Assembly (NCBI GenBank): GCA_945883565.1
Contig: CAMCXO010000019.1
Location: forward strand, 1 to 55,594
Origin: Chryseobacterium gleum
GTDB lineage: Bacteria; Bacteroidota; Bacteroidia; Flavobacteriales; Schleiferiaceae
Length of the DNA stretch: 55,594 nucleotides
Reading direction: 5' to 3'
Shown here: positions 1 to 55,594 of the stretch, piece by piece
Position numbering within the stretch: the stretch's first letter is position 1
Layout of the letters: every line of letters starts with the position of its first letter
The notes under the pieces: generated by a model
Database searches by the model: none
Told to the model about the DNA's origin: nothing
The model's input: only the letters and a program-made list of their open reading frames with translations
Made by a program: the position numbers and the translations under genes

Positions 1-1
1 A

Positions 2-484
2 TTAACAAGAGCAGAACTCAAAGACCCAAAGCTAAAAGCTTGTGGTTGGAGCGTTGTGGAAGGCTCTAACGTCCTTCGTGAATACAACATCACGTCAGGT
101 AAAATTCAAACAGGTGTTGGCTGGTCCGTGAGCGGTGTCGAACGGAGGGGCAAAAGAGAAATTGCCGATTATGTGTTGGTTTACAAAGGCATCAAATTGG
201 CAGTGGTAGAAGCCAAAAGAGATGAATTGGAAGTGGGCGAATGCGAAATGCAATCCAAGAAATATGCGGAGAAATTAAAATTAGATACCACATACAGTAC
301 CAACGGAAAAGCCATTTACCAAATCTGTATGAAATAAGGCGAAGAAGGATTGGTCGCCAATTTTCTTAGCCCTGACGAACTTTGTAATAAAATATATCCG
401 GTGGCTTCGACAAGCTTATATGAGCCCGAAACAGACATTTTAAGACCACCAACGCTGCGATCCAAAATACATACCCTCAAATAA
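2..484 (+). pseudogene. hsdR: Type I restriction endonuclease HsdR, N-terminal remnant
   Basis: The reading frame is open from the left edge, so the true start lies outside the window. The opening residues (TRAELKDPKLKACGW) match the usual HsdR N-terminus. The nuclease core is visible as IADYVLVYKGIKLAVVEAKR, where the D and the E-A-K form the PD-(D/E)xK site that cleaves DNA. The frame stops at TAA 335-337 inside the conserved stretch ICMK-stop-GEEGLVANFLSPDEL, where the family has Thr after Lys. Recognisable HsdR sequence resumes after the stop, and a second stop follows at 482-484. The helicase motor and the rest of a roughly 1000-residue protein are missing. The gene is therefore dead by at least one nonsense change and a large deletion. 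No hsdM is visible. Confidence 0.85.
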
Positions 485-551
485 GAAATCTATCAAAAGC
501 CTTATTACTCCCCTTATTTGACGCTGATTTCAAAAATATTCGTTGCTTTGA

Positions 552-884
552 AATGGGTTTTTAGACGGACTGACGGTATTTGGTATCAAATCAAGATTGT
601 TAAAGAAAATCTCAATTCCTTTCCCAAAATCAATAGATGAACAACAAACCATTGTCGACCAATTAGATGCCCTGCGAGCCGAAACACAGAAGTTGGAAGC
701 GGTGTATCAAAAGAAAATAGATGATTTGGAAGAATTGAAAAAATGGATTTTGCAAAAGGCTTTTGTAGGGGAGTTGCGTGGTGGTGTGCCTGCCGAACCA
801 AAAACTGAAAAATCCCGAAGGGATGAAAAGTTTATAGAAAACAAAATTAACCACCCACAGCCCAACCCCGAAGGGGTGAAATGA
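552..884 (+). pseudogene. hsdS: Type I restriction specificity subunit HsdS, C-terminal remnant
   Basis: The open frame begins just after a stop at 549-551. It encodes the end of a target-recognition domain (FLDGLTVFGIKS) and the distal conserved helix of HsdS: LLKKISIPFPKSIDEQQTIVDQLDALR followed by a heptad-like EELKKWILQKAFVGEL. In this family that region is the coiled coil that spaces the two DNA-recognition domains. The upstream half is absent and no good start codon exists; TTG 597 is only the first start-like codon. The last six codons (NPEGVK) are encoded by an inverted copy of the core of the repeat array that follows, so the C-terminus has been rewritten by repeat DNA. It is probably joined to the HsdR remnant by a deletion. 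Confidence 0.75.
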
Positions 885-934
885 TTATAACAATGAACAT
901 ACCACCTACAATAAAATCCTGAAGGGGTGAAATA
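864..934 (-). repeat. Two inverted half-copies of the array core
   Basis: Positions 864-878 are the exact reverse complement of the 15-base array core CACCCCTTCGGGGTT. Positions 919-934 carry a degenerate second copy (CCTGAAGGGGTGAAAT). Both are followed by GAAAT, so they share a longer flank with each other. They sit head-to-head with the direct array that starts at 941. The first encodes the tail of the HsdS remnant. Confidence 0.8.
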
Positions 935-940
935 AATGCC

Positions 941-1890
941 ACCCCTTCGGGGTTGGGATACCCCTCGTTAACGTATTTCTATAATCTTGCCACCCCTTCG
1001 GGGTTGGGATGCCCCTCGTTAACGTATTTCTATAATCCTGACACCCCTTCGGGGTTGGGATGCCCTTCGTTAACGTATTTCTATAATCCTGACACCCCTT
1101 CGGGGTTGGGATACCCTTCGTTATCGCATTTCTATAATCCTAACACCCCTTCGGGGTTGGGATGCCCTACGTTAACGCATTTCTATAATCCTGACACCCC
1201 TTCGGGGTTGGGATACCCCTCGTTAACGTATTTCTATAATCCTGACACCCCTTCGGGGTTGGGATGCCCTTCGTTAACGCATTTCTATAATCCTAACACC
1301 CCTTCGGGGTTGGGATGCCCTACGTTAACGTATTTCTATAATCTTGCCACCCCTTCGGGGTTGGGATGCCCTTCGTTAACGCATTTCTATAATCTTGCCA
1401 CCCCTTCGGGGTTGGGATACCCCTCGTTAACGTATTTCTATAATCCTGACACCCCTTCGGGGTTGAAATGCCATTTCTATACCGGATGCTATAATCTTGC
1501 CACCCCTTCGGGGTTGGGATGCCCTTCGTTAACGCATTTCTATAATCCTAACACCCCTTCGGGGTTGGGATACTCTTCGTTAACGCATTTCTATAATCTT
1601 GCCACCCCTTCGGGGTTGGGATGCCCCTCGTTAACGCATTTCTATAATCTTGCCACCCCTTCGGGGTTGGGATGCCATTTCTATACCGGATGCTATAATC
1701 TTGCCACCCCTTCGGGGTTGGGATACCCCTCGTTAACGCATTTCTATAATCTTGCCACCCCTTCGGGGTTGGGATGCCCTTCGTTAACGCATTTCTATAA
1801 TCTTGTCACCCCTTCGGGGTTGGGATGCCCTTCGTTAACGCATTTCTATAATCTTGTCACCCCTTCGGGGTTGGGACGCCCTTCGTTAAC
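941..1890 (+). repeat. 19-copy tandem array of a 51-bp hairpin-bearing unit
   Basis: The core ACCCCTTCGGGGT starts at 941, 992, 1043 and so on every 51 bases to 1859, giving 19 copies with no insertion or deletion. The core is a perfect inverted repeat (ACCCC, TTC, GGGGT) that could fold in RNA with a UUCG-type loop. The rest of a typical unit is GGGATGCCCTTCGTTAACG followed by CATTTCTATAATC and TTGC, with substitutions at a handful of positions (T/C, A/G). Two units (1451-1501 and 1655-1705) replace the middle with a different block (CCATTTCTATACCGGATGC) yet keep exactly 51 bases. The last copy is cut short near 1890 where the KilA-N locus begins. One forward frame is open throughout as a 17-residue repeat, but it has no ATG start. 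Confidence 0.97.
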
Positions 1891-1944
1891 TTGGTTTTTG
1901 GTTTCTGTTTAATTATGGCGAATTTGCCACAATTAGAAATGAAT

Positions 1945-2769
1945 ATGGCAAAGAATAAAAAAATAGAAGTTATTGGCAGGGAAATAAGTCTATACTCAGA
2001 GAAATCAGACGACTACATTTCACTCACAGATATGGCTCGTTATAGAGACTCGGAGCGTACTAATTATATCATTCAAAACTGGATGCGCACCCGAAGTGCC
2101 ATAGAGTTTTGTGGGCTTTGGGAACAAATGAATAACCCGGATTTTAAACGCATCGAATTCGATGCGTTTAAAAATGAATCGGGAGCCAATAGCTTTACAC
2201 TTACACCGCAAAAATGGATTGATACCACCAATGCTATCGGTATTATTTCAAAGTCTGGTCGGTATGGGGGAACTTTTGCCCACCGTGATATTGCTTTTGA
2301 ATTCGCTACCTAGATAAGTGCTGAATTCAAATTCTATCTAATTAAGGAATTCCAACGCCTCAAAGAAGACGAAAACAACCGCCAAAAGCTCGATTGGAAC
2401 CTGCAGCGCACCCTTGCTAAGGTAAATTATACGATTCATACCGATGCCATTAAGGAACGGCTGATTCCCGAGAAACTCACCGGAAAACAAACGTCTTTGG
2501 TCTATGCTTCCGAAGCAGATTTACTGAACATGGCACTTTTTGGCAAAACTGCTGCGGATTGGAGAGCTGAAAATCCGGATGCCAAAGGAAATATGCGGGA
2601 TGATGCCACACTGGAACAACTGGTAGTGCTCTCCAATATGGAAAGCATCAATGCCGTGCTGATTCGGCAAGAACTCAGCCAATCGGAACGGCTTACCCAA
2701 CTGAACCAAATTGCCATTACCCAAATGACTTCTTTGGTCAATAATGCGAACCTGAAAAAACTGAAATAA
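1945..2769 (+). pseudogene. KilA-N domain protein with one amber stop
   Basis: The start is taken at ATG 1945 (MAKNKKIEVIGREISLY), with ATG 1915 and 1939 as alternatives; sequence before that belongs to the repeat edge. The first 120 residues show a KilA-N fold: YISLTDMARYRD, an NWMRTRSAIEFCGLWEQ block and WIDTTNAIGIISKSGRYGGTFAHRDIAFEFAT. TAG at 2311-2313 then interrupts a motif that normally reads FEFASWISPEF, so a Trp codon has probably become TAG. The same frame continues without other damage to TAA 2769, covering the usual C-terminal helical part. KilA-N domains bind DNA and are found in phages, mobile elements and stand-alone bacterial genes. Either the gene is recently dead or it depends on readthrough. 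Confidence 0.8.
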
Positions 2770-2772
2770 TGA

Positions 2773-2806
2773 GCCACAAATGCACGAATATATGTGCATT
2801 TGTGGC
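2773..2806. repeat. Perfect 13-bp inverted repeat (hairpin)
   Basis: GCCACAAATGCAC at 2773-2785 and GTGCATTTGTGGC at 2794-2806 are exact reverse complements around an 8-base AT-rich loop. No T-run follows directly on the plus strand, so it is not a canonical terminator for the KilA-N gene. It lies 17 bases before the GxxExxY stub and may be a repeat that travels with that gene family. Confidence 0.9.
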
Positions 2807-2823
2807 CTAAAAAATATAACAAT

Positions 2824-2934
2824 ATGAGCGAGATCATTTATAAACAAGAATCATATAAAATCACAAAGCAATTTCAAAGATTTGAAAGTGCCAATGAATT
2901 ATGTGGCAGGCAGTATACAGCCGAAGAGGCTTAG
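2824..2934 (+). pseudogene. GxxExxY-family protein, 5' stub
   Basis: ATG 2824 opens MSEIIYKQESYKI, which resembles the N-terminus of GxxExxY-family proteins (usually about 120-130 residues). After about 13 residues the similarity ends, and the frame stops at TAG 2932-2934 with an unrelated tail. The GxxExxY motif itself is absent. The rest of the gene appears to have been deleted or replaced. The identification rests on a short match and on context. Confidence 0.45.
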
Positions 2935-3102
2935 TAGGACCACACAACGGAGCTCGCCTGGCCGCCCGACATGATGAACCGCTAAAAAGCCATCCTATTA
3001 AAAAACTCAACTTCCTTTTTCTTCCCAATTTAACAGCTTTTTTGCCCATTTACCCAAGCAAACAGGTTTGAATTGCAAAGCTTTGGTGCCATCTTTGCCC
3101 GC
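2935..3102. other. Non-coding junction without recognised content
   Basis: This stretch links the accessory remnants to the sensor-kinase gene. I find no convincing frame, tRNA, terminator or repeat. The frame of the kinase is open back to TTG 3073, but that extension gives a poor signal peptide. Confidence 0.5.
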
Positions 3103-5775
3103 ATGGTTTCTTTACGCCTAAAATTTGGGCTTTGCCTTTGGGTTTTTGCTCTCTTTTTTTGGTCTATTGGGCATAGCCTGTATGCCCAAACCTTTAGAAT
3201 TAAGCCACCAAACCTTTTCAATTCGGCTTATGGCGATTCAATCCAGCCGGTGTTCCAATATGAGCTATTGGCTATCGACTCGACCCCTCTTTTTCAAATA
3301 AAGCAAAAGCTAGGGTCCAATCCGCCTGGGGCTTTCATAAACCTTAGGCTCGAAAATGCCGACCATTTAAGCGGCGCTCTTTATTTGCGTTTCTGCCGTT
3401 TGGCCGAAAACGTGGCCGTTTTTAGAATATTGAACGACAGTGTAACATATTCGCCATTAAATCAAAGCTCGAAGGGCCATATTACCCTGCTGCCGAGTTC
3501 GCAGCATTATTACCATTTGCCGATAGGCATGGGGCAAGTAGAACACTTGCTTTTGTATTTAGAGTTTCCTGAAAACATGGCCGATCCGCATTATAAAGAG
3601 CTGTTTTTGTCTGATGCACAACAGCTTGAAAAGCACTATATGGATGTGGTTACTTGGCAGTCGTTGTATGCAGGCATGGTTTGGTTCATCGTGCTTTTGT
3701 CGCTGGTTTCGGCTTATTTCTTAAAAGACCGTTCTCTTTTGTTTTTCGGTTTTCATATGGTATTCTGGATACCCTATTTCCAAATGCAACACAATTTAAT
3801 TAGTTTTTGGGACCAATTGCTGCCAACTCTCAATATGTTTGAGCAAAGCTCGTTTAATATTGTTTTTTTATTGGGCTTCGCATCGTTGTTTGCCTCCGAA
3901 TTTTTAGAGCTTAACCGCAGGCTGGGCAAGGGCTTTTGGGTTTTTTCAGGGGTAAATATTTTGGTGGTAGGTCTGCTGCTTTACTCTACTTTTTTCCATT
4001 TTTTACAATGGATGAATTATCCGCTTGTATTGGTTTTGCTTATGTATTTGCTTATGGCCATGTATTTAAGCATTAAAGGCGTTAAAGCGGCACAACATCT
4101 GTTAATTTCCATATCGGCCTTGCTTGTTGGGGGGCTGGTTATGAGTTTAACACTATCGGGCATGGTGGCTTCAACGCCTTTTACCCCCTATTTTTTCCAA
4201 CTTGGTTCGCTCATTTTCTCGCTTATTCTGTTCTTTAGTTTGGCTAAGCGCATAAGCAAAATTCGCCGCGACAAGCGTGAAGCCGAGAATCTGATTAGCA
4301 TCAAAACGCGCTTCTTTCAAGATATTTCGCATGAGTTGAGAAGCCCGCTAAGTCTGGTTATCAACCCCATACGCAAGGTGTACAGCGAATTGCCACCTGG
4401 TTCTCTGAAAGAGGAAATGGCCGTGGCCAAGAATGCCGGCGAGGGATTGGAAAATTTGGTCAACCAAATTCTGGATCTAAGCAAGCACGAGTTTAAGCCA
4501 CCACCACTACGATTGGTTTCAGGCAATTTAAACACCTTTTTACGCACCTTATGCAGCCAATACAGCTCCATGGCCGAAAGCCGACAAATAACACTTAGCT
4601 ACTCTGGGACCCAACAAGCCTTGGTATGTGCATATGATGCCGAAAAAATGCAGCAAATGGTGTCCAATTTAATAACCAATGCATTAAAGTTCACCCCTTC
4701 GGGAGGGCAGGTGGAGGTAAGTTTGAAGGCATTAACCGAAGAAACAGTCGAAATTAAGGTTGCCGACACCGGAATGGGCATTAGCGCCAAAGCATTGCCA
4801 CACATTTTTAACCGTTTTTATCAAGATCCTGAGGCCCCACCCCAAGCCCAGCCCGGCACGGGCATTGGCTTGGCCTTGTGTAAAGCGCTGGTAGTTCAGC
4901 ATAATGGAAGTATAGAAGTTGAAAGTACACCCCAAAAGGGCAGTACGTTTATAGTTCGCATGCCTTTGGGATTGCTGAAGCCCTCGGAAATCGTTGGTTC
5001 AAAGGAGGCAGTTGCGAATGGACGCAGCTACAAACCTTTGGTTTTGGTAGCCGAAGACCATCCGGATTTACGTACCTATTTAAAGCAATGTTTAAGCGAA
5101 ACGTATGAGGTAATTACCGCCAAAAATGGACAAGAAGCCTGGCAGTTTGCCCAGGAGCGGCTTCCCGATATTGTGCTAAGCGATTTGATGATGCCCGATT
5201 TGAATGGCATTGAGTTAACACGAAACCTTAAGTCGAATAAGCAAACATGCCATATTCCGGTCTTGTTGCTTACCGCCAAATCAGATCAGGATTCGGTTAA
5301 TGAAGGATTGGCTGCCGGGGCCGATGACTATATATCTAAACCCTTTAACAGCGATGAGTTATTGCTGCGGTTGGCGAATATTTTAAAACAACTAGAAGCC
5401 TGGCGACAAAGAGTGGCCAACCTTGATTTGCCGAAGGTGGCCGAAAATACCCTCAATAAAATAGACAAAGCGTTTCTTAAACAACTGGAAGAGCTGCTGG
5501 GAAATTCGTTTTCTAATCCCGGGTTTGGGGTAGAAGAGCTGGCCGAAATGATAGGTATGAGCAAAACCCATCTCAACCGAAAGCTCAATACCCTATTGGG
5601 GCATCCGGCCAACAAAATGATTCAGAACTACCGTTTGCGCGAAGCCCGAAAGATGCTGACCGAGAAACAGGGCAATGTTTCGGAAATTGCCTTTTCTTGT
5701 GGGTTTAATAGCCCCGCTTATTTTGTGAAGTGCTTCAAAGAAAAGTACCACGAAACCCCGGGTCAGATGCTCTAA
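3103..5775 (+). CDS. Hybrid sensor histidine kinase/response regulator with AraC-type output
   Basis: ATG 3103 is chosen over TTG 3073 because it gives a clean signal peptide (about residues 1-29, ending YAQ). Domains in order: an extracellular 7TMR-DISM sensor region (about 40-170), a seven-helix membrane block (about 185-385), HisKA with phospho-acceptor His410 in DISHELRSP, HATPase (NLITNALKF, DTGMGIS, GTGIGLAL), a receiver with Asp694 in LSDLMMPD and Lys in YISKPF, and a C-terminal AraC helix-turn-helix ending in CGFNSPAYFVKCFKEKYHETPGQ. One protein thus senses outside the membrane, relays phosphate to itself and binds DNA. The ligand is not evident. Many Bacteroidota hybrid regulators control polysaccharide loci, but no susC/susD pair lies nearby. 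The gene just downstream on the same strand is a T9SS-exported protein, a possible target. Confidence 0.93.
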   Translation: MVSLRLKFGLCLWVFALFFWSIGHSLYAQTFRIKPPNLFNSAYGDSIQPVFQYELLAIDSTPLFQIKQKLGSNPPGAFINLRLENADHLSGALYLRFCRLAENVAVFRILNDSVTYSPLNQSSKGHITLLPSSQHYYHLPIGMGQVEHLLLYLEFPENMADPHYKELFLSDAQQLEKHYMDVVTWQSLYAGMVWFIVLLSLVSAYFLKDRSLLFFGFHMVFWIPYFQMQHNLISFWDQLLPTLNMFEQSSFNIVFLLGFASLFASEFLELNRRLGKGFWVFSGVNILVVGLLLYSTFFHFLQWMNYPLVLVLLMYLLMAMYLSIKGVKAAQHLLISISALLVGGLVMSLTLSGMVASTPFTPYFFQLGSLIFSLILFFSLAKRISKIRRDKREAENLISIKTRFFQDISHELRSPLSLVINPIRKVYSELPPGSLKEEMAVAKNAGEGLENLVNQILDLSKHEFKPPPLRLVSGNLNTFLRTLCSQYSSMAESRQITLSYSGTQQALVCAYDAEKMQQMVSNLITNALKFTPSGGQVEVSLKALTEETVEIKVADTGMGISAKALPHIFNRFYQDPEAPPQAQPGTGIGLALCKALVVQHNGSIEVESTPQKGSTFIVRMPLGLLKPSEIVGSKEAVANGRSYKPLVLVAEDHPDLRTYLKQCLSETYEVITAKNGQEAWQFAQERLPDIVLSDLMMPDLNGIELTRNLKSNKQTCHIPVLLLTAKSDQDSVNEGLAAGADDYISKPFNSDELLLRLANILKQLEAWRQRVANLDLPKVAENTLNKIDKAFLKQLEELLGNSFSNPGFGVEELAEMIGMSKTHLNRKLNTLLGHPANKMIQNYRLREARKMLTEKQGNVSEIAFSCGFNSPAYFVKCFKEKYHETPGQML

Positions 5776-5896
5776 GCGGGTTAAAACGCCCATTTTTACT
5801 AAAAAGAGTCGAAATTTTATACATGCTGTTTCAAATTTGATACAAACGAAATGGCGTTTAGCGCCTCTTTTGCACCAAACAAAAAACAATTCTTGT

Positions 5897-7069
5897 ATGA
5901 GAAAAATGCTCTACACCCTTTCGAGTTTAATAGGCCTTTCGGCCTTTGCTGTTGCTCAAAGCATCAATTTTCAAAACTACCGCTTGCCCAATGCACAGAG
6001 CGACCGCTACATTGTGGCTACTCCCGGTACCTTTTCGGTTGCTTCGACCGGTTCTAATCAAGTATGGGACTATAGCGGGGTAGGGGCTTTGAGAAACGAT
6101 TCGGTGCCTTATTTCAGTGCGGTCGACAGCACCAATGGCTATCCCGATGTACATACTTTTGTTTATCGACCACTGGTAAGCCCTACCGGAGCGCCCATAA
6201 ATTCGTATTTGTTTTATAACATAGATGCCAGCGGATTTTACAACGCCGCCGACTTTACAGAACCTTTTAGCGAAAGCCTCGCCGCTGCCACCGGAGGAGC
6301 CAATGACGCTTTGGTTATTCCGGGTCAGCGAAATACTTTTAACAATGGGGTATACGCGTTGAAGTTTCCGGTTACCAACCAGAGTTCCTGGACAGGTTCA
6401 CAAAACCGTTTTTTGAACTTTAACCTTACCATTGCTGCTTATGGTCTAAGTGGAGTGCCAGGCTATTTTAAGGCCACCGAAAGCGAAACCCGCACAGTGG
6501 TAGGCGATGGCAACCTGATTATTAAAGACGAAAATGGCAATGCCATGCCACCCATTCCGGTGTTTATGATAAATGTTATTAGCACCACTGTAGACAGTAT
6601 TTATTTGGGAGGCGCTCCGGCTCCGGCTGCTTTAATGAATGCGTTTGGACTTACGCAGGGCGTAACTTTCATCGAAAGATTTGTTGTGTTTTACGATCAA
6701 AACGGCACCGGACTTCCCATTGCCTCTTATACCCTGGACGCCAACAATAACCCCCAATTTATGACCTATCGTCCGAGTGCCGCACGCACCGCATTGGGTA
6801 TAGGTTTGGCAGAAAACCAAGCTCAAAACCTCAATGTTTATCCAAACCCGGTACAAGCCGGCTCGCGTTTAATCTTAAGTTTTGAAAACCAAACCAAAGC
6901 CTATGGCTATAGCTTGTTTACCACGGGCGGAATTAAAGTGCAAAGTGGCAAAATAGACGGCCAACAAATCCTCGACATTCCGGCTCATACCAAATCCGGA
7001 CTGTATATACTAAGTCTACAAGACCAAAACGGACTGCCCTTAACCCAAACCAAGGTACAGGTTCAATAG
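5897..7069 (+). CDS. Secreted protein with T9SS type A sorting domain
   Basis: ATG 5897 is preferred over ATG 5837 because MRKMLYTLSSLIGLSAFAVAQ is a textbook signal peptide, giving 390 residues. The C-terminal 80 residues form a T9SS type A sorting domain: LNVYPNPV, then strands ending in SGLYILSLQ and TKVQVQ. Proteins with this tail cross the inner membrane by Sec and the outer membrane by T9SS, and the tail is usually removed at the surface. The body (about 25-300) is beta-rich with many Asn, Thr and Gly, and I recognise no catalytic motif. A strong terminator follows at 7086. The gene is co-directional with the hybrid kinase, 121 bases away. Function unknown. Confidence 0.85.
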   Translation: MRKMLYTLSSLIGLSAFAVAQSINFQNYRLPNAQSDRYIVATPGTFSVASTGSNQVWDYSGVGALRNDSVPYFSAVDSTNGYPDVHTFVYRPLVSPTGAPINSYLFYNIDASGFYNAADFTEPFSESLAAATGGANDALVIPGQRNTFNNGVYALKFPVTNQSSWTGSQNRFLNFNLTIAAYGLSGVPGYFKATESETRTVVGDGNLIIKDENGNAMPPIPVFMINVISTTVDSIYLGGAPAPAALMNAFGLTQGVTFIERFVVFYDQNGTGLPIASYTLDANNNPQFMTYRPSAARTALGIGLAENQAQNLNVYPNPVQAGSRLILSFENQTKAYGYSLFTTGGIKVQSGKIDGQQILDIPAHTKSGLYILSLQDQNGLPLTQTKVQVQ

Positions 7070-7085
7070 GTTTTACCATAAAATT

Positions 7086-7126
7086 ATCCCCATACAGTCA
7101 GGTTCGATTGTATGGGGATTTTTTTT
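7086..7126 (+). terminator. Rho-independent terminator
   Basis: ATCCCCATACA (7086-7096) pairs perfectly with TGTATGGGGAT (7109-7119) around a 12-base loop and is followed by a T-run. It ends the transcript of the T9SS cargo gene. Confidence 0.93.
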
Positions 7127-7210
7127 GTTCGTACCGCAGGGTGCCTCCGCCTGGGTTATGCAAATGGCGCGTTTTCAATGATCTTTTACCACCCACACCC
7201 AAATGGCCGT

Positions 7211-8008
7211 TCAATTTGTTTTATAGGCTTTCATATTTTGCCAAAGGCTTGTGTCTATGGCTTCTGTATACTCAACATCTTCGAACTCGGTGGCTTTTTG
7301 CCACAAATAGCTCATGCGCTCCCTGGTTTGGGGATGTGTTCCCAGCCATTTCAGCTCGGTAGGCATTTCTGGTTCGGTTTTAGCCAAATTGGCCATAAAA
7401 TCGGCTAAAGCATCGGGTTTTATTTGAGCGTTTACGAGGTAATCTACAGCCATTAGATCGGCTTCTTTTTCCAATCCACGGTCGAAAGCGGTTGAAGCCA
7501 ACATTTTGGCAGTTTCTTTGGCTAAATCGCCTCCAGCTCCACCACCACTCATAGAAACAAGCACCGACAACCCAATTTCTTTCATAAGCTTTTGGGCTAC
7601 GTGGCCTTCAATAATATGGGCCATTTCGTGTGCCATAACCCCAGCCAGTTCGTCGCTGCTTCTGCAAGCTTCTATTAATCCCGAAAATACCACCATATGG
7701 CTGTCGGGCAGAGCAAAGGCGTTTATTACCGGTTCGTTTACCACATGCAATTGAAACGTTTTTCGATTAAAACCATTTTTGTCGCACAATCGGGTCAAAA
7801 TGCTGTCGCATCCTGCATAAAGTATGGTATGGTCTAAAACATCGTCTTCGTTTTCGAATTGTTTCCAGAGCAATTCACCTAGTTTTTCTTCCGATTTTTG
7901 GCTGAGCTCCTGCACTTTGAGCAGTTGTATCCAATCTATTTGCTGCAACAGAAACCACAGTCCAAAAAAAGACAGCAACAGGAATAAGAGTTTTGATGCC
8001 AATTTCAT
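7211..8008 (-). CDS. M48-family membrane metallopeptidase
   Basis: This 265-residue protein begins with a hydrophobic segment (residues 7-29) that acts as a membrane anchor or uncleaved signal. The zinc site is HEMAH (His127, Glu128, His131), with the third ligand Glu182 in EKEADLMAVDYL, which is the M48 arrangement. A Gly-rich segment (SGGGAGG, about 154-160) lies between them. M48 enzymes of this size (LoiP/BepA-like) work in the periplasm on misfolded envelope proteins. It is the last gene of a four-gene operon, with its ATG one base after the stop of the DUF4870-like gene. The three genes ahead of it all encode small membrane proteins. Confidence 0.9.
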   Translation of the reverse strand: MKLASKLLFLLLSFFGLWFLLQQIDWIQLLKVQELSQKSEEKLGELLWKQFENEDDVLDHTILYAGCDSILTRLCDKNGFNRKTFQLHVVNEPVINAFALPDSHMVVFSGLIEACRSSDELAGVMAHEMAHIIEGHVAQKLMKEIGLSVLVSMSGGGAGGDLAKETAKMLASTAFDRGLEKEADLMAVDYLVNAQIKPDALADFMANLAKTEPEMPTELKWLGTHPQTRERMSYLWQKATEFEDVEYTEAIDTSLWQNMKAYKTN

Positions 8009-8009
8009 G

Positions 8010-8441
8010 TTATGCTTTGCAAAAAGTATTGGTTAAATCGCTATAGAACCACCACTGAATGTGCAGGCCCTTTCGTGTTTGGATGGCGGTGTATATGGTG
8101 GCAATAAATTCGAGCAGGTTGTAAATAATGGCACACATTAAATAGCTCAAATACAAATTGCTAATTTGTTCACCATAAAAGGCAATAGATACGGTCCACC
8201 AAAAAGCGGCGCTGTTAATAAATACCAGCGAAAACTGCGAAAGCAAGGCTTGGGTGCTGTGCCATCGCACGAAATAGGTCGCTTTTCGGTTGGCAACCCA
8301 AAAGAAAAAGGTTGCCATAAGATTAATAATCGGAAAGGGCAATCCAGCAATGAGGGCGATTAACGACATTAAGTAACTGTTAGAAGCCTTTTCGTTTTCC
8401 TGCTCGCTGGTTTTCGTTATAAATGGGCCTATTGTAATCAT
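8010..8441 (-). CDS. DUF4870-like small membrane protein
   Basis: ATG 8441 is chosen because it overlaps the stop of the preceding gene as ATGA, the sign of translational coupling; the frame also extends to 8468. The 143-residue product has about three to four membrane segments. The first is SLIALIAGLPFPIINLMATF, followed by ATYFVRWHSTQALL, which resembles the DUF4870 and Tic20-like pattern of a short loop with FHxxQAL. The function of that family is not known. It is sandwiched between the DUF2752 and M48 genes. Confidence 0.7.
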   Translation of the reverse strand: MITIGPFITKTSEQENEKASNSYLMSLIALIAGLPFPIINLMATFFFWVANRKATYFVRWHSTQALLSQFSLVFINSAAFWWTVSIAFYGEQISNLYLSYLMCAIIYNLLEFIATIYTAIQTRKGLHIQWWFYSDLTNTFCKA

Positions 8442-8854
8442 AATCCTTTGTTGAGGTTCCACAGCCAATTGGCTAATATTAAAATCGTTAAAGGCCAGGC
8501 AATAAGGGGTTTTCTAATCCACAACTCGAGCTTTAAAAAGCCTTGGTATACCTGCGTATCTTTTCTAATAAAATCGAACATTAAAGCCAATGGCAAAAGG
8601 GTTAAGGCCGCAAAATGCAAAAAACCCAATGGGTTTGTGTATAAGGCCTGTTCGAGTTTGCCTTGGCTTATAAGCATAAGCGAACGGGTGCTTCCGCAAG
8701 ATGGGCAGGGATAGCCACTTACCTGTTTAACCATACAGACACCCATTTTATGATTAGGGTGTTTGGGTACTAAGTATTGATAAGCGAGATACCCATAAGC
8801 ACTTAACAGGAGCAAGATCAATAAAATGTAGAACTTTTTGGCCGTTAACCACAT
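8438..8854 (-). CDS. DUF2752 membrane protein
   Basis: The product has 138 residues. It starts with a membrane segment (about 7-27), then the DUF2752 signature: CMVKQVSGYPCPSCGSTRS, with three cysteines (C-x9-C-x2-C) suited to metal or disulfide binding, followed by NPLGFLHFAALTLLPLALMF and a last membrane segment. Biochemical function unknown. Its ATG shares a base with the stop of the TM2 gene (TAATG), and its stop overlaps the next gene as ATGA, so all these products are probably made together. Confidence 0.82.
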   Translation of the reverse strand: MWLTAKKFYILLILLLLSAYGYLAYQYLVPKHPNHKMGVCMVKQVSGYPCPSCGSTRSLMLISQGKLEQALYTNPLGFLHFAALTLLPLALMFDFIRKDTQVYQGFLKLELWIRKPLIAWPLTILILANWLWNLNKGL

Positions 8855-9192
8855 TAAACCAAGGCTCTATGTAACGATTCCATGTTTTTTTGACGGGTGG
8901 CGTCCATAATTAAAAACCAATCTACTATAGCCCAAATGCCAAGTCCACCACAGGTTAACAACTTGCCAATGCCCAAACCGGTATCACCTATTAAAAACCG
9001 GTCAATTCCTAAACTACCGGCCAGAATGGAAACGATAAGGCTAATGGTTGGGTCTTTAAAACCAAGGCTTTGTAGGAGAATCCATTTGCTGTCATCTGCT
9101 GCCAACAATTGTTCGCGAATTGCAATGATTTGATGGCTTTCAAAGAATTTGCCATTTGCCATGAGATACATGTCTACCTTTTGAACTTCCAT
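8854..9192 (-). CDS. TM2-domain membrane protein
   Basis: The product has 112 residues. After a soluble N-terminal part (1-45), the TM2 domain shows two membrane helices: ISLIVSILAGSLGIDRFLIG, then GIGKLLTCGGLGIWAIVDWFLIM. It contains the typical DRFxxG turn and a closing Asp-containing helix. TM2 proteins are widespread and poorly characterised. This is the first gene of the operon that continues through DUF2752, DUF4870 and M48. The gap to the upstream ACR3 gene is 42 bases, so readthrough from there is possible. Confidence 0.87.
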   Translation of the reverse strand: MEVQKVDMYLMANGKFFESHQIIAIREQLLAADDSKWILLQSLGFKDPTISLIVSILAGSLGIDRFLIGDTGLGIGKLLTCGGLGIWAIVDWFLIMDATRQKNMESLHRALV

Positions 9193-9234
9193 AAAACTAT
9201 ATAAATAGGTTAAGGGTCAAGGATACAAAAAAAA

Positions 9235-10275
9235 TTAGCTGCTCGTTTTATAAAATTGTTTTTTCCAATGCTTACTCAAATTCACCAACAAAATAAGGGC
9301 AGGAACTTCTACCAATGGGCCAATAACGCCTGCGAAGGCTTGCCCTGATTGCAAACCAAAAACTGAAATGGCCACTACAATGGCCAATTCAAAATTATTG
9401 CCGGCAGCGGTAAACGAAATGGCCGCGTTTTGGGGGTAGTTGGCGCCTAAGGCCTTGCTTACCCAAAAGCTTAACGCAAACATGGCCGAGAAATAGAGCA
9501 ACAATGGCAGGGCAATTTTGGCTACATCCAAAGGGATTTCCACAATTAAATCGCCCTTTAAGCTAAACATCAACACAATGGTAAACAACAACGCGACTAG
9601 GGTAATGGGCGAAATGGCCGGGATAAAACGGGTTTTGTACCAGGATTCTCCTTTCCATTTAACCAATCCCCAACGGCTTAAAATGCCCATTAAAAAAGGA
9701 ATACCCAGATAAATTAGAACACTTTGGGCAATTTCTCCAATTCCAATGGAGATTTCGATGGATTTTAGGCCTAAAAATGGCGGTAAATAAGTAATAAAAA
9801 ACCAGGCGTATAGGCTGTAAAAAAACACTTGAAACACACTGTTAATAGCCACCAATCCGGCACCGTATTCTTTACTGCCTCCAGCCAAATCGTTCCAAAC
9901 CAAAACCATGGCGATACACCGCGCCAATCCAATGAGAATAAGCCCTACCATGTATTCAGGTTCATGTTTTAAAAACATATAGGCCAAAACAAACATCAAT
10001 ACGGGGCCTAAAATCCAATTTAAACCAATGGATACTCCCAGCAGTTTGGTGTTTTTAAATACCTCGGGCAAACGCTTGTAATCAACCTTAGCCAAAGGAG
10101 GGTACATCATTAAAATCAAACCCAAGGCGAGAGGCCAATTGGTGCTGCCTTGGTTGGAAGCCGAAAGCCAGTTAGAAACCGCAGGAACAAATTGGCCCAA
10201 TGCAACGCCCAATGCCATAGCGAGAAAAATCCACAACGTTAAATACCTATCTAACCATTTTAGTCGGGTTTTCAT
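9235..10275 (-). CDS. ACR3-family arsenite efflux permease
   Basis: This 346-residue protein has about ten membrane helices, starting [22 protein letters not shown]. The family-defining segment [18 protein letters not shown] holds the conserved Cys120. The C-terminal region has [14 protein letters not shown], a conserved part of ACR3. The protein exports arsenite, and often antimonite, using the proton gradient. The usual partners (an ArsR repressor and an arsenate reductase) are not adjacent on either side, which is unusual. A 29-codon open stretch without a start ends inside this gene's 5' end and may be the tail of a lost neighbour. Start ATG 10275. Confidence 0.92.
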
Positions 10276-10396
10276 GATATTGGTCTAAGTGTTCTGCAAA
10301 GTAGTTAGCGGCCTTGTTGAATAAAAAGGCTTTATGTTAAGATTTCGTAACCCAATGAGAGCCATAGAGCCTGATTATACTGCGCACTTTCAGACT

Positions 10397-11185
10397 TTAA
10401 AATTCGGGTAAACGTTCGCCTGTTTTTTCCAGTTCGAAAGGGTACGGAATGCGTTCGCCAAGGGTTTTGTAAATAAAAGTGCCGGCTATTTCGCCAGGCA
10501 ATTTGAGTTCGTACCGTACTTCCACCTCTTGTTTTCGACCCGGGGGGGCTTCAAGCGCAATATGATTCGGAATTTTACGCAATTCATAAACCTTAACCCT
10601 TTCATAGGGCTTGGCATGTTCCAGGGTTTCTGAATCTTCGAGCAATACCACGGTGGCGAGAAGGTCGAGTTTAGGATAGTAAAAGGTGCCTTCTTTCCCG
10701 ATGTCGTATTGAACACGGCTGCCCAGCCGCTGTGCCCAACGCACTGTATAAGGCGCGCATAGGGCCCAAAGGGTTTTAATGCCAATTTGTTCGGTAAGCA
10801 CTACCGCGGCGCGGGTGGCAAAAAAACTGCCTATTCCCATACCGGCCACCTCGAGCGAATTCCAAAGACCACACAATTCACCGGTTCCAAAGGCTCGATT
10901 TTCATGTACCCTTTCGTAAATACGCTTGTCCATATACCCGGTAGCCAGTTCAATAGGAAGAGGGTTGTTTCCGTCGGCCACATGAACCCGGGCGCCACCG
11001 TATACTTTGGATTTGTCTTCCGATTCCACATTCACTACAAATACAGCGGGGTTTTTAGCCCAGGCGTCTGTAGATGAAGTCACTTTTTTTACCCCATGTG
11101 CCTCTAAAACCCTGCGATGGCCTTGAATAAAGCGGTCGCATGCATCAGGATCGTCTATGGCTCTAAAGGCGCGAATGCTTACCAT
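10397..11185 (-). CDS. GNAT-like acyltransferase, partner of a ThiF-like gene
   Basis: The product has 262 residues. The central part resembles the N-acyl amino acid synthase/autoinducer-synthase branch of the GNAT fold. GGARVHVADG is a probable beta-strand pair, followed by GTGELCGLWNSLEVAGMGIGS, which matches the acyl-donor loop position. Next comes a helix (FFATRAAVVLTEQIGIKTLWALC) and APYTVRWAQRLGSR. No clean R/QxxGxG/A motif is visible, so the donor could be acyl-ACP rather than acetyl-CoA. The last 60 residues are an extra beta-rich part. It overlaps the upstream ThiF-like gene by 7 bases, so the two are translated as a unit. The fold assignment is an inference from pattern; the substrate is unknown. 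Confidence 0.55.
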   Translation of the reverse strand: MVSIRAFRAIDDPDACDRFIQGHRRVLEAHGVKKVTSSTDAWAKNPAVFVVNVESEDKSKVYGGARVHVADGNNPLPIELATGYMDKRIYERVHENRAFGTGELCGLWNSLEVAGMGIGSFFATRAAVVLTEQIGIKTLWALCAPYTVRWAQRLGSRVQYDIGKEGTFYYPKLDLLATVVLLEDSETLEHAKPYERVKVYELRKIPNHIALEAPPGRKQEVEVRYELKLPGEIAGTFIYKTLGERIPYPFELEKTGERLPEF

Positions 11186-12234
11186 ATTTCTGCTTGGGTT
11201 GGGTCAATTAATTCGGTGTAATAACGCCCCGAGGGCATATTTTGTCCCAGCGCTATTCTTCGATAGGCTTCGGCTGCATGCCCACTACCGGCGGCTATAT
11301 CAGAAGCCAATTGAGGCCAGGTAAGCAGTGTTTTGCCAATTTCGGCGAAAGAAGACTTTAGTCGAATACTAAGGCTTTGAAAGTCTACTATTTTCATTAA
11401 AAGGGCCATACGCTCTTGAACCGTTAATTGATGGAGCTTTATGGTTTCTAATTCTTCAACCAAGCCATGAAACAAGGGCCGTTGAGGTTCTAAATCGAAG
11501 CGTTCTACATCGAGCATGCCGCGGTCGCTGGTATCCATAATAACCGGAATGCCGCGTTCTTTGGCCAAAATGCGCGCCATCACTTTTATTTCAAGAGAGT
11601 CACTTTCTTCAATTAAAACATCTAATCCATCTAAAAAGGACCCTAAATTGTTGGCATTAATGCCTTCTTCAAATAGTTCAACGGTTAAATAAGGGTCTAG
11701 TTCGGCAATGCTACGGGCTGCTATGCTGCATTTGCTTAGGCCAATTTGGTGAACACCTGCCCGTAAACGGTTTAAATTGCTCAAATCGAGGGTGTCAAAA
11801 TCGGCTAAGCGAAGCAAACCGCTGCTTCGTTCCATGGCAATGGCAATGGCAGCACTTTGTCCTACCGAAAGCCCAATAATGCCCACCTTTTTTTGACTTA
11901 AAAGGTGTTGTTCGCTTTCGGTGATTTTGTTTTTATTCCGTGCCGTTCTAACATCCGAAAACTCTTTTTCGGGTAAAATCCGAACCGCGGTGTTTAACCA
12001 AGGGTAAACTACCCAGTTTAAGGTAGGTAAATCGATAGAGTTTTCGTAAAAAGCATCGAAATGCGCTTCAAAAGCTTCGGCTCTGGTTTTTAGAACGGGA
12101 TGGTTAACCGAAAACCATTCGCGCCACTGTTGTTTGGAGGTATCATGGCGAATATGAATACCTTGAGATTCTAATTCCGCGATGACATTTTCGTGACCAG
12201 GAATTAAAAAGTGTTCGATAAATTTTCGACTCAT
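11179..12234 (-). CDS. ThiF-family adenylyltransferase (Rv1355c-like N-terminal half)
   Basis: The product has 351 residues. The E1-type nucleotide-binding fold begins near residue 116: VGIIGLSVGQSAA, then LADFDTLDLSNLNR (145-156), whose D-x-D and N-x-x-R residues bind ATP and Mg. SDRGMLDVERFDLEP follows at 236-250. These enzymes adenylate a carboxylate, usually the C-terminus of a small protein. The sequence resembles what I recall of the first half of mycobacterial Rv1355c, which continues into a nitroreductase-like domain missing here. There are no CxxC zinc pairs and no clear catalytic Cys, so transfer to a thiol is unlikely. The first 110 residues are unassigned. No ubiquitin-like, E2 or JAB gene is nearby; the coupled partner is the GNAT-like gene. 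Confidence 0.8.
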   Translation of the reverse strand: MSRKFIEHFLIPGHENVIAELESQGIHIRHDTSKQQWREWFSVNHPVLKTRAEAFEAHFDAFYENSIDLPTLNWVVYPWLNTAVRILPEKEFSDVRTARNKNKITESEQHLLSQKKVGIIGLSVGQSAAIAIAMERSSGLLRLADFDTLDLSNLNRLRAGVHQIGLSKCSIAARSIAELDPYLTVELFEEGINANNLGSFLDGLDVLIEESDSLEIKVMARILAKERGIPVIMDTSDRGMLDVERFDLEPQRPLFHGLVEELETIKLHQLTVQERMALLMKIVDFQSLSIRLKSSFAEIGKTLLTWPQLASDIAAGSGHAAEAYRRIALGQNMPSGRYYTELIDPTQAEIW

Positions 12235-12266
12235 TGAGTTTGATGACGTAAAATGTTTCCCCGCTT

Positions 12267-12274
12267 CAAATATA
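12267..12274 (-). promoter_or_regulatory. -7 promoter box for the ThiF/GNAT pair
   Basis: On the minus strand the bases read TATATTTG, matching the Bacteroidota -7 consensus TANNTTTG, 32 bases upstream of the ThiF start. No good TTTG -33 box lies at the usual distance, so the call is moderate. Confidence 0.45.
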
Positions 12275-12301
12275 ACGGGATAATTCTTTGATTTTGTAGT
12301 T

Positions 12302-12330
12302 TTTGTATGTCAATAGCAAAGTTAATTTTG
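12302..12330 (+). promoter_or_regulatory. Bacteroidota sigma promoter for the receiver gene
   Basis: TTTG (12302-12305) and TAATTTTG (12323-12330) are separated by 17 bases, fitting the TTTG-N17-23-TANNTTTG consensus of the Bacteroidota primary sigma factor. Transcription would start near 12337, giving a leader of about 33 bases to ATG 12370. It is back-to-back with the ThiF/GNAT promoter. Confidence 0.65.
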
Positions 12331-12369
12331 TCGAAATTCGTTCCATAAAAAATCGTTTAATTTTACCAT

Positions 12370-12843
12370 ATGAATCCAGAGAATAAGTCGAAGCCAAAAG
12401 TTCTCTATGTAGATGATGAAGTTCATAATTTAACGGCCTTTAGGGCAAATTTTCGTCGCGATTTTGAAATTTTTACAGCAGAGTCGGGCGAAGAGGGGCT
12501 ACGTATTTTAACGGCCGAATGGCCGGAAGTGGTGGTAACCGACCAAAGAATGCCTCAAATGACTGGAATTGAGTTTTTAATGAAGGTGCAGGCCATCACC
12601 AATGCCCCAATTCGCTTATTGCTTACAGGTTATTCCGACATCAATGCAGTGATAGACGCCATCAATAAAGGTCAGGTTTACCGCTATTTAACCAAGCCAT
12701 GGAACGACGATGAATTGCGAAATGCGGTTTTGAGTGCGCACGAATTGTTTGAATTAAGAAAACACAATGCAGAGCTGTTAAAAGCTTTGGAAAGGGCCAA
12801 CGATCAGCTCGAGTTTTTACTGCGCCAAAAATTGCTCTCTTGA
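12370..12843 (+). CDS. Stand-alone receiver-domain response regulator
   Basis: This 157-residue protein consists of a receiver domain (about 8-125). It has the acidic pair in LYVDDE, the phospho-acceptor Asp in VVTDQRMPQMTG, Thr in LLLTGYSD and Lys in YLTKPWNDDEL. The DQRMP/GYSD/KPWNDDEL wording is that of RpfG/HupR-type receivers. A charged helix (about 126-157, ELRKHNAELLKALERANDQ) follows and probably forms a coiled coil. There is no output domain, so it should act by protein contact. No kinase lies next to it; the ThiF/GNAT pair is divergent 135 bases away and may be functionally tied to it. Confidence 0.85.
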   Translation: MNPENKSKPKVLYVDDEVHNLTAFRANFRRDFEIFTAESGEEGLRILTAEWPEVVVTDQRMPQMTGIEFLMKVQAITNAPIRLLLTGYSDINAVIDAINKGQVYRYLTKPWNDDELRNAVLSAHELFELRKHNAELLKALERANDQLEFLLRQKLLS

Positions 12844-13001
12844 AATTAGCAGTATTTCTTAATTAATGCTTTAGAATTATTTCTCTCCCATTGTGTCATT
12901 TCGCACAGTAAACTTTTGAATCGTTTTTTATTGCCATTTTTCAGCAATTCTTTAGTCTGGTTTTGGCGTTGGTAAGCCTTTACAGCTTATTTTAGTGGGG
13001 T

Positions 13002-15221
13002 ATGATTGCAGAAAATGAAGTGCGCGACAACGCGGCCATAAAAGGCCGGTACCGAATGCTTTTGCGCAGCTTGGGCGAAAAGTGCACCAAAGCAGAGCTT
13101 AAAACGCTTCGTCAGGCTTTGAATTTGGCCATTTCCGCCCATAAAGGGGTAAGGAGAAAATCGGGAGAACCTTATATTCTTCACCCTATGGAAGTTGCCC
13201 AAATTGTGGTAGACGAAATAGGACTGGGGCCTACATCGGCCACTGCGGCCCTCTTGCACGATGTGGTTGAAGACAGTGATTTCACACTCAACGATATAGA
13301 AAGGTTATTCGGGCAAAAAACAGCGCGAATAATCGATGGGTTGACCAAGATTTCGGGGGTTTTCGATCAGCACAGCTCAGAACAGGCCGAAAATTTCAGA
13401 AAAATGCTGCTCACATTGGGCGATGACGTTCGGGTGATTTTGATAAAACTGGCCGACCGTTTGCATAATATGCGCACCATGGAGAGCATGCCGCAATCGA
13501 AACAACTCAAAATAGCCTCCGAAACCTTATATATTTATGCACCATTAGCTCATAGATTGGGTCTTTATAACCTTAAAACAGAACTTGAAGACCTTTCTTT
13601 AAAGTACACCGAACCTGAAGTTTACCGCGACATTTCGATGCGTATGAAGGCTGCTCAGGCCGACGAAATACGTTACTTAAAACGCTTTAGTTCGCCTATT
13701 AAAACCGCCCTTAAAACCGAGGGAATGGATTTTACAATTAAAGAACGAGCCAAAAGCATTTACAGCATTCGTAAAAAAATGGTGAACCAGGGGGTGAGTT
13801 TTGAGGAGGTCTACGACAAATTCGCCATTCGAATCATCATCGATACGCCTGTAGAAAAAGAAAAATCGGCTTGCTGGAAAGCGTATTCTGTGGTTACCGA
13901 TTTTTACAAACCCAATCCGGATCGTTTGCGCGATTGGATTTCGACCGCCAAAAGCAATGGCTACGAATCGCTGCATATAACCGTTATGGGGCCCGAAGGC
14001 CACTGGGTTGAAGTGCAAATAAGGTCGCAGCGCATGGACGATAACGCCGAAAAAGGCATTGCCAGCCATTGGAAATACAAAGACAATGGTTCGGCCGATG
14101 GCAAATTGGAAGCTTGGATTAATAAAGTGAGAGAAGCCCTCGAAAATCAGGATATTAACGCGCTCGATTTTATTGATGACTTTAAGTATAACCTGTTTAA
14201 CGACGAGATATTTGTATTTACGCCAAAGGGTGAAATCAAAACACTGCCCAAAGGAGCCAGTCCGCTCGATTTCTCTTTCGAAATACATACCGATATTGGT
14301 TTGCAAACCCTTGGAGCCAAAGTGAATGGAAAATTGGTGCCTTTAAACACCAAGCTTAAAAGTGGCGATCAAATAGAAATTCTCACTTCGGCCAAGCAAA
14401 AACCCAAGGAAGAGTGGTTGAACTATGTGGTTACCAGCAAGGCCAGAACCAAAATTCGAAGTTCGTTGCGCGACGAGCGCAAGCAAATGGCCGAAATTGG
14501 ACGAGAAGTTTTGGCGCGAAAACTGTCGTTTCTGCGCATTAAACTCAACGACCAAATAGAGCGCGAACTGACTGCCTTTTTGAAATTAAACGACAGCTTG
14601 GAGTTGTATTATCAAGCTGGTTTGCAGTTGCTCGACAACCAACAATTAAAAGCCTTTGCCCGCGATAGAGGAAGAGGCTTATATGGCTTTTTACGAAGTC
14701 GATTGCGCCGGAGCCCAACTACTCCTCTTCAGCCTGTAACCGACCCTTCTGGTGTTCGCTTACCCAGCAAATTGGTTTTCGGTGTTAACGAACAAGAACT
14801 CGATTATAAGCTAAGCCCATGTTGCAACCCCATTGCCGGTGACGATGTGTTTGGTTTTGTAACTTCCAACGAAGGCATAAAAGTGCACCGTACAGACTGC
14901 CCAAACGCCATAGCGCTTCAATCGCGATTTGCCGGCAGAGTAATTAAAGCCAAGTGGATTTCGACTGAAGTAACGGAACACACGGCTATCATAGACATAA
15001 AAGGCATTGATACCGTTGGACTTGTGAACAAAATCACCCAAATTATATCGAACGACCTTAATGTAAACATCCGTTCTATCAACATTAGTGGCGATGGTGG
15101 TATGTTTGAAGGCGCCATAGTGGTGATGGTGAGAAACCGAATCCACTTGCAAAACGTCATGAATGAGTTAAAAAAAATAGAAGGAGTTCAAAGTGTGAAC
15201 CGACATTTTAAGTCGGCATAA
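13002..15221 (+). CDS. spoT: Bifunctional (p)ppGpp synthetase/hydrolase
   Basis: The product has 739 residues, full family length. The HD hydrolase domain has HKGVRRKSGEPYILHPMEVA and ALLHDVVEDS (His-Asp metal site), and KLADRLHNMRTM. The synthetase domain follows (AKSIYSIRKKM, FAIRIIID, NGYESLHITV), then TGS (VFTPKGEIKTLPKGASPLDFSF) and a C-terminal ACT domain (HTAIIDIKGIDTVGLVNKIT). It makes and degrades the alarmone that controls growth under starvation. Both domains look intact, so it is a SpoT-type (Rel) enzyme. ATG 13002 opens the frame. The fur gene follows closely on the same strand and a purine-synthesis gene comes after that. Confidence 0.96.
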   Translation: MIAENEVRDNAAIKGRYRMLLRSLGEKCTKAELKTLRQALNLAISAHKGVRRKSGEPYILHPMEVAQIVVDEIGLGPTSATAALLHDVVEDSDFTLNDIERLFGQKTARIIDGLTKISGVFDQHSSEQAENFRKMLLTLGDDVRVILIKLADRLHNMRTMESMPQSKQLKIASETLYIYAPLAHRLGLYNLKTELEDLSLKYTEPEVYRDISMRMKAAQADEIRYLKRFSSPIKTALKTEGMDFTIKERAKSIYSIRKKMVNQGVSFEEVYDKFAIRIIIDTPVEKEKSACWKAYSVVTDFYKPNPDRLRDWISTAKSNGYESLHITVMGPEGHWVEVQIRSQRMDDNAEKGIASHWKYKDNGSADGKLEAWINKVREALENQDINALDFIDDFKYNLFNDEIFVFTPKGEIKTLPKGASPLDFSFEIHTDIGLQTLGAKVNGKLVPLNTKLKSGDQIEILTSAKQKPKEEWLNYVVTSKARTKIRSSLRDERKQMAEIGREVLARKLSFLRIKLNDQIERELTAFLKLNDSLELYYQAGLQLLDNQQLKAFARDRGRGLYGFLRSRLRRSPTTPLQPVTDPSGVRLPSKLVFGVNEQELDYKLSPCCNPIAGDDVFGFVTSNEGIKVHRTDCPNAIALQSRFAGRVIKAKWISTEVTEHTAIIDIKGIDTVGLVNKITQIISNDLNVNIRSINISGDGGMFEGAIVVMVRNRIHLQNVMNELKKIEGVQSVNRHFKSA

Positions 15222-15231
15222 TCCTTTGATG

Positions 15232-15239
15232 TACTTTTG
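15232..15239 (+). promoter_or_regulatory. Possible -7 box ahead of fur
   Basis: TACTTTTG matches TANNTTTG. A weak -33 (TTTA, 15207-15210) lies 21 bases upstream. The box overlaps the TTG 15237 start-like codon, so if it is used, translation should begin at GTG 15258. Confidence 0.35.
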
Positions 15240-15257
15240 AGGCATACCCCAATAACA

Positions 15258-15722
15258 GTGGATGAACATCAGTTTGAGCATGTAAAGCGGGTTTTTACCG
15301 AGTATTTGGAGCATAATGGGCAGCGAAGAACCTCTGAGCGCTTCGCCATTTTACGCGAAATTTACAGCAGCGACGAACATTTTGATATAGAATCGCTCTA
15401 TATCATCATGAAAAACAAGAACTACCGCGTTAGCAGGGCTACTTTATACAACACCATCGAACTTCTGCTTAATTGCAATTTGGTAAGAAAACATCAATTT
15501 GGCCAGAATCAAGCATTTTATGAAAAGTCGTATTACAATAAGCAGCACGACCACATCATTATGAACGATACCGGAGAGGTTATTGAATTTTGTGATCCAC
15601 GCATTCAACAAATAAAGAATACGGTTGAAGAAATTTTTGGCATCAAAGTAAAAGGCCACTCGCTTTACATTTATGCCACACGCGATGTTAATGCCAAAGA
15701 AAAAAACACCCATAATTCATAA
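15258..15722 (+). CDS. Fur-family transcriptional regulator
   Basis: GTG 15258 is chosen (154 residues) because a -7 promoter box covers the alternative TTG 15237. The winged helix shows [15 protein letters not shown] and the recognition helix [14 protein letters not shown]. The dimerisation part contains [25 protein letters not shown], with the His-rich metal site. The pair of CxxC motifs that holds structural zinc in many Fur proteins is missing. It should repress genes in response to Fe, Zn or peroxide; which one cannot be told. The order spoT-fur-purA suggests cotranscription, and purA follows after 11 bases. Confidence 0.85.
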
Positions 15723-15733
15723 TTAAAACTAAA

Positions 15734-17020
15734 GTGACCAAACCCCAACCATTGGTCGACGTACTGCTTGGTTTGCAGTGGGGCGACGAAGGAAAAGGAA
15801 AAATTGTAGACGTTTTAACCCGCGAATACAGCCTTATTGCCAGATTTCAAGGCGGACCCAATGCCGGCCATACCCTAGAATTTGACGGCCGCAAACATGT
15901 TTTGCACACCATACCCAGTGGAATTTTTCATGCCGATGTGCTCAATATTGTGGGCAATGGGGTAGTTATTGACCCTGTAATCTTTAAACGAGAGCTCGAA
16001 CAACTTAAATCAACTGACCCCAAAGCGGCCGAACGTATTCGTATTTCTCGTAAAGCCCACCTTATATTGCCTACGCACCGCTTGCTGGATGCGGCTTCTG
16101 AGTTCGCTAAAGGAAAAAACAAAATTGGCTCAACCCTAAAAGGAATAGGACCAACATATATGGATAAAACGGGTCGCAATGGTTTGCGTGTTGGCGACAT
16201 TGAACTGCCCGATTTCGAAATTCGCTATCAACAATTGGTTGACAAACACTTGGGCTTATTGCGCCAATACGACTACCCTTTTGAGCTAGAAGAATTAACA
16301 AGCGAATGGATAAAGGCTGCTAATGAACTGGCTAAAATGCACCTCATAGACAGCGAACATTTTATACACGCTGAACTTAAAAAGGGAACGCGAATCTTGG
16401 CTGAAGGCGCCCAGGGTTCGTTGCTCGATTTAGATTTTGGTACCTACCCATTTGTAACCTCTTCTACCACCACAGCAGCAGGGGCGTGCACAGGTTTAGG
16501 CATTGCACCAAACCGAATTGGAAATGTTTTTGGTATTTTTAAAGCCTATTGCACCCGGGTTGGAAGCGGGCCTTTTCCTACCGAGCTGGAAAATGAAACC
16601 GGAGAAAGAATGCGAAAGGAAGGCCGCGAGTATGGCTCCACCACTGGCCGTCCGAGGCGTTGTGGCTGGCTCGACATTCCGGCACTCAAATATGCCATCG
16701 AAATCAATGGTGTTACCGAATTGATGATGATGAAAGCCGACGTTCTAAGCATATTCGAGGATATAATGGTGTGCACGGCTTATAAATACCAAGGCAAGGA
16801 GGTGGCGTATTTGCCCTTTAGTGTAGACCCCAAATTGGTTGAACCGGTTTACCAGAGTTTACCGGGCTGGCAATGCGATTTGAGCCAAATGCATGAATTC
16901 AATCAACTACCTGTCGAGCTTATTCATTACATTAAGTTTATTGAAGAATTGGTTCAGGTGCCCATTAGCATAGTTTCGGTAGGGCCCGATAGAACCCAGA
17001 CCATTCGTGTTAAACTTTGA
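15734..17020 (+). CDS. purA: Adenylosuccinate synthase
   Basis: The product has 428 residues, normal length. The start is GTG 15734. The GTP-binding N-terminus GLQWGDEGKGKIVDVL and GGPNAGHT are the family signatures; GIGPTYMDKTGR, TYPFVTSS and GRPRRCGWLDI are further conserved blocks. The enzyme joins IMP and aspartate with GTP to give adenylosuccinate, the committed step towards AMP. It lies 11 bases after fur and runs directly into the OstA-like gene. Confidence 0.97.
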   Translation: MTKPQPLVDVLLGLQWGDEGKGKIVDVLTREYSLIARFQGGPNAGHTLEFDGRKHVLHTIPSGIFHADVLNIVGNGVVIDPVIFKRELEQLKSTDPKAAERIRISRKAHLILPTHRLLDAASEFAKGKNKIGSTLKGIGPTYMDKTGRNGLRVGDIELPDFEIRYQQLVDKHLGLLRQYDYPFELEELTSEWIKAANELAKMHLIDSEHFIHAELKKGTRILAEGAQGSLLDLDFGTYPFVTSSTTTAAGACTGLGIAPNRIGNVFGIFKAYCTRVGSGPFPTELENETGERMRKEGREYGSTTGRPRRCGWLDIPALKYAIEINGVTELMMMKADVLSIFEDIMVCTAYKYQGKEVAYLPFSVDPKLVEPVYQSLPGWQCDLSQMHEFNQLPVELIHYIKFIEELVQVPISIVSVGPDRTQTIRVKL

Positions 17021-17024
17021 GGTT

Positions 17025-18527
17025 TTGTGGAAATTTGTTTTTGTAATCTGCTTTTTGACCATTGGCACTCTGGCCTTTGCACAAAAATCTGTGAGTAAAA
17101 TAACCATTAAACAAGCAGATAAGGGCTATTACAGGCAAAGCAATCCGCCCAAAAACCGTTTGGTTGGCCATGTTGTTTTCGAACACGATGGGGCACTTTT
17201 GTATTGCGATTCGGCTTGGCTTTATTCTGAAGCCAATAGGGTAGAAGCTTTTTCGAATGTGCGCATTGAACAAGACACTTTGTGGCTTTACAGCGATTAT
17301 CTAAATTACGATGGAACAACCCGTTTGGGTTTGGCCAAACGAAATGTGAAGCTTCAAGACCCCAGCATGAGCCTCACCACCGAGGCCATGGTTTTCGATC
17401 GTAACCAGAATATCGCATCTTACTCTACGGGAGGTACCATCGTAAACCAAAACAACACCTTGTTTAGCCAAATTGGCACCTATTTTACCCGTACTCAAAC
17501 CTTTCTGTTCCTAAATGAAGTAGAGCTCAAAAATCCAAAATACACCCTGTTAACCGATACATTAAACTACCAAACCGTTAACAGAATTGCACGATTTACA
17601 GGGCCCACCCGAATAATTTCTGACAGCAACAGCCGCATTTACAGCGAAAAAGGCCAATACGATACACGCAATGATTTGGCCATTTTCACCAAATCAAATG
17701 AGATTTGGAACGATGGCAAACAATTGAAAGGAGATAGTATTTTCTATAATAAAGCGATAGGCTTTGGACAGGTTTTTGGCCATATGTGGCTGCTCGATAC
17801 GGCCCAAAAATCGTTGGTAAGAGGGCAGCTGGGAGAGTATACCGAGAATCCGCAAACAGCCAAAGTACACGATTTGCCTTACTATGCCTTGTTCGACGAC
17901 ATAACGGATACGCTTTTTATTCATGGAGAATGGCTCAAATTCCAAACCGACACAGTAGGGGGCGATCTGCTGCAAATTTTTCCAAAAGTCGGCATCTTTA
18001 AAAGCGATTTACAAGGACGATGCGACTCGCTCATTTACTCGAGTATCGATTCGAGTTTTCGAATGTTCGAATCGCCGGTTTTATGGTCAGACGAATCACA
18101 AATTAGCGGCGACACCATAAAATTGGGTATGCGAAATGGGGCACTCGACAGCCTTTTTGTTTTAGGAAACGCCTTCACCATGTCGAGCGATACGCTAAAC
18201 CAATACAATCAGGTACGTGGCAAAAAAATGAAGGGTGATTTTGTTGACGGTCAGCTGCACAAAATGTACAGCTTCGGAAACGGCCAAACAGCCTATTACG
18301 CCAAAGAAGAAAATGGAGATTACATTGGTTTATACCGGGCTGATTGCTCTAACATTCTTATTCATTTTGCCAATAAGAAGGTAAATAGGGTGAGTTTTTT
18401 GGTGAAACCCGATTCCAAATTGTACCCAATGAGTAAAATCCCGCCTGAGGAACAACAACTAAGTGGCTTTAATCCACGTTTTTTGGAGCGTCCTAAGAGC
18501 AAAAACGATATTTTTTTGTTAAATTGA
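17025..18527 (+). CDS. OstA-like periplasmic protein (LptA/LptD N-terminal type)
   Basis: TTG 17025 is preferred because it starts just after the purA stop and gives a signal peptide (LWKFVFVICFLTIGTLAFAQ); the frame also extends back to GTG 17007 inside purA. About 500 residues of repeated beta-strands follow the OstA pattern: NRLVGHVVFEHDGALLYCDSAWLY, NRVEAFSNVRIEQ, LWLYSDYLNYDGTTRLGLAKRNV. LptA-type OstA domains carry lipopolysaccharide across the periplasm. The length is well above E. coli LptA (about 185 residues) and implies several jellyroll units, as seen in Bacteroidota. No LptD barrel is present. Confidence 0.85.
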   Translation: MWKFVFVICFLTIGTLAFAQKSVSKITIKQADKGYYRQSNPPKNRLVGHVVFEHDGALLYCDSAWLYSEANRVEAFSNVRIEQDTLWLYSDYLNYDGTTRLGLAKRNVKLQDPSMSLTTEAMVFDRNQNIASYSTGGTIVNQNNTLFSQIGTYFTRTQTFLFLNEVELKNPKYTLLTDTLNYQTVNRIARFTGPTRIISDSNSRIYSEKGQYDTRNDLAIFTKSNEIWNDGKQLKGDSIFYNKAIGFGQVFGHMWLLDTAQKSLVRGQLGEYTENPQTAKVHDLPYYALFDDITDTLFIHGEWLKFQTDTVGGDLLQIFPKVGIFKSDLQGRCDSLIYSSIDSSFRMFESPVLWSDESQISGDTIKLGMRNGALDSLFVLGNAFTMSSDTLNQYNQVRGKKMKGDFVDGQLHKMYSFGNGQTAYYAKEENGDYIGLYRADCSNILIHFANKKVNRVSFLVKPDSKLYPMSKIPPEEQQLSGFNPRFLERPKSKNDIFLLN

Positions 18528-18530
18528 AGC

Positions 18531-19721
18531 GTGAAAAAACTCTTTACTTCTATCATCCTAATGGTTCTAGCAGGATTTGCTTTGGCATCTCAACCTGTAT
18601 TCATGCCTATTCGTTCGGGTGAAGATTTAACCAAGGTTCAAAACGAGGCATTGGCTTTGAACGCACCGTATTTGATTTTTGCCTGCAGTCAAGTCGAATT
18701 TGATTGTAAATCATTTAAACGTACACTTGCTAAAAACGATTTAGGTAAATTTTGGTCAGAAAATTTCGTCTTGGCCGAAATGGATGTTTACAGTGGTTAT
18801 GGATATGCATGGATTCAAACTGTAGGCGTTGAAAACTATCCTGTAGCCGTTTGGTATAATTCTAAAGGCAAGGCACTTCAAAAACTTGAAGGGACTGTAA
18901 ACGACAGCCTTTGGCTTCAGAGCTCCATCTCGGCTCAGGCTCGATTTCAGGCCTACGATCAACTTGAATCGGCTTATGAAAGCGGTCGACTTCGAAAAAA
19001 CGGGAAATTGGCATGGACAGAAATCTTAGAACTCAATGGGAAATCGATAGAAGCCGAGGCATTAGCCCGTGAATTGCTTAAAAGCTTGTCACCGGCCGAA
19101 TTCGGAAAACTAGAATACCTCAACCTCATTTTTCGCTACGGCTTAGATGCTGCCGATCAGGTGCTTCCTTATGTTTTAGACCATCACGATTATTTTTCCA
19201 GGCAGAATCCCAATTTCCCCCTAATAGAGTATTTGACCGATGCCTATGCCTACAATATGGAGTTGGCTATTTACGGAAAAGACAGCCTGAGGGCAGATTA
19301 CATATCTACCCATCTTAGCCCAAAACTAGACGCCAACAATGCGAAGCTGAATGCCATAAGCACAAATCTTTTTTTTGCTCGCGAAACATCTAATTGGCCT
19401 AAATGGGCATATTTGTTGAAAAAACATTCAACAGAACCTACTGTTTGCCGCGATTTGTATTTAACCCAATGTTTGCAGTTAGCCGGTGATTCGGTTTTTA
19501 ATATCTGGCTGAGCGGGCATTTGGCAAAACAAGAAAGTTGTTTGGAGGCTTATGATTCAAACATTATTTTGGCCTTGGCACAGCGAAATTTGGGGCAATA
19601 TGCTTTAGCTGAAAGTGCCTTGAACCAAGCCGAAAGCCTTGCTTTAGATTCAAAACAGCAAGAAGAACTCCGATTATTTAGAAGCCGGTTGCAGGCAGAA
19701 AGAAGATTAAAGGAAAGGTGA
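18531..19721 (+). CDS. Exported thioredoxin-fold protein with helical repeats
   Basis: The start is GTG 18531, three bases after the OstA-like stop, so the two are likely cotranscribed. A signal peptide (residues 1-20) is followed by a thioredoxin-like part (about 25-130): the strand APYLIFACSQVEFDCKSFKR sits where other family members have WCxxCK, and cis-Pro is seen in VENYPVAVWY. Only the second Cys of the active pair aligns (EFDC), so it should not work as a dithiol oxidoreductase. Residues 150-396 are alpha-helical and TPR-like near the end (AQRNLGQYALAESALNQAESLAL). Function unknown; periplasmic by prediction. Confidence 0.65.
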   Translation: MKKLFTSIILMVLAGFALASQPVFMPIRSGEDLTKVQNEALALNAPYLIFACSQVEFDCKSFKRTLAKNDLGKFWSENFVLAEMDVYSGYGYAWIQTVGVENYPVAVWYNSKGKALQKLEGTVNDSLWLQSSISAQARFQAYDQLESAYESGRLRKNGKLAWTEILELNGKSIEAEALARELLKSLSPAEFGKLEYLNLIFRYGLDAADQVLPYVLDHHDYFSRQNPNFPLIEYLTDAYAYNMELAIYGKDSLRADYISTHLSPKLDANNAKLNAISTNLFFARETSNWPKWAYLLKKHSTEPTVCRDLYLTQCLQLAGDSVFNIWLSGHLAKQESCLEAYDSNIILALAQRNLGQYALAESALNQAESLALDSKQQEELRLFRSRLQAERRLKER

Positions 19722-19755
19722 AGCGCAAAAGTATAGGCTGCTGACTTTTTGAGGT

Positions 19756-20526
19756 TTAATGCTTTAATGCAACATAAAGCAACTCCCCTTTTGGCAGCGC
19801 ATAGCGTTCAAATTGTGCGGTGCTTATTTCTTTTGAAACATCCCAAACTTTTACTTTAAAGCCGGATGCTTCTAAGCGTTCGGGATAATCTTGTCCGTAC
19901 ATACGCAAATGGTCATACTGTCCAAACAACCGTTCCCTTTCCGCACGATCGGTAATACTTGGGTCCTCAAGTGTTTTTTCCCAATCGTTTCGCATAGGTA
20001 CCTGAATAATGGCAAAACCACCTGATTTTAATACCCTATAAATTTCGCGCAAGGCTTTCATATCATCAGGAACATGTTCCAAAACATGGTTGCAAAACAC
20101 CACATCAAACACTTCTTTCTCAAAGGGCATTTGCTGAACATCTAACTTAACATCGGCCAATGGAGATTCCCAATCGGCCGTGGTATAGGTTAGGTTATTC
20201 ATTTTTTTAAATCGCTTAACAAAACATTGTTCCGGTGCAATGTGTAAAACATGGCGTTTGGCGGTAAAGAAATTGGTGTGAAGTTTTAGGTAAAGCCACA
20301 TCAATCTGTGGCGTTCAAGAGAGTGCGATACCGGAGCCAGAGCATTAGGCCGTTGTTCTCCATATCCATAGGGCAAAAGCTTTCGGTACGTTCTACCATC
20401 AATCGGATCTTCAAAACGGTTCCCGGCTAAAAACAAAGGAGCTATGTATTTAAAAACATAGCTCAATCTTATGAGAAATGGGCGGGGAATGGTATTTAGG
20501 GCAAACTTATATAAGCCTTTAAGCAT
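19756..20526 (-). CDS. Class I SAM-dependent methyltransferase
   Basis: ATG 20526 is used (256 residues); the frame opens at TTG 20550 inside map. The SAM-binding fold is clear: VLHIAPEQCFVKRF (motif I position, with Glu-Gln instead of Gly-x-Gly), then VKLDVQQMPFEKEVFDVVFCNHVLEHVPDDMKAL and the post-motif LKSGGFAIIQVPM. This is a type 11 methyltransferase, often acting on lipids, glycans or small molecules; the substrate is not deducible. It is the last gene of the gpmI-HAD-map operon, starting 17 bases after the map stop. It converges on the 18531 gene. Confidence 0.85.
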   Translation of the reverse strand: MLKGLYKFALNTIPRPFLIRLSYVFKYIAPLFLAGNRFEDPIDGRTYRKLLPYGYGEQRPNALAPVSHSLERHRLMWLYLKLHTNFFTAKRHVLHIAPEQCFVKRFKKMNNLTYTTADWESPLADVKLDVQQMPFEKEVFDVVFCNHVLEHVPDDMKALREIYRVLKSGGFAIIQVPMRNDWEKTLEDPSITDRAERERLFGQYDHLRMYGQDYPERLEASGFKVKVWDVSKEISTAQFERYALPKGELLYVALKH

Positions 20527-20542
20527 GTTAGTGTGAATGAAA

Positions 20543-21325
20543 TCAAGCAAAAGGATTTCCGGTTATGGCCCAAATGGGGTCAAAAGATGAAAGAATGTCG
20601 GGTTTACCGTCTACAATAGCCACATCGTGCTCATAATGGGCACTGGGTTTTCCATCATGGGTTACAATGCTCCAACCGTCTTTCAGTTGTTTTACTCGGT
20701 GGGTTCCCATATTAATCATGGGCTCAATGGCTACTACCATGCCTTCTTTTAAGAGATGTCCCTTTCCCTTTTTACCGTAATTGGGCATTTGAGGGTCTTC
20801 GTGCATGCTCTTGCCCAAACCATGTCCAACCAGCTCTCTTACCACGCCATAACCGTGGCGGGTGGCATGTAATTCTATAGCAAAACCCACATCTCCCGTG
20901 CGGTTTCCTTCAACAAAATGTTCGATGCCTAGAATTAAACATTCGTAAGTGGTTTTGCATAAAGCAAATACTTCGGGCGATGGTTCGCCGACCATAAAAG
21001 TATAGGCCTGATCGCCATAGTAGCCGTTTTTAAGCACACCACAATCAACCGAGATTATATCCCCCGATTCTAATGGCCTTTCATTCGGAATGCCGTGAAC
21101 CACTTGTTCGTTTACCGAAATGCACAAACTGTTTGGAAAATTGTAAAGCCCTAAAAAGCCTGGAATGCCGCCTTGATCTCTTATAAATGCCTCAGCCATT
21201 TTGTCCAGGTGCAAGGGCGTTACACCGGGTTTAATTTCGGCAGCCAAAAGACCTAATGTATTGGAAGCCAAAAGCGCGCTTTCGCGCATAATTTCAATTT
21301 CTTCCCGGGTTTTATAATGTATCAT
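20543..21325 (-). CDS. map: Type I methionine aminopeptidase
   Basis: The product has 260 residues. The pita-bread metal ligands are all present: the two Asp in DCGVLKNGYYGDQAYTF, His in GHGLGKSMHEDP, Glu in VVAIEPMIN and Glu in YEHDVAIV. The substrate-side His lies in QVVHGIPNERPL. The enzyme removes the initiator Met from new proteins. Its ATG overlaps the stop of the HAD gene as ATGA. The N-terminus lacks a zinc-finger extension, as expected for the short bacterial form. Confidence 0.96.
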   Translation of the reverse strand: MIHYKTREEIEIMRESALLASNTLGLLAAEIKPGVTPLHLDKMAEAFIRDQGGIPGFLGLYNFPNSLCISVNEQVVHGIPNERPLESGDIISVDCGVLKNGYYGDQAYTFMVGEPSPEVFALCKTTYECLILGIEHFVEGNRTGDVGFAIELHATRHGYGVVRELVGHGLGKSMHEDPQMPNYGKKGKGHLLKEGMVVAIEPMINMGTHRVKQLKDGWSIVTHDGKPSAHYEHDVAIVDGKPDILSSFDPIWAITGNPFA

Positions 21326-21747
21326 TTTCCGAATCCAAAAAAACCTCGTCTGCGAGGGGTTTTCAACTTAATTCTTTGTGAGTCTTGTGTGTCTTGACTT
21401 AAACTCTGATAGATTTCTCCCCAACCTGGAAAACCACCAAAGTTGCGGTCGTCAATAAATAAATCGGCATGAATTTTCCGCCCGGTTTCCCGGTCATTCA
21501 GGTTTTCTTCCGGAAATCCTTTATTTACAGCGTAAAACTCTATTCCATTTTCTCGGCAAAAATGAACCGCTTCGTCAAGCTTGCGGTTCACTCTGTAGGT
21601 CCATAAAACCAATCTATGCCCATCTTTTTGCAACATTTTGAGGGTTTCAAAAGCGAAAGGCATGGGTTTACCTATTCCAGGGTAACGGTCTTCTACAATG
21701 GTACCATCGAAATCGACCGCTATAACCAGCGATTTTTGGGGAATCAT
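21322..21747 (-). CDS. HAD-superfamily hydrolase, small (BT0820-like)
   Basis: The product has 141 residues. Motif I is VDFDGTIVED with nucleophile Asp; motif II is LVLWTYR; motif IV is ADLFIDDRNFGG. There is no cap domain, so it should act on a large or protein-bound phosphate, or on nucleotides. It overlaps gpmI and map by 4 bases (ATGA) on either side, so it is made together with them. The role in this operon is not known. The C-terminal end is basic (KLKTPRRRGFFGFGK). Confidence 0.85.
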   Translation of the reverse strand: MIPQKSLVIAVDFDGTIVEDRYPGIGKPMPFAFETLKMLQKDGHRLVLWTYRVNRKLDEAVHFCRENGIEFYAVNKGFPEENLNDRETGRKIHADLFIDDRNFGGFPGWGEIYQSLSQDTQDSQRIKLKTPRRRGFFGFGK

Positions 21748-23258
21748 ATGACGATTAGGCTTGAGCCGCTCATAGCAGCAGGTTTTTCAATATTCATGAG
21801 GTGCAAAAGGGTAGGGGCAACATCGCCCAATACACCCGGCCTCAATTGAAAGTTGGTTTTTAACGGACTTAAAACAAAACAAGGCACCGGTTGCGTGGTA
21901 TGTGCGGTATTGGGACTTCCGTCAGGGTTTTGCATGCAATCGGCATTGCCGTGATCGGCCAAAATAATAAGGTGATATCCTTTGTCCAGGGCTTTTTCAA
22001 CCACTGCTTTTGCGCAAGCATCTACCGTTTCGCAAGCCCTAATAGCAGCCTGCATATTTCCGGTATGGCCTACCATATCGGGATTGGCAAAATTGAGACA
22101 TACAAAATCCGGCAGATGGTTATCTATTTCCTCTATAATTTGGTCTCTAATATCGAATGCAGCCATTTCAGGTTGCAAATCGTAAGTAGCCACTTTTGGC
22201 GATGGGCACATTATGCGCTTTTCACCATCAAATGGTTCTTCACGTCCGCCCGAAAAAAAGAAAGTAACGTGAGGATATTTTTCTGTTTCGGCTATTCGAA
22301 CCTGAGTTTTACCATTTTTCGATAAAACTTCACCCAAGGTTTCGTTTAAATTGTCTTTTTCGTAGACCACTTCCACATTTTGAAAGGCGTCGTCGTAACG
22401 GCTCAACGTAATATAATCGAGCAACATTTTATACATGCCAAATTCAGGCAAGTCGGTTTGAGTTAAAACCTGGGTAATTTGTCTGCCTCTGTCTGTTCTA
22501 AAGTTAAAGCACACCACTGTATCGCCGGCTTCTATGTTTGCCTCTGTTCCAATCACACAGGGTAAAATAAATTCATCACTTATTCCTTGGGCATAGCTTT
22601 GAGAAATGGCTGCTTCTACGTTATCAAACCTTTGTCCTTCGCCTTTAACCAATAAGTTGTAGGCTTTTAGAACCCTTTCCCAGCGTTTATCGCGATCCAT
22701 GGCATAGTATCGGCCAATAATACTGCCCACCCGTCCAGTGGTTTTTTCGCAATGTGCCTCAATTTCTTTTATAAAACCCAAACCGCTGTTAGGATCACAA
22801 TCGCGGCCATCGGTAAAGGCATGTACAAACACCTTTTCCAAACCGAACGATTTTGCCAGGTTCAGCAAGGCTTTTAAATGGTTTAGATGGGCATGCACAC
22901 CGCCATCAGAAACCAGACCCATCAGGTGTAGTTTTTTACCACTTTTGGCCGCTTTTTCGAAGGCATTACACAAAACGGGTTCTTTGTAAAAATCACCGTT
23001 TTCAACCGCTAAGTTAATTTTCACTAAATCTTGATAAACCACTCTACCCGCACCTAGATTCATATGGCCTACCTCCGAATTGCCCATTTGGCCTTCAGGC
23101 AAGCCAACAGCGAGAGCACTGGCTTCTAATTGTGTATGCGGGTAATTTTGATAAAGGCTATCAATAAAAGGGGTTTGAGCTAAATCAATAGCCGAAACTT
23201 TCGGATCGGCGGCTATGCCCCAACCGTCGAGTATCATTAAAATGGCGCGTGCTGTCAA
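21744..23258 (-). CDS. gpmI: Cofactor-independent phosphoglycerate mutase
   Basis: The product has 504 residues, family length. TTG 23258 is the start; the next in-frame ATG falls inside the active-site motif ILMILDGWGIA. The catalytic Ser is in GQMGNSEVGHMNLGAGR. Metal ligands appear in HAFTDGRDCDP and, near the end, in LADHGNAD and NTAHTTQPV. The enzyme interconverts 3- and 2-phosphoglycerate with two Mn ions. First gene of the operon gpmI-HAD-map-methyltransferase. Confidence 0.96.
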   Translation of the reverse strand: MTARAILMILDGWGIAADPKVSAIDLAQTPFIDSLYQNYPHTQLEASALAVGLPEGQMGNSEVGHMNLGAGRVVYQDLVKINLAVENGDFYKEPVLCNAFEKAAKSGKKLHLMGLVSDGGVHAHLNHLKALLNLAKSFGLEKVFVHAFTDGRDCDPNSGLGFIKEIEAHCEKTTGRVGSIIGRYYAMDRDKRWERVLKAYNLLVKGEGQRFDNVEAAISQSYAQGISDEFILPCVIGTEANIEAGDTVVCFNFRTDRGRQITQVLTQTDLPEFGMYKMLLDYITLSRYDDAFQNVEVVYEKDNLNETLGEVLSKNGKTQVRIAETEKYPHVTFFFSGGREEPFDGEKRIMCPSPKVATYDLQPEMAAFDIRDQIIEEIDNHLPDFVCLNFANPDMVGHTGNMQAAIRACETVDACAKAVVEKALDKGYHLIILADHGNADCMQNPDGSPNTAHTTQPVPCFVLSPLKTNFQLRPGVLGDVAPTLLHLMNIEKPAAMSGSSLIVI

Positions 23259-23272
23259 CGGAATATTTTTGG

Positions 23273-23280
23273 CAAAAGTA
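23273..23280 (-). promoter_or_regulatory. -7 box for the gpmI operon
   Basis: On the minus strand the sequence is TACTTTTG (TANNTTTG consensus), ending 14 bases before the TTG start of gpmI. A predicted start site near 23266 would leave only about 8 bases of leader. No -33 TTTG is found at the usual distance. Confidence 0.4.
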
Positions 23281-23382
23281 AGTTTTAATGGGGCATGTGT
23301 CTATTTTGCCAAATCATTAGATAAGTTCTTATTAAACTTTTGCATATTGTTTACCCCTATGTTTTGTGCTGATCCTTCTGCT

Positions 23383-24537
23383 TTAGAAAGCCTCTGTTAA
23401 TAGGATGTAAAAACCATACGAGTTCTCTCCAAATCCTAAGTCAAATCGAATATTCAATTTTTCAGATGCATCGGCCATATACCTAAATCCAACCCCATAG
23501 CTGTATTTAATTCGGTTCACTTCTAAGGGTATTTCTTGACTAAAAACCTCCCCCAAACCACTAAACACGGTCATTCCAAAGCGCTTATAAACAGGAAATC
23601 TATATTCCAATTGGGTTGCCATGAAATTTTTATCTCGATATCTGTAAGAAGGATAGCCTCTTAATATCTGATCACTGCCCAATCGGGGCATATCGAGAAA
23701 AGGCACTTCTCCGGTCGAAAAAATAGCCCGGGTATTCCAGGCTAAAGTGGTTTTTCTGGCCATTGGAAAGTAACGGTTGAATTCTATTTGCATACGACCA
23801 TAATCAAATGTTCCACCCAAAAAAGGCAGGTTCCAAAAAGCATTTACTTCCAAATACATGCCTTTTTGAGCATTTATAACATTATCGCGGGTGTCGAAAA
23901 CCGAAACAATGCCTGGGCCAATGGCCAATCCACCATCGTAGCCGGTTATGTTGCCATTGTTTAACTGTCCGTCTATACTTCGCTCAAAATCAAATTCTTT
24001 TTCTATATTAAAATTCATTCCTAAAAACCACGATTTTGCAAACTTTCTCAAAGCCAAAAATTTCATCGAGAACAATTTGTATTCGAATCGCTCTTCATTT
24101 TCTTTTAAACTGTTGTTGCCGATGCCGTAAAACCGATCGGGAAAGTTTCTAAACCTTAATTCACCTTTAAATAAATAGCGCTCGCCTTCAGTAAAAACGT
24201 TCCACGAACTCCATAGGTCGAGCTGTTTGTTTTGGGTATAGTCGGCCAGTAATTTTATATAGCTCAATCGTGTGGCCGAGTTATCTGCGCCTAAATGAAA
24301 ATAATATACGCCCATGGCACCGGCTGCAAAACGGGTATCCGGGGTGTAATAAAGCAAAGGCAACAACAAAAGGCCTTCTCGCTTGGCTTTAGGCAAAGTG
24401 TCTTCGGCCAAAGGCTTAAATGGATTTAAAATAAGCTGCCCCTGTGCATTAAAATTTGACCAAAACATTAAGAAAAATAACAGCCAAAGGCTGGCGGCAT
24501 TGGAAGGAAATAAACTGCCTTTTAATGATTTCTTCAT
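23383..24537 (-). CDS. BamA/Omp85-superfamily outer-membrane barrel
   Basis: The product has 384 residues. A signal sequence is present (about residues 15-33). The rest is amphipathic beta-strand with the D15 surface-antigen features: VSVFDTRDNVINAQKGMYLEV, the lid-loop motif GSDQILRGYPSYRYRD and a final strand ending in an aromatic residue. There is no POTRA domain, so it is the short BamA-like type common in Bacteroidota (sometimes annotated as surface antigen). The role is unknown; it may be a pore or a transporter for a surface protein. It overlaps the sulfotransferase gene by ATGA and forms an operon with it. Confidence 0.83.
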   Translation of the reverse strand: MKKSLKGSLFPSNAASLWLLFFLMFWSNFNAQGQLILNPFKPLAEDTLPKAKREGLLLLPLLYYTPDTRFAAGAMGVYYFHLGADNSATRLSYIKLLADYTQNKQLDLWSSWNVFTEGERYLFKGELRFRNFPDRFYGIGNNSLKENEERFEYKLFSMKFLALRKFAKSWFLGMNFNIEKEFDFERSIDGQLNNGNITGYDGGLAIGPGIVSVFDTRDNVINAQKGMYLEVNAFWNLPFLGGTFDYGRMQIEFNRYFPMARKTTLAWNTRAIFSTGEVPFLDMPRLGSDQILRGYPSYRYRDKNFMATQLEYRFPVYKRFGMTVFSGLGEVFSQEIPLEVNRIKYSYGVGFRYMADASEKLNIRFDLGFGENSYGFYILLTEAF

Positions 24538-25283
24538 TTGGGTTTTTTTAATAGAATATATAAGGGGTCAAGATGCTTGTACATTAGGTTTAAAACCCGA
24601 AACGCAGCCGGCGATGGTTTTGGTTTCAAATACTTAATTTTTTCTTTGAAATGGTGGTTTAAAGTCCAAATGTAAAGGCCTATCTCTGGCGCAAGAACTT
24701 CTTGAGCCAATGCTTTTTCTTCTGGCCCGATAATGGGTTTGGTTGATTGAAAATTAGCCGGGTGGTAAACAGGCCACCGTTTCCAGTTTAATGCTGCTGA
24801 AAAGCTCAAAAGACCAAGCTCAAATTCTTCTACAGGTGCTAAAAGCAAAAAATATTTATCAATATTGGTTTTTGCTTGTTCAAGCATTTCAAAGGCCTTA
24901 TCCCCCAAATTGTCGTGTCCAACTAAAAAACGCAGTTGTAAATTATACCCCCACTTGTGCTGTAAAAACTGCTCCCAGCTTTGTATTTCTATGGGCAAAC
25001 GATTCAAGCTTTTTAAGTAGTGAAAATGCGACCAGGCGTGCGAAATAGGCTCTCTAATAAATCCGCAATACTTAAACTCACTGTTAACTTCACACTTTTC
25101 ATGAAACCCAAACCTAAAATGGCCAACATAGGCTTGGGCGTCTTTATTTTGAGGCCCATTTTCTACCTCTAAAGGATCATATACCGAAACCAACTTATTT
25201 CTATATTCACGTTCAAGTACTTGCCTAAAAGAGGTTCCGGCAGCTTTCGGTATATGCATGAAAAACATCTGCCCTTTTGCCAT
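24534..25283 (-). CDS. Sulfotransferase family 2 protein
   Basis: The frame opens at ATG 25283, but a -7 promoter box only 5 bases upstream suggests the start is ATG 25268 or the next Met (residues 6 or 9). The 5'-phosphosulfate loop is FFMHIPKAAGTSFR and the 3'-phosphate segment is YCGFIREPISHAWSHFHYL. These are the PAPS-binding marks of carbohydrate sulfotransferases (family 2). It should add sulfate to a glycan or lipid, perhaps in the envelope. Its end overlaps the BamA-like gene. Confidence 0.85.
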   Translation of the reverse strand: MAKGQMFFMHIPKAAGTSFRQVLEREYRNKLVSVYDPLEVENGPQNKDAQAYVGHFRFGFHEKCEVNSEFKYCGFIREPISHAWSHFHYLKSLNRLPIEIQSWEQFLQHKWGYNLQLRFLVGHDNLGDKAFEMLEQAKTNIDKYFLLLAPVEEFELGLLSFSAALNWKRWPVYHPANFQSTKPIIGPEEKALAQEVLAPEIGLYIWTLNHHFKEKIKYLKPKPSPAAFRVLNLMYKHLDPLYILLKKPK

Positions 25284-25287
25284 GGCT

Positions 25288-25295
25288 CAAAGGTA
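25288..25295 (-). promoter_or_regulatory. -7 box for the sulfotransferase operon
   Basis: On the minus strand the bases read TACCTTTG (TANNTTTG). It sits 5 bases before ATG 25283, so the transcript would begin at about that codon; either the mRNA is leaderless or a later Met is the true start. Confidence 0.45.
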
Positions 25296-25365
25296 TGAGG
25301 CTGTATGGCCTAAACCTATCACCGGCAAGCTCCGTCTTATTCCCTTAAATGGCCATGCATTACCT

Positions 25366-25373
25366 TACTTTTG
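25366..25373 (+). promoter_or_regulatory. -7 box for the RND pump gene
   Basis: TACTTTTG matches TANNTTTG and ends 19 bases before TTG 25393, so the predicted start site is near 25380. It supports TTG as the start codon. No clear -33 box. Confidence 0.45.
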
Positions 25374-25392
25374 AATATCCAAATAGAATCGA

Positions 25393-28300
25393 TTGACCCC
25401 CATCATCCGTTTTAGCTTAGAGCATAAAAAGCTGATACTGTTGTTTACCGCAATTCTGGTGCTTGTGGGAACTTATTCGGCATTTCAGTTGCCTATTGGG
25501 GTAGTTCCCGACATTACCAACAACCAAGTTCAGGTTATCACCACATCACGGAAACTCTCTACGCTCGATGTAGAACGCTATTTAACGCAACCTCTCGAAC
25601 TCGAAATGGCTAATTTACCGGGATTGGTTGAAATGCGTTCGGTGAGCAAGTTTGGATTATCCGTTATCACCTTGGTTTTTAACGATGAAATGGGGCATTA
25701 CTTACCCAGGCAGTTGGTTTCAGAAAAATTAAAATCGGCTCAAGAAAACATTCCTGAGGGGTTTGGCAACCCAAGTATGGGGCCTATTACCACAGGCTTG
25801 GGCGAAATTTACCAATACACACTCGAAACCACGCCTGAATATCAGGGTCAATACAGCCTCAGCGAATTAAGAACTTTGCACGATTGGCAAATTCGCAAGC
25901 AACTTTCAGGAATCCAAGGAGTAGTGGAAGTAAATACCTGGGGTGGTCAACTTAAACAATACGAGCTACAAGTTGATCCGCTTAGATTAAAAGCCCTTAA
26001 TGTTTCCATTCAAGAAATATTTGAAGCGCTTCAAAAAAACAATGCCATTGAAGGGGGTGGCTACATCGAAAAAAACCAACAAGCGTATTTTATTCGTGCC
26101 CAAGGCATCATGCTATCTGCAAACGATATCGCCATCACCCCAATCAGACTTGTTAATGGAATTCCATTGCTGATTCGCGATGTGGGTGAGGTCAAAGATG
26201 GCTATGCCACGCGTTTCGGGGCCATCACGGCCAACGGACAGGGCGAGAAGGTGATGGGGCAAATTATGATGTTAAAAGGCGCCGACTCCAAGCGAGTAAG
26301 CCGGTTGGTTGAAAAGCGCTTACAAGCTTTACAACAAGCTTTGCCCCAAGGGGTGCGTATCAATCCCTTTTTAAAAAGAAGCGATTTGGTTCAACGAACC
26401 ACCCATACCGTAGTCGAAAACCTTATTCTGGGTAGCTTAATTGTCATTTTCGTGGTCGTTCTTCTGTTGGGCAATTGGCGATCGGGCTTTGTTGTGGCCT
26501 CGGTTATTCCGCTTAGTTTATTGTTTGCCATTACCGGAATGTACCTATTTAAAATTGACGCCAACTTGATGAGTTTAGGTGCCATCGACTTTGGAATTAT
26601 CATCGACGGTGCCGTAATAATTGTAGAATATACCAGCGCCCAATTGCTTTTGGGCATGCGTGCTTTTGATCATAAAACACATGGCCTCCAGAAACTAAGA
26701 AATGAGATAAGCCTTAACAGCAGCAGCAAAATGATGAGCTCAGCCTTATTCGGTCAGCTCATCATCCTCATTGTCTTTTTGCCCATTTTAGCACTGCCGG
26801 GTATAGAAGGAAAAATGTTTAAACCTATGGCCATTGTATTTTCTATGGCTCTTTTAGGCGCTATGTTGCTTTGTTTTACCTATGTTCCGGTGGTGAGCAG
26901 TCTCGTGCTTAAACCCGAAAAGCAGTTTCGCTTTTCCCTCAAATTAATGGGTTTTTTAGAAGCCTTGTACCTAAAAACCATCGGCATGGCTTTTAAGCAT
27001 ATACGCCCCATTTTGGCCTCAGCTATCGCGCTTTTAATAACCGGAACCATCCTTTTTTTGCGCCTTGGAGGCGAATTTGTACCCACGCTCGACGAAGGCG
27101 ATTTCGTTATTCAACCTGTCTTAAAAACAGGTACATCGCTTCAACGCACCATCGAAATAACCACCGAAATCGAGAAAATCCTGGGCGCATTTCCGGAAGT
27201 TGAACAAGTTGTGAGTCGAATTGGTGCGGCCGAAATTCCAACCGATCCTATGAGCATGGAGCAAAGCGACATTATCATAAAACTTAAAAGCCCAAGCCAT
27301 TGGCAAACTGCTTCTACTAAAGATGAATTGGCCGATGCTTTTAAACAAGCTTTGGCCATTATTCCCAATGTTGAATTCGAGTTTACCCAGCCCATCGAAA
27401 TGCGTTTCAACGAATTGATTACAGGCACTCGAGGCGATTTGGCCATTAAAATCTTCGGCGAAAACCTCGATACCCTACACCTTCAAGCCTCTAAAGTGGA
27501 AAGAATTCTGAAAAGTATTAAAGGCGCAGCCGATGTTACGGTCGAAAAAACAGAAGGCCTACCGCAAATTGCCATCACGTATAAACGCGATGTTTTGGCC
27601 AAATATGGTCTTTCGGTACAGCAAGTCAACCAATTAATAGAAATGGGATACGGTGGTGCTCCGGCAGGTAAAATATACGAAGGCGAAAAAGCCTTTGATT
27701 TGGTGTTGCGCTACCTTCCAAACATCCGCCAAAATCCTAGTGAATTGTACAACATTTCAATCCCCATCAACCAAACCCACGCTCTTCCACTTAGCCAATT
27801 GGCCAACATTGAGTTTAAACAGGGCCCAGCCCAAATTTCACGAGACAACGGCCAACGCAGGGTGGTAGTAAATGTGAATGTTAGAGGCCGTGATTTGCAA
27901 TCTGTTGTAAATGAAACCCGAACTGTTGTAGAGTCGAGCCTAAAACTGCCTCCAGGCTATACCATAGCTTACGGTGGGCAGTTCGAAAATTTGCAAAATG
28001 CCCAAAACCAACTGATGTGGGCATTGCCATTGGCTTTATTTCTAATTTTCAGTATTTTGTATTTCGCTTTCCGAAACTGGAGCGATGCCTTCTTAATTTT
28101 TAGCGCCATCCCGATGGCCGGATTAGGCGGTATTTTTTTGTTGGTGTTAAGGGGCATGCCCTTTAGCATCTCGGCCGGGGTGGGTTTCATTGCGCTTTTT
28201 GGCATAGCCGTTCTCAATGGATTGGTGCTGATCGAACATCTTAAGCAACTTAAAACCATTAGTAAATCATTTATTGCCGAAGCCGCCATGCAACGTCTCC

Positions 28301-28512
28301 GACCGGTTTTACTCACCGCTTTTTCAGCTGCTTTGGGATTCCTGCCTATGGCCCTTTCACAATCTGCAGGTGCCGAAATACAGCGCCCATTGGCCACGGT
28401 TGTAATTGGCGGATTGGTATCTGCCACTTTTTTAACCCTTGTTTTATTGCCGCTTTTGTATTATGTCCGTGAGCAAAATAGATTGAAAATCAAAACGAAA
28501 AAACCACTTTAA
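25393..28512 (+). CDS. CzcA/CusA-type heavy-metal RND efflux pump
   Basis: The product has 1039 residues, the usual length, with twelve expected membrane helices and two large periplasmic loops. The heavy-metal (HME) signature lies in helix 4: DFGIIIDGAVIIVE, whose Asp399 and Asp404 are proton-relay positions. The N-terminus PIGVVPDITNNQVQVITTS and the second-half LDEGDFVIQPV fit the CzcA group. It exports divalent or monovalent metal cations from the periplasm. The partner adaptor (CusB-like) and outer-membrane channel are missing on both sides, so it either borrows them or acts alone. Start TTG 25393; no ATG fits. Confidence 0.93.
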   Translation: MTPIIRFSLEHKKLILLFTAILVLVGTYSAFQLPIGVVPDITNNQVQVITTSRKLSTLDVERYLTQPLELEMANLPGLVEMRSVSKFGLSVITLVFNDEMGHYLPRQLVSEKLKSAQENIPEGFGNPSMGPITTGLGEIYQYTLETTPEYQGQYSLSELRTLHDWQIRKQLSGIQGVVEVNTWGGQLKQYELQVDPLRLKALNVSIQEIFEALQKNNAIEGGGYIEKNQQAYFIRAQGIMLSANDIAITPIRLVNGIPLLIRDVGEVKDGYATRFGAITANGQGEKVMGQIMMLKGADSKRVSRLVEKRLQALQQALPQGVRINPFLKRSDLVQRTTHTVVENLILGSLIVIFVVVLLLGNWRSGFVVASVIPLSLLFAITGMYLFKIDANLMSLGAIDFGIIIDGAVIIVEYTSAQLLLGMRAFDHKTHGLQKLRNEISLNSSSKMMSSALFGQLIILIVFLPILALPGIEGKMFKPMAIVFSMALLGAMLLCFTYVPVVSSLVLKPEKQFRFSLKLMGFLEALYLKTIGMAFKHIRPILASAIALLITGTILFLRLGGEFVPTLDEGDFVIQPVLKTGTSLQRTIEITTEIEKILGAFPEVEQVVSRIGAAEIPTDPMSMEQSDIIIKLKSPSHWQTASTKDELADAFKQALAIIPNVEFEFTQPIEMRFNELITGTRGDLAIKIFGENLDTLHLQASKVERILKSIKGAADVTVEKTEGLPQIAITYKRDVLAKYGLSVQQVNQLIEMGYGGAPAGKIYEGEKAFDLVLRYLPNIRQNPSELYNISIPINQTHALPLSQLANIEFKQGPAQISRDNGQRRVVVNVNVRGRDLQSVVNETRTVVESSLKLPPGYTIAYGGQFENLQNAQNQLMWALPLALFLIFSILYFAFRNWSDAFLIFSAIPMAGLGGIFLLVLRGMPFSISAGVGFIALFGIAVLNGLVLIEHLKQLKTISKSFIAEAAMQRLRPVLLTAFSAALGFLPMALSQSAGAEIQRPLATVVIGGLVSATFLTLVLLPLLYYVREQNRLKIKTKKPL

Positions 28513-28520
28513 GCCAATTT

Positions 28521-28682
28521 GGGCGCCCCGGCCCGGGCTTTAAAGTCTCGATGGGTTAATTAAAATCTACCTTTCCCGGGCAGGCCGGGCTTTTCGCTGC
28601 AAGTCCTCGCCTTTGGCCATTGTACTGTTTCATTATCGCCATCAACCGGCTGCGGGCTTTTCGCTACAATCCCTGGCGCAAC
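28521..28682 (+). repeat. Composite interspersed repeat, copy A
   Basis: This fills most of the 304-base gap between the RND and A2M genes. It starts with GGGCGCCCC (28521-28529). The first conserved block is CCGGGCTTTTCGCTGCAAG followed by TCCTCGCC (28585-28611), and the second is GGGCTTTTCGCTACAATCCC continuing to 28680. The same blocks in the same order recur at 48396-48593 (inverted) and 55447-55594. Unit ends are not sharply defined. Beyond 28682 the gap is AT-rich, with no other feature I can support. Confidence 0.85.
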
Positions 28683-28816
28683 AATTTGTTAAATATTAAC
28701 TTGACCATGGTTTACATTTAAAAAAAATTATTTTCTTCCCTTCGCGAACCTTTTATCATTTCTTAAAAAAAGCCGAATAATTTCAACGATATTTCGCCAC
28801 CAAACCAGTTCAAATT

Positions 28817-31800
28817 ATGCGAGGCTTTTTTCGTGCTCTGGCCCATTTAATAGTGGTAATTGTTTTAACAATCGCTTGTAAACCAAATAAGAATGAAACT
28901 TTCGATAGCCCTCCTTCTCTTTTTGCTGAGCTCATACACAGCCATACACGAGGTCTTATCTCTACGGGCGATGCCTTGCGTATTCAATTTGCTCAAGCTG
29001 TAACAGAAGCCAAAACAGGACAAGCGGTTTCACTGGAACATTTTAAATTGAATCCGAAGGTTGCAGGCTCTTTGGTTTGGATAGATGACTTTACGCTCGA
29101 ATTTAAACCTGACGAACCGCTCAAATATGCCCAAAAGTATGAGGCTGTTCTCGATATGCAGGCGTTCTTTCCGGTACTTGAAAACGACCTTAAAACCTAC
29201 CGCTTTTCTTTCGAAACTCGTAGTCAAAGTTTTGAATACCAAGCAATGGGCGTTCAATACTTAAACAAGAAAGAAACACAGTCACCGCAATTTCTAATCG
29301 ATTTCACATTTGCCGATCGCCTCAACGAATCGGCTTTAAACCAATTGGTTTCGGCCACTCAAAACAACCAGTCGCTTACTTTAAAATGGTTAAAACGCTC
29401 GGATAAGAATGCCTATCGTTTACAAATTATAGGAGCCAAACGTGCGCAAAACAATCAGACTATTGTGCTTCGGTTTAAACCAGAAGCAATTGGAAGCCAA
29501 TTGAAAATGCCCGATTCCGAATTGTTGGTACCGGCCATGGGGCAGCTTCAGGTTCTTGGCCATTTTGCCCAAACTCAGGGAGAACGATACGTTTCGGTTT
29601 TCTTTTCGGACCCCATTAACAACAAACAAAATTTAGAGGGCTTGGTGCAGCTTCCGCCATTTGTGTCAAATCAGCCTCGTTGTGTGGTGATGGGTTGCGA
29701 ATTAAGGGTTTACATTCCAGCCGAGGCACATGGTACAGCCAAATTGATTGTACAACCGGGTATAGAAAGTCTTAACAAATTGAAGTTAAAGGAGCTTTAT
29801 ACCCAAGACCTCGACTTTAGCGCAGGTAAACCTATGGTTCGGTTTACAGGCGATACCGAGCGCAGCCTATTGCCATCTACCCATGGTATGAAATTGCCAT
29901 TTGAAGCCATAGGGCTCAAAAGCGTAGAAGTGGAAGTGGTTGAAATATTCGAAAATAATCTGGTACAACATCTTCAGGTAAATGATTTTAACGGTCAATA
30001 TCAGCTAAAACGGGTTGGTCGCCCAATTGCCAGACGAACCTTTGATTTGCAAAAAGCCGGAGCTTCTAACCTTCACAAATGGAATGGCTTTAGCCTAGAT
30101 CTCGAAGAGTTGTTTCAACTAAAGCCGGGCCGTTTGTATCAAATCAAACTCAGCTTTGGCCAACGAAATTCTGCTTTTCCTTGTTTAGACCAAAGCGAAT
30201 TCGATGAAGACGAAACTTTAGAACAATCCCTCGATGAGTGGAGTTCGCCTGATGAAAATTCTGAGTGGGATTATTGGGAAGACGGGTATTATCCGGATGA
30301 TTACAATTGGCAAGAACGCGAAAATCCCTGCAGTTCGTCCTATTATTCGGCCGACAAATATGCCAAACGCATGGTAATGGCTACGGATTTGGGGCTTATT
30401 GCCAAACGCGACGAAAGCGGAAATTTTTGGGTTTTTGCTAACGATTTGGTAAGCACCAAACCCATTGCTGGCGCTAGCATCTCACTAATCGATTTTCAGC
30501 AACAAATCTTGGCCGAGGCTAAAACCGATAACGACGGTGCTGCAAAATTTAAAATAGCCCATAAGCCTTTTGTGGTGATGGCCAAATGGAAAGACCGAGC
30601 TTCATTTTTAAAGGTAGATGATGCCTCTTCGCTCAGCCTAAGCCATTTCGATTTAAGTGGTCAAGCTTTAAGCAGCGGCATGAAAGGTTTTATGTATGGC
30701 GAGCGTGGGGTGTGGAGACCAGGCGATACCATTCATATGGCGTTTATGCTCGAACCCGGCGAGCGTCAAATTCCAGGCGAACACCCGGTATTGTTGGAAT
30801 TGCGCGATCCGCAAGGCCAAGTGGTATTTAAAAAACGAACAGCATGGCGCAATCTGCCCATTTTGCGTTTCGATATTCCTACAAAATCTGAAGCCATAAC
30901 GGGCGTTTACAATGCCAAAATCTCGGTAGGTGGAGCACGATTCGAAAAACCCATTCGATTGGAGGCTATTAAACCCAATCGCCTCAAAATGCTACTCACT
31001 TTAAATCAAGAAGTGGTTTATGCCAACCAAAAAAGCCTCAGTGGGCAGTTAGAAGCCCGCTGGTTAACAGGGGCCGAAGCCAATGGCTTAAAAGCCGTTT
31101 ACGAAATGGACCTCAATCCAACCACAACTAAGTTTAAAGGATTTGAACCCTACCTTTTTGACGATGCTTCGCGCGATTTTGAGTCAGAAAAACAAACCAT
31201 ATGGGAATCTCGAATAGGTAAGGGCGGAAAAGCAGATTTCAAAGCCAGCATGCCTGATGTATCAGATGCACCCGGCGCACTTCGGGCACGGTTGTACGGT
31301 CGGGTTTTCGAACCCGGCGGTGATTTTAGCATTAGCCAAACTGAAATAACCTATTACCCATTTCAACATTTTGTCGGTTTATTAATGCCTAAAGGCGACA
31401 AAAGGGGCATGTTGCTCACAGATCAAGATCATGAAATAGAGCTTGTTCGGCTTAACGCTCAGGGTAAACCCATGTCGTCGGGCCAATTAACCGTTGAATT
31501 ATATAAACTCGATTGGCGCTGGTGGTGGGACAGAAGCGCAGGCGACGAAGGCATTCACCTGAGCAGCAATTACAGCCAACTTATGTGGTCTGAAGAGGTA
31601 GAAGTAAATAAATCAGGCAAAGCCACTGCCCGATTAAAAGTAAACTATCCCGAATGGGGAAGATTTTATGTTCGTGTGGTCGACAATGAATCGGGTCACA
31701 GTACCGGAAATGTGGTGTATTTTGATTGGCCTGGTTGGGCTGGAAAAGCCCGAGGCGAATTGGCCGGACTCAACACCCTTGATTTTGGATTCGACAAAGA

Positions 31801-34378
31801 ATCCTACCAAACCAACGAAACCATGCAGTTGAGTGTACCAACTACGCCCAATAACCGGATTTTGGTAAGTCTCGAGTCGGGAAGCCGATTACTTAAAAGC
31901 TTTTGGGTAGAAAGCCAGGGCGATTTAACCAAAATCCCCATCAAAATTGAACCGGAAATGGCACCCAATGTTTATGTTCACTTAAGCCTAATTCAACCCC
32001 ATGCCCAAACTGAAAACGATTTGCCCATGCGGTTGTACGGCGTTCAGTCGGTTAAAGTAGTAGACCCTCTTACTGAAATCAAACCCAAAATAAAGTTGCC
32101 GGCCGAATTAAAACCTCAAACACCTTTCGAGCTTTTGGTAAGCGAAACCAATGGCAAACCCATGACATACACCATCGCCATTGTAGATGAGGGGCTTTTA
32201 GACATTACCGGTTTCAAAACGCCTGATCCGCATGCATATTTTTATGCGCGGGAAGCCTTAGGCGTTCGAACTTGGGATTTGTACAATGAAGTGATAAACG
32301 CCAATGCAGGTGCGTTGAATTCGCTTTTAGCTGTAGGTGGTGATGGCAGCTTAAAACCCCGTGAAGACAATTCGGCCAATAGATTTAAACCTGTGGTTAA
32401 GTTTTTGGGGCCTTTCAATTTAGAAGCCGGAAAATCGAACAAACATAAACTGGTTTTGCCTCCTTATGTAGGCAGTGTGCGAACCATGGTGGTAGGCAGA
32501 AGTGGAAGGGCATATGGAAGTACAGAAACCTCAACGCCTGTTCGTCAACCGTTAATGGTTTTAGCGAGTCTTCCCAGAATTGCTGGTCCTGGAGAAGAGA
32601 TGGCCCTGCCGGTTAATGTATTCGCTTTACAAAACCAATTGGGCAAAGTACAAATTAAAATAAAAACCGATGGCGCATTAAAAGTAAAAGGACAGGACAT
32701 TCAAGAACTGCAAATGCCGAAAAAGGGAGATAGATTGGTGTATTTTCAATTGATGGCTACCAGTTCTGAAGGTGTAGGCAAGGTTAAAATTGAAGCAACT
32801 GCAGGTAAGCAAAGGGCAACTTGGGAGGTAGAAATTCAAATTGCCAACAGAAACCCTTTCAGCCATTCAACCGTAAGCCATTTACTCGAATCTGGTCAAA
32901 AGTGGTCGGTCGAGTATAAACCTTATGGCCTACCGGGTTCACATCAAGCAGTTCTTGAATTGAGCAGTTTGCCACTGCTTAATCTAGAGCAAAGGCTAGA
33001 GTATTTAATGAACTACCCGCATGGTTGTTTGGAGCAAACCACCTCAGCTGCTTTCGCCCAATTGCATTTGCCAAGTCTAGTTGATTTATCTGATGAACAG
33101 TTAACAAGAAATCGCGAGAACATCAAAGCCGGAATAGAACGATTAAGTTTGTTTAGAACTCCATCGGGAGACTTTTCGTACTGGCCCGGCGCCAACCAAA
33201 GCAGTCCTTGGGCCAGCTTGTATGCAGGCCACTTTTTAACAGAAGCAAAAACTTTGGGTTATGAAGTCAATTCTGAAATGCTCGATCAATGGACCAATTT
33301 GCAAACACAATTAGCCAATACCTGGAATCCAAATCTTGGAGCTGAAAACAGTGAGTTGGTTCAGTCTTACAGACTTTACGTTTTGGCCTTGGGTGGGCAA
33401 GCTGCTATCGGCCCCATGAATAGATTGCGCGAAAATCCGGACTTGGGAACCACAGCACTTTACCAATTGGCGGCAGCTTATGCCTTGGCCAAATTACCCG
33501 CCGAAAGCGAAAATCTGTTAAAGCGGGTGGGGTTATCTACTAAAAACCAACAAGCCTATTGGGAATACACATATGGTTCCACTATTCGCGATGAAGCCAT
33601 TGAACTGCATGCGTATTTGATTATGAATAAACAAGAAAAGGCGTTCGAAATTCTTCAAAATATTGCTGGTCAATTGTCTGAAATCGAAAATTGGTACAGC
33701 ACCCAAAGCACGGCCTTTGCCTTATTGGCGGTTTCTCATTATGCTGAACAGTTTAAAATCAACAAACCTTGGCAACTTGAATTGAGCGATGGAGGCCAGG
33801 TGATTAAAACGAATGGCAAAAAACCAAGTATGTTATTGCCTTTGGCCAATCCGGGTAAAGCCCGTAATTTAATGTTTGCCAATACGGGTAAAAATCCGGT
33901 TTATATTCGTTTAACCCGAAGTGGAAAACCCGAAGCTGGTGCCGAAACCTCCGAATCCAGAGGCTTAAGCTTATCAGTGACGTATAAAAACAGTAAGGGA
34001 GAGGCAATAGACGTTGGCGAAATGCAACAAGGAACCGATTTCACCGCGCAACTTAGCATTCAAAATACAGGGACTATAGAACTTAAGAATGTTGCACTCA
34101 CCCAAATTTTTGCCTCTGGTTGGGAGCTTCGAAACGCCAGGCTGGAGGGCGTTGTGACTTCAAACCAATCCAATATCGATTATTTTGATCAACGAGACGA
34201 CCGTATCTTGCGTTATTTCACCCTTCAACCCGGGCAAAAATTAACTTTCGAACAAGCTTTAAATGCGGCTTACATAGGTCGTTTTTACTTGCCCCAGATA
34301 GAAGCCGGCCCTATGTACAATGCCAAAATATACGCCCGACTTAAAGGCCAATGGGTAAACGTGATACCAATCAAATAA
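28817..34378 (+). CDS. Alpha-2-macroglobulin-like lipoprotein with thioester
   Basis: The product has 1853 residues. The N-terminus has a lipobox (VVIVLTIAC, Cys about 21), so it is a lipoprotein, probably on the periplasmic face. MG domains run along most of the length, including FMYGERGVWRPGDT (the MG2 region) and LPPYVGSVRTMVVG. The thioester motif YPHGCLEQT places Cys1404 and Gln1407 correctly, inside the helical domain (about 1380-1650). A highly acidic stretch (about 455-500, rich in Asp, Glu, Tyr) precedes a Cys-containing ENPC. The protein is thought to trap proteases that breach the envelope. It overlaps pbpC by 28 bases, the classic A2M-PBP1C pairing. Confidence 0.94.
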   Translation: MRGFFRALAHLIVVIVLTIACKPNKNETFDSPPSLFAELIHSHTRGLISTGDALRIQFAQAVTEAKTGQAVSLEHFKLNPKVAGSLVWIDDFTLEFKPDEPLKYAQKYEAVLDMQAFFPVLENDLKTYRFSFETRSQSFEYQAMGVQYLNKKETQSPQFLIDFTFADRLNESALNQLVSATQNNQSLTLKWLKRSDKNAYRLQIIGAKRAQNNQTIVLRFKPEAIGSQLKMPDSELLVPAMGQLQVLGHFAQTQGERYVSVFFSDPINNKQNLEGLVQLPPFVSNQPRCVVMGCELRVYIPAEAHGTAKLIVQPGIESLNKLKLKELYTQDLDFSAGKPMVRFTGDTERSLLPSTHGMKLPFEAIGLKSVEVEVVEIFENNLVQHLQVNDFNGQYQLKRVGRPIARRTFDLQKAGASNLHKWNGFSLDLEELFQLKPGRLYQIKLSFGQRNSAFPCLDQSEFDEDETLEQSLDEWSSPDENSEWDYWEDGYYPDDYNWQERENPCSSSYYSADKYAKRMVMATDLGLIAKRDESGNFWVFANDLVSTKPIAGASISLIDFQQQILAEAKTDNDGAAKFKIAHKPFVVMAKWKDRASFLKVDDASSLSLSHFDLSGQALSSGMKGFMYGERGVWRPGDTIHMAFMLEPGERQIPGEHPVLLELRDPQGQVVFKKRTAWRNLPILRFDIPTKSEAITGVYNAKISVGGARFEKPIRLEAIKPNRLKMLLTLNQEVVYANQKSLSGQLEARWLTGAEANGLKAVYEMDLNPTTTKFKGFEPYLFDDASRDFESEKQTIWESRIGKGGKADFKASMPDVSDAPGALRARLYGRVFEPGGDFSISQTEITYYPFQHFVGLLMPKGDKRGMLLTDQDHEIELVRLNAQGKPMSSGQLTVELYKLDWRWWWDRSAGDEGIHLSSNYSQLMWSEEVEVNKSGKATARLKVNYPEWGRFYVRVVDNESGHSTGNVVYFDWPGWAGKARGELAGLNTLDFGFDKESYQTNETMQLSVPTTPNNRILVSLESGSRLLKSFWVESQGDLTKIPIKIEPEMAPNVYVHLSLIQPHAQTENDLPMRLYGVQSVKVVDPLTEIKPKIKLPAELKPQTPFELLVSETNGKPMTYTIAIVDEGLLDITGFKTPDPHAYFYAREALGVRTWDLYNEVINANAGALNSLLAVGGDGSLKPREDNSANRFKPVVKFLGPFNLEAGKSNKHKLVLPPYVGSVRTMVVGRSGRAYGSTETSTPVRQPLMVLASLPRIAGPGEEMALPVNVFALQNQLGKVQIKIKTDGALKVKGQDIQELQMPKKGDRLVYFQLMATSSEGVGKVKIEATAGKQRATWEVEIQIANRNPFSHSTVSHLLESGQKWSVEYKPYGLPGSHQAVLELSSLPLLNLEQRLEYLMNYPHGCLEQTTSAAFAQLHLPSLVDLSDEQLTRNRENIKAGIERLSLFRTPSGDFSYWPGANQSSPWASLYAGHFLTEAKTLGYEVNSEMLDQWTNLQTQLANTWNPNLGAENSELVQSYRLYVLALGGQAAIGPMNRLRENPDLGTTALYQLAAAYALAKLPAESENLLKRVGLSTKNQQAYWEYTYGSTIRDEAIELHAYLIMNKQEKAFEILQNIAGQLSEIENWYSTQSTAFALLAVSHYAEQFKINKPWQLELSDGGQVIKTNGKKPSMLLPLANPGKARNLMFANTGKNPVYIRLTRSGKPEAGAETSESRGLSLSVTYKNSKGEAIDVGEMQQGTDFTAQLSIQNTGTIELKNVALTQIFASGWELRNARLEGVVTSNQSNIDYFDQRDDRILRYFTLQPGQKLTFEQALNAAYIGRFYLPQIEAGPMYNAKIYARLKGQWVNVIPIK

Positions 34379-36702
34379 AAATCAAATCCATTGGCTTAAG
34401 CTTAATAGGCTTATTTCTTTGCTTAGTGCTGTGGGTGGGATTTGCCCGCTTGCCGAGGCCCTTATTCGATTTGCCTTATAGCGGTGTTCTGCGAGCTCAA
34501 GGCGGTGAATTACTTTCAGCACGTATAGCCGACGATGAGCAATGGCGTTTTCCGCCTCTCGACTCGGTGCCAAAACGCTTCGAAATTTGTTTAATAACTT
34601 TTGAAGACCATAAGTTCTACAAGCATTTTGGTTTTAGACCCACTTCATTAATTAGGGCTGCTTTTAAGAACTTGGAAGCAGGAAAGATAGTGCAGGGGGG
34701 AAGCACGCTCAGTATGCAAACTGTTAGGTTGGCTAAAAGGCAACGCGAACAAAGTGTTTGGCGAAAACTAAACGAAATTTCCGCATCTATTAAACTTGAA
34801 TGTCTTTACAGTAAAAAAGAAATCCTTCAGTTTTATTCAAACCACGCGCCATTTGGTGGAAATATTATGGGGCTTCAAGCAGCGTCTTGGCGCTATTATG
34901 CAAGAGATGCCCATTTGCTTTCTTGGGCAGAAGCGGCCGCTTTGGCGGTTTTGCCCCATGCACCTTCAACCGTTAATCCGGGTAAAGGAAGAAAAGAATT
35001 GCTTGACAAAAGAAATCGATTGCTCGCAAAACTTTGGAAACAAGGCCATATTGATTCCATTCAATATGAATTGAGCTTGCTGGAGCCCTTGCCTTCTAAA
35101 GCCGAACCCTTGCCTAAAAAAGCTCGCCATCTCTTACAATCACTTGCTACCGAATATGGCACCAACCATGCATTCAATTCAACCATAAACTTTTCAACCC
35201 AACAAACGGCCGAACTTATCGTAGACCGGCATATGCAACAAATGCGTTTGAATTATATTCAACATGCTGCGGTATTGGTGGTAGATGTTGACAGCAGAGA
35301 AGTGAAAGCGTATTGCGGCAATGTGGGGCAATGGGGGCTCTCTGGGAATGAGGTTGATTTAGTAAAAGCCAAAAGATCGCCCGGAAGTTTATTAAAACCA
35401 TTTTTGTACGCATCGGCAATAGATCAGGGCCTTATCATGCCCAAGCAGCTTTTACCCGATTTACCGATACAGTTTAAAGGTTTCTCACCTCAAAACTTCG
35501 ACAAAGTATTTAGAGGAACAGTATCTGCCGATAAAGCACTGGCATCAAGCCTCAATCTGCCATTCGTTCATCTTCTTCATCAAATGGGCTATGAGCGTTT
35601 TTATCAACTTCTAAAAGATCTAAACTGCTACGAACTCGATAAAAGTCCTGGCCATTACGGTATGTCTATTATTCTGGGTGGGGCTGAATTCAGTTTATGG
35701 GAACTGACTCGACTCTACACCGGATTGTTTAGAATGGGTATAGAAGAAAAAAAACGTCCTTTTGGCAAACCCTATGGCTCTTTAGATTTCGCTGCTCCCA
35801 AATTGATAAAAAGAGAAGAAGAAAAAGAAGACTTTGACGATCATGGGGTTATTGGAGTTAACGCCGCATTACTCACAGCCGAAGCTTTGCGACTGCCTGT
35901 AAGACCTCATGAAGAAACCGGATGGGAGTTTTTCGAGAACGCCAATCAAATAGCATGGAAAACAGGAACCAGTCAAGGATTTCGCGACGCATGGGCCATT
36001 GGTTTTAATGGCCGCTATTTGGTTTCGGTATGGGTGGGAAATGCCAGTGGCGAAGGGCGGCCTGACTTAAGTGGAATAAAGGCCGCTGCACCTTTATTAT
36101 TTACTTTATTCAATCATTTACCTTCTGAGACATGGAATGTTGAGTTGCATGGAGAGAATTTGCCATGTTGCCCGGAAAGTGGATTGTTGGTAGGGCCATA
36201 TTGCGGCGATACGATTTATTATCAATTAGAATTGCCAAAACATGGAATGAAAACCTGTCATTACCACCAAAAAATTTGGTTGAATGAAAAAGGAGAGAGG
36301 GTGCTTCCGGCGTGTGAAACCCCAAAAAGCGAAGCCTTTATTTTGGTTCTGCCGCCGGCAATGGCCCGCTATTTTCGAAAATGGAACCCCAATTATATTG
36401 ATTTACCAAAATGGTCGAATGCCTGTAGCACAAATCATTTTAAACAAATGGAGATGATTTACCCCAAACAAGAGGCTCGGGTGTTTATACCTAAAGAGCA
36501 AAATGGCGATTTGGGAAAGGTGGTTTTGGAGGCAGCCCACGCCCAGCGTGATGCTATTGTATATTGGCATCTTAATGGAAACTATTTGGGTAGTACCCAA
36601 AACATTCATCAAATGGCCATTCAACCTAAGCCCGGCAAGTATTTATTGTTATTAATGGATGGCGATGGAAATGAACTTCAAACTGTTTTGGAAATTTTAT
36701 AA
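34351..36702 (+). CDS. pbpC: Penicillin-binding protein 1C
   Basis: The product has 783 residues. After a membrane anchor (about 13-31), the glycosyltransferase domain has catalytic Glu85 in LITFEDHKFYKHFG and QGGSTLSMQTVRL. The transpeptidase domain carries Ser346 in RSPGSLLKPFLYA, and KTGTSQGFRDAWAIG. A C-terminal beta domain (BiPBP_C type, about 690-783) ends the protein. It polymerises and cross-links peptidoglycan in the periplasm, probably in repair. The start ATG 34351 lies inside the A2M 3' end, so the two are coupled. A bidirectional terminator follows. Confidence 0.95.
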   Translation: MGKRDTNQIKIKSIGLSLIGLFLCLVLWVGFARLPRPLFDLPYSGVLRAQGGELLSARIADDEQWRFPPLDSVPKRFEICLITFEDHKFYKHFGFRPTSLIRAAFKNLEAGKIVQGGSTLSMQTVRLAKRQREQSVWRKLNEISASIKLECLYSKKEILQFYSNHAPFGGNIMGLQAASWRYYARDAHLLSWAEAAALAVLPHAPSTVNPGKGRKELLDKRNRLLAKLWKQGHIDSIQYELSLLEPLPSKAEPLPKKARHLLQSLATEYGTNHAFNSTINFSTQQTAELIVDRHMQQMRLNYIQHAAVLVVDVDSREVKAYCGNVGQWGLSGNEVDLVKAKRSPGSLLKPFLYASAIDQGLIMPKQLLPDLPIQFKGFSPQNFDKVFRGTVSADKALASSLNLPFVHLLHQMGYERFYQLLKDLNCYELDKSPGHYGMSIILGGAEFSLWELTRLYTGLFRMGIEEKKRPFGKPYGSLDFAAPKLIKREEEKEDFDDHGVIGVNAALLTAEALRLPVRPHEETGWEFFENANQIAWKTGTSQGFRDAWAIGFNGRYLVSVWVGNASGEGRPDLSGIKAAAPLLFTLFNHLPSETWNVELHGENLPCCPESGLLVGPYCGDTIYYQLELPKHGMKTCHYHQKIWLNEKGERVLPACETPKSEAFILVLPPAMARYFRKWNPNYIDLPKWSNACSTNHFKQMEMIYPKQEARVFIPKEQNGDLGKVVLEAAHAQRDAIVYWHLNGNYLGSTQNIHQMAIQPKPGKYLLLLMDGDGNELQTVLEIL

Positions 36703-36703
36703 A

Positions 36704-36731
36704 AAAAGCCCCTCTGAAGAGAGGGGCTTTT
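36704..36731. terminator. Bidirectional rho-independent terminator
   Basis: AAAAGCCCCTCT (36704-36715) and AGAGGGGCTTTT (36720-36731) pair perfectly over a 4-base loop. The A-run on one side and T-run on the other suit both the A2M/pbpC transcript and the converging T9SS cargo gene. Confidence 0.93.
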
Positions 36732-36749
36732 AAAGCATTTTACCAAGAA

Positions 36750-37457
36750 TTACTTTCTAGAAACCACCAATTTACGCTTTTCAATAAGGGTATTACCATC
36801 ATAAAGAGCATAAATGTACACGCCATTGCGTAAATCGGAAGTTGAAATACGCACTCGACCCTCAGAGCTGCTTAATGGTTTTGTTTTAACCACCTTACCT
36901 AGCATATCGGTTAAAACCAATTTGCCTTGCATCCATTCACTGTTTAGAGGGGCTACATAAAAGTGATCGGTTGCGGGATTAGGATAAACATTCCAGCCTT
37001 TTTTGAGTTCAGGCACCGAAAACGAGTTTGTCAATTCAAACGAAATGGTCATGCTGGCGCTATCTGAAGGGTTATTAGCGTCGTAAAAAATATAAGTAAT
37101 GTCTCCGGTGAATACCTGTCCATCGCGGTTGGGGTAAACGTGACCTGAAAAATCGTTTTCATTACGCTCACCAGGTTGAAGGCTGATTGTAGTAAGCGAA
37201 GTGTCTATTTTGGTTGAAAAACATACCCCCCAGCAAATGGCATTGCTATCGGTTAAATGGTTTGCGTTATACCTCCTTCTCACTTTAACGTCAATAGCAT
37301 TTGACGAATTATTGCGAATGCCAGCGTGGGCTACCATATCACTGGTAGACATTGGATGCCCGTAGACAATAAGGTCTGTCGGGGTAACTTCCAAACTTTG
37401 AGATTGACCTTTAACCCCTAAAAATACCAAAGCCGCTATGAGTAATGCTTTTTTCAT
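36750..37457 (-). CDS. Secreted protein with T9SS type A sorting domain
   Basis: ATG 37457 is chosen over the longer frame because it opens a signal peptide (MKKALLIAALVFLGVKGQSQ), giving 235 residues. The C-terminal 80 residues are a T9SS type A domain: WNVYPNPATDHFYV, LVLTDMLGKVVKT, RISTSDLRNGVYIYAL and EKRKLVVSRK. The short body is a beta-sandwich-like segment (VTPTDLIVYGHPMSTSDMVAHAGIRN) with a CWGVCF pair. The pattern is close to small cell-surface or adhesin-like proteins. Function unknown. It is divergent from the Omp28-like gene. Confidence 0.82.
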   Translation of the reverse strand: MKKALLIAALVFLGVKGQSQSLEVTPTDLIVYGHPMSTSDMVAHAGIRNNSSNAIDVKVRRRYNANHLTDSNAICWGVCFSTKIDTSLTTISLQPGERNENDFSGHVYPNRDGQVFTGDITYIFYDANNPSDSASMTISFELTNSFSVPELKKGWNVYPNPATDHFYVAPLNSEWMQGKLVLTDMLGKVVKTKPLSSSEGRVRISTSDLRNGVYIYALYDGNTLIEKRKLVVSRK

Positions 37458-37477
37458 AAACCTTTCGTGAAGTTTCA

Positions 37478-37485
37478 CAAAGTTA
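37478..37485 (-). promoter_or_regulatory. -7 box for the T9SS cargo gene
   Basis: On the minus strand the bases read TAACTTTG (TANNTTTG), 20 bases upstream of ATG 37457. A weak ATTG lies near the -33 position. Confidence 0.45.
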
Positions 37486-37564
37486 AATATTTCACAGGTA
37501 CAATAGCGTATAAACATTAATTATATATTCGCCTAACAGAATTTTAACTAAAACACCAATCAGT

Positions 37565-39517
37565 ATGAAGAAACTTTACGCTTTAGGCTTAGGCGCAGCT
37601 CTAGGTTTAGCTTCAGTTTGCGAAGTAAATGCGCAAGCTACACGCTTGGTTTTGGCCGAGCAGTTTACACAGGCTTCATGTGGCCCATGTGCCTCACAGA
37701 ACCCTGCCTTCAACGCCTTATTGTCTTCTAACTCTACTAAGGTTGTTAGCATTAAGTACCAAACCTCTTGGCCCGGATTTGACCCTATGAACCTTCAAAA
37801 TCCAACTCAGGTTCAAACCCGTGTTTCTTACTATGGCGTGAGCGGAGTACCCAACGTACAAGTTGACGGAGTTGAAGTAGCCAACGATTGTAATGCGTTT
37901 CCCGGTGCACCAGCTTGTTTATCTCAAGCAGAAATTGATGCCACTTTTAATGCACCAACGCCTATTTCGGTGGTGGTTTCGCACACCATGGCGAACGATC
38001 TTACCTCAGCTACCGTTAACGTAGTGGTTTCAAATGTAGGTTCATCTGATTTCACCTTTACCGGCAATACTTTCTTGCGTTTGGCATTGGTTGAAGCGGA
38101 AATTAATTTCCCAAATCCTCCAGGATCAACCAACGAAAAAGAGTTCTATAGTGTGATGCGCCGCATGGTGCCTAACGAAACCGGTACCGCTTTACCTACC
38201 ACTTTGGTTGCAGGTCAAACCGTTAGCAACAGCTTTACAGTTCCAATGCCAAGCTATATTTATAATTATGGCGAAATTGCTTTCGTTGCTTTCGTTCAAA
38301 CCGATGGAAGCAAAAAAATTCACAATGCGGCTTACTCATCTCCATTACCGGTTCCATCAGGTTTTGCAGATGCCGGCATTGCCAACAATTCTACAGCAGG
38401 CAGCGGCCTTTGCGATCCTAATTTCACGCCATCCTTCACCATTAACAACAACAGCGCAACCACCATCACCAGCGCACGTGTAAATTACTCTATTAATGGA
38501 GGTGCGGCTGTAAGTCAAACCTATACTGGTTCTTTAATGCAAGGCGCCAGCGCAGTGGTAACTTTCCCAACCATTCAGCTTCCTGGTGGTACCAGCAATG
38601 TAGAAGCTTTTGTTGATAATGTGAATGGTCAACAAGATTTTAATACTTTGAACAACACCATCACTCCAGCTCAATACAGTGTTTTAGCCGCCACCCCACA
38701 AGCCGCACCTTATACCAAAGACTTCGAGCCACAGGCATTGGGCGGTTTCCCAACTGAGCTTATCTTACAAGACAATACCGGGCGGATTTTTGTGGTTGAT
38801 AGGGGTGTTTCCAGCAGCATAACTTGGAATATGGGCGCTTTTGAAGGTTCAAACAAGAGCTTAAGGGTAGACTATTACACCATAGCTGATAACGAGGTGT
38901 CGAACATTGTTTTAGAAAAAGTTAGCCCAAGCGGACTAGGTGCAGGTGCTAACTTATATTTCGACCATGCTTACGCTCAATACCAAACAGAAAATGATGC
39001 ATTAGATGTATTTGTTTCAACAGATTGCGGTGTTACCTGGACCAATGTTTGGTCTCGCGCTGGTCAAGCTTTATCTACTGCTCCTGCTACCACCAACCGT
39101 TTTTATCCACGTGCAGCCAACTGGCATCGTCAAATTGTTAGCCTTGCCCCTTATGCCAGCGCTACCGATTTAGTGGTAAGATTCCAGTGTACGTCTAAGT
39201 TTGGTAATTCATTGTATTTAGACAACATCAGCATTGCCGGTCAGCCAGTTGGCATCGACGAAAGTGAAGTGGCTGCTGTAAAAGTTTACCCGGTTCCTGC
39301 CCGTGAAAACGTAAATGTTGAATTAACCGCTAACGGATTGGTTAAACTAGAATTGGTGAACAGCTTAGGCGCTGTAGTTCGCAAAGCCGAATTCGAAGCC
39401 AATGGCTCAAGCACTTTGTACAACTTAAATACTGCCGATTTGGCCGAAGGTGTTTACACCCTTAGCATCGAAACCAACGAAAGCCGCAGCATTCGCAAAG
39501 TGAGTGTGGCCAAATAA
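37565..39517 (+). CDS. Omp28-related thioredoxin-like protein with T9SS domain
   Basis: The product has 650 residues. A signal peptide (1-24) is followed by an Omp28/thioredoxin-like part: LAEQFTQASCGPCASQN, with redox pair Cys39/Cys42, and the cis-Pro loop YGVSGVPNVQVDG. The middle is beta-sandwich (CARDB-like ININNNSATTITSARVNYSI type) followed by a jelly-roll with DLVVRFQCTSKFGNSLYLDNISI. A T9SS type A tail (VKVYPVPARENVNVEL to LSIETNESRSIRKVSVAK) ends it. It is probably exported to the cell surface and acts in thiol exchange or adhesion. It starts the cluster with TlpA-like and DUF6029 genes. Confidence 0.86.
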   Translation: MKKLYALGLGAALGLASVCEVNAQATRLVLAEQFTQASCGPCASQNPAFNALLSSNSTKVVSIKYQTSWPGFDPMNLQNPTQVQTRVSYYGVSGVPNVQVDGVEVANDCNAFPGAPACLSQAEIDATFNAPTPISVVVSHTMANDLTSATVNVVVSNVGSSDFTFTGNTFLRLALVEAEINFPNPPGSTNEKEFYSVMRRMVPNETGTALPTTLVAGQTVSNSFTVPMPSYIYNYGEIAFVAFVQTDGSKKIHNAAYSSPLPVPSGFADAGIANNSTAGSGLCDPNFTPSFTINNNSATTITSARVNYSINGGAAVSQTYTGSLMQGASAVVTFPTIQLPGGTSNVEAFVDNVNGQQDFNTLNNTITPAQYSVLAATPQAAPYTKDFEPQALGGFPTELILQDNTGRIFVVDRGVSSSITWNMGAFEGSNKSLRVDYYTIADNEVSNIVLEKVSPSGLGAGANLYFDHAYAQYQTENDALDVFVSTDCGVTWTNVWSRAGQALSTAPATTNRFYPRAANWHRQIVSLAPYASATDLVVRFQCTSKFGNSLYLDNISIAGQPVGIDESEVAAVKVYPVPARENVNVELTANGLVKLELVNSLGAVVRKAEFEANGSSTLYNLNTADLAEGVYTLSIETNESRSIRKVSVAK

Positions 39518-39540
39518 ATTCAATTTTTGAATATTAATCT

Positions 39541-39574
39541 AAGGAGGAAGGCCATAAACCTTCCTCCTTTTTTG
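39541..39574 (+). terminator. Rho-independent terminator or attenuator
   Basis: AAGGAGGAAGG (39541-39551) pairs with CCTTCCTCCTT (39559-39569), followed by a T-run. It sits between the Omp28-like and TlpA-like genes, only 13 bases before ATG 39587, so it must reduce downstream expression or end the first transcript. Confidence 0.9.
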
Positions 39575-39586
39575 TTTATTCGTATC

Positions 39587-40111
39587 ATGAAAAAGCAATC
39601 TCTTTTTACACTGGCCTTAATGGCTATGTTTTGTAATGTTTGGGCTCAGGAAGGAAGTTATGGAAGCATTCCGGAAGCCACGGTAAAAACACTGGAAGGT
39701 AAAAGTGTTTCGACTTCGACATTTTCAAATGAAGGAAAACCCATCATTTTATCGATGTGGGCTACTTGGTGTAAGCCTTGCATCCGAGAACTTAATGCCA
39801 TAAAAGACCAATATCCTGACTGGCAAGCCGAAACCGGAGTAAAAATTATAGCCATTAGCATAGACGATGCCCGAAATACCGCCAAGGTGAAGCCATTCGT
39901 AAATGGAGAAGGCTGGGAATACGAAGTGTATTTGGACGAAAACGGCGATTTAAAGCGCTTGTTAAGTGTAAACAGTATTCCTCATACCTTTTTAGTAGAT
40001 GGTGAGGGCAGAATTGTTTGGCAGCACAATGGCTACGCACCAGGAGACGAAGATGAGCTGTTTGAATTGGTGCAAAAAGTGGCCAAGGGCGAAAGCATCG
40101 AAGCCCACTAA
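39587..40111 (+). CDS. TlpA-like thioredoxin
   Basis: ATG 39587 is used (174 residues) because MKKQSLFTLALMAMFCNVWAQ is a signal peptide; the longer frame reads through the terminator hairpin. The active site is WATWCKPC (Cys62, Cys65), with the cis-Pro region LSVNSIPHTFLVDGEGRIVW. It belongs to the AhpC-TSA/Redoxin branch, periplasmic or outer-membrane bound. It is likely a reductant for surface or periplasmic thiols. It lies between the Omp28-like protein, which has its own CxxC, and an outer-membrane barrel protein. Confidence 0.9.
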   Translation: MKKQSLFTLALMAMFCNVWAQEGSYGSIPEATVKTLEGKSVSTSTFSNEGKPIILSMWATWCKPCIRELNAIKDQYPDWQAETGVKIIAISIDDARNTAKVKPFVNGEGWEYEVYLDENGDLKRLLSVNSIPHTFLVDGEGRIVWQHNGYAPGDEDELFELVQKVAKGESIEAH

Positions 40112-40147
40112 AGTCTCTGTCTTTCCTTTAACATATCTGAACCCCTT

Positions 40148-41854
40148 ATGTTTAAGCTTAAAATGGGCTTGGGCTTTTTGGCCTTTGCTGCTGGCTTTTC
40201 TCTATTTGCTCAAGAAAAAAAATCAATCGGAGAATTGCATGGCAATGTTCAGTTCGATGGTAATTATTATTTCCGCGACACCGAATTAGACCCAGAAGGT
40301 GAAGACTATCCGGAAGAAAAATTTCTTGGACAAGGATTCGCAAACTTTATTTACACCCATGGAAATTTTACGGCCGGTATTCGATACGAAAACTACCAAA
40401 ATCCTATTTTAGGCTATCCCCCGGGCTTTGTGGGAGAAGGCATTACCTACCGCTTCTTTCAATTTCAGAAAGATGGTTTAGACATCACTGTTGGCAATTT
40501 CTACGAACAGTTTGGCAGCGGAATGATTTTTAGAAGTTTCGAAGAACGTTTGTTGGGCCTTGACAATGCCATGGATGGCATGAGGCTCATTTACTCGCCA
40601 ATAAAAGGGTTAAGACTTAAGAGTGTAATTGGTAAGCAAAGGGTGTATTTTGAGAAGGGCGAGGGTATAGTGCGTGGGTTGGACGCCGAATTCAACTTGA
40701 ATGACCTGATTGGCTCGTGGGCCGAAAAACGCAATCGTTTTAGTTTGGGTGTAAGCGTAGTAAGTAAGTTTCAAGAAGACAATAACCCACTGCTAAATCT
40801 TCCCGAAAACGTGGGTTCTTCGGCCATTAGATTGAATTATGGTTTGGGCGGATTCGGGCTTAGTGCCGAATTGGTTCACAAAATAAACGACCCCTCTGCC
40901 GATAACAATTACATTTACAAACCGGGCAATGGATTGCTTCTAACAACCACCTATTCTACAAAGGGCTTTGGTTTTGTGGGGTCTTATAAAATGATCGACA
41001 ATATGGCCTTTCGATCTAACCGCGATGCCGGTCAATTTGAGTTATTTGTTAACTTCTTGCCGCCTACCACTAAGTTCCACACCTATGCTTTACCGGCTTT
41101 ATATCCTTATGCCACTCAAATAAATGGAGAAACGGGTATTCAACTTGAGTTTACGTTTCAATTGCCAAAAGGCAGTTTTGTGGGAGGGGAAAGAGGTGCG
41201 ACTTTGAGTTTGAATTTTTCCGATGCCCATTCTATTTACAAAGAAGCTTTGGCCGATTCCATCGAAATTGGTCAACAGTTTACCGATGGGTACAAAACGG
41301 TTTGGTTCAGAAATGGTCCGTTTAAATATTTTCAGGACATTAATGTGTCTTATGAAAAGCCTGTAAGTCGGTACTTCAAATACACCCTTTCTTACATGAA
41401 CATCGAATACAGCCAAGGCCTGTTGGGTTCGGCTACCAATTCGGGTGGAGTGCAAGACAACACTTTGTATAAAGATCCAAGCAAGCTCGATATGGCGTTC
41501 ATCAATGCCTTTGTTTTTGAAGGATTATGGAAATTGGCCAATAAGCGAAGCCTTAGATTCGAGGTTCAAGGTCTCTTTTCAAATCAAGACCGAGGCGATA
41601 TGGCCATGTTGTTGTTAGAATACAGCATTGCGCCTAAGTGGTTTTTTGCCGCTCAAAACATTTACAATTACGGCCATCCCGATGCCGATCAACGTTTGAA
41701 TTACCCCTTGGCATCTGCTGGCTTTATAACAGGCACCACACGCTTCCAGCTTAATTTTGGACGTCAACAACGGGGCATTTTTTGTGTGGGTGGCATATGT
41801 AGGGTAGTTCCGGCTTCAACCAGCATTGGCATGAGCATTACCAGCAATTTCTAA
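40148..41854 (+). CDS. DUF6029-like outer-membrane barrel protein
   Basis: The product has 568 residues. The signal peptide ends at FSLFAQ. The rest is amphipathic strands with frequent aromatic residues, typical of an outer-membrane barrel: LHGNVQFDGNYYFRD, FIYTHGNFTAGIRYENYQNP, VGNFYEQFGSGMIFRSFEE. The latter matches the DUF6029 family as I recall it. That family has no known biochemical role. The order Omp28-TlpA-DUF6029 is a recurring arrangement and suggests a shared role, perhaps oxidation or delivery of surface proteins. It overlaps the bshB1 stop by 4 bases on the opposite strand. Confidence 0.75.
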   Translation: MFKLKMGLGFLAFAAGFSLFAQEKKSIGELHGNVQFDGNYYFRDTELDPEGEDYPEEKFLGQGFANFIYTHGNFTAGIRYENYQNPILGYPPGFVGEGITYRFFQFQKDGLDITVGNFYEQFGSGMIFRSFEERLLGLDNAMDGMRLIYSPIKGLRLKSVIGKQRVYFEKGEGIVRGLDAEFNLNDLIGSWAEKRNRFSLGVSVVSKFQEDNNPLLNLPENVGSSAIRLNYGLGGFGLSAELVHKINDPSADNNYIYKPGNGLLLTTTYSTKGFGFVGSYKMIDNMAFRSNRDAGQFELFVNFLPPTTKFHTYALPALYPYATQINGETGIQLEFTFQLPKGSFVGGERGATLSLNFSDAHSIYKEALADSIEIGQQFTDGYKTVWFRNGPFKYFQDINVSYEKPVSRYFKYTLSYMNIEYSQGLLGSATNSGGVQDNTLYKDPSKLDMAFINAFVFEGLWKLANKRSLRFEVQGLFSNQDRGDMAMLLLEYSIAPKWFFAAQNIYNYGHPDADQRLNYPLASAGFITGTTRFQLNFGRQQRGIFCVGGICRVVPASTSIGMSITSNF

Positions 41855-42567
41855 ATCAAATCGCTTAGCCATTTCACACCGGGTAACCGTTCTACCGTAA
41901 ACCCTTCTCCGTAATCGGTGCCAATTAATCGCCCAAAATTTTTGGCTCTGTACTCTACGCTATCCAAAAAACCCTTGGACGATATTACCGTTTCAGGTTC
42001 CTGGCTGTTGGCATCGTAAAATTGACTTTTGTGTGCCAAAACACTTTGCATTTTGAGCTTTTCATAACCACTTATATCAACCACCAAATCAGGTGTTATT
42101 TCGAGGAATTGGATGTAGTGGTAAACCGCCTGTGGACGAAAAGCCTGTTGTTCTTTATCTTGCCAATGGGTTTTAAACTGCTTTAATCCAGAAATAAAAC
42201 TGGCTTCAACCAAAAGTTTCGCTGCCCTTCCGTGGTCGGGATGGCGATCGGAGATGGCGTTGCATATAATCCATTTAGGTGTATGAAGCCTGATCACTTC
42301 TACCACTTTCCGAATATGGTATTCATCTATTGCAAAAAAACCGTCGCGCATATACAAGTTGTGTCGAGCCGAAGCGCCTAAAATACGGGCCGCTTCTGCC
42401 GCCTCTGCCAATCGGATATCGGGGGTTCCTCTTGTTCCCATTTCGCCTAAGGTGAGGTCTACCAAGCCTATCGTAAAGCCATTGGCAGCGTGTTTAGCCA
42501 ATGTGCCTCCAGCGCCTAATTCAATGTCGTCTGGATGAGCCCCAAAAGCCAAAATATCTAAATGCAT
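41851..42567 (-). CDS. bshB1: Bacillithiol biosynthesis deacetylase
   Basis: The product has 238 residues and belongs to the PIG-L/LmbE fold. The zinc site is AFGAHPDDIELGAGG (His11, Asp14) and DRHPDHGRAAKLL. LTLGEMGTRGT is the BshB1 block. The enzyme removes acetate from GlcNAc-malate, the second step in making bacillithiol, the low-molecular-weight thiol of this phylum. The bshA and bshC genes are not in the window. It is convergent with the barrel gene and divergent from the second Fur gene. Confidence 0.92.
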   Translation of the reverse strand: MHLDILAFGAHPDDIELGAGGTLAKHAANGFTIGLVDLTLGEMGTRGTPDIRLAEAAEAARILGASARHNLYMRDGFFAIDEYHIRKVVEVIRLHTPKWIICNAISDRHPDHGRAAKLLVEASFISGLKQFKTHWQDKEQQAFRPQAVYHYIQFLEITPDLVVDISGYEKLKMQSVLAHKSQFYDANSQEPETVISSKGFLDSVEYRAKNFGRLIGTDYGEGFTVERLPGVKWLSDLI

Positions 42568-42638
42568 GTTTTCTTTCTTTAAAGCCGCAAGTTAAGCCCT
42601 TAACCAATTCAGGCCTTGCAGCATTAAATTGCGCCACT

Positions 42639-43034
42639 ATGAGCATAAGCCGAAACACCGAAGCACGACGTGCAATTCTCGACCTTATTAACTCGACCAA
42701 CAAGGCACTGTCTCATGCCGATATTTTGTTGAAAGTTGGCGCCATATGCGACCGCGTTACGGTTTATAGGGTGTTAGATCGGTTGCTGAAAGAGGGTAAA
42801 GTTCATAGAGTTGTGGGCAACGACAACAAAAGCTATTTCGCTGCCTGCCAAACCTGTACGGTTCATAACCACTTCGATGGCCATGCCCATTTCCAATGCA
42901 AAAAATGCCACGAATTAAAATGCCTTGACGTGGAACTCAGTTTACCCGAAAACCTCGACGATCAGGTGCAAGAATTGCAAATTTTGCTCATGGGAATTTG
43001 CAAAAATTGCCACGTTATAACTGTTGAAGATTAG
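42639..43034 (+). CDS. Fur-family regulator with zinc-binding cysteines
   Basis: ATG 42639 is preferred (131 residues). The winged helix is SHADILLKVG and VTVYRVLDRLLKEG. The C-terminal part carries HNHFDGHAHFQCKKCHELKC and ICKNCH, two CxxC pairs that hold structural zinc. These are absent from the other Fur protein at 15258. It may be a Zur or Fur; the metal cannot be told from sequence. bshB1 lies divergent, 71 bases away, so a shared regulatory region is possible. Confidence 0.87.
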   Translation: MSISRNTEARRAILDLINSTNKALSHADILLKVGAICDRVTVYRVLDRLLKEGKVHRVVGNDNKSYFAACQTCTVHNHFDGHAHFQCKKCHELKCLDVELSLPENLDDQVQELQILLMGICKNCHVITVED

Positions 43035-43101
43035 TACAATTTGGAAAGATTTAAAAAAAGCTAGTTCGCAATGTTCTAATTTTAACCCAAAATACGATAC
43101 C

Positions 43102-43701
43102 ATGCTTGAGGCTTTAAAACGAAATTGGTGGATTTGGGGCATACACGGCTTAATGCTTATAGCGTATGGTCTGGTTAGCCTCAACTTGGGTGATAGAGCA
43201 AATAACGGCGGATTGGTACTTTCTATAACCGGTATGGCCTTTATGGGCGTTGGGCTCACCATTTTATTGCTGGCATTTCGTTTTCGCGATAGAATTGGAC
43301 AACTTATTTTTTGGATTCTAATCGGGCTTTTGGATTTAGTATTAGGCGGCCTTATTGTATCGAATGTATCCAATGCCCTGCGAACCATCGAAAACCTGCT
43401 CGGCGTTTGGATGGTGATTTCGGGTTTTGCTTTGCTTTATGTTTATACTCGTCCCGAAAGCAAAAAAGCCATTTTGCTTATCAACAGCTTCGTTATTATG
43501 GCCTTTGGTTTTATTCTCATTTTCGATCCGTTTAACAGCCCAGAGGTTATGAACCTGTTAATGGGTTTCGGAATCATTACCCTGGGACTTTTTATTTTGG
43601 TTTTGTCGTTTAGACTTAAACCCAGTAAAGCAGAACACGATATTTACAAGCTAAAAGACGACAACCTGAAAGAAAAAGCCAAAAAGAAATCTGAGGCATA
43701 A
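43102..43701 (+). CDS. HdeD-like (DUF308) membrane protein
   Basis: ATG 43102 is used (199 residues); TTG 43024 lies inside the fur gene. About six membrane helices are visible, starting WWIWGIHGLMLIAYGLVSL and including FRDRIGQLIFWILIGLLDLVLGG and LLGVWMVISGFALLY. The last 25 residues are Lys-rich and soluble (KLKDDNLKEKAKKKSEA). HdeD-type proteins are linked to acid stress in other bacteria; here the role is unproven. Confidence 0.8.
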   Translation: MLEALKRNWWIWGIHGLMLIAYGLVSLNLGDRANNGGLVLSITGMAFMGVGLTILLLAFRFRDRIGQLIFWILIGLLDLVLGGLIVSNVSNALRTIENLLGVWMVISGFALLYVYTRPESKKAILLINSFVIMAFGFILIFDPFNSPEVMNLLMGFGIITLGLFILVLSFRLKPSKAEHDIYKLKDDNLKEKAKKKSEA

Positions 43702-43734
43702 AAGAGCTGCTTAACCCTGTTAAATGCCTTATCG

Positions 43735-45186
43735 ATGAAGCTGAGCAGCTTGAATTTGCGCTTCCGCATCTTTTTCTCTATGGTTTTTTTAATCTCCTTT
43801 TCGTTCTTACTAACGGGGGCTATTACATACTATCATTTTAAAAAAGAAAACGAGCAGTACCATTCCGAACGGCTAAAGCGAAAAGAATATGCTGTAAGCT
43901 CGGCCATCGACTATTTTTTAAAACAAGAGCCCAACTACCGCAGTATTGAAAATTTGGTTGCCTTGTTCGATGAGAAAATTTGTGAGCTTGCCGACATCCA
44001 CGAACTCGACATCAATTTATATGCTTTGGAAGGCCATTTACTCATTAGCTCCAATCCCGACTTGGTTGAAAGTGGACGAATTAGCGAACAACTTGATACT
44101 GCCATTGTAAGGCGTCTTTGGTATGAAGCGCCCAATTTGGTGCTCGAAACCGGAAATCCTCAAACCGGTTACTATTTAAGCACATTCGATTTTATTCGAG
44201 ATCCTAAGGGCCGGCCTATTGCCTTTATGAGCTTGCCGTATTTCAACAACGACAAAGTGCATCTTAAAGAGCTCAAGGCTTTTTTAAAGTACTTGGTTGA
44301 GATTTACTTTTTGTTATTCGCGGCTGCGGCTTTGCTCGCACTTTTGTTAAGCAATTACATTGCTTCTTCTTTAACAGAAATTGCCAAACGATTAAAAAAC
44401 ACACAATTATTAGGTAAAAACGAGCCTTTGTATTGGGATGGTGACGATGAAATAGGCAGCCTAATCAAGTCTTATAACAGAATGTTGGAAGAGTTGGAAA
44501 GCAGTGCGGTAGAATTGGCCCGTAGAGAGCGCGATATGGCTTGGCAGGAAATGGCTCGTCAGGTAGCACACGAAATTAAAAATCCGCTAACGCCTATGCG
44601 CCTGCAATTGCAAATGCTGGAAATGAAGCTTTACACCGAAAAACCTGAGCGACTGAAATTGTTAACGGCCTCTATGATTGATCAAATTGATGCCTTAAGT
44701 GAAATTGCCGAAGCATTTGCGCGATTTGCGAGCATGCCGGAACTTAAATGCGAACGCTTTAATCTCATAGACGTGGTTCATAAAAGCGTTGAGCTTTTTA
44801 GCGAGCAGGGGGCGCTTTATAAAACCAATGAGCTCGAAATTTGGGTAGAAGCCGATAAAGCCCAATGGCTTAGGGTGATGAATAACTTAATAAAAAATGC
44901 AGTTCAGGCCGCAGCCGAAGGACAAAGGCCTGTTGTAAAGGTTGAGGTTTTGAAGCTGAACAACAAAGCCAGAATTTCCATTCAAGACAATGGAATAGGT
45001 ATAGAAGCCGATAAACTGAGCAAAATTTTTGAGCCTAAATTCACAACCAAAAGTGGCGGAATGGGATTGGGATTGGCCATTGTAAAACGGATTATAGAAC
45101 AATCGAAAGGGCAAATTGAAGTGTTCTCGAGTTTAGGCGAGGGCACCGAGTTTAGAATAGAATTGCCTTTGGCTAATAAATTTTAA
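43735..45186 (+). CDS. NtrY-like sensor histidine kinase
   Basis: The product has 483 residues. There are two membrane segments (about 9-29 and 186-208) that bracket a periplasmic sensor loop. Then come HAMP (SLTEIAKRLKNTQLLGK), HisKA with His279 in VAHEIKNPLTPMRLQLQ, and HATPase with NLIKNAVQAAAEG, DNGIGIEADKL and MGLGLAIVKRII. The H-box wording is that of NtrY. No response regulator follows on the same strand; the nearest regulator is the LuxR-type one that converges on it and belongs with another kinase. Confidence 0.92.
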   Translation: MKLSSLNLRFRIFFSMVFLISFSFLLTGAITYYHFKKENEQYHSERLKRKEYAVSSAIDYFLKQEPNYRSIENLVALFDEKICELADIHELDINLYALEGHLLISSNPDLVESGRISEQLDTAIVRRLWYEAPNLVLETGNPQTGYYLSTFDFIRDPKGRPIAFMSLPYFNNDKVHLKELKAFLKYLVEIYFLLFAAAALLALLLSNYIASSLTEIAKRLKNTQLLGKNEPLYWDGDDEIGSLIKSYNRMLEELESSAVELARRERDMAWQEMARQVAHEIKNPLTPMRLQLQMLEMKLYTEKPERLKLLTASMIDQIDALSEIAEAFARFASMPELKCERFNLIDVVHKSVELFSEQGALYKTNELEIWVEADKAQWLRVMNNLIKNAVQAAAEGQRPVVKVEVLKLNNKARISIQDNGIGIEADKLSKIFEPKFTTKSGGMGLGLAIVKRIIEQSKGQIEVFSSLGEGTEFRIELPLANKF

Positions 45187-45818
45187 CGGGTTAAACCCCT
45201 GTCAACCGAGTATTTAATGAGTTGGGCCACGCTGTTAAACCCTAATTTGGTGAGCAAATTTTTTCGGTGCGAATCTACCGTATGCGCACTTAAAAACAGT
45301 TTCTCAGCAATTTCAGGGGCACTTAATCCTTTGCCAATTAGACTCAGAACCTCTAATTCGCGTTTCGATAAATTCTTGAAACTATCAACCATACCTCGGT
45401 TGTCGCTTTCAATTTCGCGAACCACTGTCCATACCTCATCTGAATACCAGGGAATGCCAAGCTGAACTTGCTTGATGGCCGCCAGCAAATTGTCTTTATT
45501 CGTGTTTTTTATTAAATAGCCATTTATACCAAGACTCAGTAAATTATGCACAAATTCGCGGTTGGTATAGGTGCTCAAAACAATCAGCTTAGATTCTATA
45601 TGCTGTTCTTTTAGTTTGGTGCACAAACTAATGCCATCCATAACAGGCATGTTGATGTCTATTAAGCAAACATCGGGTTCAAGTTTTAATATGGCTTCCA
45701 AGGCACTTTGACCATCTGCAGCATGACCAACCAGCTCAACCTCCTTATCTAGGTGTAAAAGCGATTTCAGCCCTTCGTAAAACATGGTTTGGTCTTCGGC
45801 AATAAATACTCTAATCAT
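45183..45818 (-). CDS. LuxR/NarL-type response regulator
   Basis: The product has 211 residues. The receiver (1-120) has the acidic pair in IAEDQ, phospho-acceptor Asp54 in CLIDINMPVMDG, Ser-Thr in VLSTYTN and Lys in YLIKNTNKDN. The LuxR helix-turn-helix (about 145-205) is LSKRELEVLSLIGKGLSAPEIAEKLFLS and TVDSHRKNLLTKLG. Its ATG overlaps the stop of the kinase upstream by 4 bases, which fixes them as a pair. The regulated genes are not evident. Confidence 0.94.
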   Translation of the reverse strand: MIRVFIAEDQTMFYEGLKSLLHLDKEVELVGHAADGQSALEAILKLEPDVCLIDINMPVMDGISLCTKLKEQHIESKLIVLSTYTNREFVHNLLSLGINGYLIKNTNKDNLLAAIKQVQLGIPWYSDEVWTVVREIESDNRGMVDSFKNLSKRELEVLSLIGKGLSAPEIAEKLFLSAHTVDSHRKNLLTKLGFNSVAQLIKYSVDRGLTR

Positions 45819-47611
45819 CGCAAGCTAAAGGTATTAAAGTCGAATATGAAGGTGCTTCCACGGCCGGGTTTGCTGTCGATATGCATGTTGGCTCCCAAGC
45901 GTTCAATGCGTTCTCGTATGTTCGAAATGCCAATGCCCTGTGACATTTCTTCCGGATTAAACCCTTTTCCATCGTCTTCGAAAGTAAGATTTAAATGGTT
46001 CGGACTGCGTGTGAAATTTATAGAAATATGGCGAGCATTTGAATGTTTTACAGAATTGGAAAAAAGCTCTTGCACAATTCTGTATACCTCAAGTTCAAGT
46101 CCGGCAGGTAAAGGGTTGCTGTCTAAGCCAAAAGTTTGAAGCTCTAGTTCAATTCCATGCAGATTATCAACGGCTGCTTTGAATTGGTTAATGGCCTGCA
46201 AAAGATTAAAATTCAAGGCTTGTCCACGCGAAAGTTGGTGCGAAATTCGCCTCACCTCGCTCATGGCATTGTCGAGCAAATTCAACGAAAAGTGCTCGTT
46301 GTCTATTTGGTGCTCTTGAGCCAAAAGAGAAAGCCTCAGCTTAACGGTAGCCAACAAGCTGCCCACCGCGTCGTGTAAATCGCGGCCCATGCGCTTGCGT
46401 TCTTCTTCCTGGCCTCGCACCATGGCTTCGAGGGCCATGGCCCCACTTTGTTGAATTAAATGTTGAACTTTTTGTTGGGCAATTTCAACTTCCTGCTGCT
46501 GAAGTTCTCGTTTTTGCTTGTAATACAACCAGCCTAAAAACGCCAAAAGGGCAATGCCCAAGGCCACAATGGCCAAAATAATGTTGTTGCGCTTTTGAAT
46601 GCGCAAAGCCTGAAGATTACGCTCCGATTCCCATTCTATGTGTTCGGTTTGCAGTTGGGTTCGCAAACTTTCTATTTCTTTGGTTCGTTCTAAACTGAAC
46701 AAACTGTCGCGAAAATTCACAAACTCAAACAATTTTTGATAGGCCTCCTTGTAATCGCCTTTCATAACCATGGGCTCCGACATCATTTCAAGAATTACTG
46801 AATTGAGAATCTGATTGCCTTGGTGGCTTTGTAAATTATAAGCCTTTGAATAATGGTAATTCGACGAATCGAAGAGCTCGTTCAATTGCAGGACTTTGCC
46901 CACGGTTAAATGGGCCACAACCCAAGAGGCCGTGTCGTCTTCATTTTTGTAGATGTAACGAAAGTAATTGCCACAAAGCCTTAGTATACTGTCTTTTGAA
47001 TACAACTCGTCAAATGCAAGCAAACCATTTCTAAACGTATTCCAATACCTCAGGCTATCTTTTCGTTCAAGATAAAACGCCATGCACACCTGCATTTCTC
47101 GAGCGAATTCAGCCGCATTTTGATTTGAATTGTATTCTAAAACGGCTTGCTGTTCCAAAAGGTCCCAATAGGCTTGAAGACTTTTGTATGACGGTAATTG
47201 TTCAATGGCTTCTAAGCCCTTTTTTGCATTAACCGAAGCGCGGGTAACATCGTCGATGGCAAAATCGATTAAGGCCAACAAATAGTAAACCTTTGCGGTT
47301 GTTTCGTGTAATTTGCCCGATATTGATTGTTTGAGGGCTTTGTATGCCGCCAATTGTGCCGTTTTAAACCGTCCGTTTTGGAAGTGCAGTTTACAGAGTT
47401 GTTCGTTGGCTTTGGCTACCAAAACCGTTTGCCCCTTTTGGGGAAGGCGAGCAATAAAATTTTGAATTTGTAGGGTATCTGCACACTCATCTTGTGGGCA
47501 TATATCCTTCCATAGAGCGTTATAGTCGGTTGGTTTTTGCGCCATTGCCCAAAAGCCAATTAAAGTAAACAGCATCAATAGACTTTTCTTGCCTGTAAAA
47601 AGCTTAAACAT
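45815..47611 (-). CDS. TPR-containing sensor histidine kinase (HisKA_3)
   Basis: ATG 47611 is chosen (598 residues) because the longer frames to 47623 and 47653 run into the gldA promoter region. A signal-like segment (KSLLMLFTLIGFWAMAQ) is followed by about 300 residues of TPR-like helices in the periplasm. A membrane segment (NIILAIVALGIALLAFLGWLYY) and a coiled coil come next. The HisKA_3 box is GRDLHDAVGSLLATVKLRLSLL with His413. HATPase ends with FEDDGKGFN and GIGISNIRERIERLG. This is the NarX/DesK type that works with LuxR-type regulators, here the next gene. Confidence 0.9.
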   Translation of the reverse strand: MFKLFTGKKSLLMLFTLIGFWAMAQKPTDYNALWKDICPQDECADTLQIQNFIARLPQKGQTVLVAKANEQLCKLHFQNGRFKTAQLAAYKALKQSISGKLHETTAKVYYLLALIDFAIDDVTRASVNAKKGLEAIEQLPSYKSLQAYWDLLEQQAVLEYNSNQNAAEFAREMQVCMAFYLERKDSLRYWNTFRNGLLAFDELYSKDSILRLCGNYFRYIYKNEDDTASWVVAHLTVGKVLQLNELFDSSNYHYSKAYNLQSHQGNQILNSVILEMMSEPMVMKGDYKEAYQKLFEFVNFRDSLFSLERTKEIESLRTQLQTEHIEWESERNLQALRIQKRNNIILAIVALGIALLAFLGWLYYKQKRELQQQEVEIAQQKVQHLIQQSGAMALEAMVRGQEEERKRMGRDLHDAVGSLLATVKLRLSLLAQEHQIDNEHFSLNLLDNAMSEVRRISHQLSRGQALNFNLLQAINQFKAAVDNLHGIELELQTFGLDSNPLPAGLELEVYRIVQELFSNSVKHSNARHISINFTRSPNHLNLTFEDDGKGFNPEEMSQGIGISNIRERIERLGANMHIDSKPGRGSTFIFDFNTFSLR

Positions 47612-47638
47612 ATACGTGTGCATTGTTGGGTTATCCAT

Positions 47639-47646
47639 TAATTTCG
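47639..47646 (+). promoter_or_regulatory. Near-consensus -7 box for gldA
   Basis: TAATTTCG differs from TANNTTTG by one base. It lies 9 bases before ATG 47656 and inside the possible N-terminal extension of the divergent kinase gene. Confidence 0.3.
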
Positions 47647-47655
47647 GGGCCATTT

Positions 47656-48357
47656 ATGTCGATACAAACAGAAGCCATTACAAAGTTTTACGGCCATCAA
47701 AAGGCGCTTGATGGGGTGAATATACACATTAAGAAAGGTGAAATTTGCGGTTTTTTAGGTCCAAATGGGGCCGGTAAAAGCACCTTGATGAAAATTTTAA
47801 CGGGCTATATTCCGGCCAGCAGTGGCCGGGCGGAGGTGTGTGGCCTCGATGTAATGGCCGAACCCCAAAAAGTGAAAGCCCTCATAGGCTATTTGCCCGA
47901 ACATAACCCTTTGTACCTCGAAATGTATGTTCGAGAGTTTTTGGGCTTTTTGGCCGGGGTGCACAAATTGCCCAAAAGCAGGGTAGAGGTGGTAATAGAA
48001 CAAACCGGTTTGGGTTCTGAAGCCCATAAGAGAATTGGGGCCTTAAGCAAAGGCTATCGTCAAAGGGTAGGGTTGGCGCATACCCTTTTACACGAGCCCG
48101 AAGTGTTGATTCTGGACGAGCCTACCACGGGCCTAGATCCCAATCAGATTGTAGAAATACGTGAACTTATAAAAGAGTTGGGTAAGGAACGCACGGTGAT
48201 GCTCAGCACCCACATTATGCAGGAGGTGGAAATTCTTTGCCAAAGAGCCATAGTTATTCACAAGGGCAAAATTGTAGCCGATGGCAGCATGGCCGAACTC
48301 AAGTCGAAAGGGGACAGTTTGGAAGATGTGTTTAGAGCCCTTACAGCCAAAAATTGA
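47656..48357 (+). CDS. gldA: Gliding-associated ABC transporter ATPase GldA
   Basis: ATG 47656 opens MSIQTEAITKFYGHQKALDG, the start seen in GldA; the frame runs back to TTG 47623. Residues: Walker A GPNGAGKST, signature LSKGYRQRVGLA, Walker B EVLILDEPTTGLDP and the switch His in LSTHIM. GldA is the ATPase of the GldAFG transporter linked to gliding in Flavobacterium. Neither gldF nor gldG is in the window. It is divergent from the TPR kinase gene. Confidence 0.85.
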   Translation: MSIQTEAITKFYGHQKALDGVNIHIKKGEICGFLGPNGAGKSTLMKILTGYIPASSGRAEVCGLDVMAEPQKVKALIGYLPEHNPLYLEMYVREFLGFLAGVHKLPKSRVEVVIEQTGLGSEAHKRIGALSKGYRQRVGLAHTLLHEPEVLILDEPTTGLDPNQIVEIRELIKELGKERTVMLSTHIMQEVEILCQRAIVIHKGKIVADGSMAELKSKGDSLEDVFRALTAKN

Positions 48358-48395
48358 CGCATACGCTTTAAACATTAGGTTGTTTTGAAACAGCC

Positions 48396-48593
48396 TGCGA
48401 CAGGGATTGAAGCGAAAAGCCCACAGCCGCCTCAACTTAAACCTTCCGGCTTAATCCTGTGCATCCTTTAACCTTATAAGTCCTAGTTCAGACAAAAGGC
48501 GGCGAGGACTTGCAGCGTAAAGCCCGGCCCGCTTGGGGTAAGCGGCGTTTTTAAACAAAACCAAAAGGCTTTTAACACCAAGCGGGGGCGCCC
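48396..48593 (-). repeat. Composite interspersed repeat, copy B (inverted)
   Basis: Reading the minus strand, the copy shows GGGCGCCC (48586-48593), then CCGGGCTTTACGCTGCAAG with TCCTCGCC (48501-48527), a variable middle with TTGTCTGAACTAGGA, and GGGCTTTTCGCTTCAATCCC with TGTCGCA (48396-48422). The order and spacing match copy A. A 9-base inverted repeat (CCCGCTTGG/CCAAGCGGG) encloses the stretch between the first two blocks. It fills the gap between gldA and the tRNA. Confidence 0.85.
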
Positions 48594-48640
48594 AATTAAT
48601 GTTAATTTCTGAAAAAATCAAGTTGATACATCCTTAATTG

Positions 48641-48673
48641 AATAAAAAAACCCCGCTGATTGCGAGGTTTTTG
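48641..48673 (-). terminator. Terminator of the CAT-anticodon tRNA
   Basis: On the minus strand AAAAACCTCGC and GCGGGGTTTTT pair with one mismatch and are followed by more T. It lies just downstream of the tRNA. Confidence 0.7.
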
Positions 48674-48676
48674 CAG

Positions 48677-48750
48677 TGGGCCCACCTGGGCTCGAACCAG
48701 GGACCACCTGATTATGAGTCAGGTGCTCTAACCGACTGAGCTATAGGCCC
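48677..48750 (-). tRNA. tRNA with CAT anticodon (Met or Ile2)
   Basis: The acceptor stem GGGCCTA pairs with TGGGCCC (one G-T pair), with discriminator A. The anticodon stem CCTGA/TCAGG encloses CTCATAA, giving anticodon CAT. The T-arm is CCTGG/CCAGG with loop TTCGAGC. CCA is not encoded. The G1-C72 stem rules out the initiator type, so it is either elongator Met or the Ile2 tRNA whose C34 is modified to lysidine. Sequence alone does not decide. Confidence 0.93.
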
Positions 48751-48799
48751 CAAAATGGAGCGCGAATATAAGCCATTTTGACTTTTGCAAAACAGGGTT

Positions 48800-48833
48800 T
48801 TTGCCATTTTTTTGGTGGCTTTACTTACCTTCG
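48800..48833 (+). promoter_or_regulatory. Promoter for nrnA-gldI
   Basis: TTTG (48800-48803) and TACCTTCG (48826-48833) are 22 bases apart, one base off the TTTG/TANNTTTG consensus. Transcription would start at about ATG 48840, so the message would be nearly leaderless. Confidence 0.45.
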
Positions 48834-48839
48834 TAATCC

Positions 48840-49841
48840 ATGTATATACCATCAGAACTGAGGGCTTTGCTCGAAAATCCGGGCAAGTTGTGTATTGTAA
48901 ACCACTTAAATCCAGATGGCGATGCTATGGGTTCGGCTATGTCGCTAAACCATATGTTGGGCCTTTTGGGGCATGAGGTGGCCACCATTGTGCCCAATGC
49001 CTACCCCAAAGTGTTTGAAGAATTGGCCAATTTAGGGCGGGTAATAAACTTTGAGCTGGATGAAAGCCATGCCAAAAGCTTTTTAGAAGAAAGCCGTCTC
49101 ATTTTTACCCTCGATTTTAATACGCCCGATCGCTGTGGAGAGGTTTTGGGAAGTTTGATTTTGGCTCAAGCGTCGCCCAAGGTAATGATTGACCACCATC
49201 AACAACCGGGGGCTTATGCGGCTTATACGTTTTCTGATACGTCCAAAAGCTCGACCTGCGAAATGGTTTGGGATTTTATTGAGGCCATGAACTGGCAGCA
49301 CAAAGCCAACCAAGCGGTGGCCGACGCTCTGTATGTGGGGTTAATGACCGATACAGGTTCTTTTCGTTTCCCATCGGTTTTGCCCAATACCCATTTAACC
49401 GCCGCGAAATTGCTTGAAAAAGGGGCGCGCAATGCCTATTGGCACGAAAAAGTGATGGACAGCAACCGCGTTCAACGCCTGCAACTCTTGGGTAATTTCT
49501 TGCAAAACATGGCCCTTTACCCCGAGTATAGAACGGTTTTTTTTCATTTACCGCACCATACTTTAAACGAGTGCCGGTACGAAAAGGGCGATACCGAAGG
49601 CTTTGTGAACTACGGTTTGAGCCTTGAAGGTATGGGGCTTTCGGTTTTCTTTTTAGAAAAAGGGCCTAACTATTGGAAACTTTCGTTTCGGTCTAAAGGC
49701 GATCGCGATGTAAACGCTTTGGCCCGCGCCCTTTTTAGTGGTGGCGGCCATAAAAATGCAGCTGGAGGCGAATGGCAGGGTACTTTGCTTGAAGCGCAAC
49801 AGCTTTTATTGAACCATTTAAAGCAAGAAGCATGGCAATAA
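48840..49841 (+). CDS. nrnA: DHH-family phosphoesterase (NrnA-like)
   Basis: The product has 333 residues. The DHH domain holds IVNHLNPDGDAMGS, the DHH motif in VMIDHHQQPG and GLMTDTGSFRFPS; the DHHA1 domain ends with FSGGGHKNAAGGEW. NrnA-type enzymes cut short RNA oligonucleotides and convert pAp to AMP. The stop codon shares one base with the ATG of gldI (TAATG), so the two are coupled; the pair has nothing biochemical in common but often stays together in this phylum, as I recall. Confidence 0.9.
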   Translation: MYIPSELRALLENPGKLCIVNHLNPDGDAMGSAMSLNHMLGLLGHEVATIVPNAYPKVFEELANLGRVINFELDESHAKSFLEESRLIFTLDFNTPDRCGEVLGSLILAQASPKVMIDHHQQPGAYAAYTFSDTSKSSTCEMVWDFIEAMNWQHKANQAVADALYVGLMTDTGSFRFPSVLPNTHLTAAKLLEKGARNAYWHEKVMDSNRVQRLQLLGNFLQNMALYPEYRTVFFHLPHHTLNECRYEKGDTEGFVNYGLSLEGMGLSVFFLEKGPNYWKLSFRSKGDRDVNALARALFSGGGHKNAAGGEWQGTLLEAQQLLLNHLKQEAWQ

Positions 49842-50380
49842 TGAGGGCTTTTGGACTTCTGTTGCTAGCGGCTTTTATTGGAGGGTGCAATGGAAAACCC
49901 AATATACAAGCCGTAGATTATGAGATGGTTTCGGGCGATACTTTAAGGGAGTGGAAAATTAGAAAACAAAAGGCTTTTTTAAGCAGCGAACGCGAAGCCA
50001 TTTCGAAATATATCGCGCGAAACGAATGGAAATCGCAAAGCACCGGAACGGGTTTGCACTATGAAATACTGGAAAGAAAGAATGCCAGTTCTAATGAAGC
50101 CATTCCTGGATATTGGGTATACGGCAGGGTAGATGTTGAGCTTATGAATGGCGAGAAAATTAGAAGCCAGCAAGGGGAAACCTTTGGATGGCGTTTTCAG
50201 AAAGACGACAGAGTGCCCCTGGGATTGCACGAATTGGTATCGAACATGCACATTGGCGATACGGCCAGGGCTATATTTCCGGCCCATTTGGCTTTGGGCA
50301 TGAGGGGCGATTTGGACCAAATACCGCATCAAAGTGCCTTGGTGTATTTTGTTCGTCTCGACTCTTTGGTACAACCCTAA
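49841..50380 (+). CDS. gldI: Gliding-associated FKBP-type isomerase lipoprotein GldI
   Basis: ATG 49841 is preferred over 49832 because it overlaps the nrnA stop as TAATG. The product has 179 residues and is a lipoprotein (LLAAFIGGC, Cys about 16). An FKBP fold follows: GYWVYGRVDVELMNGEKI, VPLGLHELVSNMHIGDTARAIFPAHLALGMRG and ALVYFVRLDSL. It lacks some aromatic residues of the active FKBP pocket. GldI is needed for gliding and for stable T9SS parts in Flavobacterium; this is the ortholog by length and gene order. Confidence 0.83.
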   Translation: MRAFGLLLLAAFIGGCNGKPNIQAVDYEMVSGDTLREWKIRKQKAFLSSEREAISKYIARNEWKSQSTGTGLHYEILERKNASSNEAIPGYWVYGRVDVELMNGEKIRSQQGETFGWRFQKDDRVPLGLHELVSNMHIGDTARAIFPAHLALGMRGDLDQIPHQSALVYFVRLDSLVQP

Positions 50381-50395
50381 AGTTGCATTAGGCGA

Positions 50396-50731
50396 TTACT
50401 CTGGTCCCAAATTGGTTTCGAGTTTCGCTATGGATTCGATTACTTGATCGAACATTTTTTCGAACTCGAGCGGGTGTTTACTGTAAAAGTGAAAACTTTC
50501 GCGAAAGTTCTCTTCGCTAATTTGGTGTTTGACGAATACCGCCTTGTAATAATCATCTACTTGGAGGCTATCGCCTTGAATGTCGTTTCCGGAACGGGCG
50601 CCTTCTATTAAATGCACATCTACCAGTACTTCAACCATTTTATTGGGTTGAATGTAGGCTTCGGGAACTTTCATTTTACCCGGATTGCCACAGCCCACAA
50701 GCAGTAGCAAACAGGCCGTTTTAGCCCACAT
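50396..50731 (-). CDS. DUF4296-like lipoprotein
   Basis: ATG 50731 is chosen (111 residues) because MWAKTACLLLLVGCG is a lipoprotein signal with Cys about 14; the frame extends back to 50797 inside pyrC. The body reads KMVEVLVDVHLIEGAR and FYKAVF-like YYKAVFVKHQISEENFRESFHFYSKHP, the DUF4296 pattern. Function unknown. It overlaps the pyrC 3' end by 11 bases and is likely cotranscribed with it. Confidence 0.75.
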   Translation of the reverse strand: MWAKTACLLLLVGCGNPGKMKVPEAYIQPNKMVEVLVDVHLIEGARSGNDIQGDSLQVDDYYKAVFVKHQISEENFRESFHFYSKHPLEFEKMFDQVIESIAKLETNLGPE

Positions 50732-52076
50732 GGTGCTGCAACCTTTGCCCCATTTGGCTTTCGTTAAACTTGCCCCGGTCGTAAACCAAATGCCCATTTA
50801 CAAAGGTTTTATCGATGCGGGCTTTAAAGGTAGTGCCTTCAAAAGGCGACCAGCCACATTTGTATAAAAGGTTAGATTTGGTTACGGTATAGGGCCTGGA
50901 GGGGTCTACCAATACCAAATCGGCATAATAGCCTTCGCGAATAAAACCGCGTTCTTTAATGCGGAAAAGAATGGCCGGGTTATGACACATCTTTTCTACC
51001 AACCATTCTGCACTTATTTGACCCTGCCGCACAAACTCGAGCATGGCCGAAAGGCTGTGCTGCACAAGTGGGCCACCCGAAGGGGCTTGCTCGTAAGACA
51101 AAGCCTTTTCTTCTAAAGTATGTGGCGCATGGTCGGTGGCAATAACATCTATGCGTCCATCCAGCAAAGCTTGCCAAATGCCTTCGCGGTCGGCAGCGGT
51201 TTTAACCGCCGGATTCCATTTAATGAAACTGCCTTTGCTATCGTAGTGGCTGCTGTCGAACCAAAGGTGGTGGATACAGGCTTCGGCCGTGATGCGTTTT
51301 TCGGCCAAAGGCAATTTGTTTCCAAATAAATGCGTTTCGCGTTCGGTGGAAATGTGGTAAACGTGTAAGCGGGTGTTGAACTTCTGGGCCAATTCGACCG
51401 CAAAACTCGACGATAGCCAACAGGCTTCTTCGCTTCTAATAACAGGATGCTGATTAAAAGGAATGCCATTTGGAAAGGCGGTTCGGGCTTTTTCGAGATT
51501 GGCCTGTATGGTGGTTTCGTCTTCGCAATGGGTAATAATAAGCTGATCGAGTTCGCCAAAAATGCCTTCGAGGGCCTTCAGGTTGTTTACCAACATATTG
51601 CCGGTACTAGAGCCCATAAACACCTTAACCCCCGGAAACTGACCGGGTTTTACCTGTTTGAGGTCTTCGAGGTTTTGGTTGGTGGCCCCTATATTAAAAC
51701 CAAAGTTGGCCAGCGATTTTTGAGCAGCCAGTTGGTATTTTTCTTCCACCAAATCAACCCTTGTAGCCTGAGGCTGGGTATTGGGTTGTTCTATAAACGA
51801 TGTGGTTCCACCGGCAACGGCGGCCTTGGCTTCGGTGTACAAATCGCCTTTGTGCGTAAGCCCGGGTTCGCGAAAATGCACCTGATCGTCAATAACCCCT
51901 GGCAAAAGCCATAGACCACTGGCATCTATAATGCGTTCGCCATTGCGTTGACTCAAACTCTTTTCTATACGTGCAATGCGCTCTCCTTCTATTAACAAGT
52001 CCATTTCCTCGGCCTTGCCTTCATTAAAAAGGCGTGCATTCTTTATCAGGAGCTTAGACTCCGATTTATTTCGCAT
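50721..52076 (-). CDS. pyrC: Dihydroorotase
   Basis: The product has 451 residues, type I length. Family blocks: GVIDDQVHFREPGLTHKGD, the later DVIATDHAPHT and SGGPLVQHSL. The first metal motif reads DDQVHFREPG, with Gln where most amidohydrolases have the first His of HxH; the other ligands (His in ITHCED, His in CIHHLWFD, Asp in ATDHAPH) are present. It closes carbamoyl-aspartate to dihydroorotate in pyrimidine synthesis. I recall the same Gln in other Bacteroidota sequences, so it is probably normal here. It overlaps the GT2 gene by 11 bases. Confidence 0.92.
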   Translation of the reverse strand: MRNKSESKLLIKNARLFNEGKAEEMDLLIEGERIARIEKSLSQRNGERIIDASGLWLLPGVIDDQVHFREPGLTHKGDLYTEAKAAVAGGTTSFIEQPNTQPQATRVDLVEEKYQLAAQKSLANFGFNIGATNQNLEDLKQVKPGQFPGVKVFMGSSTGNMLVNNLKALEGIFGELDQLIITHCEDETTIQANLEKARTAFPNGIPFNQHPVIRSEEACWLSSSFAVELAQKFNTRLHVYHISTERETHLFGNKLPLAEKRITAEACIHHLWFDSSHYDSKGSFIKWNPAVKTAADREGIWQALLDGRIDVIATDHAPHTLEEKALSYEQAPSGGPLVQHSLSAMLEFVRQGQISAEWLVEKMCHNPAILFRIKERGFIREGYYADLVLVDPSRPYTVTKSNLLYKCGWSPFEGTTFKARIDKTFVNGHLVYDRGKFNESQMGQRLQHHVG

Positions 52077-52815
52077 GTGTGTTGCGGTAATAGCGTTTGT
52101 TAAAAATACTTTTAAACTTCATTTGTAAAACGCCTAAGATAGCTTCCCTTATAATTCGCTTGCTCATTTTGCTGTTTCCTAAGCGTCGGTCGGTAAAAAT
52201 TACAGGTACTTCTTCAATTTTAAAACCATGCAACCAGGCTTTAAATTTCATTTCTATTTGAAACGCATAACCAATAAATTGAATTTTATTAAGGCGAATG
52301 GTTTCTAAAACTTTGCGCTTATAGCATTTAAAACCGGCCGTGGTATCGGCAATGGGCATGCCGGTTACCAAACGCACATAATGCGAAGCAAAAAACGAAA
52401 GCAGAACCCTACCCATGGGCCAGTTTACCACATTTACGCCCTTGCAATACCTGCTGCCAATGGCCACATCGGCCCCATTTATTTCACATGCTTCCAGCAA
52501 CCTCGGCAAATCATTAGGGTCGTGCGAAAAATCGGCATCCATTTCAAAAATATAGGCGTAGGCCTTGCTCAAAGCCCATTCAAAACCGGCAATGTATGCC
52601 GTTCCAAGGCCTTGCTTGCCGGGGCGGTTTAGCAAAAACAAACGGTTTTTGTAAACATCCAGCTTGGCTTCTACCAATTGGGCAGTGCCATCGGGCGAAT
52701 TGTCGTCCACAATAAGCAAATCAAATTCCGGTTGTAAAGCCATAACAGCTTCCACCATTTTGCTGATGTTTTCGCGTTCGTTATATGTTGGGATGATAAC
52801 CAGATATTCGCTCAA
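52066..52815 (-). CDS. Polyprenol-phosphate mannosyltransferase-like GT2
   Basis: The start is uncertain. TTG 52815 gives the usual SEYLVIIPTYNERENI N-terminus (249 residues); GTG 52824 and TTG 52851 are alternatives, and no ATG fits. The GT2 fold shows LLIVDDNSPDGTAQ, the Asp-x-Asp site in IFEMDADFSHDPNDL and the DPM1-type block VNVVNWPMGRVLLSFFASHYVRLVTGM. These enzymes load mannose or another sugar from GDP-sugar onto polyprenyl phosphate at the membrane. Gene order: GT2, pyrC, DUF4296 lipoprotein. Confidence 0.88.
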   Translation of the reverse strand: MSEYLVIIPTYNERENISKMVEAVMALQPEFDLLIVDDNSPDGTAQLVEAKLDVYKNRLFLLNRPGKQGLGTAYIAGFEWALSKAYAYIFEMDADFSHDPNDLPRLLEACEINGADVAIGSRYCKGVNVVNWPMGRVLLSFFASHYVRLVTGMPIADTTAGFKCYKRKVLETIRLNKIQFIGYAFQIEMKFKAWLHGFKIEEVPVIFTDRRLGNSKMSKRIIREAILGVLQMKFKSIFNKRYYRNTHAK

Positions 52816-52905
52816 GCTCCTCACATTTGGTGCAAAAATAACCACAGCCAACCTGAACTATGGCAGTGGATTTTTGATTAGCTTAAAAAGCCTTACTTAG
52901 AAGCC

Positions 52906-54075
52906 GTGAAGATAGACGTTTACAAAACCAAAGACCTTTGGAAATTTTGGCTTTTTCTGTGTGCCGTGGGCATAGGCGCCCTTACTTTAATATATACCGA
53001 AACCTTTTTAAAACGGCTTCGTCAAGAAGAAGAAAAGCGCCTGCAGCTGTGGGCCGAGGCCATTAATACCATTAACCAATCGCCCGACGATGCCGAACTC
53101 AATTTGGCTTCTCTCATTATTGAGGCCAATACCACCATCCCCATCATAATGACCGATATGGCCGGGCGCATTATTGGCCATCGAAATTTAGACGAAACGC
53201 GAAGCCAAGACAGTCTTTACCTTTTCGAGCAGTTGCAAACCATGAAGTCGGAAAACGAACCCATCAAAATTGATTTCGACCTCGACCAAACCAATTACCT
53301 CTATTTTCGAAATTCAATCTTACTGAGGCAGCTGCGCATTTATCCCATGGTGCTTTTAGGCGTAATAGGCCTGTTGGTTACAGTGGCCTATTTGGCATTT
53401 TCAAGCTCACGTCGTTCAGAACAAAACCGCGTTTGGTCGGGCATGGCCAAAGAAACCGCCCATCAAATTGGCACCCCGCTTTCGTCTTTATTGGGCTGGC
53501 TCCATTTGCTGCGCGAAGCCAAAACCGATCCTGACATTTTAGAAGAAATGGACAAAGACATTGAGCGCTTGCAGCTTATAACCGACCGTTTCAGTAAAAT
53601 TGGCAGCACCCCCGAAATGAAAATGACCGAGCTGGTGCCCGTGGTAGAGCGCTCTTTGAGCTACTTAAGAAAACGCACCTCTCAAAAAATTCAAATCCAT
53701 TTTATGGCTGATAGCGAACTCGAGCACCGCCATCTGCTTCTTAATGCACCACTTTTCGAATGGGTAATAGAAAACCTCGTGCGCAACAGCATAGACGCCC
53801 TAGAAGGCCATGGCGAAATTTGGGTAGAAGTAAAACCCGCAGCCAACCAAGGCATTAAAGTGCTGGTGCGCGACAACGGCAAAGGCATGAGCAGCCAAGT
53901 AGCCAGAAAAATATTCAGACCCGGATTTACCACCAAAACCCGGGGTTGGGGATTAGGACTAAGCCTTGCGAAACGCATTGTAGAAGACTACCACCATGGA
54001 AGCCTCAGCATTTTAGAAACCGAGCCCGGTAAAGGCACCAGCATGCAAATAAAACTGCAGATGCGAAAACCTTAG
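52906..54075 (+). CDS. Sensor histidine kinase with HQIGTP box
   Basis: The product has 389 residues; start GTG 52906. Two membrane segments (about 11-31 and 140-162) bracket a periplasmic loop with a coiled-coil part (RLRQEEEKRLQLWAEAI). The phospho-acceptor His186 is in MAKETAHQIGTPLSSLLGW, where most kinases have HEIxNPL. HATPase follows: NLVRNSIDALEGHG, DNGKGMSSQV, GWGLGLSLAKRIV. No response regulator is adjacent. Confidence 0.9.
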   Translation: MKIDVYKTKDLWKFWLFLCAVGIGALTLIYTETFLKRLRQEEEKRLQLWAEAINTINQSPDDAELNLASLIIEANTTIPIIMTDMAGRIIGHRNLDETRSQDSLYLFEQLQTMKSENEPIKIDFDLDQTNYLYFRNSILLRQLRIYPMVLLGVIGLLVTVAYLAFSSSRRSEQNRVWSGMAKETAHQIGTPLSSLLGWLHLLREAKTDPDILEEMDKDIERLQLITDRFSKIGSTPEMKMTELVPVVERSLSYLRKRTSQKIQIHFMADSELEHRHLLLNAPLFEWVIENLVRNSIDALEGHGEIWVEVKPAANQGIKVLVRDNGKGMSSQVARKIFRPGFTTKTRGWGLGLSLAKRIVEDYHHGSLSILETEPGKGTSMQIKLQMRKP

Positions 54076-54102
54076 ACTTGATTCAAAAAACATTAAAATA
54101 GA

Positions 54103-54127
54103 AAAGGGCCTCTTACCGAAGCCCTTT
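54103..54127 (-). terminator. Weak terminator after tRNA-Pro
   Basis: AAAGGGC and GCCCTTT pair over an 11-base loop. On the minus strand it is followed by T-rich sequence. It could also end the kinase message on the plus strand. Confidence 0.5.
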
Positions 54128-54138
54128 AAGGAATTAAT

Positions 54139-54214
54139 TGGTCGGGATGACAGGACTTGAACCTGCGACCACACGCCCCCCAGACGTGTACTCTACCACC
54201 TGAGCTACATCCCG
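54139..54214 (-). tRNA. tRNA-Pro (GGG)
   Basis: The acceptor stem CGGGATG pairs perfectly with CATCCCG; discriminator A is followed by an encoded CCA. The anticodon stem CACGT/GCGTG encloses CTGGGGG, giving GGG, which reads proline codons. The T-loop is TTCAAGT. Confidence 0.95.
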
Positions 54215-54424
54215 AATAAGGGCGGCAAATATACAAAGCATCTTTTCGCATGTTCCAAATTTTAAAATACGACAAAAGCCCCCTTTTTCAACGCCGGAAA
54301 CTCTTTAAAACACTTCAGAATACAGGCCTTTAAAGGCAAGCGGCAAACCCATCGTAGCCCAAGTCACAACCCAATTTAGAAACATTAACTCACTTTGCTA
54401 CACCATAATCATAAAGGGTCATGG

Positions 54425-54432
54425 TAAATTTG
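54425..54432 (+). promoter_or_regulatory. -7 box for trxB
   Basis: TAAATTTG matches TANNTTTG and ends 19 bases before ATG 54452. A TTTG occurs upstream but 27 bases away, outside the usual range. Confidence 0.45.
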
Positions 54433-54451
54433 TGAATCTTTAATCACCCAT

Positions 54452-55387
54452 ATGGAACAACACGAGTGTGTTATTATAGGCAGCGGGCCGGCAGGTTATA
54501 CCGCTGCTATTTACGCCGCCAGAGCCGATTTAAAACCCATTATGTACACCGGAATGGAGCCCGGCGGACAGTTAACCACCACCACCGAAGTGGAAAACTT
54601 TCCGGGTTATCCCGATGGCATTAGCGGCCCGGAAATGATGGAACAACTTAAAAAACAAGCCGAAAGATTTGGAACCGACGTGCGTTTTGGATTGGTTACC
54701 AAGGCCGAGTTGAGCTACGAAACAGGCGGATGGCATACCCTAACCATAGACGAAGCCAAACAAATACAAGCCAAAACCATTGTTGTGGCCACCGGCGCAT
54801 CGGCCAAGTACTTAGGCCTCGATGCCGAAAAACGATTGGCCGGACATGGCGTTTCGGCTTGTGCGGTTTGCGACGGATTCTTTTTTAAAGGCCAGGAAGT
54901 GGTTATAGTAGGAGGGGGCGATACCGCCGCCGAAGAAGCTACGTATTTGGCAAAACTATGTCCGAAAGTAACCATGCTGGTGCGCAAAAACGAACTCAAG
55001 GCCTCTAAAGCCATGCAAAATAGGGTGTTTGGACTTAAAAACATCCACATAGAATGGAATACCGAAGCCCTAGATTTGGTGGGCGATAAAGTGGTAGAAG
55101 GCGTTAAAGTAAGAAACAACCAAAGCGGTGAAGAAAAAGTAATTCCCGCCCAAGGATTCTTTTTAGCCATTGGCCACAAGCCCAATACCGATATATTTAA
55201 AGGCCAGCTCAAAATGGACGAGGTGGGTTACATCATCACCCGTCCCGATTCTACCCAAACCGATCTCCCTGGCGTATTTGTATCGGGCGATGCGCAAGAT
55301 AAAGTGTTTAGGCAGGCCATAACCGCCGCCGGCACCGGTTGCATGGCCGCATTGGAGGCCGAACGCTACCTCGCCTCTTTGCACTAA
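54452..55387 (+). CDS. trxB: Thioredoxin reductase
   Basis: The product has 311 residues. The FAD-binding N-terminus is IIGSGPAGYTAAIYAARA, the redox-active disulfide is CAVCDGFFF, the NADPH site is VVIVGGGDTAAEEATYL and the C-terminal FAD motif is PGVFVSGDAQD. The enzyme reduces thioredoxin with NADPH in the cytoplasm and would feed electrons towards exported partners such as the TlpA-like protein by further carriers. It is followed by a strong terminator. Confidence 0.97.
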   Translation: MEQHECVIIGSGPAGYTAAIYAARADLKPIMYTGMEPGGQLTTTTEVENFPGYPDGISGPEMMEQLKKQAERFGTDVRFGLVTKAELSYETGGWHTLTIDEAKQIQAKTIVVATGASAKYLGLDAEKRLAGHGVSACAVCDGFFFKGQEVVIVGGGDTAAEEATYLAKLCPKVTMLVRKNELKASKAMQNRVFGLKNIHIEWNTEALDLVGDKVVEGVKVRNNQSGEEKVIPAQGFFLAIGHKPNTDIFKGQLKMDEVGYIITRPDSTQTDLPGVFVSGDAQDKVFRQAITAAGTGCMAALEAERYLASLH

Positions 55388-55406
55388 ACCCAAACCACAA
55401 ATTAAG

Positions 55407-55436
55407 AACCGCTTGCCAAAAACAAGCGGTTTTTTT
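55407..55436 (+). terminator. Rho-independent terminator
   Basis: AACCGCTTG (55407-55415) and CAAGCGGTT (55423-55431) pair perfectly over a 7-base loop and run into a T-tract. It ends the trxB message. Confidence 0.94.
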
Positions 55437-55446
55437 AGTTTTTGTA

Positions 55447-55594
55447 GGGCGCCCCCGCGCGGGGTATAAAAACCATATAAAGCCAAACCACCATCAACCC
55501 CTCGCGTGCCGGGCTTTCCGCTCCAAGTCCTCGCCGCCATTGTCTGAACCATGATTTTCTGGATTTAAGGATGGGCATGATTAATTCAAAAGGC
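55447..55594 (+). repeat. Composite interspersed repeat, copy C (cut by window end)
   Basis: GGGCGCCCCC (55447-55456) opens it; the conserved block CCGGGCTTTCCGCTCCAAG with TCCTCGCC is at 55509-55535, then TTGTCTGAACCATGATTTTC and onward. The second GGGCTTTTCGCT block of copies A and B would lie beyond the right edge. Confidence 0.85.

Follow-up and report, generated by a model that had tools for sequence, protein, structure and literature searches.

Both TnpA_REP and the IS608 TnpA recognise their own hairpin, together with a tag, on single-stranded DNA (PMC8266576). The TIRtrons, with their TIRYT genes, are Y1 transposase genes accompanied by flanking inverted repeats of a non-GTAG kind, some of which are dispersed (PMC3733652), and BIMEs are composed of units that alternate in orientation (PMC2817692). 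One little-studied group of Y1 transposases, TnpA_Y1 subclass 1.2, is entered in Table 1 of Quentin et al. (2018) as "REP: no" and is described in the text of the same paper as generally being without IS200-type terminal structures (PMC6006769). No paper describing the 51-bp repeat that is the subject of this report was found among the openly licensed literature.

The window, by which we mean the whole stretch of 55,594 nucleotides that was analysed, is contig 19 of a 2.86-Mb draft genome that is 99% complete. Judging from sequence comparison, the array of 51-bp units that it carries is probably the tandem-expanded arm of a non-autonomous, four-hairpin, REP-like element of the Y1/HUH TnpA_Y1 subclass 1.2, and is most likely to be seen as an orphan REP-like array derived from one arm of a MITE-like element. 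The array itself represents an extreme local case; more interesting is the link to a transposase group that has been listed as repeat-free.

The array, the opposite arm and the flanking genes

TRF describes positions 937-1890 as a repeat of period 51 with 18.7 copies, 90% matches and 0% indels. On the - strand, the order within a unit is AACCCCGAAGGGGTG, 4 variable bases, GATTATAG and a 24-nt spacer that is of one of two types. The array contains 19 hairpin cores, and all 18 spacings between them on this strand are exactly 51, such that the sequence-only reading, which had reported 19 cores in the window at a 51-bp period without indels, is confirmed by TRF and by the - strand spacings alike. 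Unit comparison likewise bears out its remark that two units (1447-1497 and 1651-1701) share an alternative middle block, and the same alternative-spacer variant is found as an adjacent pair in both of the arrays that lie on contig 28. The hairpin was read at that time as being of the UUCG type. A UUCG tetraloop was rejected on the basis of the predicted folds and the covariation register, which agree instead on a 5-bp stem closed by a triloop; the 15-mer folds with a GAA triloop, ACCCC(GAA)GGGGT / ACCCC(TTC)GGGGT. Across the 18 units the hairpin positions are invariant, and elsewhere 20 of the 51 unit positions are variable.

The feature is larger than was first described, in that opposite-orientation copies at about 811-940 belong to it as well. 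Three reverse-orientation copies of the repeat lie there. Two of these fall inside, or overlap, the 3' end of an hsdS remnant, and around 940 the arms come together head to head. The features of the locus are as follows:

2-337, + strand: hsdR N-terminal remnant (Pfam HSDR_N)
597-884, + strand: hsdS C-terminal remnant (Pfam Methylase_S, just under the cut-off)
811-890, + strand: two opposite-arm copies (ATCCCGAAGGGATGAAAAGTTTATAG, AACCCCGAAGGGGTGAAATGATTATAA) that overlap the final codons of the hsdS remnant (pattern search)
916-957, strand not applicable: element centre with the arms head to head, CCTGAAGGGGTGAAATAAATGCCACCCCTTCGGGG (near-identical centre on contigs 28, 31 and 6)
937-1890, - strand: tandem array of 18 complete 51-bp units and 1 partial unit (TRF, unit lists)
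979-1002, - strand: example core, a triloop hairpin with the tag GATTATAG at a set distance after it (pattern search, folds, tag consensus)
1447-1497, - strand: variant unit with the alternative spacer CATCCGGTATAGAAATGGCATTTC (unit comparison)
1651-1701, - strand: second alternative-spacer unit, 4 units from the first (unit comparison)
1891-2769, + strand: KilA-N domain gene with an in-frame TAG (ORF, Pfam KilA-N)

The in-frame TAG of the KilA-N gene reflects either a pseudogene or an assembly error. Among the ORFs of the window, none at the array locus encodes a transposase. The hsdS copy on contig 28 retains its own ending at the point where the repeat starts on contigs 19 and 31. Moreover, hsdS-like 3' fragments are dispersed in the genome (contig 8:15571, 28:31711, 31:2123 and 62:5226), several of them near repeat loci.

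Related copies in the host genome and beyond

With at most 3 mismatches allowed, the core pattern matches 84 sites in the host genome, made up of the core family and a related family, and the reversed control pattern matches 0. A search of this genome with the core, which had been proposed as a check, reveals four more arrays and one pair. Specifically, contig 28 carries two arrays, of 14 copies and of at least 8 copies (the latter running into the contig end), contigs 31 and 6 carry one each, and the pair is on contig 8. Arrays and scattered copies therefore coexist, and the case of scattered single copies with no other array, under which the sequence-only reading would have treated the unit as a passive repeat, is not what this genome presents. 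The two-arm layout recurs in the fuller arrays of the host genome, where the expanded arm is the right one on contigs 19 and 28 and the left one on contigs 31 and 6. The contig-19 and contig-28 arrays both have the second type of spacer and agree in part of the surrounding unit order, which makes them related copies. One contig-28 array contains units of 46 and 53 bp beside those of 51 bp. Consequently, the strict length conservation that had been noted stands for the window array and falls for the family at large; these sister-array units weaken the idea of a strict local spacing constraint and make the 51-bp period a preferred family spacing.

Two further observations concern the host genome. 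It contains a second REP-like family, GCCCCGAAGGGGCGACATGATTATAG, with approximately 20 core sites, many of them close to contig ends, and this family usually occurs as two hairpins about 49-50 bp apart (e.g., contig 3:262, 3:626, 31:29141 and 62:6002). Around and between the two arrays of contig 28 (fetched stretch 1873-7453) there are an Abi_2 gene (Pfam), an hsdS fragment and several genes that, judged by eye, are like those of GxxExxY, four-helix-bundle and three-Cys-motif proteins; the region resembles a defence island.

The second proposed check, a search of other genomes, places the exact 27-base core in at least 118 stretches from several phyla. These are mainly Bacteroidota and, going by record title, also include Chloroflexi, anammox Planctomycetes, Kiritimatiellae, KSB1, Desulfonema and others. 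Same-strand cores in these genomes are spaced with a mode of 51 bp (36/177), and 102 of the 177 spacings fall at 49-53 bp. What survives of the suggested fixed spacing is thus a family preference for 51 bp, and its strictness does not. The element recurs in a form with four hairpins, arranged as outer-inner-centre-inner-outer, and comparison of its copies demonstrates its structure, layout and spread. In Loosdrechtia there are six complete copies of 204-229 bp, the left flanks of which diverge beyond about 7 bases; the right flanks are alike for some 40 bases, and these copies therefore do not define where the element ends on the right. When the array DNA was compared with 60 relatives, two family genomes matched it besides its own, and no same-genus genome among the 60 did. 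A genome labelled Chitinophaga pinensis matches window positions 1-1141 at 99.7% identity on a contig that ends inside the array, and has no match to the right flank (window 1893-3600). This contig may be horizontally shared or misbinned.

The proximity of restriction genes gives some substance to the earlier proposal that the array is a recombination substrate, with a function in a restriction locus through the reshuffling or switching of hsdS specificity. Fragments of the hsdS 3' end adjoin the repeats on contigs 19, 28 and 31 and are near those on contig 8, and they may well owe their positions to homologous exchange between arrays. However, hsdR and hsdS at the window locus are truncated remnants, no complete second hsdS or recombinase is seen among the ORFs there, and the same repeats occur without hsdS in other genomes; among the 118 core loci listed, only the near-identical locus labelled Chitinophaga pinensis has this hsdS. 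We consider such a role very unlikely.

The Y1 transposase linked to the element

When the ORFs at the 118 core loci listed were clustered, the commonest neighbour family was a Y1 transposase of about 153 aa, present at 17 loci, and at 16 of the 17 hairpins lie within 150 bp of the gene. Pfam and NCBIfam identify this core-adjacent protein as a Y1_Tnp / IS200 transposase, and its profile matches the ISDra2 and IS608 TnpA structures. Its motifs (DHVH, WQ and YILNQEEHH) and its length of about 153 aa agree with TnpA_Y1 subclass 1.2 (PMC6006769), an assignment made by motif against Table 1 of that paper (DH[IV]H, WQ, Y---Q--HH, about 148 aa). The linkage of the element to these genes is demonstrated by the loci themselves: in other genomes, the units flank subclass-1.2 tnpA genes as direct doublets about 51 bp apart. 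An expanded REP-like palindrome is the sole supported role among those that the sequence-only reading had listed.

The only full-length subclass-1.2 gene of the host genome lies on contig 23, where its hairpins are divergent and its tag is a different one. Repeated hairpin blocks, GCCCCGAAGGGGYG, point the same way on both sides of this gene (fetched stretch 980-2170), in contrast to the inverted arrangement found elsewhere. Among 50 core-bearing genomes, 38 have a transposase match at E<=1e-15. Strong relatives (E<=1e-70) are present in 21 of the 50, as opposed to 16 of 296 evenly drawn Bacteroidota, the two samples being unmatched and differing in phylum and quality. The assemblies of 12 of the 50, that of Loosdrechtia included, contain no transposase match, and the Loosdrechtia copies accordingly look orphaned, or else the gene is missing from the assembly.

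Loci were also chosen by protein, from an even sampling of Bacteroidota as well as from the host family, with IS200-model loci for comparison; the query alignment was built from REP-adjacent proteins, and the sample consequently leans to their relatives. At 62 subclass-1.2 loci (59 distinct), there are 3.18 hairpins per 200+200 bp of flank vs. 0.21 in Markov shuffles, and hairpins are found on both sides of the gene in 42 of the 62. Twelve other Y1 loci, a small mixed group with some truncated genes, have 1.75 hairpins vs. 0.26 when shuffled. Since IS200-type genes have flanking hairpins too, the presence of hairpins is by itself not enough to distinguish subclass 1.2 from these. The spacing of neighbouring hairpins at the protein-selected loci peaks at 45-54 bp (86 of 202 spacings below 150 bp). 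Stems and loops vary by locus, with ACCCC(GAA)GGGGT, GCTCC(GTA)GGAGC and CGACCCC(ATC)GGGGTCG among the types encountered, and TnpA identity correlates with hairpin identity (Mantel r 0.56, permutation maximum 0.31, n=50). As common descent of whole loci contributes to this correlation between sequences, it shows linkage but not recognition itself. The outer stem position covaries in the manner of a stem under selection for pairing: in copies left out of the selection, 225 of 238 pairs are Watson-Crick, vs. a shuffled mean of 124 and a maximum of 144.

The tag ATGATTATAG follows many hairpins at a set distance. Of 65 core-family hairpins, 33 are followed by TTATAG at a single register; the motif also follows 19 of 266 other hairpins, 18 of these 19 at the same register and some of them belonging to loci of the core clade itself. 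Another type of hairpin, CGACCCCNNNGGGGTCG, has 3-5 copies per genome, mostly at the tnpA locus; outside the close clade, hairpins need not be dispersed.

On these grounds we lean, by a slight degree, toward the view that subclass 1.2 supplies the transposases for a REP class of its own that spans several phyla, which would be typified by triloop hairpins, a CTATAATCA tag and direct doublets of about 51 nt within four-hairpin elements, the 51-nt step corresponding to a fixed dimension of a protein-DNA complex. By analogy with TnpA_REP and IS608, we infer that subclass-1.2 TnpA recognises, cleaves and mobilises the element, and that the hairpin and its tag ATGATTATAG would be recognised on single-stranded DNA. 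This would provide a candidate substrate for a transposase subclass left without one in the published classification, with a specific geometry of two hairpins about 51 nt apart plus a tag, and would account for a widespread repeat that, in draft assemblies from several phyla, is often found at the ends of contigs.

An alternative is that the hairpin acts as a structured RNA or transcript-end element in the 3' regions of neighbouring mRNAs, with selection keeping the array. Folded as RNA, the 15-nt hairpin is stable (-6.8 to -7.3 kcal/mol), and repeat copies are present at a gene 3' end. Nevertheless, an Rfam scan returned only sub-threshold matches, none above the gathering score, shuffled versions of the whole unit fold equally well (z about 0), and the association with tag and transposase is left unexplained, all of which makes this reading decidedly unlikely.

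Growth of the array and relation to known systems

If the array is the arm of a REP-like element, a subclass-1.2 transposase would once have spread the four-hairpin element, tnpA being absent at the window locus. Amplification of the inner unit of one arm would have followed, with unequal recombination or replication slippage as the probable mechanism, and multiplication in blocks of several units would have kept the 51-bp period. Among the 18 complete units, identity is 0.888 between adjacent units, 0.919 between units 4 apart and 0.900 between units 8 apart, and only one pair is identical. The peaks at offsets of 4 and 8 units suggest growth by four-unit block duplication and not by unit-by-unit conversion, though the signal is modest and is partly owed to the two variant units lying 4 apart. 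The ongoing unit-wise gene conversion that had been proposed is not needed, as adjacent units are no more alike than distant ones.

Expansion of this kind is like ordinary tandem duplication, in which the best identity at 4- and 8-unit offsets would fit a neutral minisatellite owing nothing to a mobile element; yet elsewhere the unit is dispersed, structured and transposase-linked in several phyla, and we judge this explanation highly improbable. That the array codes for 17-aa protein repeats in the frame 923-1912 can be dismissed as having next to no likelihood, for despite an open frame of 329 codons and the fact that 51 = 3 x 17, codon variants are mostly non-synonymous in all three + strand frames (4:13, 2:15, 4:14), the frame has no Pfam match, and the 46-, 50-, 52- and 53-bp units of related arrays break it.

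With respect to known systems, the REP-like element invites several comparisons. Its regular period, with a repeat of about 27 bp and a spacer of about 24 bp, recalls CRISPR. However, the spacers are not unique, as two spacer types recur, with point changes, across three arrays, and the same unit is dispersed singly. The closest protein relatives are those of IS200/IS605 (TnpA subclass 1.1), which similarly have subterminal hairpins on both sides of the gene. They differ in that here there are often at least two hairpins per side at a spacing of about 50 bp, dispersed non-autonomous copies and a low gene copy number; moreover, tnpA is not inside the element at the window locus, and the one full gene of the genome is on another contig. 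The TIRtrons share with the present loci a Y1 gene flanked by non-GTAG inverted repeats, but the listed ones have other motifs (GGGGWSAS) in common, and their description mentions neither triloop-hairpin doublets nor a TATAATC tag (PMC3733652). The REPINs and BIME-2 of Pseudomonas and E. coli are likewise non-autonomous multi-hairpin units that are at times tandem; in contrast to the alternation of BIMEs, up to 19 units here run one way, with a single head-to-head junction to the other arm.

The REP/REPtron systems of TnpA_REP (RAYT, class 2) also consist of short hairpins, each bearing a conserved tag at its foot, that cluster round a Y1/HUH gene and are dispersed elsewhere. They differ from the present family in three respects: the transposase motif here is Y---Q--HH (subclass 1.2) and not the Y---NP of class 2; the tag here, located 5' of the hairpin, reads CTATAATCA(T), or ATGATTATAG on the opposite strand, and not GT[AG]G, which is absent from the hairpin foot in the core family, where the tag is CTATAATC; and the hairpins form direct doublets about 51 bp apart. 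As in a Y1/HUH REP family, the hairpins flank the transposase above chance and are dispersed, weakly so for one other hairpin type, and, as with the RAYT REPs, the hairpin type goes with the transposase lineage.
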